Below, in pieces: positions 1 to 64,000 of a DNA stretch of 64,000 nt (position 1 is its first letter; every line of letters starts with the position of its first letter). Both the position numbers and the translations under genes were made by a program. The notes beneath the pieces were generated by a model. It saw only the letters and a program-made list of their open reading frames with translations. It was not told the origin of the DNA and searched no databases. Origin of the DNA: Tillus elongatus (Eukaryota; Arthropoda; Insecta; Coleoptera; Cleridae). The stretch spans positions 198,610,778-198,674,777 of the forward strand of contig OZ023262.1 of NCBI GenBank assembly GCA_964006375.1. The letters are read 5' to 3'.

Positions 1-427
1 ATACAGTTTCAGTGTGATATGTTTTTTAATAGAGTGTTGAATTCTCTTTAAAATAACACCTTGTTCAAGAAATTCTGTATGGCAGTTTGATATTACTAGT
101 GCATTTCATTGGTATTGTTAGTAAAATTTCAAGGTTATATACATATATGGATATTGTTAGTGATATTTTAGGATTATAGCTTTAATGCTGCAGATTGTGT
201 GTTACTATTTGAAACAAGGTCAACAATTCATACAAGACGCCATTTGACTTTTGATCTGCTAGGTGATTTTTAGTACTGCTAGAAAGATAGGATAACTTTT
301 TGTCAACTTTTTTTTTTGACTTTATGTTACTGATAAGAAAATTAAGTTAATATGTTTTTGTGGTCACTTCGAACATCTGTGTAAATAATCAATCAAAATA
401 AATAAAAAAATGCTGTGTAAATAATCA
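1..427. other. AT-rich flank without recognised gene
   Basis: I see no coding region or structured element. The last 11 bases (GTAAATAATCA, 417-427) are the left target-site duplication of the Penelope-like element that follows. The same word also occurs near 381, so this flank is locally repetitive. Confidence 0.5.
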
Positions 428-473
428 GTTAAGTACACTTGGAGAACCCAAATCACCACAACACATTTTAAAA

Positions 474-518
474 GACGTGACGATCGTTTAACTTACCAAG
501 TTAGCGTCATCAGAGGAT
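474..518 (-). ncRNA. Decayed hammerhead-like motif, left end of PLE1
   Basis: On the - strand this is the inverted copy of the motif at 2091-2140. CTGATGA (507-513) and the GTC cleavage triplet (479-481) remain, but the GAAA box reads TAAA. This changes G12, the general base of the hammerhead reaction. Stem II is also weakened. It is probably inactive. Confidence 0.55.
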
Positions 519-596
519 GAAACATTCTAAATACTTAAAAAACTAACATCATAGCTAAGTGGTTGACAGATGAGTTTAAAGGCCTGCCTGTCAAAC

Positions 597-1899
597 AGAA
601 AAGTCTTTCAGTAACAAATTCACTTGAATTTATTAATAAGATCAAAGAGGTTAAATTGACTGAAGGCTAGGTTTTAATTTCATTCGATGTAACCTCATTG
701 TTTCCTAGCGTTCCCACGGAGCAAACTTTAACATATTTAGAGCAGTTGCTAAAAATGAATAACATAAATGAAAATGTCTGCAAAGAATATTTAACTCTAA
801 CGAACCTTTGCATCAAACAAAATATTTTTCAATTCAACAATGAATTTTTTCAACAAACCCAAGGCACGGCAATGGGCAATCCGCTATCGCCATTTATTGT
901 AGACCTTTTCATGAGCAGATTTGAAACAGATCTTGAAAGTGAAAGTGGTTATATAGAGTGTGGTGTCGTTACGTGGATGATATTTTCGCAGTGTTTAACA
1001 CGAACATTTGCAGAATAGAAGATTTTATTGCCAAATTAAACAATAAATTTGATTCTATAAAATTTACCCACGAATGAGAAATTAATAATAAACTACCCTT
1101 TCTAGGTGTACTAGTTATCAAGAATAAAGACATTTTAGAATTCGATGTCTATAGAAAAGAAACCACTACCTTAAGCTACATCCCGAACGACTCACATCAT
1201 ACGTACGCACAAAAAATGGCCAGTCTGAATTTTTTAGTAAATCGGTTAATTAATTTTCTTTTAAACAAAAGTAGATATACCAAAGAATTAAATTATATTA
1301 AGAACGTGGCCGAATATAACGGATACACTGCTTGCCTAGTGGAAAAATTAATCAACAAACAGAAAACAAAGAAAATGTTGACGCAATCAACAACGTTCAG
1401 AAGAGAAAAATCGGAAAAAACTGTTTGCTTACCATTTGAACCTAGAATCATGAGGGGTCTAGACAGCATTTTTTAAAAAGTCAACTTACAGCTAACATTT
1501 TCAACAACAAATACCTTAAAAAACTTGCTAGGTAACCCAAAAGACAAGGATAGCGCGGACAAAATGTCGGGAATTTATGAAATAAGTTGTAAAGATTTCA
1601 ATCTTAAATACGCCGGACAAACAAAAAGATCGATTGGAATTAGATTCAAAGAACACATTTCCCAATTACGTTACGGCACTGTAGATAAGTCTTCCGTCGC
1701 CCGACATATTTGGGGTGATAACCATCACGTTAATAAAGATAATCTGAAATTAATAAAAAATGTTAGAAAACCAGGACAACTGAATGGGTTCGAAAGCGTA
1801 TATATTGCGAAATATAGTTACAACAAAAAATGTATGAACACTTCACCAGCGCCAATTACGAGTCACCTGATCGATTGCTTTGTTAAATATCGTTGTTAA
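597..1899 (+). pseudogene. PLE1 reverse transcriptase / GIY-YIG endonuclease remnant
   Basis: Penelope proteins combine a telomerase-like reverse transcriptase with a C-terminal GIY-YIG endonuclease. Visible here: RT motif A (SFDVTSLFPS, about 680-710), motif B (QGTAMGNPLSP, about 863-895), the catalytic RYVDDIFAV motif C near 967-993 in a different frame, and the thumb-side sequence up to about 1480. The endonuclease lies at 1525-1899, with GIYEIS, a YAGQT variant of the YIG box, a conserved arginine after it (GIRFKEH) and the late glutamate (FESVYI). Breaks: an in-frame TAG near 667, a frameshift just before YVDD, and further stops or shifts around 1075 and 1475. The N-terminal third is missing. 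It is a pseudogene, not a host gene. Confidence 0.85.
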
Positions 1900-2090
1900 T
1901 TTAGCTGTCGTTGAACCTTCTCAAAACTATTTAGATAAAGCAGTAGGGATAGCGCAAAGACCTTGTCCGGCGATAAAGATACAATACACTGTGGAATTTG
2001 CCTACGACTAGTGTCCCATCTCAGTTCGAACTCTTTACCTGAGATCCGGTATATAAGTTGATGTTAGTTTTTTAAGTATTTAGAATGGTT

Positions 2091-2140
2091 CATCCTCTGA
2101 TGACGCTAACTTGGTTAGTGAAACGATCGTCAGGTCTTTT
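2091..2140 (+). ncRNA. Hammerhead-ribozyme-like motif, right end of PLE1
   Basis: The core reads CTGATGA (2097-2103), stem II GCTAAC/GTTAGT with loop TTG (2105-2119), GAAA (2120-2123), then C-GATC-G as a minimal stem III and GTC (2129-2131) as cleavage triplet. Stem I begins with CCT (2094-2096) against AGG (2132-2134). Hammerheads are known from Penelope-like elements, so the context fits. One unpaired C (2104) lies between the CUGAUGA box and stem II, which is not standard, and activity is not shown. Confidence 0.65.
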
Positions 2141-2224
2141 AAAATGTGTTGTGGTGATTTGGGTTCTCCAAGTGTACTTATCAGTGCTCATCACAGGTTC
2201 CAATCTTCACTTAGTAAATAATCA

Positions 2225-3600
2225 CTTGTTCAGATACCTGCATTTTAGATGGTGTTAGACGATAAGACATTAGATTATCAAACTTACCTGCTAGCTGTCT
2301 TGTTATGTGCATCTATAACTCAACTCTCACAAAAAAGGAAATCACTTCTGTGAAAATTGGAGGAAAATTTAAACACGATCAGTACTTGCATGTGTTATTG
2401 TTTGTATAGTACATGCCAGAGAGTGAGTTCTATCAAGCTTACTTGAATTTTTTGCAACTATGTTTTAAGATATGTTTCCAATTTAAGGGTTAATATGAAA
2501 ACGTTCTTGCTTAACTAAATTAATTTGAAGATTCTGGTGTTTTTTTTTTACATTTTCAAAGCTTTTGTCTACGAAATCAAATATCCATAGAAAAGGCTCC
2601 TGCTGGGTCTGAGAAATATAATTATTTAGGCAATTAATTGGCAGAAATTTAACGCCATTTTAATCCACATATAAACTGACACTTACATTAAAATATCTTA
2701 AATCTTCAAGGTTACATAGTTCAATTTATCTCACTGAAAACTTTGTATGTCAGTGTATTCATATTATAATAATTATACATTGTGTCTTACAAATAAGCAG
2801 AATGCTTGTATTTGTATACAAAATACAATTTAAATTTGTGACATTCTCAATGTGTGGCTGGCAAACTTTCCTATTGATACCTCACTAGTTACCTTTGTCC
2901 AAAGTTGGTTTATTTTTCACTTTCCTTCATCGCCAATGTTTTGATACTAATCAACACATCTTGCAAAACTCAACTCAATCTGTTTCCTAATTAACTAAGC
3001 CTTTAAGATAAAGATACCAATAGACGACACTATTAAGAAAAAAATTGTGCATTTTCCTAAGAATTATCCACTATTAGTACTTATTACTATTGGGATTAAA
3101 GGCCCTAATACAGGCTTATCTGAAGAATTTTTTCGAAAGTGGTACAATTGATACCTCTATTATAAAAAAAAAATCATTTTAATCCTGTGTTCTTGCTCCT
3201 TTCTAGTCAAATTCCCAAAACTGAATTTTCCATGAAGCTGGAAATTAAAATTGGGTATACTACTATCTAGGTATAGTAAGTTTCTTTAACACATTGAGCA
3301 CGGTGTGGCATTACCCTTATGCCTCACCGTCTAGGTAAGTTCAGAGACGGAGAGGTATCAATGAGGGTCTCATGTTCAATATAACACAAGACAGTGTGGA
3401 TCTTATATGCGTCTCACTATAATGCTAAATGCATGAGGAGCGATAGCTAGCCGTCTATTCGAACCATTTATATCGCCTGGCCATTGGTACTTCGATACAT
3501 TCTAGAATTACACTCTAGTTTGACTATGGTTCAACATAATGCTATTAGGCAGACAAATAATGTACAAAAATACCTATAATAAAAAACCTTTATTGATATT
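2225..3600. other. Non-coding stretch with a foldback-family fragment
   Basis: No gene is visible. Positions 3085-3240 match the inner arm of the foldback element at 6880-12195: the run GGCCCTAATAC, a cttctcgaaag-like core, then TTCTTGCTCC and TTTTCCATGAAGCT in the same order. The sequence near 3284 (TTAACACATTGAGCACGG) could be an end of the neighbouring piggyBac remnant, but I found no partner. Confidence 0.4.
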
Positions 3601-3659
3601 GTGGTAATACATCGGTAATATACGTAAAATAATACACTATATAATGATATAACAGGATA

Positions 3660-5592
3660 TTAGTCATTTTTTTTCAGCACTATGCGTTGTGAAAAAGCAT
3701 GAGATGTAATAGTTTTTCTTGCAAGATGTACATTGCCATTTTGTCCTGTCTTTTTTATATTGTGCCACGGCTCATCCAAATTCATCTTTTTTTTTTTCAC
3801 ATAGCATACTACACATCTATTCTTAGCATGTTCTTGTAACGAGTGATGCTGAATAGGTTCGTTTACTCGTGGAAGGCTATCATTTATGCCCAAGAGTGCT
3901 AAAGCAAGAAGTTCTCTAAACTCAGTAATCTGAATTTTATTTTGCGTGATTTCTTTATATAATAGAAATGCATTCACCAAGGCCGAGCCCAAAATGAGCT
4001 CTATAGCTAGTTTTCGGTACCATTTGCTGCCCCTTCTTATGCAGTGTGAATACGCTTTAGCTGATCTGAGAGATCAATATAGGCTTTAGACTTGTTGTAG
4101 TTTACAATCGCTTGAGGCTTTTCTATTTCTCTTCCTCGCTGACGAACTTTGACTATTTCATCAGTATGCTTTGTTGTCAATAATAATACATCACGAGTGC
4201 CCTTCCATTTGATCATTACAATGCCAGTGCCGCTTTCTTGGAAAAATACTTCGTGCTTCTTCAGTTTTTTATTCAATACTTCTTTTGCGTTCAGTTTTCT
4301 GTTTGATCGTAAAGTTCCCACCAGATGTGTTTTTCTCTGTAATAACTGATTAGGTAAAGATACGCTGGTGTAATAGTTGTCAACGAACAGAGTTCGTCCA
4401 GTGTCTAGAATTATATCCATCAAAGAAAGAACAACATTAGATGAAGCATTACCAGCTCCCACATGGTCATTTCCACAATAGACTCGTAATTTATAGGTAT
4501 ATCCACCTGTAGTGCATAGCTTGTATAATTTTATGCCGAATTTGTGTTTTTTGTTCTTTATATATTGCCTAAATTTTAGGCGGCCTCTGAACGGAACGAG
4601 TGTTTCATCAATGCAAACACTGGAATCGGGTACCAAAACATATTCAAATCTCTTGTTCAACTTATTCACTAAAGGAGTCAATTTTCGCACCCCGTCGTTT
4701 ATGAAATTGTTATCTTCGTTATCGTTGAAATGCCACATCTGTAAGAGCTGTTCAAATCTATTTCTCGCCATGACCTCTTTCACTTCATTGGCGTATAAAA
4801 CATTAGTGCTCCAGTAAGCTTTTAGTCGTGGTAACTTAATAAGTCCCATCCACAACATAATGCCAAGGAACCTTTTCATTTCTTCGTTATTAGTCGGAAC
4901 CTATTCTTTCACGTGACCCCTTAGGCTTTGGTTTTTCCTTTAGCACTTGTTCAGCATACAAGTTGATATACCATATACTCTATTATGTCATCGGTAACGA
5001 AGATTTGGAAAAAATCACATGGTTGCTTTTCTAAATAATTTTCATAAAACTCAGGTTTGATTCCAACGTCTGCTTCTGTGAAATCGAAATGTTTCAATGA
5101 GGAACCATCAACAGGGCCCCAATTTATGTCACTGGTTCCAGTAGGAGCAACGGCTTATCCATAGTTATCTTCGGTTGTATATTGTGCAATAACATCTTCT
5201 ATTGTATTGTCAATATGTAAATAAAATTGCAACTGTTACTGATATTGCATTTCATTTGCAATATGGGTTAGAAAATCTGGTGATAATTCATATTTTTGCA
5301 ATATAACGATGGATGAATAAATAATCAATGAAGACATTGAACCAAAAAAAAAGTAGAAGGTAATTACCCCATTATTCACATCAGCCATATCTGCGTTTAT
5401 ATTCTGCCATGAGGTAGATGGTCTCACTTTATTCAGATTATTCGTTTCTGCGGTTGTTGTACACTTTTTTGCGTGTTTTCTTGGAACTCCGAATTCATCG
5501 TCACTCGAAATCTCTTCACCGGAACTAGGTTCATACTCATTGGAAAGATAAACATCACCGAATTCACTTCTATTATCATTACTTGATCCCAT
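3660..5592 (-). pseudogene. piggyBac transposase pseudogene
   Basis: piggyBac transposases cut and paste at TTAA sites using three catalytic aspartates. The central frame (4037-4879) shows all three contexts: SVCIDETLVPFRGR, TLFVDNYYTS, and NKSKAYIDLSDQL. The start-side fragment (5236-5592) is an acidic, serine-rich N-terminus (SNEYEPSSGEEISSDDE), typical of the family. The C-terminal part (3660 to about 4030) continues in another frame with SALVNAFLLYKE and a degenerate cysteine cluster (RCVVCYVKKKK). A frameshift near 4030 and loss of frame between 4880 and 5236 break the gene. I did not find matching terminal repeats. Residue order and motifs make the family assignment firm. Confidence 0.9.
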
Positions 5593-5649
5593 AAGGAAGA
5601 TTCACCACTCTCAAATGATAGTGACTCTGAAAATCTGTAAACAATCACT

Positions 5650-6080
5650 GGCGTTCGTCCAGCGGCTTTAGCGTCATCAAAATGGTTATATTTTCCTGCT
5701 CATCGTTGCCTCCTGCTAAATAAACTGTTATACTGCCTTTTTCAGCTAACATCTTAACTTCTTTCAGATTGATATAGAAAGCAGTTTCATCAGCATTAAA
5801 AACTGTTAACGGATTCCTCATGACTTCAACAAGCTCTTCTACCTCTATGTATTTTCACGCCTCTTCCATCCCAAACCCTCTTTAAAAGTTTTTACTGGTT
5901 ACATTTGCTCGCGAGCGTGTCAGAGTTTGTTTTTTCCAACCCCAGCTCATTTGCTAGTCTAGCAACACTAGCCAGGAAAGTATTTTGGTAACTGGAAAAC
6001 CAGTTTTTGCCATAGAGAATCTACTCAGTGTGCTACAATGATTTCTTCTTTTTCCTACTGGCAACTTTCCCATAGTCTTG
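5650..6080 (-). pseudogene. pogo/Tigger-like (DDE_1) transposase fragment
   Basis: Translating the - strand gives NADETAFYINL, then MLAEKGSITVYL and ENITILMTL. This is the order around the first catalytic aspartate in pogo/jerky-type DDE transposases (a D-E-T box followed by a GSKxV segment and an ENITVL strand). Upstream on the same strand is a basic start (MGKLPVGKRRNH). Stops interrupt it, and the second and third acidic residues are absent. It directly abuts the N-terminal end of the piggyBac remnant, so one probably inserted beside or into the other. Confidence 0.6.
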
Positions 6081-6879
6081 TACATTAAAGTTACTCTAAG
6101 CACTCCATTTTTTTTTCAGTCCCATTAATGTTCTGTTGGGAGTATTTTAATATATTTTTTTGCTGTTTCGACATCTGAAAAGAGAAAATTTTCCAAAATA
6201 GCCACTAGTTCATGTGTAAACAGATTTGAAATATCTTACTTATATGGAGTGACATAGTAAAATAGTGAAATCCAATGCCTGACCCCTAATGTCATCTATT
6301 GGTCTAACCACTTTTAGTTATACCACTAGCGGACATCAGTGTTACCAAATACATTATAAGAAACTGATTAGATCTAAACCCAGAATAAACACATGATCTA
6401 ATATTCCACTTTCATTCTCCAACTTTCAGAAGTCGATTTAATTTAAAATATTAACAGAAAAATATATAACTCTTAACTTACATTCTTAAGATTTTGTTTA
6501 GGATTCACAACAGAGTAGGTATCTTTAACGTGTCCAACATCACGTGTGGACACAGGACCGACGGGTTTACGCCCTCTCCGAAGGGCGGAACGTGCAGACA
6601 TTCAACTTGCTCAGATACAATCTCACAACCTCAGTTGATGTTAATTTTACAGTATGTACTGAAAAAGTAAAAGGGAACCCTGGGAATCGAACCCAGTTCT
6701 CTTCGGTTCAGAGGCAAACGTTCTTAACACGGAACCACCGAGGTTATAGTATATATGCTTTAATTTAAAAATCTGCGTTTTAAAATTAAGGGTCTTCTAT
6801 TGGCATGGGAAATGTGGGGTGTCATCCATTAGTGGTTTTTCCTTAGGAGTTTCTAGCACATTAGTTTTGCTGTGTGTTC
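6081..6879. other. Repeat-derived stretch with a tRNA-like SINE remnant
   Basis: No protein gene is supported. The interval 6505-6750, read on the - strand, carries a tRNA-like head: a B-box GGTTCGATTCC (complement of 6683-6693) inside a good T-arm (CTGGG/CCCAG), and an A-box-like GGTGGTTCCGTG about 45 bases before it. The motif ATCTTTAACGTGTCC near 6520 recurs near 9441, which suggests a dispersed family. Confidence 0.4.
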
Positions 6880-8185
6880 TTGACAACACGTTTTAGTGAA
6901 TTTTCATTAAGAAAGTTCACTAATCGGGAGGTAACGATGGTGAGACTTTCGGATTTTGTTTTCAAACAAGCGCGAATTAGGGCCCCTAGAACCCAGATCC
7001 AAGGTCCGTTTGAATTTTTATATGTATCCAAGCGATAACTCAAAAATACTCAACTGATTTGAACGAAACTTGGCACATACCTTCATTGTGTTAAGACCGC
7101 GGACGAGTTCGTAAATCAGCTGTGACGGACATTCTTTTTCCCGCAAAAATTTACAAAAATCTGTTTGAAAACGCTATATTTTTGAAAATATTAGAGTAAC
7201 TGGAATGAGACTTTACATATAGCTAGAAATGGTGTAAATAAACCTTTGTTCTGAATTTTAAGTAATGCTTCACAAAATTTGAAGTTTTTTCCAAATTAAA
7301 AATAAAACCTGAAAGACATGCATTGAAACCACTTAAATGGTTAAAGTCCAATGCCTGACAGATAGAGTAGTTAACTGCCATGTGTAGATTGATTCATACA
7401 ACAGGCATAAATCATACATCAATCATCCAAATAACAGTGAAAATGTAGCATAATATAGTGGAAATGTAAACAAAATCGACTCACGGCTCTACAAAAATTA
7501 TTTTAAAACAGTTTGTTCTGTTATATTTAAACTTAAAACATAAGACGTAATCTAAGATCGAAACAGTCGTTGAATGTGTTTCAAGTCACAATTCAATTAA
7601 TTCTGTAATTAGTTGTTACGTTTACTTTTAATATAATATAAAATGTCCTGAGGCACGAAGTCGGCGTCAAGTAGCAGATAAACAAACTTCCTGTTAGTAA
7701 GTCTGTGGTTTTCGGTCCATGCATGTAACATTTTGTTTTGTTTCACTTTAATATTTGGTAGAAACAATAGTGTACACATTTTATATGTTTGGAACAAGAT
7801 CTCATTTTTGTTTAAAACGCCTGGATAACTGTGTTACCTTTTGAGTGTAAAATTATACATTTCAGCAGAAATTTTGTTATTATTCATATTAAGTTTTATT
7901 AAGAAAATTCACCGGTTCGATTAGGTTGACTAAAACGAAAAAGTTTATTTTAAGGAGACTTACACTACCTCGATATACCAAATTTTAATTTTCTAGCTTC
8001 ATAGACAATTGAGTTTTGGGCATTTTTCTCAAAAGAAGCTAGAACACAAAATTTTCTTGATAATAGAGATATATCGATGGTATCACTTTCGAAAGAATTC
8101 TTCAAATGTGCGCTTACTACGACCCCCAAAAACCGATCTTCAAGGTCTGAGGGTTAAAGTATTAATTTGAGTAATATGCCGTAGT

Positions 8186-9245
8186 GGCCAGGCTAGGACT
8201 ATACAGACTAGCCTGCAATGGTAGACTGAAGATCAACCCAGGCTTCAGGAGCCACTGCAAAATTCAGAAGATCGTGAAGGAGCCCATTCTTGAAATGAGG
8301 TCAGACCTCGCGAGCCCGCGAATCTGCAAGGAAAACAACTTTACAGTGGAAATCTCCGACCGCGAGGCATGGCGCAAGGAGACGGCGGGCATCCACGGGA
8401 CGCGCTCGTCTGGTTCACGGACGTATCCGGCGGGGAGCGTGGGACGGGGGCAGGTGCTTATTCGGAAGGGCCGAGGGTAAGTCATAGTATTTCCCTCGGA
8501 GCCTATGCAACCGTCTTTCAGGCCGAAATGTACGCCATCCTGCACTGTGTGCGGGAGGACAAGAGGAGGGGGCTACACCAACAAGCGGATCCTAATAGCC
8601 ACAGACAGCCAGGCAGCCCTTAAAAGAACTAAGTAGCCCACGGGTAAATTCCTGGCTGGTGAGTGAGTGCCGAGACGTGACGAGCGACCTGGCTGAGCAG
8701 AATGAGGTCACCCTCATCTGGGTGCCGGGTTACTCGGGGGGTCAAAAGCAATGAAGAAGCTGACAGTCTCGCAAAGAGAGGGTCAGCAGAACCTTTTATG
8801 TGACCAGAACCGGCTCTGGGCGTGACAAAGAGCACTGCCAGGGGAACCAGTAAGTCCTGGGTCGGAAACCAACACAAGGCGTACTGGGCAGAGTGTCCAG
8901 GGCTGAGACATGGGAAGTCAATAATTGACGAACCCAGTTCAAAGAGAGCTGCCAAATCTTAGCAGAGGATAGCTCATGAACATAACAGATCTCTTGACGG
9001 GATACATGGCCGTCAAGAAACACCTGCATAAAATGGGGCGGTTCGAGGGGGACCTCGCATGCAGACTCTGCGGCGAGGGGGAGGAATCAGACCAGCACAT
9101 CTTGTGCGAGTGTAAAGCTCTGGACCGCAAAAGACAACTGATCTACGGTCAGTCTGGACCGGAGACAGGGCATTATAAAACTTCACCCTACCAATCGCTG
9201 TGCAGACTATTTCAAGGCGCAGTGATTTTGGAATGGGTGGAGTAA
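8186..9245 (+). pseudogene. LINE RNase H and zinc-binding C-terminus, broken
   Basis: The RNase H domain is seen as LVWFTDVSGG (first catalytic Asp; the usual GS is altered), then YATVFQAEMYAI (Glu), then TLIWVPGYSG after a frame change. The tail (8976-9245) has CRLCGEGEESDQHILCEC, a CxxC...H...C zinc-binding pattern common at the end of RNase H-bearing LINE proteins. At least three frame changes split the remnant (near 8450, 8620 and 8960). No RT domain remains. The 62578-64000 fragment is a candidate for the same broad group. Confidence 0.75.
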
Positions 9246-9328
9246 AAAGACTAAGGGCATGCACAATAAGCCAAAGATTGCAGTGCTATCGAGGCGGCAA
9301 AGCCGCGGACGAGCCCTGAGAGGGCAAA
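8186..9328 (+). mobile_element. 5'-truncated RNase H-type LINE with TSD
   Basis: A 13 bp TSD, AATATGCCGTAGT, lies at 8173-8185 and 9329-9341, so both boundaries are exact. The insert keeps only the 3' part of a non-LTR retrotransposon. Truncation at the 5' side with a TSD is the expected product of target-primed reverse transcription. Its local GC content is clearly higher than the surrounding AT-rich DNA. It ends with CTGAGAGGGCAAA and no long poly(A). Confidence 0.85.
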
Positions 9329-9341
9329 AATATGCCGTAGT

Positions 9342-10678
9342 AATGGTGTACAATCCTTATGAAAATTCACTACTATAACGCACTTGTTGCGTCCCAAAAT
9401 TTCTTGTCATTTGCTCTTTCATGGTGTAAGGAGGGTAGGAATCTTTAACGTGCCCGACATCGTATGGTTCATGGAACCAGCTGCTTAAATAATTTGATGT
9501 TCCACTGGCAATTGAGCCTGGTACCATAGGTTCCAGAAGCACACGTTCTTGCCCCCATGCCAGATTGTTTTTCTTAACTGGTTTATTGTTAAGCTTAATA
9601 ATTAAAATTGAATATTATACTTTATCTAGCCTGCTAAAGATGTCATTATTTACAAGTCACTTTTATATTGTATTATATTTACTGTAAAATGAACTCTAAT
9701 TGCTTGGCAATTCCTTTTATAGATGACGTCAAATATTGCAATTGCATATTGTTACATACATTATTCACTTAATCAGTCATAATTAAAATAAATGGAAATA
9801 TTTGAAGTTAAAGCCAAGGATCCATTTAATCTAAATTACTGTATAACTGATAGCCACTATCTGTCAAACATTCGTCATTTCTTTTAAAGGGTTTCACATA
9901 ATTTTATAATTACTAGTGTTACTAGTAGTATTCAATGTAAACAAACAAAATGTGTTAACTATTTTAAAACAATTCACACCTAATTTATAAACACATAGTT
10001 GGGAAAATAATCAACTATCTTCATCAAATAAACATTTATTACTAATTCAATGTCAGCTTTCTCACACAGATTTTCATGACATGTAGTAGTATATTTTGCT
10101 ATTGGGACAAACATGATTGTAGAGTTTTGTCATATCAAGATAGTACAGATAAGAAAATGAAGATTAATTCCCGTTGTGTTTTGTAGGTGATAGGTGATAC
10201 GTTAGTGCATTTGGTAACTATGTTTTGTACTAAAGAAAATGTCATTAGAAGGTAGGAAACTGATTTGTTTTTCCAAAAATATAAAGACAAAGTGTACTTT
10301 ACTGGTTTTCCGTACCATAAAAGCCAGAAGTGTCCATCCATTAAATTTTATCTCTCTTAATATACTGTCTTACATTTAGCTTCAAATTATGTTATGTTAG
10401 CCATAAATTATGCTAAAATTTCACTCATATGAACATACCTATTTTTATTCTACAGTTACTGTATCATGCAAATTGAAGGAATTATAGGCAAATAATATAG
10501 CAAGAGTTTGTTTTTTTTTTCCAATAAAATTTTATTGTATTTCAGTACTTATAAACTGTTAACTAGACATACCATACACCATGTCCACATAGTAAATACA
10601 ATTTCGGGACTCAGAAGTGCATTATAGTATTGAATTTTCATAAGAATTGTAGACTATTATCACAGGATATTACTAAAA
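9342..10678. other. Spacer between foldback arms
   Basis: This is AT-rich spacer without a recognisable gene. Positions 9425-9550 resemble the SINE-like repeat of 6505-6750 (AATCTTTAACGTGCCCGACATC, then a tRNA-like tail ending near 9550). I see no transposase here. Confidence 0.4.
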
Positions 10679-11236
10679 TTAATACGTTAAACTTACACAG
10701 ACTTTGAAAATCGGTTTTGGAGGTCCTAATACGCGCTCATTTAAAGAATTTATTCGAAAAGGTCACCATCGATATCTCTATTATCAAAAAAATCTTGTGT
10801 TCTAGCTCCTTTTGGGTAAAATGACCAAAACTCAATTTTCTATGAAGCTAAAAAGTAGTGTCGCTTTAAAAGAAACTTGTATTACAAATTTCATTAAAGC
10901 TACAAAAGCTTTCCAGGAGAAAACTTAATTCATATTTAGAAAAGTAAAGTATCTGCCAAATTATAAACGTAGCAGTTATTTTTCCTTATTAATCGCCTGG
11001 ATAAGTTCGTTTTAGTCAACCTAATAGAACCGGTTTTTGCAACAACTAAATAAGTTTTTAGAAGCAAATTCTCTATTTCTGAATTTTCTTAATAAAAATT
11101 CAATAATATCAACAATAACAAAATGTCTGCTGAGAATTATAATTATATAAAAATGAGGTCTTGTTCCAAACGTACGAAATCTGTACACTATTGTTTCTAC
11201 CAAATATAGTAAAGTGAAACGAAACAAAATGTTACA

Positions 11237-11308
11237 TGCACCGAGCGGGAAATGACCCGGAGCCGTCTGCGTACGAGGTGAGCATTATACCACTGAACCA
11301 AAGATGCA
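11237..11308 (-). pseudogene. tRNA-Gly-like pseudogene
   Basis: Read on the - strand, this 72-base stretch folds like tRNA-Gly: acceptor strands TGCATCT and CGGTGCA pair at six of seven positions, and the A-box TGGTTCAGTGGTATAATGC is close to the normal tRNA-Gly text. The B-box is damaged (GGTCATTTCC), the anticodon stem pairs poorly, and the anticodon position reads CGT. It lies only in the right arm of the foldback element. It is likely a pseudogene or SINE relic, not a working tRNA. Confidence 0.6.
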
Positions 11309-11986
11309 CTGACAAAATGTTTGTTTACCGAATAGGTACTTGACGCCGAATTCGTGCCTTGGGAAATTTTATATTATATCAAAAGTAAACGTAACAACTA
11401 ATTACAGAATTAATTGAATTGTGACTTGAAACACATTCGTAACTGCTGACAAACGACTTAAACGGTTCTTTGTTTTTTTGTGGCCGAGATTTTCTGATCG
11501 TCGGTTCGGGTAGTATGTTTTATGCGTGTTATTTGCATTGTTTGGTTATCGTTGATGTATGATTTATCCCTGTTGTATGAATCAATCTACGCATGGCAGT
11601 TAACTACTCTGTCTGTGAGGCATTGGACTTTAACCATTTAAGTCGTTTCAATGCATGTCTTTAAGTTTTTATTTTTAATTTGGAAAAAACTCCAAATTTT
11701 TGTCATTATTGCTTAAAATTCACAACAAAGGTTTATTTACACCATTTCTAGTTATATGTAAAGTCTCATTCCAGTTACTCTAATACTTTCCAAAATATAG
11801 CGTGTTCAAAAATATTTTTGTATATTTGGGGGACAGGGGTGGTGGTGGTGCCCGTTATAGGTGATTTACGAACTTAACATAATGAAGATATGGGCCAAGT
11901 TTCGTTCAAATCAGATGAGTATTTTTTACGTTATTGATCGAATACACACACGGTCGCGCGCGCGCACACATGCTCACGCGCACACA

Positions 11987-11987
<1 letters not shown>

Positions 11988-12062
<75 letters not shown>
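11988..12062. repeat. (AT)n microsatellite in foldback arm
   Basis: About 75 bp of AT dinucleotides, preceded by a CA/CG-rich run (11944-11985). The matching place in the left arm (near 7018) is only TATATGTATCC, so the array grew in one arm after the arms formed. Confidence 0.95.
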
Positions 12063-12064
<2 letters not shown>

Positions 12065-12211
12065 CAACATAAAAATTCAAACGAACCGTGGATGTGGGTT
12101 CTAGGGGCCCTACTTCGCGTTCATTTGAAAAACGTTTCCGAAAGACTCATCATCATTACCTCTCTATTAGTGAATTTTCATTCAAGAAAATAGCTCATTA
12201 GAAAGTCAAAA

Positions 12212-12780
12212 TTAAAAACACTTACTACAGCTCGATGGTAAAAAATCATCACTTCCCCTCGCCCCTTCTGATTGTGAAGTTGTGACACCCTCTGCCTCTG
12301 AAACCGTCGCCGCCTCTTCCAGCAAAACTTCTGCCCCGCCCAAATTAACCACCTTTGTGTCTACCAAAGCTGTCCCTGCTTTCTTCAAAACCGCCCCTGC
12401 TTTCACGACCAAAAGCGTCTCCTTTTCCACCTCTACCACCTCTCCCGTTTTAACAACACTGCTAGGAGGTTGAGCCAGAAACCTTTTCAATGGTAACAGT
12501 TTTCCTGGATTAATAAAGCGCTTTTGATTATTATGGAAACTAGCAGCTATCGTATCCTCTCGCAGTCTAATCGACACATAATATTCCCTGATGCTTCCAA
12601 ATATCTCATCTCTTTTGATTCTCTGTTTTTATTTTCTAAATTAATAGGTGCATTAAAGAAAGGCACATATTCTAGCTCCACTTTACAAATGAGGTCATCC
12701 TGGCAGGGATAATCAAAATAACCAAGAGGAATCACTTCTTCTGGAGGACGCTGATCAAAGTTTCGTCCACCTCTTAAGAA
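12212..12780 (-). pseudogene. Unrecognised broken coding remnant
   Basis: On the - strand a first segment (12547-12735) reads [19 protein letters not shown]... and then passes, by a frameshift near 12560, into [20 protein letters not shown] and a low-complexity tail rich in Val, Ala, Glu and Lys (12212-12475). I do not recognise the family. The two parts join smoothly in sense across the shift, which suggests one former gene. The tail may be translated repeat. It ends where the foldback arm begins. Confidence 0.3.
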
Positions 12781-12784
12781 GTGC

Positions 12785-13230
12785 TTTCATTCGTTTTGCC
12801 ATTGACTCTCGACCAGTTTCTGACAGTTTACAGAGAGCCCCTCATCTCGACACCACACCTGAATGACAAATTCTATCATCTTCTTTTTGTATTACAGTCG
12901 ATTTTGCACAATCTAGCCTTGCAAATTGCCCATATGTTCTCTATAGGGTTTAGGTTGGATGAGTTCCCAGGCCAGTCTAGAACTGTTATCCCCTTATCCT
13001 GGAAATATTTCATAAGTTCCTTCGGCTTGTGACTGGGAGTAGAGTCCTGCTGGAGAATTGCTCTTCATAGTGGTTGGCACCCTGTGAAGTCTTTGTAAAT
13101 AGTGTTCCAATACCGATTTGTATTTTTGGTTGTTCATCATGCCATCTATTAGCATCAGAAATTCAACCGTGGGAAAAAATGCCAAAACTATTTTCCTGGC
13201 CAATGAACCTCTTCAAACCATTTGCACACC
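12785..13230 (-). pseudogene. Tc1-like transposase C-terminal remnant
   Basis: The - strand shows VEFLMLIDGMMNNQKYKSVL followed by LEHYLQRLHRV. This matches the Tc1-family stretch before the second catalytic Asp (a LMFIDGxMNxxxY pattern). Further on come LAWELIQPKPYREH-like text in place of SPDLNPIENLW, and [14 protein letters not shown], the usual C-terminal helix (LVxSMPRRxxAVI). The second catalytic region (QQDxxPxH) is destroyed. It is a dead fragment. Confidence 0.65.
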
Positions 13231-14081
13231 TGCCAAAATATAATTATATTCACAAAAAGATTTTTGACAAAAATATAAAAAATACATAAAAATTTCCCAT
13301 TTTTCTTTTTACAAAAATTGGCTTAATACTACACGATGTTTATATTTTTTACGAAAATTACAATAACTTAGTAAACATTAATTATTAATTACCAACATTT
13401 CATAAAAAAAATTAAAAACTATTACGAAAACACTTTAAAAAAATTCTTAGTGAATATTTTTTACTCGAAAATTTGCTAAAAAAAAAATACATGAAATGCA
13501 AATTTTATAGGTACCTAATCTGTAATTAAGATGAAAAAATTAAAATGTGAAAGTTATTTTTTTAACCTTTCACGGAAAGTTGAACCGTAGAAGCAAAGAA
13601 ATAATAAGCGGAAAACTACTAATATTTTCATGTCACAAGCTGTCAGAAATAAGAACGTTATTCAAGTATGTTGCTTTGAACTTTCATTTGACATTTGTGA
13701 AAACATGTGAAGCATGTGGGGGGTGGTTCCGGAGGCAGAATCTTGCAGAACACTCACTGTCTTTAACCACGAGCCGCCACTGAATGTACGTGATCCTCGT
13801 AATAATTTTATTACTTCCTAAATATTAAGCATGTCTACAGCAGTGTTCATTTAAAGGAGGCCTTTCCAGATATTTTCATTAGGTCATAAATTGGGTCCCA
13901 CGACTAACAAAATAAATAAATATAAAATTGTCTCCCTGCAAGGTGAAATATAATTTATTCCTATGTTCCAGAAAGATTTTATTAGAAGATGACCGGTGGC
14001 CAATATAGTTCTCGTACTTTATACAATACAAATGTATTTTAATTGAGGTATAATAATCGCATACCCAGAAAATTTGAAGCA
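13231..14081. other. AT-rich stretch, no gene seen
   Basis: I see no coding motif, RNA gene or clear repeat. The last bases before 14087 carry the left TSD (ATTCG, 14082-14086) of the LTR element that follows. Confidence 0.4.
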
Positions 14082-14114
14082 ATTCGTATGGATGTTAATT
14101 GCACTTGCTGATTG

Positions 14115-14852
14115 CAAGGTTGGATGCAACGTTTGGCCTTGTTGCCAAATCGTTCATGATACCAACACGTGGAGGTTGAGGAATTTGTGGTTATGGAATT
14201 TCGAGAAAGCTTGGGTCTTTCTCGGGAGGTAGATCGGGAACGCGTTCGCAATTCGTTGACTGATGCTGTTAGCTTCTCTAACTGCGCTTCTAACTTGGCT
14301 AACTTGTCGGGCTCGCGTGACTGAATTTCAGCCACGTTGTATTTATCTCCGGAATATTACACGATTTTGTCTGCTATAACCGACAAATTTTCTAGAGAAT
14401 CGTTGCTCGAAGCCAAAATTGAACGAACGTTGACTGGTAAACGTTGTAGAAATAAAGTTTTAAGGAAATCCTCTTTAATCCGACTACCGGCTAAAAACTT
14501 CATTTCGCGTAAAAGTTGCGATGGTTTTCTGTCGCCTAATTCTAATTCTGTTAAAAGTTTATTTATTTTGCGACTTTCGGACTCTTCAAATTCTAATAAA
14601 AGACGTTTCATTAGATCTGAATAGGGGGTTGAAGATAATGGTTGGGTTAAAAAAATCTCAAATTGACTCTGCGACATCAGGATCGAGTATAGCGAGTACA
14701 TGACTGAATTTTGTCTTTTCAGAACTGATCCGCGATATATCGAACTGGGCATCAACCTGCATTTGCCAGATTTTCACGTTACGTATCCATATAGGAGGTA
14801 ATTTTATTGCAACCCTTGCCCTGATATTGCTGCTTGATGAGTCGTCGGCCAT
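14115..14852 (-). pseudogene. CsRn1-type gag, frameshifted
   Basis: Gag is the RNA-packaging structural protein of the retrotransposon. Three segments are visible: the start MADDSSSS...VAIKLPPIWIRN (14658-14852), the capsid-like middle LGDRKPSQLLREMKFLAG and FLKTLFLQRLPVNVRSILAS (14357-14690), and the basic end with CWYHERFGNKAKRCIQPC (about 14115-14170). This C-x3-H-x9-C-x3-C knuckle, in place of the usual CCHC, marks CsRn1-type elements. A frameshift lies near 14660-14700, and a stop (DKIV*) near 14357 separates the parts. The frame runs straight from the knuckle into the LTR remnant, which marks the internal deletion point. Confidence 0.85.
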
Positions 14853-14993
14853 TGTGAAAAAAAAATCAGATAATTTTTAAATTAGAAAGGACTGACCTGT
14901 TTAGATATTCGTTTCCTGTAGGGAGGAGCACGTGCATGGTAGTTAGGCGACGTCGGCTGGAACATCAGGCTCGGCATCTTCGACTTACGGCAC

Positions 14994-15003
14994 GGGGTCA
15001 CCA
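14994..15003 (-). other. Primer binding site (tRNA-Trp type)
   Basis: TGGTGACCCC on the - strand directly after the LTR is complementary to the 3' end of tRNA-Trp (GGGGTCACCA), the primer expected for this clade. Confidence 0.8.
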
Positions 15004-15004
15004 A

Positions 15005-15359
15005 TATGGATGTTAATTGCACTTGTTGATATTACCTGGGATGGTGATATTGAATCCATAGGTAAACACTTGATATACTTTATTATTTCACTAACGGAAT
15101 AAACTATATGATACATTTAACTATAATACAATTACAACAGTACATGAGTACATAGCAGATAACTGACCGAGCGTGGAGGACGTGTGTTCACTGTAGCGGT
15201 TAGTAGAGAAGAGAGAGATCGCTCTGGTGTTTCTTCGTTGCTGTAGATCTTGACAGCTGGCTGTCGCAGAACATAACGTAACGTTTAACTGTCAAGAGTA
15301 TTTATGCAGAAACACAGAGTAGTGTTGACGGAAACACTGCGGTCGGAACCACCGCCACA
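15005..15359 (-). repeat. 5' LTR of the CsRn1-type element
   Basis: Begins TGTGGCGG and ends AATTAACATCCATA on the - strand, about 355 bp. The inner edge touches the primer binding site, and the outer edge touches the TSD. Confidence 0.75.
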
Positions 15360-15364
15360 ATTCG

Positions 15365-15794
15365 ATTGTTTATTATTTACACAGAACAAGTAGTTTTAAA
15401 ATTTGAAGCAAAATGACAAATTTGCGATCTAGTGAAAGCCATCGCCGCGGACCGTGAATCCTGAAGAAATTGGTACCGCGAATACGCAAATCCGCGAAGT
15501 ACAAACCCACGATCGTCAAGGTTTCCCTTTTCAAGAAAAACAAAAGATAAACTTTACCAACACAGATAACAGTGAAGGTCAACAACCTTCAAATGTCGAT
15601 TTTTTTAAGAATGGTTGTCATCCAATAAAACAAAAGCACTAAATATATGTGGTGCTAACTTAAAATCAGCCTTTCATAGCCGCCTATGATCTATGATATA
15701 ATAATGAAATATACTTGTGTAAAAACTGGCTACTGATGTTTTCATTTTCCTAATTAACCACCCCTGTATCTCATATTTATTACATTACCTTGAA
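15365..15794. other. Non-coding stretch, nothing recognised
   Basis: No supported gene or repeat. The region could hold an upstream flippase exon, but I found no segment with the right sequence before the RIRANDR motif. Confidence 0.35.
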
Positions 15795-16472
15795 TTGTTA
15801 ACCCTTTATAATAATAATACATTTTGAAATGAAATAAATATAGTTTTATTTTTTAATGATTATTATTATTAAATAATTGTCACAAAACTGCGTCATTGCC
15901 GATATTCACTTTAAGGTAAACGAAAATAGGACGGATTAAAGGGCATATTAAATAATGCTAAACATTCTAATGCTTTATTTGTTCCTTCTAGATTCAATTG
16001 TTATACAAAACTAAAGAATCTTGCTAGATTGTCTTGAATAGTTCCTGTTTCTTTGTTTTGGTATAGTTGCAACACGGCATCAAAGGACAGTGTAAATGCT
16101 TTTGAAGGTATAGCATTCAACATCACTTGAGTTGTTGAGTTGTTAACCCTTTATAAAAATAATATATTTTGAATAGAAATAATTATAGTTTTCTTTTTTA
16201 ATGATTATTATTAAATAATTGTCACAAAACTGCGTCAATGCCGATTTTCACTTTAAGCTAAACGAAAATAGGACAGATTAAAGGGCATATTAAATAATAT
16301 TAAACATTCTAATGCTTTATTTGTTCCTTCTAGATTCAATTGTTATACAAAACTAAAGAATCTTGCTAGATTGTCTTGAATAGTTCCCGTTTCTTTGTTT
16401 TGGTATAGTTGCAACACGGCATCAAAGGACAGTGTAAATGCTTCCGAAGGTATAGGTTTCAACATCACTTGA
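15795..16472. repeat. Tandem duplication of ~345 bp
   Basis: The unit 15795-16139 repeats at 16140-16472. Both begin TTGTTAACCCTTTATA and contain CAAAACTGCGTCA, AGATTCAATTGTTATAC and GCAACACGGCATCAAAGG in the same order. Small indels and substitutions separate them. The second unit ends about 58 bp before the exon at 16531. Confidence 0.9.
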
Positions 16473-16530
16473 AATTTGTTATATCTTACCTTAATTTTTA
16501 CTTACTTACATTTAGTATTTCTTCTTACAG

Positions 16531-16589
16531 ATAATCAGAGACGAATCAGAGCAAATGATAGGCAATTCAATGGGCAGTTTCATTATGCT
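16531..16589 (+). CDS. ATP8B: P4-ATPase flippase (ATP8B-like), first visible exon
   Basis: P4-ATPases flip aminophospholipids from the outer to the cytosolic leaflet, usually with a CDC50 partner. This 59 bp exon encodes RRIRANDRQFNGQFHYA after two bases that complete a codon from an unseen upstream exon. RxxxANDRxxN...FxYA is the conserved cytosolic segment just before the first membrane helix. The acceptor is TTCTTACAG (16522-16530), the donor GTAAGT (16590). It ends on a codon boundary and continues in frame at 18995. The upstream coding part, including the start codon, was not found in the window. I place it in the ATP8B subfamily by overall resemblance, not by a search. Confidence 0.85.
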
Positions 16590-16873
16590 GTAAGTATTCA
16601 TTCTAGAATAAGTATTAATTATATAAATTTAGAACATGTTTAATCTACAAGCAATCACACTACCAGTAACTAATTTCAGTAACATTACACAGCGTGTTAG
16701 TTACAACCTTTTTAAGCAAATTTTCATAACGGATAATTTAATTTTTGTTAGCTTGTGTTTTGTTCATTGTAAAAGTTTATTTTATTGCTAAATTTTTGTA
16801 GGAACTTAAAATAAGAAGTAACTGACTATAGCTATATAAGTAAAGGTTGTTTTGTTGTATGTAGCTTTATAAA

Positions 16874-17460
16874 GGGTTTCCCAATAAGGACGATATGTTT
16901 TTTAAATTAAATAAAATACAAAGTATTTGAGATAAAAACAAAACTTCTTTTATTTCAAAGTACAACTTATGACAATTATGTTTTGAATAACACGTCATTC
17001 AAATGTCCATCTTGGCTTCATTTGTAGGATCTAATTCGATGAGCACAATATTCAGTGACTTTTTGTAGTAAATCAGGTATAATTTCAAAAATGCAACGTT
17101 TGATGTCCACTTTTAAAGTGTCTCTAGTTCCAGGTTTGTTGGCATAGACAAACGACATCAAATACCCCCACAAAAAGGAATCCAAAGGTGTTAAATCACA
17201 GCTTCTTGTGGATTACAGACTCACCAAACTTTTCCCTCAATAACTCCATAGTGGCATTGACAAAATGTGAAGTTGCACCATCTTGTTGGAAAAACATGCC
17301 TTGCAAATCAATTTTATCCAATTTTGGCCACAAAAAATCTGTTAATATTGATCGATAACTCTCACCATTCACTGTTACTGCATCTCCATTTACAATTTCA
17401 AAAAAATTATGTCTGATGCCATAACATTGTGAGATGTACGACAGGGTCTCCCTCTCGGTA
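16874..17460 (-). pseudogene. mariner-type transposase remnant
   Basis: On the - strand WPKLDKIDLQGMFFQQDGATSH gives the second catalytic Asp region. Fragments follow that correspond to the third region (LTPLDSFLWGYLMSFVY) and the C-terminal helix, all broken by stops and shifts. The first catalytic region is missing. It lies in intron 1. Confidence 0.65.
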
Positions 17461-17686
17461 TGGAACCAGGTAGTATGTTCTCACGACAGCTCCAATTAAC
17501 ACAAAATGTTCTAAATAGCCATAGCCCTATTACCTTATAGGTGTATTCTCGCTGTAATTAGTATAGCGCACTGACAAGCTCTACTTAGAGCGAAACGAGT
17601 CTGCGTTTCTGGTTATGGTGAGAATACATCTAGCCTTACACCATGCCATAAATCACACCAAACTTGTTTTATTGTATTATTGATCA

Positions 17687-17936
17687 AAGAGTATATAAGG
17701 CCGAATCGTCAGGCCGAATAGCTCAGTTCGCGGAGGTGAGTAACCTCTAGAATCAGACTAGGGGGTCGCGGGTTCGAGTCCCGTATTCTGACAGTCGGTC
17801 TTTTTTACTCGAATGTGGAAAGGCCAGCTTCTGATGAGTTAAGGGTGGTGTCCTTTGTCTATATGTGTATGTAAGCTCCCCCCGCACAAGTCAAAGACTT
17901 ATTGGTGCGGTGTTTTGTCTACTGTGGTATTATTAT
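17687..17936 (+). mobile_element. tRNA-derived SINE with 12 bp TSD
   Basis: TATTATTGATCA occurs at 17675-17686 and 17937-17948. The head is tRNA-like: A-box TAGCTCAGTTCGCGG (17719-17733) and perfect B-box GGTTCGAGTCC (17771-17781) in a paired T-arm. The body runs to about 17925 and the tail is a short ATT repeat. Both internal Pol III promoter boxes look intact. The acceptor stem pairs at only about five of seven positions, so it is not a working tRNA. Confidence 0.75.
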
Positions 17937-17948
17937 TATTATTGATCA

Positions 17949-18915
17949 GTAGAGATTTGTCTTTCAAGACCATCCTCCCGGAAAGGGAGGACTGGGAACG
18001 AAATCAAACGACCCTATTGAGAGCTGATCTCTGCTGGTATGCTGACGGCTCCAAAACCACACAACTAGACTATCAACTAGCCTCGGCAAGTACGCAACCA
18101 TACACCAGGCAGAAGTGTATGCCATCGAGATGTGTGCAAGGGAAAGTATAGGAAACCAGTGCACACACAAATCGTTAAAGATATATACACATAGCCAAGC
18201 TGCAATAAATGCTCTTGGTTCCTACCGTTGCAATTCAAAAACGGTATGGAGTTGTAAATCTGCCCTCAACGAACTGGGCAGCTGTTATGAGGTGTCACTG
18301 GTCTGGCTACCGGGTCACTCGGACCATAATGGAAATGTTGCGGCCGACACGCTTGCCAGGAGTGGTGCCCAGAGGGACTTTATTGGACCAAAACCGGTGC
18401 TGGGGATAACATCATGCACAACAAAACACACCTTAAAGACCTGGACAGAAAGAATGACAAGCCAGCAATAGCAAAATCTGCCAGGATTAGCTCACTCTAA
18501 GGCCTTCATAAATGGCCTGTCTGAGTCAAGGACTAAAATACTTCTAGAGTTAAACAGACAACAACTGAGTACTCTAGTCGGCCTGTATACATGACACTGT
18601 TGCTTGCGTCACCACATGGACTGTATTGGAGTCGGTCAGGAGACAGAGTGCCGGCTGTGTATGGAGAGTGACGAGACAGCAGAGCACATACTGTGTTCCT
18701 GTCTGGCGGCGGACAGGACTAGATACCTGCTCTTTGGCAAGACAAAGCTTGCTCCGGAAGATCTGGATCAACTTTCGCCCACAAAGACTATCGACCTCTG
18801 CAGGAGGCTGGCTTTGTTGGGTGAAATATAGACCATTAGACGTAAGCCACAATAGACCTTATGGTCGCGGTGGAGGGAACGGTATGGCCCACTTACATTC
18901 AAACCTAACCTAACC
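17949..18915 (+). pseudogene. RNase H-type LINE 3' fragment
   Basis: The remnant encodes an RNase H domain: ADLCWYADGSKTT (first Asp), AEVYAIEMCARE (Glu), SLVWLPGHSDHNGNVAAD with the closing Asp/Asn pair. Then comes a zinc-binding tail CRLCMESDETAEHILCSC (about 18650-18705) and a final stop after LLGEI (18831). It is broken by frame changes near 18090 and a stop near 18470. The 3' end carries CCTAACCTAACC and then ATT repeats. It resembles the element at 8186-9328 in domain order but is not a near copy. It fills the end of intron 1. Confidence 0.75.
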
Positions 18916-18994
18916 ATTATTATTATTACTATTGTCAAAATTCTTTAAAGGTTGTAAAAAGTAGAGTCATAATTAATTCTCTTTTCTATTTCAG

Positions 18995-19207
18995 AACAAC
19001 TACATTAAAACCTCAAAGTATTCAGTATTGACGTTCCTGCCTTTGAACTTATTTGAGCAGTTCCAGCGCCTAGCAAACTTCTATTTTCTGTGCCTTCTTG
19101 TATTGCAGTTGATACCTGCAATCAGCAGTCTTACACCTGTTACAACAGCACTACCTTTGATAGGTGTATTGGGGCTCACTGCCATCAAAGATGCATATGA
19201 TGACATT
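18995..19207 (+). CDS. ATP8B: P4-ATPase flippase exon: TM1-TM2
   Basis: Encodes 71 residues in full codons. It begins [20 protein letters not shown], with the conserved T-S-K-Y...LP.NLFEQF.R segment leading into the membrane. TM1 is [18 protein letters not shown] and TM2 is [19 protein letters not shown]. These helices carry part of the phospholipid entry groove in P4-ATPases. The acceptor is TATTTCAG (to 18994) and the donor GTAAGT (19208). Phase 0 on both sides joins neatly with 16589 and 25716. Confidence 0.95.
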
Positions 19208-19378
19208 GTAAGTAGTTATTATATATGTTACTTAATAGTTTTTAGTTGTTTGTGATATCATCGCTGTACTTTAAAATAAATTTTGATTATCTGCCATATT
19301 CCTCATGTAGGGTTTACCACGGACAAGTCTGTTCAAAGTTTTGGGAGTAGTTGCCCCGTTTCGAACATAAAAGTTTTG

Positions 19379-21600
19379 TTTTATTTATTTATTTGAATAC
19401 ACCACCCAACAGCACACTAATGCCATATAAGGGATGGAACAAACCCAACAAACTTAAAAGACAGAAACCTAAAAATATATAAATACCCAATAATAATATA
19501 AGACCATATGACGGAAAAAACAGCATAACAATAAGTTAGGAAAAGCAATTCAGTTAGTACTGTTAAACAACATTTTTATCTCCGATTCCAAGTATTCGAA
19601 AAAATATTCAGACTGTCTTGCAAGGTAGTGTATACATTAATTATTTATGTTATGAACATGTGAAGACTGCATAGGCTGTGTACGAGCCATAGATGGATAA
19701 AATGTTAGTGGATAGCGAGATTCTAATTGTAGAATATTGAAGTTAAGCTGCTCCAAAAGTTGGACAGTCAAGTTGACAATTAACTAATGTATATAGTAAT
19801 AACAAAGAACTACACCTTCATTCTTCGACTCTCCAACTTCTGTAGATTAAAATGTTGCAATAAAATGTTCTGTGGAAAGCCAATACAAGGGGTATTAGCC
19901 ATCCATTCTAAAGCAGACATACTTGAGAAACTTTCACTGAATAGTTTCAAAATATGTGGTGCATAAGAGGGAGCTCAAACAACTGATGCATATTTTGAGT
20001 CGGTCAATGACTTGGGACAGGTCAGAGTATATGAAATCCCCTTGTGAAGCATCATCCAGAGTAGCCACAATGAATTTTGTAATCAACACAAAGTTTGTGA
20101 TAGTAAACTTTCCCAGAATAAAACCATTAAGATAGAGAAATTTTGCTGACTATATTAAACACAATATGCTAGTCTAAACAGGCTTCAAAAATCTTGCAAA
20201 GAATATAAATGGTTGTTATTGGATGATAAATCACTTACATTTGATATTGGAATGGGAACAATATGTGATATATTCTATCTCCAGTTCATCTGCCTTTAAA
20301 ATTCCTGCCTTTAAAATAACATCAAAAATATTTTTAACAGCATTAGTAAAACATTCAAACAGTTTTTAATTAAAAATCCTGGGATAAAGTCTGGACCACA
20401 TGAGAAGCTGGGCTTTATTTTTTCGAAGCAGCAATGATTCCAGAGTCTGTAAAATGATCAATATAAAATGTGGGAACAAAGTTGACAGTTGAGGCTTTTT
20501 ATTATTATTGTTGGAAATTGATTGATTGACTTGAGCAGGCAAACTACAAATTCCTGTCCAGGTACATTTTCAAGAAAAGTTTTCTGATTATTATAACCCG
20601 TGCAGCTCGAGAATTTGTTGCAGGTAGATCTTGCAATCTGCTTAATTTTCTTAGAATATGTCTTCTGTACCAGAATGATATCTGCCTTGATTTGTTGTCT
20701 CAACTCTTCTAGAGAGTGTTGGGTTGGGGGTTTTGGATTATTACCATGCCTTCTAAATTTATGCCCCAACAGGTTTTTTTGTTGTTTAATTTTGCATTTA
20801 ATCCCTCAAGAAAAACAAGGAGATTAGATTTTATCATAAAAATGATGTACCATGGAATTTATACCATGAAAATTATCCAGGCTTTCCCAAGAAATTGCTA
20901 CTAGGCTGGCACATATGGACGGAAAGTTGCAGTGACAAAAATTATACGAGTAGTGTTTTGCATTACCACATAACAGCAGGACTTGTTATAGCTTGGTCCC
21001 AAATTTAATGAACAGTGGAGGGTGATGTTGATCTGGCAGAACAGGAATTTCATTAGCTTTTTCTACTGTACACGATCTATAGAAGATGACTAATTTAAGT
21101 AGATTATACTGATTTCTGGCAGAGTTTGACTGCTCAAGCATGATGAAGTTACGAAAACTGTGTAGAAGAGTTGCTCGCCCCCTGGAACCACTATCATTCT
21201 GTTCAACAGACTCAGGTATGTTAAAGTCACCTACAAACAAAGATTCAAGACCATACTTTACATGCAGCATTTTCAGTGCTTCGAAAAGACCAGTATAATG
21301 AGTTAATGAGGTATTTGGAGGTATATAGATGAGAAATATATTAAAACCGAATTGGTGATCAAATTTTCTTACTCTAATATCAATTTTAGAATATAACACA
21401 ATAGCTCACAATCTATATGAATCTCAAGTGGAACGAAAGATAACGAGAGTGGACAGCTAACTACCCAAAGCTTCACCACTAGACAGCAAGTTTCTACCAT
21501 GCCTAAAAACACGGTAGCTATTGTTGAAAAATTCCATCAAGCCATGTCTCAGAGAAAGCAAATATTCAATTTCCGTGGATGTTGGAAATTCCGTATAGTA
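19379..21600 (-). mobile_element. Jockey-like LINE (family alpha), degraded, 3' end at 19379
   Basis: The 3' end (AATAAATAAATAAAA on the - strand) and the following ...TGCTGTTGGGTGGTGTATTCAAA text match the tails of the copies at 26390-27407 and 39185-42113. The best preserved part is the apurinic endonuclease domain (20986-21399): NIFLIYIPPNT, then LFVGDFNIPE with the catalytic GDFN. Upstream N-terminal endonuclease text (SETWLD) is near 21530-21560. The RT region (about 19800-20900) is too decayed to translate. It lies in intron 2, opposite to the flippase gene. Confidence 0.7.
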
Positions 21601-21781
21601 TGAGGATTATGACCATCCCAGAAATGGGAATTATGCCATGTAAAGAGACTCCCTTTTAGGAATTTTACTTATATTTAAAAAAAAAGATTTACGAGTATAC
21701 ATTTAATTACTTTCACCTTGTAAATATGTATGGAAGTATGGTATCGGTGACAGAAATTAAAAAAAAATCACTTAAAGTTGT

Positions 21782-21920
21782 AAAAAGTGTCAAAACCTAG
21801 AAAACATGATTTGGGAACGCTTAAACATGGTTAAAAGTGTCAAAATATAGAAAACATGATTTGGGAACGCTTAAACATCGTAAAAGTGTCAAAACATAGA
21901 AAACATGATTTGGGAACGAA
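21782..21920. repeat. Tandem repeat, ~49 bp unit x 3
   Basis: Three copies of a unit containing AAAGTGTCAAAA, TAGAAAACATGATTTGGGAA and CGCTTAAACATGG; the third is cut short near 21920. Copies differ by few bases, so amplification is recent. Confidence 0.9.
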
Positions 21921-22339
21921 CTTTTTTTTTGCATGTCGGTCTGTATGTCTGTTAGTAGCCACAATAACTTTAGAACAAATTGAGATATCGTCCTCAAATT
22001 TGTTATACAGTTAGCACTCAACAAACGAATGGTTTGGATTGCTTTTGGGTAAAATTGCTCCAGGGGGTAGGGGATGAATGAGGAGTGATTTGGTGAAAGT
22101 TCACATTTTTTCATTATAACTCATGTAATATAAAGTTTTAGGGTTTGTTTATGAGAAAACTTTCAATTTCATCAAACATCTGGAAATTATGTGCCAAAAA
22201 TAAATTGGGGGTAGAATGTGTGGGAATATTGGTGACATAAATTTGGAATTTTTTTTTTTTTTTTATAGTAATAATTAACTAACTGAACAAGGCTTTCAGT
22301 GAAATAAGGTGGTATCAAAGCTGCTTTTCTTAGCACTAA

Positions 22340-23118
<779 letters not shown>

Positions 23119-23130
23119 ATTATTATTATT

Positions 23131-23754
<624 letters not shown>

Positions 23755-23807
23755 CCTAACACATAGTGTTAATGCATATGGTTCATATTTATATAGAGAT
23801 GATACTA

Positions 23808-25101
23808 CAGGGTACCCAGCGACCGGGAAAATCTGGAAAAATCAGGGAATTTGACATAACCCCACAAATGTCAGGGAAACGTCAGGGAAATTTGTGATTT
23901 TGCTGAAATGTCAGGGAAATTATTCAATGGACCTGGAAATTGTATATTTGTAAAATTCCGTCACTAGCACATTCATTGTTGTTTTGATTTCATATATGTT
24001 ATATGAATTTCTTTCACAATAATATTTTTCTACAATGGCGGACAATTGGTATATTAATTGAAACCGCCAATGAACTCAGACACATGTCACATGCGCTGAT
24101 ATAAATATAGCGTCTTCTTCATATCAAACATGTCTCATTCGCTCATATCACTTGGAATGTTCTTCTTTGAATGCATAAAATGCAAAATCCATTCTAGTTA
24201 TAGGCGCCGTAGAGCTGCGCTGTGAATGTGTTTATTCGACTGTAACCTTTATGACCATGTAAAATAGAATTAAAGTTGGAGTGAAAATATTGGGCATTTG
24301 TATAGGGATATTTATGTCGTAATCTACAAGAGAAAACTTTAATATCGCAACGTATTGTTTATGATAATTTAAAGAAATTAGCAAGAGTGGGAAATATAGA
24401 AATCAACTATAAGCAGAGGCAGTACGTTAAAAATTCATATCATGATTATACAAGAATTCTTGATGAAAATCAGAAGACAATGTTTAAGATTAGCAAAGCA
24501 GAAGAAAAAATGAAACAAAGCACGTAGAGAAATATCACAATTAGAAATGAGGAAAAAATACATTAAATAAAATGCAAAATATGAAACTGAAGTCTTAATA
24601 TCTAAAATTACCGCATTGAGAAAATATGTATGAATAATTCCTACTATCTTATTTCAATGTGGTTATTACGATTGGCTTCTTTTAAGTAAACATATGAGAT
24701 GTGAGTTATTATTGGTTTTTTTTTTTTACATTATTATATTGAGTAAGGAGACATGTTTTCATTCGAATGCTTGAAGAGTAGTTACAGTATGGTTCTTGTG
24801 GCTCATTTAGATTAAAATGAGTGAAACTGTGTTAAGTAGTTACTGCAAAAACATGCAATGGACTAAAGTCATTTAATAGGCAAAAGGTTATCACTTTTCT
24901 GTACTAGTTGAACAGAATTAAGCATGTTTGTGTTTTTGATAATGTATGTCTTAAAAATAATTTTTGTTCAGAACTTTTATTTAGTTTGTTAACAAAAGTA
25001 TTCAGAGATGTGTGACTTTCATTTCAAGGATTGTGAAAAATGCATTCGAGGGGCCTGGAAATGTCAGGGAATTTGATTTTTGATCTCTGCTGGGTACCCT
25101 C
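23808..25101. mobile_element. hAT-like non-autonomous element, copy 1 (CAGGGTACCC ends)
   Basis: Starts CAGGGTACCCAGC and ends GCTGGGTACCCT(C), flanked by TACTA on both sides (23803-23807, 25102-25106). Many short words CTGGAAA and TCAGGGAAATT repeat within the first 150 bp and again near the right end. Such subterminal repeats are typical transposase-binding patterns. A weak coding-like stretch near 24390-24560 is full of stops. The CAGGG start and CCTGGAAA text resemble hAT elements. The 5-6 bp duplication is shorter than the usual 8 bp of the superfamily. Confidence 0.7.
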
Positions 25102-25106
25102 TACTA

Positions 25107-25715
25107 GCTTATGACCAGGGCGAGCAGTACTCAGGAAGCAGGGTTAATGATGCAAAATTATATTTGCCACGTTGGGAGCTGATTTGAGGGTAATGCACTC
25201 AAGTTAAATGAAAATGATCTAGAAGTGAAAATTTTTAATATACTATGTCCTTTAAGACAGAGTAAAAAATATATCCCATAATACAGTTAAGCACTATTTG
25301 CTAAATGGGGCTTTTTATATCCTTGTTGAATATTTTAATTATAGTCAGTGTTCTTAAGTTTATTTTCCTGTATCGTGTGTTTCTGCTTTTGGTTTGCAAT
25401 GTTGTAATATTTTATACATTTGTGTGTATTTTATGTAATTGTATTTAAGGTGTGTTAGTTTGTATACATTGGATTTTATTGTTGTGGTTCTATATGTTTG
25501 TTTTGTTCATAATATTGATTTGATTTTGTTTGACTGACCGTGTAGTTTTGATGGTGAATAAATATGATATGATATGATATGATATGATATATGATATATA
25601 TTCAGTGTAAAATTAGTATAATTGACATTCATGCGGTTGTCTGGATGGATATTGTCTATCATTTGGATGTTTATGGGGTGAATATGTTTGTGAATAATTG
25701 TTTTTATATCGACAG
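25107..25715. other. End of intron 2, no gene
   Basis: AT-rich sequence with a small pentanucleotide array (ATATG)n at about 25562-25601. The last bases form the acceptor ATATCGACAG before the exon at 25716. Confidence 0.5.
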
Positions 25716-25921
25716 CAACGTCATGTATCCGATTCACAAGTCAACAACAGGAAATCTCGTGTGGTTCGGAAAGGTAAACTAGTACAAGAAAGATGGTCCG
25801 CCGTCCAAGTAGGTGACATTATTCGTATGGACAACAATCAGTTTGTCGCAGCAGATATTCTACTATTAACAAGTAGCGAACCAAATGGCTTATGTTACAT
25901 CGAGACATCTGAATTAGACGG
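25716..25921 (+). CDS. ATP8B: P4-ATPase flippase exon: start of actuator domain
   Basis: Encodes QRHVSDSQVNNRKSRVV, then WSAVQVGDIIRMDNNQF, VAADILLLTSSEPNGLCYIE and TSELDG. These are the standard P4-ATPase steps from TM2 into the actuator domain, the part that later dephosphorylates the enzyme. The exon splits the DGET actuator motif: it ends in GACGG, and the next exon supplies the third base of the Gly codon and then GAG ACA. The acceptor is ATCGACAG, the donor GTAAGT at 25922. Confidence 0.95.
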
Positions 25922-26089
25922 GTAAGTTTGAGTTACATAATATAAGTAGCTATTGCAATAAAATGATTATGACGCATTCAATCTTATTGACCAGTTTCAC
26001 AAACACCATTTATGTTGTGATCAGTGGTTAGTTACGTGGGTCCCATTACACCTAATGAGATAGTGGAAGTAATTATAAATTTATAAAAG

Positions 26090-26389
26090 GTGAGACAACT
26101 TCTTTAAGTAAGGGCTTTGATACCACGAACCATAGAATATTATTAGAAAAGTTGAATTTCTCTGTAATAAGAGAAGTGGCATATGATATAATAAGAGTCT
26201 TACTTGTCAAATAGATGTCAGAGAATTTGGTGAAAGAACAGGCTTTTTAGGGATAAGCAATTGATCAGGGTGCCTCAAGGATCTATTTTAGGCCCAGTCT
26301 TATTCTTAGTGTATGTAAATGACCTGCCTTCAAACATTAGCTGTCCAAGGGTATGCATGTTTGGGGATGACACAACTCTCATAAAATTA
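26090..26389 (+). pseudogene. LINE family beta RT fragment, left part
   Basis: Shows FDTTNHRILLEKLNF, then a broken stretch, then IRVPQGSILGPVLFLVYVND (RT motif B) and CMFGDDTTLI, where the YADD catalytic box reads FGDD. A family alpha LINE inserted right after this point (26390), and the rest of the family beta copy resumes at 27408. Confidence 0.75.
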
Positions 26390-27407
26390 CTCGGTCCATT
26401 ACTGTTTAATATATTTATTGACCCAGTTAAACATATTTTACATGTTCCTTTTTTTTTTTAATGTCTGCAGACGATATTAAGATTTTCGCAAATATTTCGA
26501 GCGTTGATGACTGTTTGCGGCTCCAGAACTGTCTTCAGATCCTTGATGAATGGTGTTGTCGGAGTGGTCTTTCTATGAATGTTTCCAAGTGTTGTGTGAT
26601 GTCCTTTACTCGAAATAAGAAAGCAATCACTTTCGGGTACAATATAAGAGGGCTTCCACTTGATCGCCCCGGGACAGTTAAGAACCTTGGAGTTGTTTTT
26701 GATGGTACTCTATCTTTTAAACCACACTATGAGCAGACTGACAGTTCTGATTACAAAACTCTAGGGTTTCTGATAAGAAACAGCAAACATTTCTCACAGA
26801 CTGACACCCTCCTCCTGCTCTTTAGCTGTTTGGTTAGGTGCCGACTTGAATATGGCTCAGTTGTGTGGGCTCCTACTTATGAGATACACATGTGGCAAGC
26901 CTGGAATCAGCGCAATGGAAATTTCTCAAATTTCTTAGCTTTCATGAGGATGGTCGATATCCGTCTATTGGTTTTCCTCAGGAAAGTTTACTTCTCCGCT
27001 TTAGTCTGCAGAGTCTGTCCATGCGCAGGCAGTGCAGTTTGATTATATTTTTATATAAACTGGTTAATTCTGTGTTCGACTGCCCTAGTCTGCTTCAGCA
27101 ACTTAATTTCAATGTGCCTCGTATTGCAGCACGTTTTCCAGGCTTATTCTATCTCCCGACTGCTCGTACACGATTGCTGCGATCGTCTCCAATTTACCAG
27201 ATGTGCAATGATTACTCTGTACTGCAAGACCGCCTAGATATCTTCTCATGTAACATATCAGAGATAAAAATGTTTTTCAAAGCGACCTAATTTGTGACTC
27301 TGTTTTTGTATTGTTAGCTTGATTATTGTTAGTTATTATGCTTTGTGTATTGGCCCATCCTTAATTTGGCTTTTAAGCTGTTGGATGGTGTATGAATAAA
27401 TAAATAA
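26390..27407 (+). mobile_element. 5'-truncated Jockey-like LINE (family alpha)
   Basis: Begins inside the RT (LGPLLFNIFIDPVKHILHVPF) and runs through the altered active site (SADDIKIFA in place of YADD, after a T-run) to the thumb region: LPLDRPGTVKNLGVVFDGTL, LVRCRLEYGSVVWAPTYEIH. A frame change near 26895 is followed by more C-terminal text to about 27290. It ends in GAATAAATAAATAAAA. Short matching flanks (AAAATTAC, AAAAATAC) suggest a small TSD. The 39185-42113 copy is close to it in sequence. Confidence 0.8.
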
Positions 27408-27620
27408 AAATACTGGAAAGTCAAAAGAAGCTGTCCAACACAGTACGGGTAAACCACTGAAAGAAGCAGAACATTGGTTTGTTTCAAATTGTTTAAAACT
27501 AAATAAACAGAAGATGAAGATCATACAATTGTCAACGAGGAAAAAACTTGAAGCACACAGGTACATAGGATAAAGTTCTTAGGTATTATATTAAACTCTA
27601 AACTTACCTGAGCTAGCCCA
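27408..27620 (+). pseudogene. LINE family beta RT fragment, right part
   Basis: Reads LKEAEHWFVSNCLKLNKQKM, then IIQLST and, with a shift, KFLGIILNSKLT. This is the RT segment that follows the YADD box in LINEs (...NKLxLNxxKTxxI...FLGxxxDxxLxW). It completes the copy interrupted at 26389. Confidence 0.65.
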
Positions 27621-28199
27621 ACAAGCATCAAAATGGAGGTTGAAAGAACGAGAGTGTGTGTGATAACCGAATACAGCTTACTGTAACAGGTTGAAGTCTA
27701 AACCATCAATCAGACACCAGTGCATACCGCTTCCCGTATATAACATGCTGTAACTCGTACGTCGTACCACCACATGCACCTTATGTGGTGGCACAAACAT
27801 GCTACGATGTGGATGCGTCATCATCACCAGTGCGATGTAGATAAAATGGATCTCGAGAATACTGGAAATACTGAATATACTGAATTTTGGATATTACAAA
27901 TAACATCATCAGTCGCGAAAATACCGAAAAATTTCGCTATTGGACAATAAATCCCGGGAATCAAATACCTTAGAAAAAGTCCGAGATCCTGGTATCTCGA
28001 AATTTCTGTATCCCAGTATTGGATACCCTCTGTGTATGTATTTTATTTATACATGGATTGCTATGCATTTTAAATTATAATGTTGACATGTCATTGAATT
28101 TTGATTACCAATAAGATTATTATTATTATTTCTTGAAATTATGCAAAGTTATGGATTAGAACAGACTATGGATGAAACAAAAAATCACTTATAAAGAAT
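27621..28199. other. Non-coding stretch, nothing recognised
   Basis: The bases around 27770-27850 are moderately GC-rich and contain ACCACATGCACCTTATGTGG, a small hairpin. I recognise no gene or element. Confidence 0.4.
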
Positions 28200-28880
28200 A
28201 TTTTTGTTTCAAAAAATGTCAAATGCAAATCTAATATAGTTTTTTCTGCTTTGTCCAATCATTTGGGCTTACTATCAAATATTGATATAAATAAAGAAAC
28301 CAGAAAAAATTGCAAAATGTACCGAAGTTGTTATACCAAGAACAAACTGAGAATATTTAAAGAAGAGTTAGAAAATATTGATTGGTTGCAAAGAGTCCGT
28401 TCAATTCAAGAGATAAATATGGCATATGATGTGTTTTTAGACATCCTTGTGAGTAGTATGACAAAAATATTTCTGATGAAGATAGTTCAGCTTGGTTCAT
28501 ACACTCGCAAACTGCGAAATCACAGCAAAACGTATCCTTATTGGTTTATTTTAAATAATATCATCATATTATTTAAAATAAACCAATAGGAATCAGTTTC
28601 ACAATTCGCGAGTGTATGAAAGAAAAATATATGAAATAGAAAACCATAGATAACAAAAGATAAATGACCTAAAGGGAGAACTATCCAAACAAGACTACAC
28701 TCACATTTAAAAAGACGTGAAAAATACCATTCAGGCAGCAAACAGAAACCACAACGAAAAACGAACGAAATTAGCATCCAACAAAACCAAAGTATTTGGA
28801 AAACAATAAAAGAACATCTCCCCACAACAATTCAAACTGAAACATTTTTGCAAGGAAAGAAGAAAAAATTACTATGTTGA
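28200..28880 (+). pseudogene. LINE family beta, region before the RT
   Basis: Text such as KNKLRIFKEELENIDWLQRV and, after the hairpin insertion at 28498-28618, SIQQNQSIWKTIKEHLPTT is the linker between endonuclease and reverse transcriptase in Jockey/CR1-like LINEs. It is broken by the hairpin and by stops. Identification is by pattern only. Confidence 0.5.
28498..28618. repeat. Short hairpin element (MITE-like)
   Basis: A 23 bp perfect inverted repeat (28539-28561 and 28566-28588, beginning TATTGGTTTATTTTAAATAA) closes on a 4-base loop. Outside it, CATACACTCGC and GCGAGTGTATG extend the hairpin to about 55 bp per arm. It splits a LINE fragment. Confidence 0.85.
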
Positions 28881-29332
28881 ATAAAGCTAATATGCAATTT
28901 TAGAAATGTATCCAAACATAGACCAAGCAAAACCAATAGACAGTGTTGTGAGTTTGGTGCTGGGTATGCAGTTTTCCCTAATGGTTCTGGTGCCATACAT
29001 TTTCGTTCTTCTCTAATTCTCCAACAATGGTATAGATAAGAAAAAATTGTCAAAATACAGCTGAAAACTAATATTAGAATATCTTTCTCTCAATCGATTG
29101 GCATATTTTAAAATAGCAGCTGTTCCCACGCCAAGGTCTTTATACTTGGTACTAATATTGGTCGTAGTAGCTCCCTGGTATGGTTTAAACCAATTTATAT
29201 AGCCTTGTTTTATAGTGCTCAACCATCATTTAAAACCATACCTTATCGGTTTCCATTTATAAATTGTTCACATCCATGTTTGCTGTTAAGTACACTTAGA
29301 GAACACCCAAATCACCACAACACATATTTCAG

Positions 29333-29380
29333 AGACCTTACGATCGTTTCGTTGACAAAGTCAACATCTTCAGATGGAGA
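29333..29380 (-). ncRNA. Hammerhead-like motif in PLE2, left arm
   Basis: On the - strand: CTGAAGA (29367-29373), stem II GTTGAC/GTCAAC with loop TTT, GAAA, C-GATC-G, and GTA as the cleavage triplet (29339-29341). Stem I is weakened compared with the right arm. One extra U lies between the box and stem II. Confidence 0.6.
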
Positions 29381-30047
29381 AAATTCGAACATAAAAAACT
29401 AGATCCCGTATATTTATATCACGTCAAGGTAAACGAACTAGTCCGAAGTAAAGTTGTCGTCCAAGAACGATCATTTGTTTATTGCGTAGTGAAACTACTA
29501 GGTCGGAAACCTGCTTTAATCTTCTGGTCGACAAATTTATGACCCTTATCTAATATAGGTGTAAAAGGACCCGAGTTATCTAAAGAATCAGCACGTTTCC
29601 TTTCGATCTAGAAATTTACTATGTAGTTATTGGATCATGCTGATAACGACATCTGGTAAGATAAACAACATCAACTCAACTCATCTTTTTTTAAATTAGA
29701 AAAGACAGATATCTGGGTTTTTAGTTTTCTAATTTTAAAAAAGATGAGTTGAGTTGATGTTGTTTATTTCACCAGATATCGTTATCGGCATGATCCAATA
29801 TCCACATGGTAAATTTCTAATCAAAAGGAAACGTGCTGATTCTTTAGATAACTCGGGTCCTTTTACACCTATATCAGATAAGGGTCATAAATTTGTCGAC
29901 CAGAAGATTAAAGCAGGTCTCCGACCTAGTAGTTTCACTGCGCAATAAACAAACGATCGTTCTTGGACGACAACTTTACTTCGGACTAATTTGTTTACCT
30001 TGACGCGATATAAATACACGGGATCTAGTTTTTTATGTTAGAATTTT

Positions 30048-30095
30048 CTTCCTCTGAAGATGTTGACATTGTCAACGAAACGATCGTAAGGTCTC
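30048..30095 (+). ncRNA. Hammerhead-like motif in PLE2, right arm
   Basis: CTGAAGA (30054-30060), extra T (30061), stem II GTTGAC/GTCAAC with loop ATT (30062-30076), GAAA (30077-30080), C-GATC-G (30081-30086), cleavage triplet GTA (30086-30088), stem I CCT/AGG. Position 7 of the box tolerates any base, so CUGAAGA is allowed. It has the same fold as the PLE1 motif with different stem II bases. Confidence 0.65.
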
Positions 30096-30990
30096 TGAAA
30101 TATGTGTTGTGGTGATTTGGGTGTTCTCCAAGTGTACTTATTAGTGCTCATCACAGGTTACAGTTTTTCACATAGTCATGTTTGCTGTAATAAGGCATCA
30201 TGGCCTCATCAATGCTATGATTTTCAAGAAATCTATTTGCTAAAAACGTTTTGTTCAGTTGGTTAAAAAATGGCGTAACTTTTGCAAATTTATCATTTCG
30301 ATCTATGTTGGTATTGTCAGAAAAATTTATATTGGACATAATGAACTCAAATTTATCTCTAGATATGGCTCGACTTTCCATTATGTTATAAGTGTCTTCA
30401 GCTTACTCCCAATACATCCTACGACATGGAACATCTAAATATCCAGATAGACTTAGAACACCTAGGTAACATTTCATCTCAGATAACTTAATTATGGTGG
30501 TTTTTTTTGTGATGCATATCTATTCATTTTTCGAGGGGTTTTGTAAAAAATTCGTCATAGACAAATCTCACGAAATAGTTATATGGATTGTTGCTTTCAA
30601 TGTTAAAATTTGAGTTTAGAAAATACTTGAGGATGCCGTCAAGTTGCCTTTCTCATAATCAGATTCTTTTCTTTTCTTTATTACCTTTGCTTGTTCTGAA
30701 AGGTTGTAAGAGGTAAATCATTATCAGATGACCAGTCATCAGTATCTTGAGCACAATTTAGTTCTACTTAACTCTGCATTTGCGAACTAGGTAAATTGTT
30801 TATATCAACATAATCCTCATCAGTGACATCTCCACATTCATTTGTTGGTGGCAGTAGCATTTATATCATCATCTTCTAATATTGATAACACTTCGTGAAG
30901 GGTGAAGCCTGTGAAAATATAAAAGTATTTTATGTCATACTAGTTCATTATTGTGATTTTATTGCTTAGTTACCAGCTACATAATGGTGT

Positions 30991-31090
30991 ACTTTATGCC
31001 CACGGGCCATAAAGTGTACTTTATGCCCATGGGCCATAAAGTGTACTTTATGGCCCGTGCGGGCAAAACGTACACTTTATGGCCCGCGCG
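30991..31090. repeat. GC-rich 27 bp repeat with inverted copies
   Basis: GTGTACTTTATGCCC(A)CGGGCCATAAA repeats about three times, and the last part runs in reverse (GTACACTTTATGGCCCG). Each unit is itself nearly palindromic around GGGCC. It stands out from the AT-rich surroundings. Confidence 0.85.
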
Positions 31091-31932
31091 CACATCTAAA
31101 CAAATAATTATTGTTTGACTTCTTTAATAACCTTTATTAATGAAATTACAGATAATGGAATAAAAGTAATATGTAAATATTTAATTAACATTATTTAGTC
31201 GAATTAACATAAAATTGACAGTTCTGAAAAGATCCGGTGATAGTTAGGTTGTCTTCAGCAAACAGTGATTTATGTTTCATTGTTTGGGTATGACTAGTAT
31301 GACATAAAATTTTGTAGGCACCGCTGGTATAAATAGTGGTGTATGCCCTCGACAGACTTACAAACCCACGGGCCAGAGGCCCTCGGATTTGTAAAATTGT
31401 AAAATCGTCGCTCTCAGGCATAAACATCTATTTATACCCTAGGTACATAAATAAATATTATATCATGCCTGATGTTCTACATGTAGTATACCTTATTTTG
31501 CTGTTAAATATCTGAGTAAAAATTCGACAGACATCAAATTATATGTGTCATGAAACTTGCATATATCGATGAAATAAATCACTGACTGAAATAATATTAA
31601 TGTAAAAACAAAGTATGGAAATATTCACTAACCTCACAAAATTCACAGTATAAAACATGCTATTATTTCGAGATTTCGACATATACAAATGTGGTGTTTT
31701 ATACAATAGACTCCGTCATACGCCTTTCACGAGCAAGAGTTACTCTAGTACTGGCTTGTAAAGGATATTGTCTACTGCAAGTGGTGGGGATTAGACAAGA
31801 ACTGACTTGTTAAAGGTGTACTAAATATAGGACATCAGGCATATTTGGGTTAAGTTAAATTTATGTTTCGACCCAAAATTCTAAATATATTTTGTAGTGA
31901 ATGTGCTAACTATGTTTTTTTTTTTAATTTAG
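31091..31932. other. End of intron 3, no gene
   Basis: I see no gene. A second copy of ACAAACCCACGGGCCAGAGG near 31360 recalls the repeat at 30991. The acceptor is TTTTAATTTAG (to 31932). Confidence 0.4.
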
Positions 31933-32263
31933 GGAGACAAATTTAAAATGTCGCCAATGTCTGGTGGAGACTGCAGTTATGGGGCAGGATGATGCCAATT
32001 TAAGTGAATTTGATGGTGAAATCGTGTGTGAGACTCCTAATAATTTGTTAAATAAGTTTGAAGGTGCCCTAACGTGGAAAAATAAGACTTATTCATTAGA
32101 CAATGATAAAATTATATTACGGGGCTGCGTACTTCGTAATACACAGTGGTGCTACGGTGTCGTCATCTTTGCTGGCAAAGATACGAAACTTATGCAGAAT
32201 AGTGGGAAGACCAAATTCAAACGCACTAGTATAGATAGGCTTCTTAATTTCTTAATTATAGGT
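31933..32263 (+). CDS. ATP8B: P4-ATPase flippase exon: actuator domain to TM3
   Basis: Completes the DGET motif and continues ETNLKCRQCLVET, then FDGEIVCETPNNLLNKFEG, DKIILRGCVLRNTQWCYGVV and FAGKDTKLMQNSGKTKFKRT. DGET is the P4 form of the actuator loop that removes the phosphate; its Glu is present. The IILRGC.LRNT.W and KLM.NSG..KFKRTS segments lead into TM3 (FLIIG...). The donor GTAAGT at 32264 is preferred over the GTGTAA three bases earlier, because it keeps phase 0 with 51710. A mariner MITE begins 51 bp after the donor. Confidence 0.95.
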
Positions 32264-32314
32264 GTAAGTATTTTTCACTTGCTCGTGCTTTTATAGTTGC
32301 ATGCTATGATTATA

Positions 32315-32983
32315 CAGGGTGATTTACGCAACACGTTAGTTAAAGTTTTCCTACTTCTAGCTTTCATACTTTTTTCTGAAAATTTGGACCTAGCCATTAT
32401 GGCTGAAGTTCTGTCCAAATGAAATAGCTTTAAAATGGCTGCTCTTCTGGTTATGCCATATTTTGTTGTACACTGTTTGTAACACGTTCACCCACTTTAG
32501 TGTACAAGTACTGCATACGAACGTGCTACAAACAGTGTACAATTTGCGAACATTCTGTGTTAAGAAATGAAATTCTGATTTGATATCTCCAAAGAACACT
32601 ATTAGCTGTTTGTAGGTACCAATTTGTGTCATGGCTTGTTGCTAAACGGTCGAGATATAGATTATAGATTTTTTTTAATTGACCTCTCTCTGTCAAATGT
32701 TTGACGAAACTTGAACAACCCAAAAAATCCTGTTTTTCTACCAATAATGTCCCAAATGAATTCAAACTAGAATTTTAGGTACGATTCAGAAATGTAATAA
32801 TATATAGGGTGTTTTATTTAAAATAACAAGAGTTGATGGCAACTTACGGTATAACCGGAACAGCAGCCATTTAAAAACAATTTCATTTGGATAGGACAAT
32901 ATTGGCTAGATCCAAATTTTCGGAAAAAAATTTCAGCTGGAAGTACGAATACCTCTAACTAACGGGTTTTGTGAATCACCCTG
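32315..32983. mobile_element. mariner-type MITE with TA duplication
   Basis: Begins CAGGGTGATTTACGCAACAC and ends with GTGAATCACCCTG, both flanked by TA. The inverted repeats are about 170 bp, with islands such as AGTTA...ACTTC, TCTGAAAATTTGG and CCAAATGAAAT. There is no transposase frame inside. An inner TATAGGGTGTTTTATTT at 32809 is similar to the ends and may be a second element end. Confidence 0.8.
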
Positions 32984-33299
32984 TATAGCCAGACATTAAA
33001 ATATTTGACAATTAAAGTAACATGCTTATTTATTTATTTATTTATGTATTTATTTACTTATTTATTTATTTATTGATATGATGAACTGTACATTTTTAAC
33101 TGTGTATATCTTGTAGGCGACCTTAAAACTGTTGCTACAGTCTGAAGTATTATTTTATGTCCAGCTGTTGAGTTTATCATTTTATAATGTTTACCTACAA
33201 TTTTATTATAATTTTATCGATAAAAGTATTTTTAGGAACTGTAGAAATGCTTAATAAATACACATTTATTATACAGGCATGATTCTGAGTAAAAGGTAT

Positions 33300-35930
33300 A
33301 CAGTGTGGAAAAAGTATGGACTACCGCTAATAACTACTTCATTATTATTATTAAAAAAACAACGAATTGAAAACGTCAATTTAGTTTTTAATTAACCTAC
33401 TTTTTCATCTAATTCATTTTTTTCATTGACAGCCGTCAAATGTATGACGTCTTCAACATTGCTTGTGATACATCATTTGGCAGGATACTATCATGCATTT
33501 TCAAAGTGGCAACCTTTTTCTTTTGAGAATTTTTTTTTTAATCGACTAAGAATAAATTACTAAATTCTGTGATTTTATTTCTTTAAAGGTAACTATCGAA
33601 CATGGTTTTAAATTATCAATTGCACTAAGGCAGAGTGGTACTAGTACTATTCTGTTAAATAAAAAAATATAAGAGGAACACAACCAAGAAAATATGTATG
33701 TCAAATGGAATTTAATAAATAATTACAAATATGAATAGGGATGAAGTGCGATTGATAAATGAATAACTTATTTCAGTAAGTGGTGAAAGTGTTGTCCGTT
33801 AACTACTTGATCAAGTCCAATTCTAGAGACTATCTCTTCTTGAACATTGTGTATTGTTTCGGGTAAAATGTTTCTGATTTCTATTCTTATGTGCCACTTT
33901 AAGTCATCAACATTTTTTGGACAATTTAAAAACACTTTGCATTTCAAATAACCCCTCAAAAAAGTCCAGAGGCGTCATATTAGGTGAACTTGCTGACCAT
34001 TCAACAGGACCTCGTCGACCAATCAATTTCCTGGAAATGCCAGATTAGGATAGTGTTGAACTTCTCTTGCACTCTCTGGAGCACCATCTTGTTTTAGCAA
34101 CATTTCTGGACTGGGTAAATCAGGTAGAGTGTAACTAAAGCTGATAGAAGGTCGAATTGTAAAAATATCCGGTATAAGTTTTCCTTCAAAGAAAAATGCT
34201 CCTAGCCCTTTGTCCTTTAATATGCCTGCCCATACATTAAGCTTCTCGGGTGATTGGCTATGAGCTTCTTGAAGCCATCGTGGATTTTCTTTATATCAGT
34301 ATCGACAATTTTGCTTATTCACCGTTCCCTTAAAGTAAAATGTGACCTCATCTAAGAGCAAAGTATTTGATGTAAAATTTAGATTTCGATGACAAATTGG
34401 TTGCATAATTTCACAAAATTGCAGTCTTCAATCGAAATCGTATTCATTTAATTCGTGTACCAAGCAGACTTTATATGGGTAGTACAGGGTACCCAGCAAC
34501 CTGGAAAACTGGGAATATCTAGAAAAATCAGGGAATGTGAAATACCCCCTAAAATGTCAGGGATATGTCAGGGAAATTGGTGATTTTACTCAAATGTCAT
34601 GGAAATCATTCAGTAGACCTGGAAATCATGTATTTGTAAAATTTCGTCACTAGCAGATGCATTTTTATTTTTTTCATATATATTATATGAATGCGAGTTA
34701 CCTTTGGTACCAATATGAATTAAATCAGCCAATGAACGCAGCATATGCCACATCATGCGCCGATATAATTAGTGTCTTCTTCTATCTCAAACTTGTCTCA
34801 TAATATGTACATCTCACTTGGAATGTGCTTCCTTGAACGCATAATAAAATGCAAAATGTATTTTAGGTATTGGTCGGGTACAGCTCTGCTGTGAATGTGT
34901 TTATTATATTTTAACCTTTATAATCATGTTGAAAGTTGCAAAATATCTGGAATTTGTATATGGCGCATGTAAACAGTATCTTTTTAATTTTTTCAGCGTA
35001 TTTTCATAAATAAAACTTCGCTTTTACAGAGGTAACGACCTTCCAATTTCCAAAAAATATTTAATGGTCGCGAATCTGAGCTTTTGGAACCCATTTCCCC
35101 AGACCTATTCAAATTTATATATACGAACAACATGTTTTGCAAAGTTTCTGCGCCACCTGGAGACTTCTGCTTTGTTCCATCACACTCGAAAATTCTTTCC
35201 GGAGGCTAAGTTTGTCAGTCTTAAAGGCAAGTTTTTCCATGAAAAATTGCAAATTTTCTCCTCAAATGCTATATGTTATAAATTTAACGGAGTTAAGCAT
35301 ACTTATGTTTTTGATTATGTAAGTTTTTTGTTCATAATTTTTATTTATTTTGTTCATAAAAAAAAGTATCAAGGTATGGGTGTTTTTTATTTCGAGTATT
35401 ATGAAAAATGTACTCGAGGGGCCTGGAAATGTTAGGGAATTTGATTTTTGATTCCTGCTGGGTACCCTGGTAGTATTTTTCTTTGTGCAAAATTGTTTGC
35501 ACAGACTTGTGGTTTATTCCCATATTATGAGCTATTTGGCAACTAACACTATCCAGATTTTCTTGAACAGTCAGTTTGACATCAATCTGAATGTTTTCAT
35601 CTACCGTAGGTCTTCCACTTTTAGGCAAATTTTTAACACAGCCATGTTCTTCATATTTTCTTAAAATCCTAGAAACTGTGGACTGTGAAATCGGCGTTCG
35701 ATATGGATGGGCTTGATTAAACAGACCTCTTACCTCATTAGTCGATAGCCATAGCCAACCATCATTAAAATTTCAATACGATCTTTCTCACTGAGCAACA
35801 TTGATCTATTTTGGAAAAGGGAATTTTTAAAGGCAAGACAAGGCAATACCAAGAAAAAGAATCTGGAATGTAATCTACCTACTCTCAATTTTAACTTTTT
35901 ATGGTTGCTGTTTGTTTTCAAACCCTGTCG
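33300..35930 (-). mobile_element. mariner-type element remnant, split by a hAT-like copy
   Basis: The transposase starts near 35810 on the - strand (MLLSEKDRIEILMMVGYGYR) and continues with VRGLFNQAHPYRTPISQSTV and KSGRPTVDENIQIDVKLT, the helix-turn-helix part. The hAT-like element 34495-35469 interrupts it after QTILHKEKYY. The rest, 34480 down to 33768, has LDEVTFYFKG (first Asp), LKQDGAPESA (second), and FLRGYLKCKVFLNCPKNVDD to the C-terminus. Stops and shifts are frequent. The left edge at 33298 shows TA-CAGTGTGGAAAAAGTATGG, a plausible terminal repeat, but its partner on the right is missing. Confidence 0.75.
34495..35469. mobile_element. hAT-like non-autonomous element, copy 2
   Basis: Starts CAGGGTACCCAGCAACC and ends CTGCTGGGTACCCTG, with GTAGTA on both sides (34489-34494, 35470-35475). 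It contains CTGGAAA and CAGGGA words like copy 1. A middle part (35028-35125, ending in AATTTATATATACGAACAAC) is shared with copy 3, where the same TATATA has become an array of about 190 bp. Confidence 0.8.
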
Positions 35931-35961
35931 AAACTACTAAACTGCTTGTCAGAATTGTTGA

Positions 35962-38041
35962 ATGTATATTTTTTCAAATGCTAATTACTGCAGTTTAACT
36001 CAACCGAACTTGAAGAGTTTGGATTCGTTGAAAGGAAGTTTTTTTGGTCAACTATTTGTGCTCATTCCAGGTTTCTTCTAAATCTTACATATACCGAGAG
36101 AGGGCATTGTTTCAATTTTAGGTTATGTTGATACTTTTCTGAGAAAAATCAAATGGAACGGTGTATCAATAAGAGCACAGTAGAATAGGCCACCAAAGGC
36201 TTAAACTACCAGTGAAAACCACAGTCCACAGCAAAAAAATAAAAAAAATTAATCAATTTAACCTGGTTAAGTGGCTTCTCTCACATTGAAACTGTCGCTT
36301 ATCATTTTCAATACAAGACTGCAATCTTGAAGGATTAATAGATGAAACGATGGTTAATCTTTACCAGCGGAATATCTGTAACAGCATTTTTCAATCTGAG
36401 TATTATATCGTCCCTTGTAGTAGATCGATTGCAGCATTGTAGTATATCTTTCAGTTGTCCCCATAAATAAAAATCTAAACTCAAATCAGGCGACCTAGCT
36501 GGCCAAGGAAACAGACGTCCCCCTCCAATCCATCTGCTAGGAAACACCTGATCTAAGAAATGTTTTTCATTTAAACAATAATGTGCAGGACAGCCTTCCT
36601 GTTGGAAAATCATATTGGGGCAAGCCATTAAAAGTACATTTTCCAACAACAGTGGCACTTCATTGCTCAGAATAGCTGCCTGTTCAATGGTGCATTGAAA
36701 ATGTAGGGTCCAATTATTTGGCCACTGACAATATGACACCAAACATTAACAGACCAACAGCCCTGATGTTGCACTTCATTCATCCAATGCAGATTCGTCT
36801 ACGACCAATAGTGCATATTGTGCCTACTCAGCATACCGTCACTGTGGAATGTAGCCTCATCTGACCTCAAAATCCTGGAAAGTACTCCGACATCTTCTTG
36901 GAGCATGTTCAATAACCAGTTACAAAAGTTCAACTGTTCATCGAAATCGTGAGCTTCTAAACTTTGGAGCAGAACAATGTGATATGGATGGAACCTAAAA
37001 AAATATTATTATGATTATTATTATTATTATTAGCATTACTTTCATCATTATTACACACCCAATGAATTTTCATTCACTGTTGACTTTATAACGACAACTA
37101 ATTAAAGCCATAACTTACCTGTGGTCTTTCAGAATATTTCACACAGTGGTTAGAGTTACTCCTAAGTCCCTGGATATTATACAGGTACTCAGATGTCGAC
37201 TGGATTCGACATAGGCGAACACATTGATGACACCTGTGCAAGTTCTCTGACGAACTGAAGGATGGACATTTCTTGTGGTTCATAACCGATGTGCCAGTCG
37301 GAGAAAAACTCGTTCGGAAAACCAACGTGTTCCTGGGTACTTCACCCCATATACCCAAGCAGCAACAGTTGCATTTCGCATACATTCAAAGTATGCATCT
37401 AGCATGTCAAATGTTTTTTATTCGTAAAAACATCTTATGGTAGTATTTAGCCACACCAACAACAATGTGAATGACAATCTAATGATCTTAACCATTTGCT
37501 TATGCATTTTGTCATTTTCGCAGTATGCTTGATCTTTTTCAAATTCTGTTACACTGGGCCAGTTTTGTGTTCCACATATCGGAATGAATTACTGAGGGGA
37601 TGTATCTTGATATTTTTATACTTATAAGTGGTAAAGGTTTTCTACTCAATTCACTCTAATATTTTCAGGATAACATATGTAGAAATGGTTGAGGAGAACT
37701 CCGTGGTTGTTGCTTCCTTGTTATCAAGATGTGGTAATTTGTAGTTCCAACTTTGATCGCTAATAGCTATGATATTGAACTGCAGTTTTCATTGGTAGCT
37801 TTAGTCTTTTGTAGCGTATTGTAATGTGTTATTATTGATATACCTTTCTATTTGATTTTCTTCAGAAAAACAGCAACATAGCCTAACTATTCAAACACCC
37901 TCTCTCGGTGTATGTAAGATACAGGGGAAACCTGGAATGAGCGCAAATGGTAGACCAAGAAAAGTTATTTTCAATGAGTACAAACTTATGAAGTTCGGTC
38001 GAGCAAAATCGGAGTAATTAGCAATTGGAAAATATACAGTC
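35962..38041 (-). mobile_element. mariner-type element with long inverted ends, inactive
   Basis: Left-end sequence (TGTATATTTTTTCAAATGC, CATTCCAGGTTTC, ATCTTACATATACCGAGAG) recurs inverted at 37880-38041 (CTCGGTGTATGTAAGAT, AAACCTGGAATGAG, CAATTGGAAAATATACAG), so the arms are about 170-200 bp. The transposase between them runs on the - strand. Extreme tips and TSD are not clear to me. Confidence 0.65.
36335..37390 (-). pseudogene. DD41D-type mariner transposase pseudogene
   Basis: The N-terminal part (about 37390-37150) reads MRNATVAAWVYGVKYPGTR, the usual helix-turn-helix opening, with shifts. The C-terminal frame (36335-36742) has FQQEGCPAHY, where the second catalytic Asp is replaced by Glu, and WPARSPDLSLDFYLWGQLK, the third region, missing a Pro before the expected Asp. 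The middle with the first Asp is lost or unreadable. It is a dead transposase. Confidence 0.7.
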
Positions 38042-38224
38042 GATGTCCCCCCACCACTTTATTTTTTTAAATAGCAATAAATATGCGAGGCCAGAAATAA
38101 CATCTGTTGCTCGGTGATTATTCTGCCTGTGTCAAAGGTACCAGTTAATTGACCAAAATGTAATAAAATCACAATTTTCCGACCAGCAGTGGTTCATACG
38201 CCCTCCAATGGTGATTTTAGAAAC

Positions 38225-38465
38225 TTGAATATAATTTCCAGCGATTTATCATGACAACTTTCCTGAACCCGTACACAGAACTGTTCCTGAGATGTGGCCA
38301 ACGACCATTCTTAATTTCCCACCCTGTACAACTCCTCTCAGATCGTAAAAAAAAATAACATTGTTTTGACGTTTGATTTCATGACAGCTTTTTTCCTTAA
38401 TCTGTACAGTGAACCGTTCCTGAGATATGGCTATCGACGATTCTTAGCTGCCCAACCTGTACAAT
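38225..38465. repeat. Direct repeat of ~120 bp, DNA-transposon end
   Basis: CATGACAACTTTCCTGAACC...GTTCCTGAGATGTGGCCAACG at 38248-38330 recurs as CATGACAGC...GTTCCTGAGATATGGCTATCG at 38380-38460. The right edge AACCTG-TA at 38455-38462 looks like a mariner-type terminus next to a TA. No left partner was found. Confidence 0.55.
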
Positions 38466-39184
38466 GTGGATTTAGGAGGAGATATAGTCTGAGCACTGCC
38501 TTGGCTAATGTCACTAGTGATATGGAGGCTAATAATGCTGCTGGATTGGTTAGTGTGCTTGTTTTGCTTGACTGCTCTTAGGCCTTTTATATCATAAATC
38601 ACCAATTACTTTGTGTCAAGCTTATGGTATTATGGTTTTGATGAGTCATCAAGGTTGCTGGTCGAATCATATTTGGCTGATAGAAAAATGCAAATAGTTG
38701 TTAATAAGAGTTTTTTAACCTATACAGATGTGCCTTCTAAAATACCCCAGGGATATACATATTGGGGCCTTTGCTTTTTGTAACACATGCTTCTGAAATA
38801 ATATGTTCAGTGAGTAGATTAAAAAAAATACAAGCCTATGCAGACTATACTCAAGTATATTATCACTTTCCTAGAAAGACTACTTACAAGCTTGTCAATA
38901 CATTAAAGAAGGTCTGGAGCTGTTCGATTTAAGTCCTTGAAACATAATTTGATGTTAAATCCCAGAAAATTTCAACGTAGTTTTTTGCAAATAAAAACAG
39001 CAAACAGTTTGTTATCCAAAATTTTAAAATTCGTAATGACAATGTTCGAATTCCTTTCACGCACAAGGCTAGAAATTTGGGTGGGACTTATTTTTTATGA
39101 TTACTTAAGGTTTGAAGATCATCTAAAGCTCACACTTTGGAGAGCATACTCTAGCCTGAGGCTTCTATATTGTACTAGATTATT
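38461..39184 (+). pseudogene. LINE family beta RT fragment, left of nested LINE
   Basis: Begins QCGFRRRYSLSTALANVTSD, then VSVLVLLDCS (motif A with the catalytic Asp), INHQLLCVKL, and later AYADYTQVY in place of the YADD box. Many stops are present. The sequence stops at the TSD of the family alpha LINE and resumes at 42114. Confidence 0.7.
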
Positions 39185-42113
39185 GTAATTTTTCATTTAT
39201 TTATTCATTTATTCATACACCATCCAACAGCTTAAAGCCAAACTAAGGATGGGCCGATACACAAAACATAATAACAAACAATAATCAAACTACACAAAAG
39301 AGAGTCACAAATTATATCGCTTTGAAAAACATTTTTATCTCTGATATATTACATGAGAAGATATCTAGGCTGTCCTGCAATACAGAGTAATCATTGCACA
39401 TCTGGTAAATTGGAGATGATCGCAGCAATCACATACGAGCAGTCAGGAGATAGCATGTGCCTGGAAAACGTGCTGCAATACGAGGCACATTGAAATTAAG
39501 TTGCTGAAGCAGATAAGGGCAATCGAACACAGAATTAACCAGTTTGTATAAAAATGTAATGAAACTGCACTGCCTGCGCATCGACAGACTCTGCAGACCA
39601 AAGCGAAAAAGTGAGGAAAACCAATAGAAGGATATCGACCATCCTCACGAAAGCTAAGACATTTGAGAAATTTCCTTTGCACTGATTCTAGACTTGCCAC
39701 ATGTATCTCATAAGTAGGAGCCCACACAACTGAGCCGTATTCAAGTCGGGACCTAACCAAACAACGAAAGAGCAGGAGGAGGGTGTCAGTCTGTGAGAAT
39801 TTTTTTGTGTTTCTTATCAGAAACCCCAGAGTTTTGTAAGCAGAACTGACAGTCTGGTTGTAGTGTGGTTTAAAATATAGAGTACCATCAAAAACAATTC
39901 CAAGGTCCCTAACTGTCGCAGGGCGATCAAGCGGAAGCCCTCTTATATTGTACCCGAAAGTAATTGCGTGCTTATTTCGAGTAAAGGACATCACACAACA
40001 CTTGGAAACATTCGTAGAAAGACCACTCCGACAACATCATTCATCAAGGATCTGAAGACTGTTGTGGAGCTGCAAACAGTCGCCAACACTCGAAATAATT
40101 GCGAAAATCTTAATATCATCTGCATACATTAAAAAAGGAACATGCAAAACATGTTTAACTGGGTCAATAAATATATTAAACAGTAATGGACCGAGTATGG
40201 AACCCTGCGGCACTCCTGAAGCTATGTGATAGGTGTCAGACTTGAAGTCCCCAACCTCAACAAATTGCCTCCTTCCATCCAGGTAAGATCTGAACAAGCC
40301 AAGCAAGCCCTCGGAGAATCCGATAGCCCTCATCCTGTCAATTAGAACAGAATGATTTAGACAATCGAAGGCCTTAGATAGAGCAGTATACACAACATCA
40401 ACCTGTGAGGAGCGGTCGAGAGCGGACGCAATGAACTGTGTAACATCAACTAAATTCGTTACAGTCAATCTCCCTGGAATGAAACCATGCTGAGAAATAG
40501 AGAATCTGTTTTTGATGTGAAACAGTATTCGCCGAAAAAGGCAGGCCTCGAAAATCTTACAGAAGACACATAGTATGGCTATTGGTCGATAGTTTGATGG
40601 ATCACCACTATCCCCCGCCTTGAAGACAGGGAGAACTCGTGACAGCTTCCAAATCGCAGGGAATGTTCCAGATCTAAGAATCAATTTAAAAATTTTCTTA
40701 AGTGGAGTCAAGAAAGCATATAAGCAGTCACGCAGCAAGAAGCCAGAAACTAGGTCAGGTCCACACAACATGTTAGCCTTAATTCTCTTAGCAGCTGTAA
40801 TAATTTCATCATTTGTAAAATCATCAACAAAAAACACTTTGATGTCACTGGAAGCCAGGCCGGCGGCTGTAGGTGATGAGGTGGAGGTGGATCCAGAACC
40901 TCCTGCAAAATAAGAAGCAAAACTGTCAACTGCCTGTTGCTGGTTAGATGAATTCCCAATAGAAAAGTTTTGACGGCGCCGAGAAGAACAGTCTAGAATT
41001 TTTTAGGATTAGACCTAATCTCTCTTTCAACCCTCTGAAAGTAGTTTACTCGAGAAAGATAAATGTATCTCTTATGTTTTTGTCTCAGCTCCCTAAATCT
41101 ATCCAAAAACTCCACATTTCCAGACTTCTTAAACTTACACCATAATAAATATTTATATTTGATACTAGCCTTAATTTCTTTAGAGAACCACAGGGGATGC
41201 CTATTACATGCTCTTGGAGCAGTCATGGGAACATACAGATCAAGTAAGTCGTAAATTCTGGAACAGAAAAAGTCTAGCATAGAATCAACATCCTGAAGCC
41301 CATCCATGCCATCCCAGCACAAGCCGCCAGCTCAGCATACAATCTGACAAAATCACATTTTCGAAAATTATATGATCTCTACCTAGCGTTACCAACAGGG
41401 GAAGAGACCATTGAACCCCTGACCGGAAACTCTATGATTAAGGGGGGATGATGACCATCAGGAATCACTGGCGAATCAAAAGCCTCCCCCCACCAAGCAA
41501 GTGTCTGTAAACAAAACCATGTCAAGAATCATGTTGTTAATATTTTCAACATGATTAAACTGTCCAAGGAGTAGCAGATTACAGAAATTTTGAAAAGCAG
41601 ACACACGAGCGGAGGGGTTGTTCTGACAACAAGAAGCATATTCAGGCATGTTAAAGTCACCAACTAAGAGTGTCTCACGACCATATTTTATGCACAGGGA
41701 CTCGAGAGCTTCAAACAAGAGGTAGTAGTCATTAATTGGAGTATTGGGAGGTATGTAAACAACAAAAACATTAAATGAGATCCGATGATCCGAGACTCGT
41801 GACTCCCACACTGTCAACACCAGAAAGAGCATCAAATCTGCCACAGTCCCTCCGAATATCAAGGCGACAAGTAGCAAAGCGAGCGTGCACAGCAAGCAGA
41901 ACACCACCTCCCCTAGTCTTGCAAGAGGAAGAAAAATCCCTATCTGATCTGTAGACAATATATTGATCATCAAACTGTTCGCTACTATAAATATCACTAT
42001 CCAGCCAAGTCTCAGTGAACGCAAGACAGTCAAGAGGGTATGCCTGCGAGCAAACAAAAGAGTAAATGTCATTAGTTCATGTCCTGAGGCCCCTGACGTT
42101 TTGATAAAATAAA
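39185..42113 (-). mobile_element. Jockey-like LINE (family alpha), nested, 9 bp TSD
   Basis: TAGATTATT flanks it at 39176-39184 and 42114-42122. In sense direction (- strand): the endonuclease starts with YQNVRGLRT near 42108, reads AYPLDCLAFTETWLDSDIY, then (41476-41800) FVVYIPPNTP and LLVGDFNMPE. A linker follows (40993-41322). The RT (40037-40837) has SNYRPIAILCVFCKIFEACL, SISQHGFIPGR, GVPQGSILGPLLFNIFIDP and LMYADDIKIFA. The thumb region is at 39443-39994. Motif A reads VYTALSKAFD, so the catalytic Asp of the expected YTDLSKAFD is lost. Frameshifts occur near 41810, 40030 and 40990. The tail is AAATGAATAAATAAATGAAA. Confidence 0.9.
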
Positions 42114-42700
42114 TAGATTATTACTCGACCAGAAAGTCAGGAAATTGTTATGTGAGTCTATTGTCACACTTCAAACCTTTGTGATTTCATTTATGGTTCT
42201 TGTTTAACCCAATTTAATAAGGATAGATTGCACAAAGTTCAAAAAAGCTGCTACTCTTAAATATAGGGGGTTCAGTTACATTTACAACACAAGAAGACGA
42301 ATGTCTTAATATGAACTCTAGACGGCTACTACATTTGGGGGGTTTTACACAAAATTGTGAATGACCCTGCAGCACCTTCATCTCCCAGACAGAAGTTTAC
42401 ATCTCATAAACATGTTCTTTCTAAACCAACTAGATTAAATAAAACTTTTGTTGTACCATGTAATCGGACAGCCATGTTTACCCGTAGTTTTATGTATCAA
42501 TCTTTGACCACCTCAAGAATTTAAAATGTTCAATGTTAACAAATTTAAGGATCAATTGAACTTGATTTTGCTTAATAACCAGTAGGGAGAGGTTGGTTCC
42601 CATGTGGCAGGTGGTAGACATGTGATCCTCAGAGATTTAGACTTTTTTTTATTTTACATTTTTCTTAAGGTTTTTTTAAAAATATTTTTCTTGATGTGTT
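42114..42700 (+). pseudogene. LINE family beta, C-terminal part
   Basis: Continues the fragment 38461-39184 after the nested LINE. Late RT/C-terminal text can be followed in changing frames (LLLDQKVRKLLCESIVTLQT, then MFNVNKFKDQLNLILLNNQ-like text). The TSD makes the link to the left part reliable even though the frame is broken. Confidence 0.6.
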
Positions 42701-43275
42701 TCTTTCAGTGCTGTTTTGCTTATGGTTTACAGTTTATTTTAATGTGGCCTATTATCATTGACGGTTGTGGTTGAGTGTGAATAGCTCTGCTAAACTTTGC
42801 CTTTTCCTGATGGTGGTTGTGGGGTTGTAATAACAATTGTAATGATTAGTTAATAAAGGCAATATTTATTCTAGTTTATTTAAATGTAATAATTTGCAAA
42901 ATAACCAATTAATCTGGAAACAAAAATTATTTACTGTGAATGCAGCAAAAGAGTTACAGCTGTACGATCTGCTTATTCTAGGTCAGTTTATTCCCAGCTT
43001 CTTGATTCTTGCAGTAAAAGTTTCAAATTGCAATAAATAGGGTCTGGTTTTTGAAGCAATAGTAGATCCGGTCCTGGATCTTGGAATTTTTTTTTGAATA
43101 TTATTGTAATAAATACAATGCCTGTAATACAACTACAAATTCTGTTAATAAACAGGATGGTTCAAAAGTTATGTCAAAACAAAGGTTTCATGGAAATCAA
43201 CTGAACAACCCATATCTAAAGGCTGTGGGTCATCAATCAATATATTTCCAGTTGTTTTGTGGTCAGCTATGTGTA
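42701..43275. other. Non-coding stretch, nothing recognised
   Basis: AT-rich sequence; no gene seen. The last two bases (TA, 43274-43275) are the left duplication of the mariner element at 43276. Confidence 0.45.
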
Positions 43276-44924
43276 CAGGCTGGCTCAAATTCGAGCCTCA
43301 TCATTGGTATCTCGGAAACTGTAAGAGATACAACGTCGGTTAAATTATGGCAAAGTTACGTAATTTGATGCTCAGCAAAATGCAGTTTAGAAAATTAGAA
43401 AATTCCGAATACTTCCGGTGATAATCGGAAAAAACAGAAAACTCATAAGATATCTTTTACTTTTTTTCTGGCGTTATTTGAAAAGATATAACAAAATGAA
43501 TCACACTTCATCAAGGTCACTTTTTCTCTTCTACAAGATGGCATTTTCAAATTTGAAATCCGATGTTTCGTCTTTCAGAAAACATCATCAACTCGATTTT
43601 TTCAAATACGGTCCTGAATTCTTTATTTCATATTTTGTTACCTTTGTACTACCTCAAAACAATGCCTCATCACAACTTTTGAATTTCAAACGTTTTGATA
43701 ACAAATAATGACATTTTCCGTCTTTCTTGAAAATATTTAATGCTTACTTAACTTTTAAAACAAATTAAAAAACCTAAAGTAAATGCTCGAATAAGCCCCC
43801 TTGGACTTCTATGCATTTTCGCATACGTCTTCGCAGATTGTTCGTAACAGCCCGGTGGATTATTCTTCCCCTTGCTCATAGAGTTGTGAATTCTTACACT
43901 AACTTTTGGCGCAAAATGTTCATATCATTCGGAAAAGTATCCTTGAATAAGCGATTTTTTAAGAATCCCCATAAAAAATAATCCAGTGGGGACAAATCAG
44001 CACTTCTGACAGGCTAGCGCACCACTCCTTGGTTTCCAATCCATTGATTGGGAAATGTTTCATTAAGAAACTCGGTTACTGCCCTTCCATTATGGGGTGG
44101 TGCACCATCCTGTTGCCACCACAGCTGCCACAACATATTCAACGGTTCATCTTCAAGCGCATCGAATATATAATTATGGGTTAAATTAAGATACTGTTCA
44201 GTATTTAAGTTTCCATCATAAAAAATTGGCCCTAAGATTTTGGTTCGATACATTCCAACCCAAACATTGAATGATTTTCGTCCCTGTCTTCGAACTTGCC
44301 GATTTTGGTACGGATTTTCTACTGCATAATAATGCTCATTGTTTCTGTTAAAAAGGCAACTTGTGGAAAAATTACATTCATCTGTCCAGATGATTTTATT
44401 TAAGAAATCATCATCTTGTTGCATTTTTCCATCAAGCCAATTGCAGAATTCAAGCCTTCTGTCCCTGTCTCCTAGTCTTAGTTCTTGGCAAACATGAAGT
44501 TTATAGGGATAATAGTTATGTTTTTTGAAAACCCTCTGAATTCAGCTTCTTGTCATATTCAGTTCTGAACCAAATTGCCATGTCGAACCACGAGGATTTT
44601 CCGTGACCTTTATAAAAACGTTTTGGTGAAATATCTTTGACATGTTATCGCAAAATATTATAGTAATAAAAGATTGCATATCATCATTTTATAATGATAC
44701 AGCATTTAAATCAGCTTCTTCATCTTCAGCTTCCATTCGTTGGCCGTACGAATTTCTAGGTTTAACAAAACTACCAGAGACCTAAATTTCCTGCATACAG
44801 ACTTGGAGAATACTTCTCTAGCTTCACTGTTGGTTTTTAGTGGTGAAGGACGTAGCCAGCGCGTGAGCTAACTGGAGCAAGTGGCCCTTCGAATTCTGGA
44901 AGTTCTAGGATGTTCTTCAATGCT

Positions 44925-44967
44925 TCTGTGACTATAGTTTCGCTGCTTGACAGCATTTTCAGACAGA
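44925..44967 (-). ncRNA. Hammerhead-like motif at the 3' end of PLE3 (- copy)
   Basis: Identical to the motif at 50493-50535, including the G8-to-A change. The change thus predates the duplication or belongs to the family. Confidence 0.55.
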
Positions 44968-45307
44968 TTAAAATTGAATTAGTACGAAATCATGACAACT
45001 ACAAATAAATATCTGTTGCTAGGTTATGATATGATGTTTTGATCAAAAAATTTTATCAAATAGAAAATAAAATGAAACACAGATGACAGATGAGGTTTTC
45101 AAAATGTCTATGTGATGTATGTCAATATTTAACATAAAAAACTAGAACTAGCCTATAATAACTATGATAACAGTTACAACAATAAAATAACTAAACAATA
45201 ACAGTATAAACGTAGTCTCTATACAACGAAAATATCGACATACATCAACTCATTATTTTATTACAACTTTTTTGAAATAATAGTTAAATTTATTTTCTTT
45301 GGCATAT

Positions 45308-47854
45308 TTAATTAGAAAGAAGAATATCCAAGAAAGGGGAATTCATTAAATCAGTTTGCTCGTTTAAAACAAGGTAGTTATTGTCGTGTGTGTGCCTTTT
45401 GACTTCTAAAGCTTCAAAAAAGTCTAGTTTACGTTTGTCATCATAAAAATGTAGTGGTTCTATGCGGTTATTTATTGTAGGTCTATGTTCGGTATCAATA
45501 ATATGTTTTGCAAATGTAGATTTGTCAGCGTGGTTATTTCTAAATGCAGAAATATGTTCTTTGTATCGGGTGTTAAAATTTCTAGAAGTTTGACCTATGT
45601 AGATTGCGTTACAATGTGTACAAGCTAATTTATAAACTCCAGCTTTTGTCAGGAAACAAGATTTTTCTTTCGCGTTAAATAACAAATCACGCGTCGTGTT
45701 GTAAGATTTAAAAGCTACCTTTGTATTTGTACAAGTGTTTAAAATTTTTGAAATGTTTTCTGAAATGGTTCCAAAATAAGTTATCGAAACGTATCTGTTG
45801 TCTTCTTTGTCTCTAATATTTGGATAAATTAAATTAATCGCTAATTTGTATTCTTTTCTCTCTATCATTTTATCTATTATTTTAACAGAGTAGCCATTAT
45901 TAAATGCTGTTTGCTTAATTATTGAAATTTCTTTTTCAAAATTGTTTTGTGACATAGGTATTGAAAATGCACGATGTATCATAGAATGATAGGCTGACAG
46001 CTTTTGTGAAAAAGGGTGACATGAATCGTATGGTATGGTTGTGTCAGTGTAAGTTGGTTTCCTATATATTGAAGAGTCAAATGAATTATTTTCTAATTTT
46101 CTAATTGTTAAGTCTAAAAAGTTTATACAACTGTTAGCTTCTTCTTCTAGAGTAAACTTAATATTTGTGTGAAAGCTATTAATAAAATTTAAAAATTCAT
46201 TTAATTCTGTATGACTACCTTGAAAACATGCTAAAATATCATCTACGTATCTGTACCAAAAGACAATATTATGTGAAAGTTCTGATGTTAAAATTTGGTT
46301 TTCTAAGTTTTCCATAAATATGTTGGCTAATAAAGGTGACAACGGACTACCCATAGGCAGACCTTCATTTTGCATATAAATTTTATTATTAAATTTAAAA
46401 TAGTTTTGTTTTATACATTCATTAAAAAGATTCATCATTTCTTGTCTTTTTATGACATTTACGTTCTTTTCTATTAAAACGTTTTCTAATAGAGGTAAAC
46501 ATTCTTTAGGGGGTATCTTAGAATACATGCTACAAACATCAAACGAAACTAATTTACTATTTGTGGGAATAATTAAGTTATTTAATTTTTGTGTAAGTTC
46601 ATAAGAATTCTTAACTGAGTATTTTGGAAAGTAATTGTATTCTTTAATAAGTGAAACCAGTTTGCTCGCTATCTTATGATTAGGTGTATTAACATAGCTA
46701 ACTACTGGTCTCACTGGTTTATTTGGCTTATGAATTTTCAGGTGGCCATATAATTTTGGTGGTTGCGGGCTTTTATATAAAAGATATTTCTTTTCTTGTT
46801 GACTAAACAGAGACACATTTTTAAGTTCATTTTTTAGTTTTGTCTGAAATGCGTTTGTTGGGTCTCTCCTAATTTCTGTTAAATTTTCCGTAGTAATAAA
46901 ATCATTAATTTTAATGTTATATGCGTCCCTACTTATAGCTACAGTTGTATTTCCTTTATCAGCTTTAGTAAAAATTAAATCATTGTCTAATATTTTATGC
47001 TGAACAGATTTTAAAATTTGAGTTTCGTTAATTTGACGTTTGTCATATTTTGAAGTTAAATGTCTTAAAAATTCACATATTTTTAATTTTTCATATTGCC
47101 TTATAGATCTGGAAGCAATTTCGGATTCAGAAGCTAATATCTCTTTAATTTTGTTTGTAAATTTAAATTTTGGGCAGTATTTATATCCTTTATTTAGAAA
47201 AGAAATTTCTTCAGTTGTAAAAATTGTATCGCTTAGGTTTTCAAACCTTTTGTAAAACTTATGTGTTTGTGGGGGAGATCTTTCTCGATTATGTAAATGT
47301 TGTGTGCTTTCTAGGTTTCTAATTTTGTTTGTCTGTGTTAAGCGTTTTTTAAATTTCAATTCACTAACTAAAATATGTATTTGGTCATCTAATATATCAA
47401 ATTCTACTGGATGTAATTTATAAGCAAGTTCTGAATGGATTACCTTGATATAAAGAAGCAAACTATCACGAATTGAAAACCATTTCTTGGATTCTTCTTT
47501 AAGCCAGATGAAACTGGCTTTTCTAATAGCAATTTTTGATTGATTTGATGTTATAGTAGTTGTTATGATTACGTACTTCGGGATGACCTTCTTTCTTATG
47601 CACTCTTGGTTAAACCATGCATTCTGGGAAGCGTTCATCTGCTTGATTTTCAATTTTCTATACAAATGGGCAAGCTCTTCGATAGAAGACCTCTTCAATT
47701 CATTGATTGTTGTTGCCCTTACTTGGTGAAACTTGTCCATACTGCAACAACAATCAATGAATTGAAGAGGTCTTCTATCGAAGAGCTTGCCCATTTGTAT
47801 AGAAAATTGAAAATCAAGCAGATGAACGCTTCCCAGAATGCATGGTTTAACCAA
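45308..47854 (-). CDS. Penelope-like RT / GIY-YIG endonuclease, - copy
   Basis: The frame has 848 codons, but residues 1-37 (MVKPCILGSV...DCCC) are the antisense of the opposite copy. The element's own sequence starts at 47744 and its first Met at 47740 (MDKFHQVRAT), giving 810 residues. Domains from that end: basic N-terminal linker; FTKADKGNTTVAIS; PPKLYGHLKIHKPNKPVRPV; motif A LVSFDVCSMYSKIP; motif B NEGLPMGSPLSPLLANIFM; motif C WYRYVDDILACF with both Asp; NFLDLTIRK; and C-terminal GIY-YIG endonuclease with GVYKLACTHCNAIYIGQT, the Arg in NFNTRYKEH and the Glu in FFEALEVKRH. No stop or shift. It may still code for an active protein. The natural start may lie in the terminal repeat and is not certain. 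Confidence 0.9.
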   Translation of the reverse strand: MVKPCILGSVHLLDFQFSIQMGKLFDRRPLQFIDCCCSMDKFHQVRATTINELKRSSIEELAHLYRKLKIKQMNASQNAWFNQECIRKKVIPKYVIITTTITSNQSKIAIRKASFIWLKEESKKWFSIRDSLLLYIKVIHSELAYKLHPVEFDILDDQIHILVSELKFKKRLTQTNKIRNLESTQHLHNRERSPPQTHKFYKRFENLSDTIFTTEEISFLNKGYKYCPKFKFTNKIKEILASESEIASRSIRQYEKLKICEFLRHLTSKYDKRQINETQILKSVQHKILDNDLIFTKADKGNTTVAISRDAYNIKINDFITTENLTEIRRDPTNAFQTKLKNELKNVSLFSQQEKKYLLYKSPQPPKLYGHLKIHKPNKPVRPVVSYVNTPNHKIASKLVSLIKEYNYFPKYSVKNSYELTQKLNNLIIPTNSKLVSFDVCSMYSKIPPKECLPLLENVLIEKNVNVIKRQEMMNLFNECIKQNYFKFNNKIYMQNEGLPMGSPLSPLLANIFMENLENQILTSELSHNIVFWYRYVDDILACFQGSHTELNEFLNFINSFHTNIKFTLEEEANSCINFLDLTIRKLENNSFDSSIYRKPTYTDTTIPYDSCHPFSQKLSAYHSMIHRAFSIPMSQNNFEKEISIIKQTAFNNGYSVKIIDKMIERKEYKLAINLIYPNIRDKEDNRYVSITYFGTISENISKILNTCTNTKVAFKSYNTTRDLLFNAKEKSCFLTKAGVYKLACTHCNAIYIGQTSRNFNTRYKEHISAFRNNHADKSTFAKHIIDTEHRPTINNRIEPLHFYDDKRKLDFFEALEVKRHTHDNNYLVLNEQTDLMNSPFLDILLSN

Positions 47855-50152
47855 GAGTGCATAAGAAAGAAGGTCATCCCGAAGTACGTAATCATAACAA
47901 CTACTATAACATCAAATCAATCAAAAATTGCTATTAGAAAAGCCAGTTTCATCTGGCTTAAAGAAGAATCCAAGAAATGGTTTTCAATTCGTGATAGTTT
48001 GCTTCTTTATATCAAGGTAATCCATTCAGAACTTGCTTATAAATTACATCCAGTAGAATTTGATATATTAGATGACCAAATACATATTTTAGTTAGTGAA
48101 TTGAAATTTAAAAAACGCTTAACACAGACAAACAAAATTAGAAACCTAGAAAGCACACAACATTTACATAATCGAGAAAGATCTCCCCCACAAACACATA
48201 AGTTTTACAAAAGGTTTGAAAACCTAAGCGATACAATTTTTACAACTGAAGAAATTTCTTTTCTAAATAAAGGATATAAATACTGCCCAAAATTTAAATT
48301 TACAAACAAAATTAAAGAGATATTAGCTTCTGAATCCGAAATTGCTTCCAGATCTATAAGGCAATATGAAAAATTAAAAATATGTGAATTTTTAAGACAT
48401 TTAACTTCAAAATATGACAAACGTCAAATTAACGAAACTCAAATTTTAAAATCTGTTCAGCATAAAATATTAGACAATGATTTAATTTTTACTAAAGCTG
48501 ATAAAGGAAATACAACTGTAGCTATAAGTAGGGACGCATATAACATTAAAATTAATGATTTTATTACTACGGAAAATTTAACAGAAATTAGGAGAGACCC
48601 AACAAACGCATTTCAGACAAAACTAAAAAATGAACTTAAAAATGTGTCTCTGTTTAGTCAACAAGAAAAGAAATATCTTTTATATAAAAGCCCGCAACCA
48701 CCAAAATTATATGGCCACCTGAAAATTCATAAGCCAAATAAACCAGTGAGACCAGTAGTTAGCTATGTTAATACACCTAATCATAAGATAGCGAGCAAAC
48801 TGGTTTCACTTATTAAAGAATACAATTACTTTCCAAAATACTCAGTTAAGAATTCTTATGAACTTACACAAAAATTAAATAACTTAATTATTCCCACAAA
48901 TAGTAAATTAGTTTCGTTTGATGTTTGTAGCATGTATTCTAAGATACCCCCTAAAGAATGTTTACCTCTATTAGAAAACGTTTTAATAGAAAAGAACGTA
49001 AATGTCATAAAAAGACAAGAAATGATGAATCTTTTTAATGAATGTATAAAACAAAACTATTTTAAATTTAATAATAAAATTTATATGCAAAATGAAGGTC
49101 TGCCTATGGGTAGTCCGTTGTCACCTTTATTAGCCAACATATTTATGGAAAACTTAGAAAACCAAATTTTAACATCAGAACTTTCACATAATATTGTCTT
49201 TTGGTACAGATACGTAGATGATATTTTAGCATGTTTTCAAGGTAGTCATACAGAATTAAATGAATTTTTAAATTTTATTAATAGCTTTCACACAAATATT
49301 AAGTTTACTCTAGAAGAAGAAGCTAACAGTTGTATAAACTTTTTAGACTTAACAATTAGAAAATTAGAAAATAATTCATTTGACTTTTCAATATATAGGA
49401 AACCAACTTACACTGACACAACCATACCATACGATTCATGTCACCCTTTTTCACAAAAGCTGTCAGCCTATCATTCTATGATACATCGTGCATTTTCAAT
49501 ACCTATGTCACAAAACAATTTTGAAAAAGAAATTTCAATAATTAAGCAAACAGCATTTAATAATGGCTACTCTGTTAAAATAATAGATAAAATGATAGAG
49601 AGAAAAGAATACAAATTAGCGATTAATTTAATTTATCCAAATATTAGAGACAAAGAAGACAACAGATACGTTTCGATAACTTATTTTGGAACCATTTCAG
49701 AAAACATTTCAAAAATTTTAAACACTTGTACAAATACAAAGGTAGCTTTTAAATCTTACAACACGACGCGTGATTTGTTATTTAACGCGAAAGAAAAATC
49801 TTGTTTCCTGACAAAAGCTGGAGTTTATAAATTAGCTTGTACACATTGTAACGCAATCTACATAGGTCAAACTTCTAGAAATTTTAACACCCGATACAAA
49901 GAACATATTTCTGCATTTAGAAATAACCACGCTGACAAATCTACATTTGCAAAACATATTATTGATACCGAACATAGACCTACAATAAATAACCGCATAG
50001 AACCACTACATTTTTATGATGATAAACGTAAACTAGACTTTTTTGAAGCTTTAGAAGTCAAAAGGCACACACACGACAATAACTACCTTGTTTTAAACGA
50101 GCAAACTGATTTAATGAATTCCCCTTTCTTGGATATTCTTCTTTCTAATTAA
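47606..50152 (+). CDS. Penelope-like RT / GIY-YIG endonuclease, + copy
   Basis: This is the mirror twin of the - copy, also 848 codons. Residues 1-46 come from reading the opposite copy backwards through the 30 bp centre. Native sequence begins at about 47744 with ATTINELKRSSIEEL. The RT motifs (FDVCSMYSKIP, GLPMGSPLSPLL, YRYVDDILACF) and the GIY-YIG endonuclease (GVYKLA...IYIGQT, TRYKEH, FFEALEVK) are all present. The native N-terminal MDKFHQVR is missing because the copy starts about 14 codons later. The first Met inside element sequence is MNASQNAWF, so any protein would be shortened or start on antisense sequence. Near-identity with the other copy means the pair formed recently. Confidence 0.9.
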   Translation: MVKPCILGSVHLLDFQFSIQMGKLFDRRPLQFIDCCCPYLVKLVHTATTINELKRSSIEELAHLYRKLKIKQMNASQNAWFNQECIRKKVIPKYVIITTTITSNQSKIAIRKASFIWLKEESKKWFSIRDSLLLYIKVIHSELAYKLHPVEFDILDDQIHILVSELKFKKRLTQTNKIRNLESTQHLHNRERSPPQTHKFYKRFENLSDTIFTTEEISFLNKGYKYCPKFKFTNKIKEILASESEIASRSIRQYEKLKICEFLRHLTSKYDKRQINETQILKSVQHKILDNDLIFTKADKGNTTVAISRDAYNIKINDFITTENLTEIRRDPTNAFQTKLKNELKNVSLFSQQEKKYLLYKSPQPPKLYGHLKIHKPNKPVRPVVSYVNTPNHKIASKLVSLIKEYNYFPKYSVKNSYELTQKLNNLIIPTNSKLVSFDVCSMYSKIPPKECLPLLENVLIEKNVNVIKRQEMMNLFNECIKQNYFKFNNKIYMQNEGLPMGSPLSPLLANIFMENLENQILTSELSHNIVFWYRYVDDILACFQGSHTELNEFLNFINSFHTNIKFTLEEEANSCINFLDLTIRKLENNSFDFSIYRKPTYTDTTIPYDSCHPFSQKLSAYHSMIHRAFSIPMSQNNFEKEISIIKQTAFNNGYSVKIIDKMIERKEYKLAINLIYPNIRDKEDNRYVSITYFGTISENISKILNTCTNTKVAFKSYNTTRDLLFNAKEKSCFLTKAGVYKLACTHCNAIYIGQTSRNFNTRYKEHISAFRNNHADKSTFAKHIIDTEHRPTINNRIEPLHFYDDKRKLDFFEALEVKRHTHDNNYLVLNEQTDLMNSPFLDILLSN

Positions 50153-50492
50153 ATATGCCAAAGAAAATAAATTTAACTATTATTTCAAAAAAGTTGTAAT
50201 AAAATAATGAGTTGATGTATGTCGATATTTTCGTTGTATAGAGACTACGTTTATACTGTTATTGTTTAGTTATTTTATTGTTGTAACTGTTATCATAGTT
50301 ATTATAGGCTAGTTCTAGTTTTTTATGTTAAATATTGACATACATCACATAGACATTTTGAAAACCTCATCTGTCATCTGTGTTTCATTTTATTTTCTAT
50401 TTGATAAAATTTTTTGATCAAAACATCATATCATAACCTAGCAACAGATATTTATTTGTAGTTGTCATGATTTCGTACTAATTCAATTTTAA

Positions 50493-50535
50493 TCTGTCTG
50501 AAAATGCTGTCAAGCAGCGAAACTATAGTCACAGA
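50493..50535 (+). ncRNA. Hammerhead-like motif at the 3' end of PLE3 (+ copy)
   Basis: Stem I TCTGT/ACAGA pairs perfectly (50493-50497, 50531-50535). Then come box CTGAAAA (50498-50504), one extra T, stem II GCTG/CAGC with a 5-base loop (50506-50518), GAAA (50519-50522), C-TATA-G and GTC (50528-50530). The box should be CUGANGA: position 8, a catalytic G, is A here. It has the same layout as the PLE1 and PLE2 motifs, but a key residue is altered. Confidence 0.55.
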
Positions 50536-51709
50536 AGCATTGAAGAACATCCTAGAACTTCCAGAATTCGAAGGGCCACTTGCTCCAGTTAGCTCACGCG
50601 CTGGCTACGTCCTTCACCACTAAAAACCAACAGTGAAGCTAGAGAAGTATTCTCCAAGTCTGTATGCAGTATGGACAAGTTTCACCAAGTAAGGGCAACA
50701 ACAATCAATGAACCTAAATTTCCGTTCAAATTGTTAAAATATAAATAATGGGGTTGTGGACGCTCAGGGTATTGCTCTAAATATCGTTCACATGAAATGT
50801 GCGAGTTTCTGTTATTACTATAATAAATCGAAAGCATATCACGTTTCTCGAAATTGGAAAACACCTTTTTTGCTCTCTTAATGTTTATTTTGAAAGTTAA
50901 ATTGTCAAAAGTTCTATTGTCACATTATGACAAGCAAGGTTGATATTTCTGAATATCAAAGCTGCCGAGATGAACGAACAGACATGTCATTGCATTGCAT
51001 TGGATTGAACTTAAAATATTTGACTCATAATCATAAATTCGGGTTCACCTTTACCTACCTAATCAAATTATATTATTGAAGAAATATTTTGTTTCAAAAC
51101 CAGAGTCGTATTAAATATTTTCAAGAAAAGTTAAGTAAGCATGAAATATTTTCAAGAAATACTGAAAATGTCATTATTTGTTATCAAAACGTTTGAAATT
51201 CAAAAGTTGTAATGAGGCGTTGTTTTGAGGTAGTTCAAAGGTAACAAAATATGAAATAAAAAATCCAGGGCCGTATTTAAAAAAATGGAATTGATGATGG
51301 TTTCCGAAAGACTAAAAATTGAATTTCAAATTTGAAAATGCCATTTTGTAGGAGAGGAAAAGTGACCTTGATGAAGTGTGATTCATTTTGTTATATCTTT
51401 TCAAATAACGCCAGAAAAAAATAAAACAGATTTTATCAGTTTTAGGTTTTTTCCGATTATCACCGGAAGTATTCGGAATTTTCTAATTTTCTAAACTGCA
51501 TTTTGCTGAGCATCAAATTACGCAACTTTATCATAATTTAACCGACGTTGTATCTCTTACAGTTTCCGAGATACCAATGATGAGGCTCGAATTTGAGCCA
51601 CCCTGTACTGCAATTATATTTACTCTATGTATATTTCGCTATGAATTACCCTGTATCATTAATAATTAATATTTTTTACTAGTACTAATTTATTTATTTG
51701 TATTTACAG

Positions 51710-52037
51710 ATAGTGTTTTTCTTATTGTCGATGTGCCTTTTCTCGATGGTGGCGTGTGGCATTTGGGAGTCGCTGGTCGGCCAATATTTTCAGACATACC
51801 TGCCATGGGACGCATTGGTGCCGAGTGAGCCTTTAGGGGGAGCCACGATCATTGCCCTGCTGGTGTTCTTCTCGTATGCCATCGTACTTAATACAGTGGT
51901 GCCGATATCACTGTACGTTTCCGTCGAGGTGATACGCTTCGTGCAGAGCTTCTTAATAAACTGGGACGAGCAGATGTATTATGATAAGACTGGGACGCAC
52001 GCGAAAGCCAGGACGACTACACTTAATGAAGAATTAG
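51710..52037 (+). CDS. ATP8B: P4-ATPase flippase exon: TM3-TM4
   Basis: Encodes [20 protein letters not shown] (TM3), an outer loop with [11 protein letters not shown], then [20 protein letters not shown] and [20 protein letters not shown] (TM4). The PISLYVSVE motif of TM4 is the P4 signature at the lipid path, with Ile in place of the Glu used by ion pumps. The exon ends [11 protein letters not shown] and splits the next Gly codon. The acceptor is TATTTACAG, the donor GTTCGT. Third codon positions here are mostly G or C, unlike the exons on either side. Confidence 0.95.
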
Positions 52038-52828
52038 GTTCGTTTTAAAACTTTATATTATTCAAATCACTAGAAATAGGGATGTAACTCCCAACATTTT
52101 ACAAACTAAAAACTTTTATAGTAGAACATTTTCTGAAATTTACTTTTTACATAACTTTCTTTTTGTTTGTCGACAAGTGTTTGCGGAAGCTGCCATTTTG
52201 TATTAATTTATTTATGTAACACATCCAGTTTCACACAGTGACATGGATAATGTATATTAGACTAAGACTAAATGCATCAATAGAAAACAATTAAAATTAA
52301 TTAGAATATGCAACCTAGGTTAACTAAAAGTGAATATAAAAGGGTAAGACCTAATTATAAATCAAGCAAGAGGTTGCCTTTTAACATTCCGTAGGAAAGA
52401 CAAGTGAGACACTACCTCAATCATTAGAAATGTCTACTGGTGTGGTTTTAACACATGAAATAAATAGCAGGTTTAAGAATGTTCGTTCTGAGTACAGGAA
52501 GTGAAAAGATACAAGTGGCACATGTCTTGATAAAACAAATGAGCATGAAAAGATAAGTGCAGGCCAAGCCTGGGAGCATCATCCTTCCGCTTAAGAGTTT
52601 ATATAGGAAGAACATCCCTGCATTAGCCCTTCTCATCATTCAAAGATCAAAAACCAAATAGGTTCAGAAGCTCCTACAAAGCACCTTGCCCAGGATATTG
52701 TTTATCTGCAAAATAAACAAAATACTTAAGAAATCTGTCTAGTAAAAATAACTGACAGAAATAAAATGGATACACAGATTCACATATTCAAACGATGGTA
52801 ATGATAGGTGATTATAAAGTGTAATTAG
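52038..52828. other. Start of intron 5, no gene
   Basis: AT-rich with short simple stretches; no element ends or coding motifs recognised until the hAT at 52837. Confidence 0.45.
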
Positions 52829-52836
52829 TACTTAAG

Positions 52837-53830
52837 TAGAGGTGTGCGAAGCTTCGAAATTTTGAACTGAACCTTCGGTTCGAAAATATGTTTGCACTAG
52901 CGATGTTGAAGTAGTTCGAAGTTCGAAATATGTAATTCTCGAAAATAACTTTGTTGCTTTAAAATACTTCGAAATTTAACTTTACAGGCATTTAATACTA
53001 TCAACGGTAGCGAAAATGCTGCCCTGTTAACTCGGTAGCGGCGCCTTAAACTCGTTATCGGTATCATTGCGTCGATAGGGCAATTTTAGATTTCACTCAT
53101 GCCTATTTTTGACAGTTGGTGGGACATTTTGAGACACGGCGGAGCCATTTAGCAATCACAGAATTAATTTTCTTATATATCTTAGCCTCCCAACACCTTC
53201 TTCAGTAACAACATTGTGATGGCGACGTTCGAAGGCGATCGGTAACGTCAATTTTCAGAATTTATGATAGTTGCAGATTGCCTCTGGAAACTGCCGGTTT
53301 CAACATGCTATATTTCACAATGAGCCAAAACAGTTAAATATTCCCAATCAGGAGACAGTTCAAATTTTAAGTGGTCATGTTATACCTATCATGCCCACTT
53401 TGAACCCTCTCAATTTGTTTGCTAAAACTGCCTTGCCAATACCAAACAACAACATATTTATAATTGAGATTATCTATAGATCTAGAAAGCTAAAAAAGTT
53501 TCAAATATTTTTGTTTTTGTATTTTTGATTTAACGTTAACCCATTTTCACCCAGTCAATCTGCAAATTTGTCAAACCCTTCCTTTTGTAAAAAGAATGTG
53601 AATCTTTTACATATTGTATACAATATTCCTAAATTTTGTATTTAAGGAAATTATATATGAACACTGAATGATTTTGGGTAGTTCGATGTTGGATTTTGAA
53701 TTTCTAAGAAGTTCTAAGTTCGACTGTGAACCTTAGACATACTATTTCAGAGGTTCGATGTTCGAGGCAGCATATTTGCTTGGGTTCGTTGATAGTTCGG
53801 TTTAAACAAAACATGGCTCGCACACCTCTA
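52837..53830. mobile_element. Non-autonomous hAT element with 8 bp TSD
   Basis: Ends TAGAGGTGTGCGA and TCGCACACCTCTA are perfect inverted repeats of 13 bp. TACTTAAG flanks both sides (52829-52836, 53831-53838). Near the ends, TTCGAA and GTTCGA words repeat many times, as expected for transposase-binding sites. The length is 994 bp and there is no transposase. Middle parts (53270-53420 and the GGTAGCGGCGCC stretch near 53030) recur at 54860-55500. Confidence 0.9.
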
Positions 53831-53989
53831 TACTTAAGAAGTTGTAAAATGTTTTGTATTTCTGATAATTAAACCGAACGTTTTAACCCTCTATTACATG
53901 AATTATATATTTAAAAAAAAAAAACAATTACTTTTTGAGTGGAAACAAATGTATCTTACACTTTTGGTATTTTACCCTAGATTTCCCTT

Positions 53990-54880
53990 TGCAGGGTTCT
54001 CTAGCTTCAGTCCATACCGACCAGTGCGAAAATTGCTAAAATTGGACAAATTCTTCGGATTGAGTTTCTAGACATCACCTTTTTTTTGGTGGTTCTTGAA
54101 TTTCATTGCTGGGTCTTCCTCTTTTAATGGGATTGACACTCTACGATTGCATACAAGTTCTGCCAAATTTGTTTGAAGATAAGTAGTGAAACGGTTTTAT
54201 TTCTCTGGCTAAGCTGATATTTGATTCTTCTATCTAGTAGCCATACATTGACAGTGGCAACAGCTAACATATGATAGAAAATATGGTGGTACCATTTTTG
54301 CTTTTGATTTTTATGGGATACAGTGCTAGCAATAAATCTTTAAGGTAACTCCCCCATATGTCTATTATATTCTCAAGCAATGTTTGGACAATCAATTTCT
54401 TTCTGCCTGTTTAAGGACTTGAAAAACCTCTTCACCTTTAGAAGCTAGGCTGTACTACAATAATCATAAATAACGAAGATGATTTCGTTGTCAAACCATT
54501 AGACGGCATCTAGGTTAAATTCACCAAATCTTGTTTCTTCTACAAAACTTCCTCTCCCACATGTTTTCAGTTTTTTTTTTAGTTACGGTTTTGTAGCTAA
54601 GTAAACGATTTGTGAGTACAGTTCCTTCAAAAAAAAATTTTTGCCAATTAAGCAACCAAGGGCAGGCCAGAGAAGTAATTGTTGTAGTAGAGTTTGTGAT
54701 GCACATTTGGTGGGATTGGTTGACTCATTTGTCTATAGTAGTGACCCATCTTTTGCAGCAAACAATTCGAAATTGCAAGAGAAGGCTGATACTCCAGATA
54801 GCACCCACATTTTGTGCCCCCATTTATGGCAGTGCTTGAAAGCAAGCGGTAACAGAATTTTTCAGAATTCATGATGGTGA
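53990..54880 (-). pseudogene. piggyBac (PGBD-like) C-terminal remnant
   Basis: The - strand reads PPNVHHKLYYNNYFSGLPLVA (second catalytic region, with Asn replacing the Asp of YFDNYF), GTVLTNRLLSYKTVTKKK, then EYNRHMGELP in place of YNxxMGGVDxxD, and KQKWYHHIFYHMLAVATVNV, the helices after the catalytic core. Stops are frequent, and two of the catalytic residues are lost. It is a third piggyBac-type relic, distinct from those at 3660 and 28900. Confidence 0.75.
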
Positions 54881-56164
54881 TGGCATAGTGCCATCTAGAA
54901 ACACTAGATTAAACATGCTTTATTTCACGATATGCCAAAACAGTTAAACATTCACATCCAGGAGACAGTTGTGAAGTGGTTATACCTATTACAATCACTT
55001 CTTTTAACCCTCCCCAGTCTATCTAACTGACAACTAAAAGTTGCCTAAGTAATATTAACCAACCAAGAATATTTATAATTAGGTTGAAGTACATTGCATT
55101 GTTGATTCTTTTTTTATCTGAAAGCTGGTGGTTCTCATGTGGTCCTACATAAATTTCATCAAGTTCTGACCAGTAGTTTTTGAGTTATCCTTAATGCAGT
55201 CTGTTTTCTATTTTTTCAAATGTTTACTTGTATAGTAAACATTTAAGATCTGAATTATGACGCTTTTTTTTGATAATGTAGGTGTTTTAAAATTTTTTTC
55301 GTTCAGAGCTTTTATTTATTTTGTTAAAAAAGTATTCAGAGATGTGTCGTTCATTTCGAGTATCATGAAAACATCCCTCGAAATATGCATGAGTAAAATA
55401 CTCCAAAATTACGCTATCGACTCAATGACACTGATAACGAGATTAAAGCGCCGCTACCGGGTTAACAGTGCCGCAACTTCGCCACCTTTAGCACCATTCA
55501 ATGCCTGTAGAGCTAAATTTTGAATGCAGAGAAACACTGCAGACTTTAAGAACGTTAACGCTGTCTATCCATCTTTATTGCTTTGTGTCTAAACATGCTT
55601 CTTCTGTTTGATCCCCTATGTATGCAACCAATATAAATTACATTGACATTGTACAGAGCAGGCTTTTATGATATATTCCTCACAATCTGGGTTTTAAATC
55701 TTACTCTTGGTACATTGAAGAAACAACTGAAAGCCAGTGTGTGTGACTATACTTAATCACGTTGAAATATAATCTAGTTATTTGTTGTCCTGTCTGATTG
55801 TCTAGTTTAAGCATTATGTTGTTTTTGTGTAATTGCTTACTTACTAAATTCGTTCTATTGTGTTTTAATGTAAAATGTTGCTTCTGTTACTAGCTATATG
55901 CTTCTTTATTTGTAAAATCTTTTATCCATAAATAAGTAATTAAGTTGACTACTGACATTTCAGTGTCGATGTAGTCTCGTTCCAAAAAAAAATTAATCAA
56001 TCCTTGATATAAAAAACAAGATGACACCATCTGACAAACACTTATAGCACAAACCAGTTGGAAGTTATGTCAAAAAATGTTTGCATGTAATTTCACTTGA
56101 TGTGAAAATTTTTTGCACCTTGTATAATTTACCTGATTTTTTTTCACCATCATTTTTCTTTCAG
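54881..56164. other. Intron 5 end: fragments of hAT-type repeats
   Basis: Positions 54880-55030 match the middle of the hAT at 52837-53830 (AACATGCT-TATTTCAC, CCAGGAGACAGTT). Positions 55245-55390 match the right part of the CAGGGTACCC family (TATTCAGAGATGTGT, TTTCGAGTATCATGAAAA). Positions 55415-55500 match the hAT in reverse (GATAACGAGATTAAAGCGCC). The remaining ~600 bp show nothing recognisable. The acceptor is TTCTTTCAG (to 56164). Confidence 0.5.
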
Positions 56165-56772
56165 GCCAAATAGAGTATATTTTTTCTGATAAAACTGGTA
56201 CGCTTACACAAAACATAATGACATTTAATAAATGTTCCATTGGTGGTCGTTCGTATGGTGAAATCTTTGATCCTAGGACAGGTGAATTGATTGAAATAAC
56301 GGAAGAAATAGAATACATTGATTTTTCTTCAAATCCTAAATATGAACCAGGATTCAGGTTCTATGATAGGAATCTCTTAGATGCAGTTACAAGAAAAGAT
56401 CCCGATGTTTTCAGTTTTTTTCGTTTGTTAGCACTTTGTCATACTGTGATGTCAGAGGAACATGATGGTAACCTGGAATATCAGGCCCAGTCTCCAGATG
56501 AGGAAGCTTTGGTGTCTGCGGCTAGAAATTTTGGTTTTGTTTTTAAAGAAAGGTCTCCTAATAGTATTACGATTGAAGTTATGGGTGTGAAAGAAATTTA
56601 TGAATTGTTATGTATACTTGATTTTAATAATGTTAGGAAAAGAATGTCAGTGATTTTGAAAAGAGATGGACAAATAAAGCTATACTGTAAGGGTGCTGAT
56701 AACGTGATTTACGAGAGACTTAAGGACAGAGTAAATGATGAAATTAAAGTGAAGACTCAAGAACATCTTAAT
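56165..56772 (+). CDS. ATP8B: P4-ATPase flippase exon: P and N domains
   Basis: After QIEYIFS comes DKTGTLTQNIM, the phosphorylation site; the Asp is the acid group that is phosphorylated from ATP. Then the nucleotide-binding domain: FRLLALCHTVMSEE, YQAQSPDEEALVSAARNFGF, LDFNNVRKRMSVIL and YCKGADNVIYERL, with KGAD contacting ATP. All 202 codons are open and no residue of these motifs is missing, so the gene looks functional here. The donor GTAAGT is at 56773, and a mariner element starts only 32 bp further. Confidence 0.97.
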
Positions 56773-56804
56773 GTAAGTATCTTTATGTTAGATATAATCT
56801 TATA

Positions 56805-59677
56805 CAGGGTGCTTCACAGTGAGTGGCCTATTAGACGTTTCTGGAGAACTACATCTATTTAAATTCTGAAAATTTGTATTCACACGTTTTTGATATTGAT
56901 CTTTCTCACTAAAATATTTTCAATTAGCCTGCACTTCCGGTTAAACCGGAAGTCGACACAAACTTTGTTTTTTTTTTTAATTGAACACCCTGTATATTAT
57001 TAGCTTTTTGAATTACACGTTCAATTTAAGGGCCACTTTATGACAACATATTCGGGCTAGTTCGTACCGTTTCGGATTTATTCGCCATTTTGTAGAAAAA
57101 GTTATGATCGGAGCGCTTTAGAAAAATTTCGATATCTTTAAAGACATGCAAGACAGAAACATGCGGTTTTCACTATCCAATAGAGCGTAAAAATTTCTAC
57201 ATACTGTTATAAACACAATACGATTTTAAGATAACTGTTATTTATAAAATACATTTGAATTTCAAAATTTTCAATCAGAGATAAATTGATTTTTTTTAAT
57301 GGAAGGGTACCCATATGTTCCCAGCATCTGATTCGGCGTTAAATTCCCTATCTTCTAAGTATACATTACTCTATGCCTATCTCTTATAGTTTTCTTTCAA
57401 AATTGATTTGAAAATATTAATGGTCAGCGGGGTAGCGCCAACCATTGACTACTTCTGCCTTTAATGAGTGTCTTATTTTAAAAGTGACATACAGTAACTT
57501 GCAGTTCCAACCGATTCCTTTTTTGATAACTTTCCGACCTATATTGGGTATTTCCTATAGCTAAAAAGGACAGTTTTTGAGGTATTTAGAGACATTCAAA
57601 AACATAACACAGCATAATTTTTCCTTATACTATGGTCAACGTCAACGTTAAGGCAAGTGTGCCATGATGAACAATTTATATTACATACTCGTCATTCTAA
57701 ATTATTCCATAAATGTCAATGTACTAATGTTCACAGTTAAGATGGAAAATCATTATTCCAATGCAGATTATTTGAATTTATCTTACATCCATGGAGAATG
57801 TAACTAAATTATTAGTGGAACATGTAGAAGGTTTAATGAGTTAAATCCTAATCTGCCACCCATGAGTGAAAAGAAGTTTAGAAGGATTGAGTCAAATTTC
57901 CTAGAATTTGGTACTTTTAAAACACCCAAAGTGAACCCCAGTCCAGTGACTAGAGATGAAGATAACGAAATAACTGTCCTGGCTTATTTCGAAGCATATC
58001 CACATGCCTCTATTTACACTGCAGTGAACGACTTAGGTATTCCTTACTCCTCTGTGGAAAGAATCTTGTGGAAGCACAAAATGCACAACTATAAGTTTAC
58101 TTTAGTGCAAGCTCTGCATCAAGAAGATGCTAGTAAAAGGGTCAAGTTTTGTGAAACGATGTTAATTCATATTCAAAGAGATGATGACTTTAAAAAAAGA
58201 ATTATATGGGCTGATGAATCAAAATTTTCTCATGAAGGAGTTTTCAATAGACATAACAGTCATGTTTGGGCAAATCAAAACCCTCACGCTATTAGGGAAA
58301 GGGGATTTCAAGTAAAATTTAGTTTCAATGTGTTTTGTTTATTGAAAGGTAATAACTTTTATTCTCATATTTATGATAGAACCTTAACTTCTAATCGTTA
58401 CATGGAAATATTAAGAACAATAGTTACAGACTTTTTAGACAATTTACCATTCTCAGAATATAGAACTTGTTGGTATCAACATGACGGAGCTCCTGCTCAC
58501 TCTACACAAGAAATATCTAACACGCTCGACAATCTATTTAAAGATAGATGGATTGGAAAGTGCGGTCCCTGGATATGGCCCGCAAGAAGTCCAGATCTTA
58601 CCCCGCTTGATTTCCATCTTTGGGGAAAGATAAAAACCAAAGTATATGAAACGGCCGTCAATTCTTGCGAATAATTAGAGATCAGAGTAAGAAGGGCGTT
58701 TGAAGAGTTAGATAGGAATGAGATTCTGTCAGCAACCACTAGCGGCATTACGACACGAATATTAAAATGTTTGAGTGTTAATGGACAACATTTTGAGTAG
58801 TTACTAGTTTAGGAGGTGTGAGTTGTTTTGTTACTCGTGTTGTAATAATACTTATAGGATTTATAAGATTGTCTAAGGTAATAATATCACTGTTGTTATC
58901 CCTAGAAATTTTTTTAATTTTTTTTTAAATATATTAAATACATAATTTTTAAACACAATAACAATATTTCTTTATTCTAATTTTTTACTTGAACATGAAA
59001 TATTTTTGTTTCTACTGTATTTTTTTGTTACGTACAAAAAAAATGACACTGCCCTGCTAACAATTACTATTTTCAAATCAATTTTCTAAGAAAACTATAG
59101 GAGATAGGTATAGGGTAATGTATACTTAAAAGATAGGGAATTTAACGCTGAATCAGATGCTGGAGACATATGGATACCGTTCCATTAAAAAAAATCAAGT
59201 TATCTCTGATTGAAAATTTTCGAATTCAAATGTATGTTATAAATAACAGGTATTTTAAAATCGTATTATGTTTATAACAGTATGTAGGAATTTTTACGCT
59301 CTATGGGATAGTGAAAACTGCATGTTTCTGTCTTGCATGTCTTTAAAGATATCGGAATTTTTCTAAAGCGCTCCGATCATAACTTTTTCTACAAAATGGC
59401 GAATAAATCCGAAACGGTACGAACTAGCCCGAATATGTTGTCATAAAGTGGCCCTTAAATTGAACCTGTAATTCAAAAAGTTAATAATATACAGGGTGTT
59501 CAATTAAAAAAAAACAAAGTTTGTGTCGACTTTCGGTTTAACCGGAAGTGCAGGCTAATTGAAAATATTTTATTTAGAAAGATCAGTATCAAAAACGTAT
59601 GGATACTAATTTTCACAATTTAAATAGATATAGTTCTCCAGAAACGTCTAATAGGCCACTCACCGTGAAGCATCCTG
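56805..59677 (+). mobile_element. Nearly intact mariner element with ~620 bp TIRs
   Basis: Starts CAGGGTGCTTCACAGTGAGT and ends with CACCGTGAAGCATCCTG, each beside TA (56803-56804, 59678-59679). The inverted repeats extend to about 57435 and from about 59065, with long identical runs such as CCGGTTTAACCGGAAGT. It fills nearly all of intron 6, with 183 bp left before the next exon. Confidence 0.9.
57742..58800 (+). pseudogene. DD41D-type mariner transposase with two stop codons
   Basis: The full frame from ATG 57742 to TAG 58800 has 353 codons without any frameshift. Only two in-frame stops interrupt it: TAA at 57805-57807 (codon 22) and TAA at 58672-58674. Between them runs an open stretch with the helix-turn-helix part (ASIYTAVNDLGIPYSSVERI), IIWADESKFSHEG (first Asp), WYQHDGAPAHS (second) and WPARSPDLTPLDFHLWGKIK (third, 41 residues after the second). 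The end KCLSVNGQHFE follows the second stop. All three catalytic Asp are intact. The DD41D spacing is a known group in insects. Confidence 0.9.
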
Positions 59678-59860
59678 TATAGGGCATATCAAATTTAATA
59701 CATTTATAGGATAGATTTGTCACCAGCACCTTTAATCAGAAACTAATGTGACAACACTTTGGCTTCATTTTTAGATATTTCTTAAATGAAAGTTTTAAAA
59801 TTATAGAAGTTTTAGTAGTGTGACTTAAGTTTGTTCAACTTTTGTTTGTTCTCTTTCCAG

Positions 59861-60137
59861 AAATTTGCATGTGAAGGATTAAGAACTCTATGTTTAGCTT
59901 CAAAGGATATTGATGAGACTTACTTTAACAACTGGAAACTGCGTTATCATGAAGCTTCTGTAGCAATGGATTCCCGTGATGAAAAATTGGGTGAAGTTTA
60001 TGATGAAATTGAACAAGATTTAATGTTAATTGGAGCAACAGCAATCGAAGACAAACTTCAGGATAGAGTCCCTCAAACAATCGCAAATTTAATGCTAGCG
60101 GGCATCAAAATATGGGTACTTACTGGTGACAAACAAG
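59861..60137 (+). CDS. ATP8B: P4-ATPase flippase exon: N domain to P domain
   Basis: Encodes [58 protein letters not shown] and [14 protein letters not shown] and [10 protein letters not shown] are standard P4 positions. LTGDK coordinates the phosphorylated Asp region. The exon ends with the first base of the next codon (expected Glu, as in TGDKQE). The acceptor is CTCTTTCCAG, the donor GTAATT. The rest of the P domain and TM5-TM10 are beyond the window. Confidence 0.95.
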
Positions 60138-60246
60138 GTAATTATTGTATCATTTTATAATTTTAGTGTGTAAGAAAAGAGAAATACTGTTTCTTGAATG
60201 AATGAACTAGAAACTTATCTCAATGGAGTACATTATAATATATAAT

Positions 60247-61366
<1,120 letters not shown>

Positions 61367-61481
61367 TTTATTTAAAAAAAAAACACTATTAGAGAGATAT
61401 CAATGGTGAGATTTTGCAAACATTTTTTCAAATGCGCGCGAACTAGGACCTCTAGAACCCATATCCGGGGTCAGTTTCAAT

Positions 61482-61590
<109 letters not shown>

Positions 61591-62333
61591 TATTTATTTA
61601 TTTATATGCGTTAAAATTGATCCAATTTGGTTAAAATATTAAACTGAAACCTATCAAAATCCTATTGACACTGACATTTCTTGCCATAAAATTTCGGTAT
61701 TTCAAATTTACAATTTATTCAACCAATCTTCAGTTATTAGCACCTCCAATATTTCCTCTACATCCTTTAAACTTCCCAACCATTTTTCACTCCAAAATAG
61801 TTTTCTTTCAACTTTAGTTTAATATTATTTTCAAACATTTTATCCAATAACTCAAAAAATAATTAACCGATTTCGATTAAACTCGGCAAGTGCCTTTCTT
61901 TTATTAATGGCTTGGATGAGTTCGTTAGCCAGGAAAATCTGACCGGGTTTTCCGGGAAAATATTGAATTTTCTTTTGAAAAAAAATTTTTTTCTCCGAAA
62001 ATTACAAAGCTGTTTTAATGTGATTTACTATATATGTTGCCTTGGGAGAGACCTTACTACGTACCAAAATTCTATTTTCCAAGTTTACAGAAAATTTAAT
62101 TTTGGTACGTAGTAAGGTCTCTCCCAAGACAACATATATAGTAAATCACATTAAAACAGCTTTGTAATTTTCGGAGCAAAAATTTTTTTTCAAAAGAAAA
62201 CTCAAAATTTTCCCGGAAAACCATGTCACATTTTTTTAGCTAACGAACTCATCCAAGCCATTAATAAAAGAAAGGCACTTGTCGAGTTTATTTGAAATCG
62301 GTTAATTATTTTTTGAGTTATCGGATACATACA

Positions 62334-62528
<195 letters not shown>

Positions 62529-62577
62529 GAAACTGACCCCGGATATGGGTTCTAAGGGTCCTAGTTCGCGCTCATTT

Positions 62578-64000
62578 TTCCATATAGCCGCCTAGTGACG
62601 GCTAAGGTCATGACTGCCTTACGCAGTATTTTTCCAATGTGACCATTCCAGGTTAGCTTAGAGACCAATACGACCCCAAGATATTTTACCTCCCTGGCCA
62701 TTGGAATGCTCCCACCGTATAGAGTGAGAGTTCTGTGGCTGTCGCACTTCCTCCTCCTCGTAAACGGCACGACAGTTGCTTTCTCTGGGCTGACCCCGAG
62801 CCCTTGATCAACCTTCCACCACTTTCAGTGCAGTCTGCATACGCTTCCACACTGCCTGTGAGACTTTTCCTCGGACTATGATGACAATGTCGTTCGCATA
62901 GCGCTGTATCTCATACCTCCCTCCCGAGAGCCTCCCCAGCAGGCCGTCCACGACTAGGCACCAGAGCAAGGGAGACAGAACGCTCCCCTGCGGACACCCG
63001 CCTCGACCCCCGCCAGCCGAGTCCCTCCCGCGAGTGAGATGAACACTGCTCTGTCCCTGAGCATGGAACTGATCCACCTGCAGCAGGTCTCCTCTATTCC
63101 ACGCTCCCGGACGCTGCCAGAACCGATCCGAACGAGGTGTTGCTAAAGGCCCCCTCTATGTCTAGGAAGGCCCTCAGCGCCACCTCCCTGTTCTCCAGCG
63201 TATTCTCCAGTTTCAGCACTAGTTGGTGCAGTGCTGTTTCTGTTGAGGATCCTGCTCTGTATGCATATTGTCCGCAGTGTAGGGGATATGCTTCCAGTAC
63301 ACTGCCCCTAATGTGCCGGTCGAGCAGTTTTTCCACTGTTTTTAGGAAGAAGGACATGAGACTTATTGGCCTCAGGGACTTTGCCTGGTCTGTTGGACGC
63401 CCAGGTTTAGGAATGAATACAACCCTGGCCAGTCTCCATGCCCTCGGAATGTACCCCAGAGCCAGGCTGGCCCTCATAATGAGGGTAACCAACGGCGCCA
63501 GTCTATCTATCCCCTGTTGGAGCATGATGGGCATTATTCCATTAAATCCCAGCGATTTGTATGGCTTAAAGCTGCTAATGGCCCATCTGATTTTGCTCCA
63601 GGTAACCACCTCTGTAGCGACTGTCCAGTCTGCTCTAGATGCCCGCCTATAAGGCGCCTCTATTTCTGAGTGTTCCCAGTCCGGTGATTGGTTTATTGTG
63701 TTACAGCCGGGGAAGTGCGTCTGGAGTAAAATTTCCATAGTTTCCTCCCCCGAGCTTGTAAAGCCTCCCGTGCATGTTCTAAGGGAGCCTATGTTAGTCT
63801 GAGCACCCTTGGACATGATCTTGTGTAGTTGAGCACTCTCTGACGTATTTTCCACTTCCTCGCCGTGCCTCCTCCACGACTCCTTCTTGGTGTCCCTCAG
63901 TCTTTTGTTATAGGTCGTTAGGGCCTGTCTATATTCATCCCATGCTCCCGACCTTTTGGCCGTGTTAAACAGCTTACGAACCTGCGTCCTCCTTTGCCTG
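62578..64000 (-). pseudogene. LINE reverse transcriptase, RNase H-type LINE, runs off the window
   Basis: On the - strand: ARVVFIPKPGRPTDQAKSLR, PISLMSFFLKTVEKLLDRHI (RT1-2), QYAYRAGSSTETALHQLV, AFLDIEGAFSNTSF (motif A; both acids present), then after a shift near 63080 GCPQGSVLSPLLWCLVVDGL (motif B) and RYANDIVIIV, where the YADD box reads YAND, so one catalytic Asp is lost. The last part, VKYLGVVLVSKLTWNGHI, ends at the foldback tip (62577). GC content is much higher than nearby DNA. The domain style is like the RNase H LINEs at 8186 and 17949, but no overlapping region allows direct comparison. Confidence 0.85.

What the first reader, a model, noticed from the sequence alone, without database searches (positions are those of the whole stretch)
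44792..50711. Two full-length Penelope copies head to head, each one unit long but with permuted start points
A 5.9 kb near-perfect palindrome with a 30 bp centre is inserted as one event (TSD ACCTAAATTTCC). Both copies equal one 2,951 bp unit, yet open at different places: the - copy at CAGTATGG, overlapping its own end by 2-3 bases, and the + copy at CAACAACAATC, overlapping by 16 bases. Inverse joining of Penelope copies is known, but usually one is a short fragment. Two complete permuted units point to a circular or tandem-repeat template copied twice with a strand switch. Inference, not shown.
Basis: partly seen in the sequence, partly recalled or inferred. Interest (0 to 1): 0.9.

Follow-up and report, generated by a model that had tools for sequence, protein, structure and literature searches.

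The report
Two-headed Penelope insertions from paired starts
This is a Penelope-family jumping gene inserted as two nearly identical mirror-image copies, and in all 55 resolved two-copy insertions of its family with a duplicated target site, this one included, one copy has a short tail and the other lacks it, so the two cut strands of the target are likely both copied from one RNA at two fixed neighbouring start sites.

Summary
In detail: two Penelope-like copies lie head to head inside one 12-bp target duplication, each one 2,951-bp unit, differing by 2 bases in 2,925. The circular-template and strand-switch reading is not supported. The same genome holds thousands of relatives (8,503 hits to the 33-bp tail). 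In all 55 two-armed insertions that I resolved with a TSD the arms end at two fixed unit sites 42 nt apart, one arm at each; one further pair has two tails but no TSD. A tail-blind pattern census of short pairs found exactly one tail in 49 of 50 listed. In the ten long loci the two arms share source alleles (84 of 85 comparisons), and inner ends of a pair lie near each other more often than chance. Inner ends vary and arms run from about 35 nt to 2.6 units, so the start=end match here is not a rule. Best reading: both target strands are cut, and each 3' end primes on the same linear multi-unit RNA, one at each site. Double priming and two start sites are published in vitro for an anole element; the strict pairing and likely single RNA look new.

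The parts
44780..44791 (.). left target site duplication ACCTAAATTTCC
44792..47744 (-). left arm: full unit ending at the no-tail site (GTATGCA|TSD); 5' end at unit position 2949
45308..47740 (-). ORF of 810 codons, reverse transcriptase plus GIY-YIG endonuclease, with its own ATG
44925..44967 (-). hammerhead-like motif of the left arm (mirror of 50493-50535)
   Evidence: coordinates computed from unit positions 2775-2817
47716..47744 (.). 29-bp asymmetric centre of the palindrome (belongs to the left arm)
47745..50711 (+). right arm: full unit plus tail; 5' end at unit position 27
47744..50152 (+). open frame of the right arm; lacks the first 8 codons and the ATG
50670..50711 (+). 42-nt tail (unit positions 1-42, start of the next ORF), ends at the tail site
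50618..50669 (+). unit positions 2900-2951, the short pseudo-LTR segment; U2900 is the aligned 5' end of three arms at other loci
50493..50535 (+). variant minimal hammerhead-ribozyme-like motif
   Evidence: 0 of 300 shuffles; descriptor written after seeing it; no Rfam hammerhead hit at E<=1
50712..50723 (.). right target site duplication ACCTAAATTTCC

Best explanation
This is a target-duplicated pair of Penelope-like copies whose two arms end at two fixed sites 42 nt apart, likely primed one from each cut strand of a single target and likely copied from one linear multi-unit RNA. Shown: outer ends at two fixed unit sites (no-tail near U2950, tail near U42), one of each in all 55 resolved TSD-flanked pairs; a TSD of about 12 bp; shared source alleles in the arms of the ten long loci; inner ends of a pair often close together. 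Inferred: (1) the GIY-YIG enzyme makes a staggered cut leaving two 3' overhangs of about 12 nt; (2) one overhang primes at the no-tail site and the other at the tail site of the same RNA, because the first cDNA already covers the no-tail site; (3) both reverse transcriptases run towards the RNA 5' end, the tail one behind the no-tail one; (4) the two cDNA 3' ends are joined head to head, mostly with 0-7 nt of microhomology; (5) the RNA is a multi-unit transcript of tandem genomic arms, often starting near U2900. Steps 2 and 3 are the least certain.
For: Arms end one at each site: 10 of 10 long loci, 36 of 36 resolved loci of a tail-selected sample of 70 (34 with TSD mismatch <=1, two with 2; L142 has 0.5 kb between its arms), 9 of 9 TSD-flanked loci of a tail-blind set of 12. 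Tail-blind pattern census of short pairs: of 123 found, 50 were listed; 49 of these have exactly one tail by two probes, none has none (four of them are also among the 55). Same source, ten long loci: 84 of 85 left/right allele comparisons agree, the one exception being a private base of the window's left arm; 1 of 5,000 shuffles as good. Reach of the two arms: Spearman 0.86 over 47 loci, 24 of 47 within 60 nt against 7.9 by shuffling (0 of 5,000); within the tail-selected set alone 0.74 over 33, 16 of 33 within 30 nt against 6.7 (0 of 10,000). Among the 24 close pairs the no-tail arm reaches further in 20, the tail arm in 3. Symmetric target: AAC|TSD|GTT half-sites 11 of 20 (post hoc) and 12 of 62 against 3.5 expected in 31 loci not used to find the motif (P 1.5e-4). 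Literature (PMC11167929): the anole element cleaves and extends both strands in vitro, starts internally at two adjacent sites, and the tail lies between them; a dimer is predicted there.
Against: One head-to-head pair has two tails (C2:15.09 Mb; it has no TSD, so it may be a rearrangement), and one short pair shows the tail start on both sides (C1:322314340, unresolved). Of the 70 tail-selected loci, 11 show a tail arm with no partner found (one, L116, with a TSD) and one, L092, a lone no-tail arm, so single priming occurs and the tail site can be used alone. In 13 of 47 loci the tail arm reaches further, sometimes by kilobases (L070, L071, L074), which needs displacement or loss of the leading cDNA. 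Many short pairs share one recurrent centre, so the order effect and part of the short-pair census may not be independent events. With both reaches above 80 nt in the tail-selected set the coupling is weaker (rho 0.56, n=16; 7 within 60 nt against 3.4, 136 of 10,000). Shared alleles would also fit two RNAs from one source locus. The published in vitro work saw no difference in start site between strands.
Confidence: 0.58

Rival explanations
1. Each strand is primed separately on its own RNA inside one dimeric particle whose two halves are not equivalent, one half always using the tail site and the other the no-tail site.
For: One-of-each outer ends; a dimer is predicted for the anole protein (PMC11167929); loci where one arm is kilobases longer; shared alleles if both RNAs come from one source locus.
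Against: Does not predict that the two inner ends lie near each other at positions that differ from locus to locus (24 of 47 within 60 nt against 7.9 by shuffling).
Confidence: 0.23
2. One reading: a circular or tandem unit copied once round, with a strand switch in the middle; each copy stops where it began.
For: In the window both arms overlap their own ends by 2-3 and 16 bp; multi-lap arms carry the same private alleles in each lap (L076).
Against: In the other nine long loci the inner ends lie 36 nt to more than 1 kb (in unit phase) from the arm's own start, with three aligned at U2900; arms run past one lap (up to 2.6 units); a strand switch does not give the second arm its different outer end; tandem genomic units exist.
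Confidence: 0.08
3. Self-priming: the first cDNA folds back at its 3' end and is copied into the second arm (proposed for Adineta Penelope on an antisense template, PMC3846280).
For: Palindromic centres such as L069, where AGTG could pair with CACT; near-equal inner ends in half of the loci.
Against: A copy of the tail arm must lie inside it, yet the no-tail arm reaches further in 33 of 47 loci; a copy of the no-tail arm could not carry the tail; copying back would run into the flank and not end at one fixed site with a TSD.
Confidence: 0.08
4. Assembly fault or later inverted duplication.
For: No reads were available; C2:15.09 Mb shows that a pair can lack a TSD.
Against: Different flanks, exact TSD, two private differences between arms, and the same structure at dozens of loci with other TSDs.
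Confidence: 0.03

Closest known systems
Poseidon of Anolis carolinensis (PAc), Penelope/Poseidon clade (PMC11167929; parts 1 and 2 of 4 of the text read)
   Same: RT plus GIY-YIG in one ORF; internal start of reverse transcription near the ORF start at two adjacent sites that bound a tail; both target strands cleaved and extended in vitro; a hammerhead motif with the ORF start at the beginning of stem II.
   Different: The paper reports no apparent difference in start site between strands; here each resolved pair uses one site per strand. Its most common start lies 111-118 nt inside the ORF, here the sites lie at the ORF start and 38 nt inside it. The hammerhead-like core here departs from the consensus, and its ATG opens a short upstream frame, not the main ORF.
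Penelope of Adineta vaga, Pen2a_Av and relatives (PMC3846280; passages and the Discussion read)
   Different: There the inverted part is typically a pLTR of about 200 bp and self-priming on antisense RNA is proposed; here both arms can be full or multi-unit, and the pLTR segment is only about 52 bp.
LINE-1 twin priming (recalled, not read)
   Same: Two target 3' ends prime on RNA, giving an inverted junction inside one TSD.
   Different: As recalled, in L1 only one end carries the RNA 3' terminus and the second priming is internal and variable; here both outer ends are fixed sites.
Retrozymes (PMC7229834; passages read)
   Same: Tandem units and small hammerheads; Penelope-like elements are proposed there as candidate mobilisers.
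   Different: Non-autonomous and expressed as circular RNA; no circle is needed here.

Membership tests
Penelope-like element with endonuclease (Penelope/Poseidon type) | reverse transcriptase domain | tested here: met
   Pfam RVT_1, E 1.2e-15
Penelope-like element with endonuclease (Penelope/Poseidon type) | C-terminal GIY-YIG endonuclease in the same ORF | tested here: met
   Pfam GIY-YIG 22.9 bits against cut-off 22.6, residues 700-739
Penelope-like element with endonuclease (Penelope/Poseidon type) | tandem or partial tandem units giving pseudo-LTRs | tested here: met
   arms of more than one unit, up to 2.6, at other loci; in the window itself the overlap is only 3 and 16 bp
Penelope-like element with endonuclease (Penelope/Poseidon type) | optional 3' tail of 30-40 bp and inverted copies with a short TSD | tested here: met
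   tail of about 42 nt on one arm of each of 55 resolved pairs; TSDs 10-14 bp as called
Penelope-like element with endonuclease (Penelope/Poseidon type) | minimal hammerhead ribozyme | tested here: inconclusive
   motif with perfect helix I and GAAA but AAAU in place of UGA; no Rfam hammerhead hit
Penelope-like element with endonuclease (Penelope/Poseidon type) | placement in the clade by a tree | not tested
   155 protein relatives found, best 52% identity; no tree was built
Self-primed (snapback) inverted insertion | second arm contained in the first | tested here: not met
   no-tail arm further in 33 of 47 loci, tail arm further in 13, equal in 1
Circular-template insertion | each copy ends where it began | tested here: not met
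   20 arms of 10 loci: true only for the two arms of the window
Twin priming | both target 3' ends primed on element RNA inside one TSD | tested here: inconclusive
   the anatomy fits (outer ends at fixed unit sites on both sides of one TSD); priming itself is not testable with these tools

The most novel reading that the evidence does not exclude
Penelope integration is two-headed by design: a symmetric staggered cut frees two 3' ends, and two reverse transcriptases copy one and the same RNA in convoy, the second forced to the tail site because the first cDNA covers the other. The optional tail, the inverted copy, the short TSD and the near-equal arms would then all be footprints of one reaction.
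Probability: 0.4. Interest if true: 0.78.

Novelty: new member of a known kind. Interest (0 to 1): 0.62.

Why it matters
[quoted passage not shown]). If both strands are primed on one RNA at two set sites, the tail, the inverted copies and the short TSD follow from one reaction, and each part can be tested with a protein already shown to be active. [quoted passage not shown]

Tried and rejected
Tried without gain: relatives in prokaryote genomes (none; 46 loci, of which only L001 matched beyond the RT region and was looked at, a diverged Penelope piece) and in viral contigs (none; 14 loci, matches within query residues 296-547, not followed up). Rfam showed no ribozyme, only hits below the families' own cut-offs. 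Folding of the tail region is unremarkable (z -0.87 and -0.32). A promoter-like CAGT at the - copy start was considered, but other loci put a common 5' end near U2900 instead. A strict 'no-tail site always first' rule was weakened by lone tail arms.

Rows set aside: of the 70 loci were resolved as one tail plus one no-tail; L125 has only 7 nt of a possible second arm; 11 show a lone tail arm (L116 with a TSD; L080, L084, L085, L104, L120, L121, L122, L126, L127 and L144 without a convincing one); L092 shows a lone no-tail arm without TSD; 21 could not be resolved, mostly because an arm runs out of the fetched stretch or is interrupted (L101 and L102 are one locus; list). Of 12 tail-blind loci (neighbouring hits among the 100 listed, known loci left out) nine are tail/no-tail with TSD, two were not resolved because the right outer end was not reached (C1:150.3, C1:27.86) and one has two tails and no TSD (C2:15.09). 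In one search, L114, L140 and L142 and the five tail-blind loci without a fetched centre were left out, and the inner ends of the short no-tail arms of L082, L124 and L147 were read by eye, to within about 2 nt. Of 123 short pairs only the 50 listed on C1-C3 could be classed. Confidence in the best explanation and in the novel case was lowered slightly after the recount of lone arms.

Papers: PMC2377424, PMC4209133 and PMC8557442 are not held. Searches in which I saw no statement of strict pairing or of one RNA for both arms: (listings; beyond these, text or passages of five papers: PMC11167929, PMC3846280, PMC7229834, PMC12910113, PMC8969392). The held library lacks most subscription papers.

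Full report
WHAT IS THERE. The palindrome is as described. Two copies of a 2,951-bp unit lie head to head between two copies of ACCTAAATTTCC. Counting the unit from the T of TATGGACAAG (U1), the left arm runs U2949...U2951,U1...U2950 (the next G is shared with the TSD) and the right arm runs U27...U2951,U1...U42. The left outer end is therefore GTATGCA (called no-tail, N) and the right outer end is 42 nt further on (called tail, T); the 42 nt are the start of the ORF. The left ORF has 810 codons with its own ATG; the right frame lacks the first 8 codons. Pfam finds reverse transcriptase and GIY-YIG, and the 155 protein relatives include several named from insects. The two arms differ by two substitutions in 2,925 bp.

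THE TEST. The window's own genome (1.72 Gb, 30 contigs) could be searched (which scored only 10 of 4,747 candidates), and nine further long loci were fetched. All ten are head-to-head pairs with TSDs of 12-13 bp. Their 20 outer ends fall at only two places: ten at U2947-U2951 (up to 3 nt more where target letters match) and ten at U41-U46 (U49 in L073, with one mismatch), and each locus has one of each. Their inner ends vary (left/right): 2949/27 (window), 2900/2914, 1078/2008, 2656/2912, 2900/2928, 2507/1348, 2924/2900, 2658/1177, 810/1103, 2855/880. Start=end holds only for the window. Nine of 20 inner ends lie in one 80-nt stretch (0 of 5,000 random sets; the width was chosen after seeing them), and three align at U2900, two of these with 1-4 nt of slack from joint microhomology. 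This is what a common RNA 5' end would give (inference). Some arms are longer than one unit: up to 2.0 units here, and 2.6 units in both arms of a 15-kb insertion at C2:29.95 Mb. Exact hits spaced by 2,950 bp show tandem units in the genome, so a circle is not required.

THE RULE. A sample chosen only for holding the tail (first exact hits on contig C1; 70 fetched loci) gave 36 loci with both outer ends and a TSD resolved: all 36 are T on one side and N on the other. Another 11 show a lone tail arm, one a lone no-tail arm, L125 is doubtful and 21 are unresolved. Because that sample cannot show pairs with no tail, I took loci by a tail-blind pattern. Of 12, nine had a TSD and all nine are T/N; one pair at C2:15.09 Mb has two tails and no TSD; two could not be resolved. 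A letter-free census of short pairs followed: 123 pairs genome-wide match two facing cores; of the 50 that were listed, 49 have exactly one tail by two tail probes, none has none, and one (C1:322314340) shows the tail start on both sides by the first probe and on one side by the second. Four of the 50 are also among the 55. A pattern for two facing tails found 5 places; at four at least one arm runs on into the ORF, and the fifth is C1:322314340. Many short pairs share the same centre, so they may not all be independent insertions.

ONE TEMPLATE. In the ten long loci, at 11 variable sites, the two arms of a locus agree in 84 of 85 comparisons; shuffling partners does as well in 1 of 5,000. Without the window, at four sites, 30 of 30 agree (2 of 5,000). 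Private alleles recur in each lap of a long arm (L076). The distance each arm reaches from the unit boundary is correlated within loci (rho 0.86, n=47; tail-selected only 0.74, n=33), and 24 of 47 pairs agree within 60 nt against 7.9 by shuffling. Part of the 0.86 comes from mixing long and short sets; restricted to tail-selected loci with both reaches above 80 nt it is 0.56 (n=16). Where the arms agree, the N arm is usually the slightly longer one (20 against 3). This fits two enzymes on one RNA, the T enzyme behind the N enzyme, but a recurrent centre in short pairs weakens the order argument, and in 13 of 47 loci the T arm reaches further.

TARGET. Cuts tend to fall so that the TSD lies between AAC and GTT: 11 of 20 half-sites in the ten long loci, where the motif was noticed, and 12 of 62 in 31 loci not used to find it, against 3.5 expected. 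A two-fold symmetric site would fit a dimer that cuts both strands (inference).

WHAT WAS KNOWN. For the anole element, both strands are cleaved and extended in vitro, reverse transcription starts internally at two adjacent sites, and the tail lies between them (PMC11167929, parts 1-2 of 4 read). [quoted passage not shown] A curation guide lists inverted pLTRs and 3' extensions as peculiarities of individual copies (PMC8969392, passages). In the searches I saw no statement that the two sites are used once each, nor that one RNA serves both arms; the library lacks most subscription papers.

VERDICT. The window holds an ordinary, nearly intact member of a large and, to judge by the near identity of its long copies, recently active Penelope family. 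What is worth attention is the strict pairing of outer ends and the signs of a single RNA template, both directly testable. Mechanism: double priming is likely; one RNA is favoured over two; the order of the two primings is a suggestion.

Noticed in passing
window 608-1824 (+): Decayed piece of another Penelope-like element, 31-37% identical in protein to the one reported.
   Followed up: no
window 43273-43756 and 51126-51608: 484-bp inverted repeats, 93.4% identical, on both sides of the pair: probably the terminal repeats of a DNA or fold-back transposon into which the pair inserted.
   Followed up: partly
window 29287-30140, 61841-62327, 56801-57435 with 59049-59681: Further inverted or palindromic repeats of 490-856 bp, 91-93% identical.
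   Followed up: no
window 22899-23129, 23448-23752, 60844-61040, 61482-61607, 62325-62525: Short dispersed arrays that match each other on both strands at many offsets, like a satellite carried by several elements.
   Followed up: no
window 50493-50535 (+) and 50504-50623 (+): Hammerhead-like motif with an ATG at the start of stem II that opens a 39-codon upstream frame, a layout like that described for the anole element, but with AAAU in place of UGA in the core.
   Followed up: partly
G000 C2:29945760-29961300 (ends L167, L164; centre L168): Insertion of about 15 kb whose two arms are each about 2.6 units long and differ in reach by about 80 nt.
   Followed up: partly
G000 C2:15090510-15094350 (L161, L162, L166): The one resolved head-to-head pair with two tails; no TSD, flanks do not match.
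   Followed up: partly
L071 and L075, left arms: Two insertions share an inner end near U2656-2658, perhaps a second RNA 5' end or pause.
   Followed up: no
L086, L103, L137 and many short pairs: A recurrent centre joining about U2912 to U2915 at the foot of a possible CTTCAC/GTGAAG hairpin.
   Followed up: no
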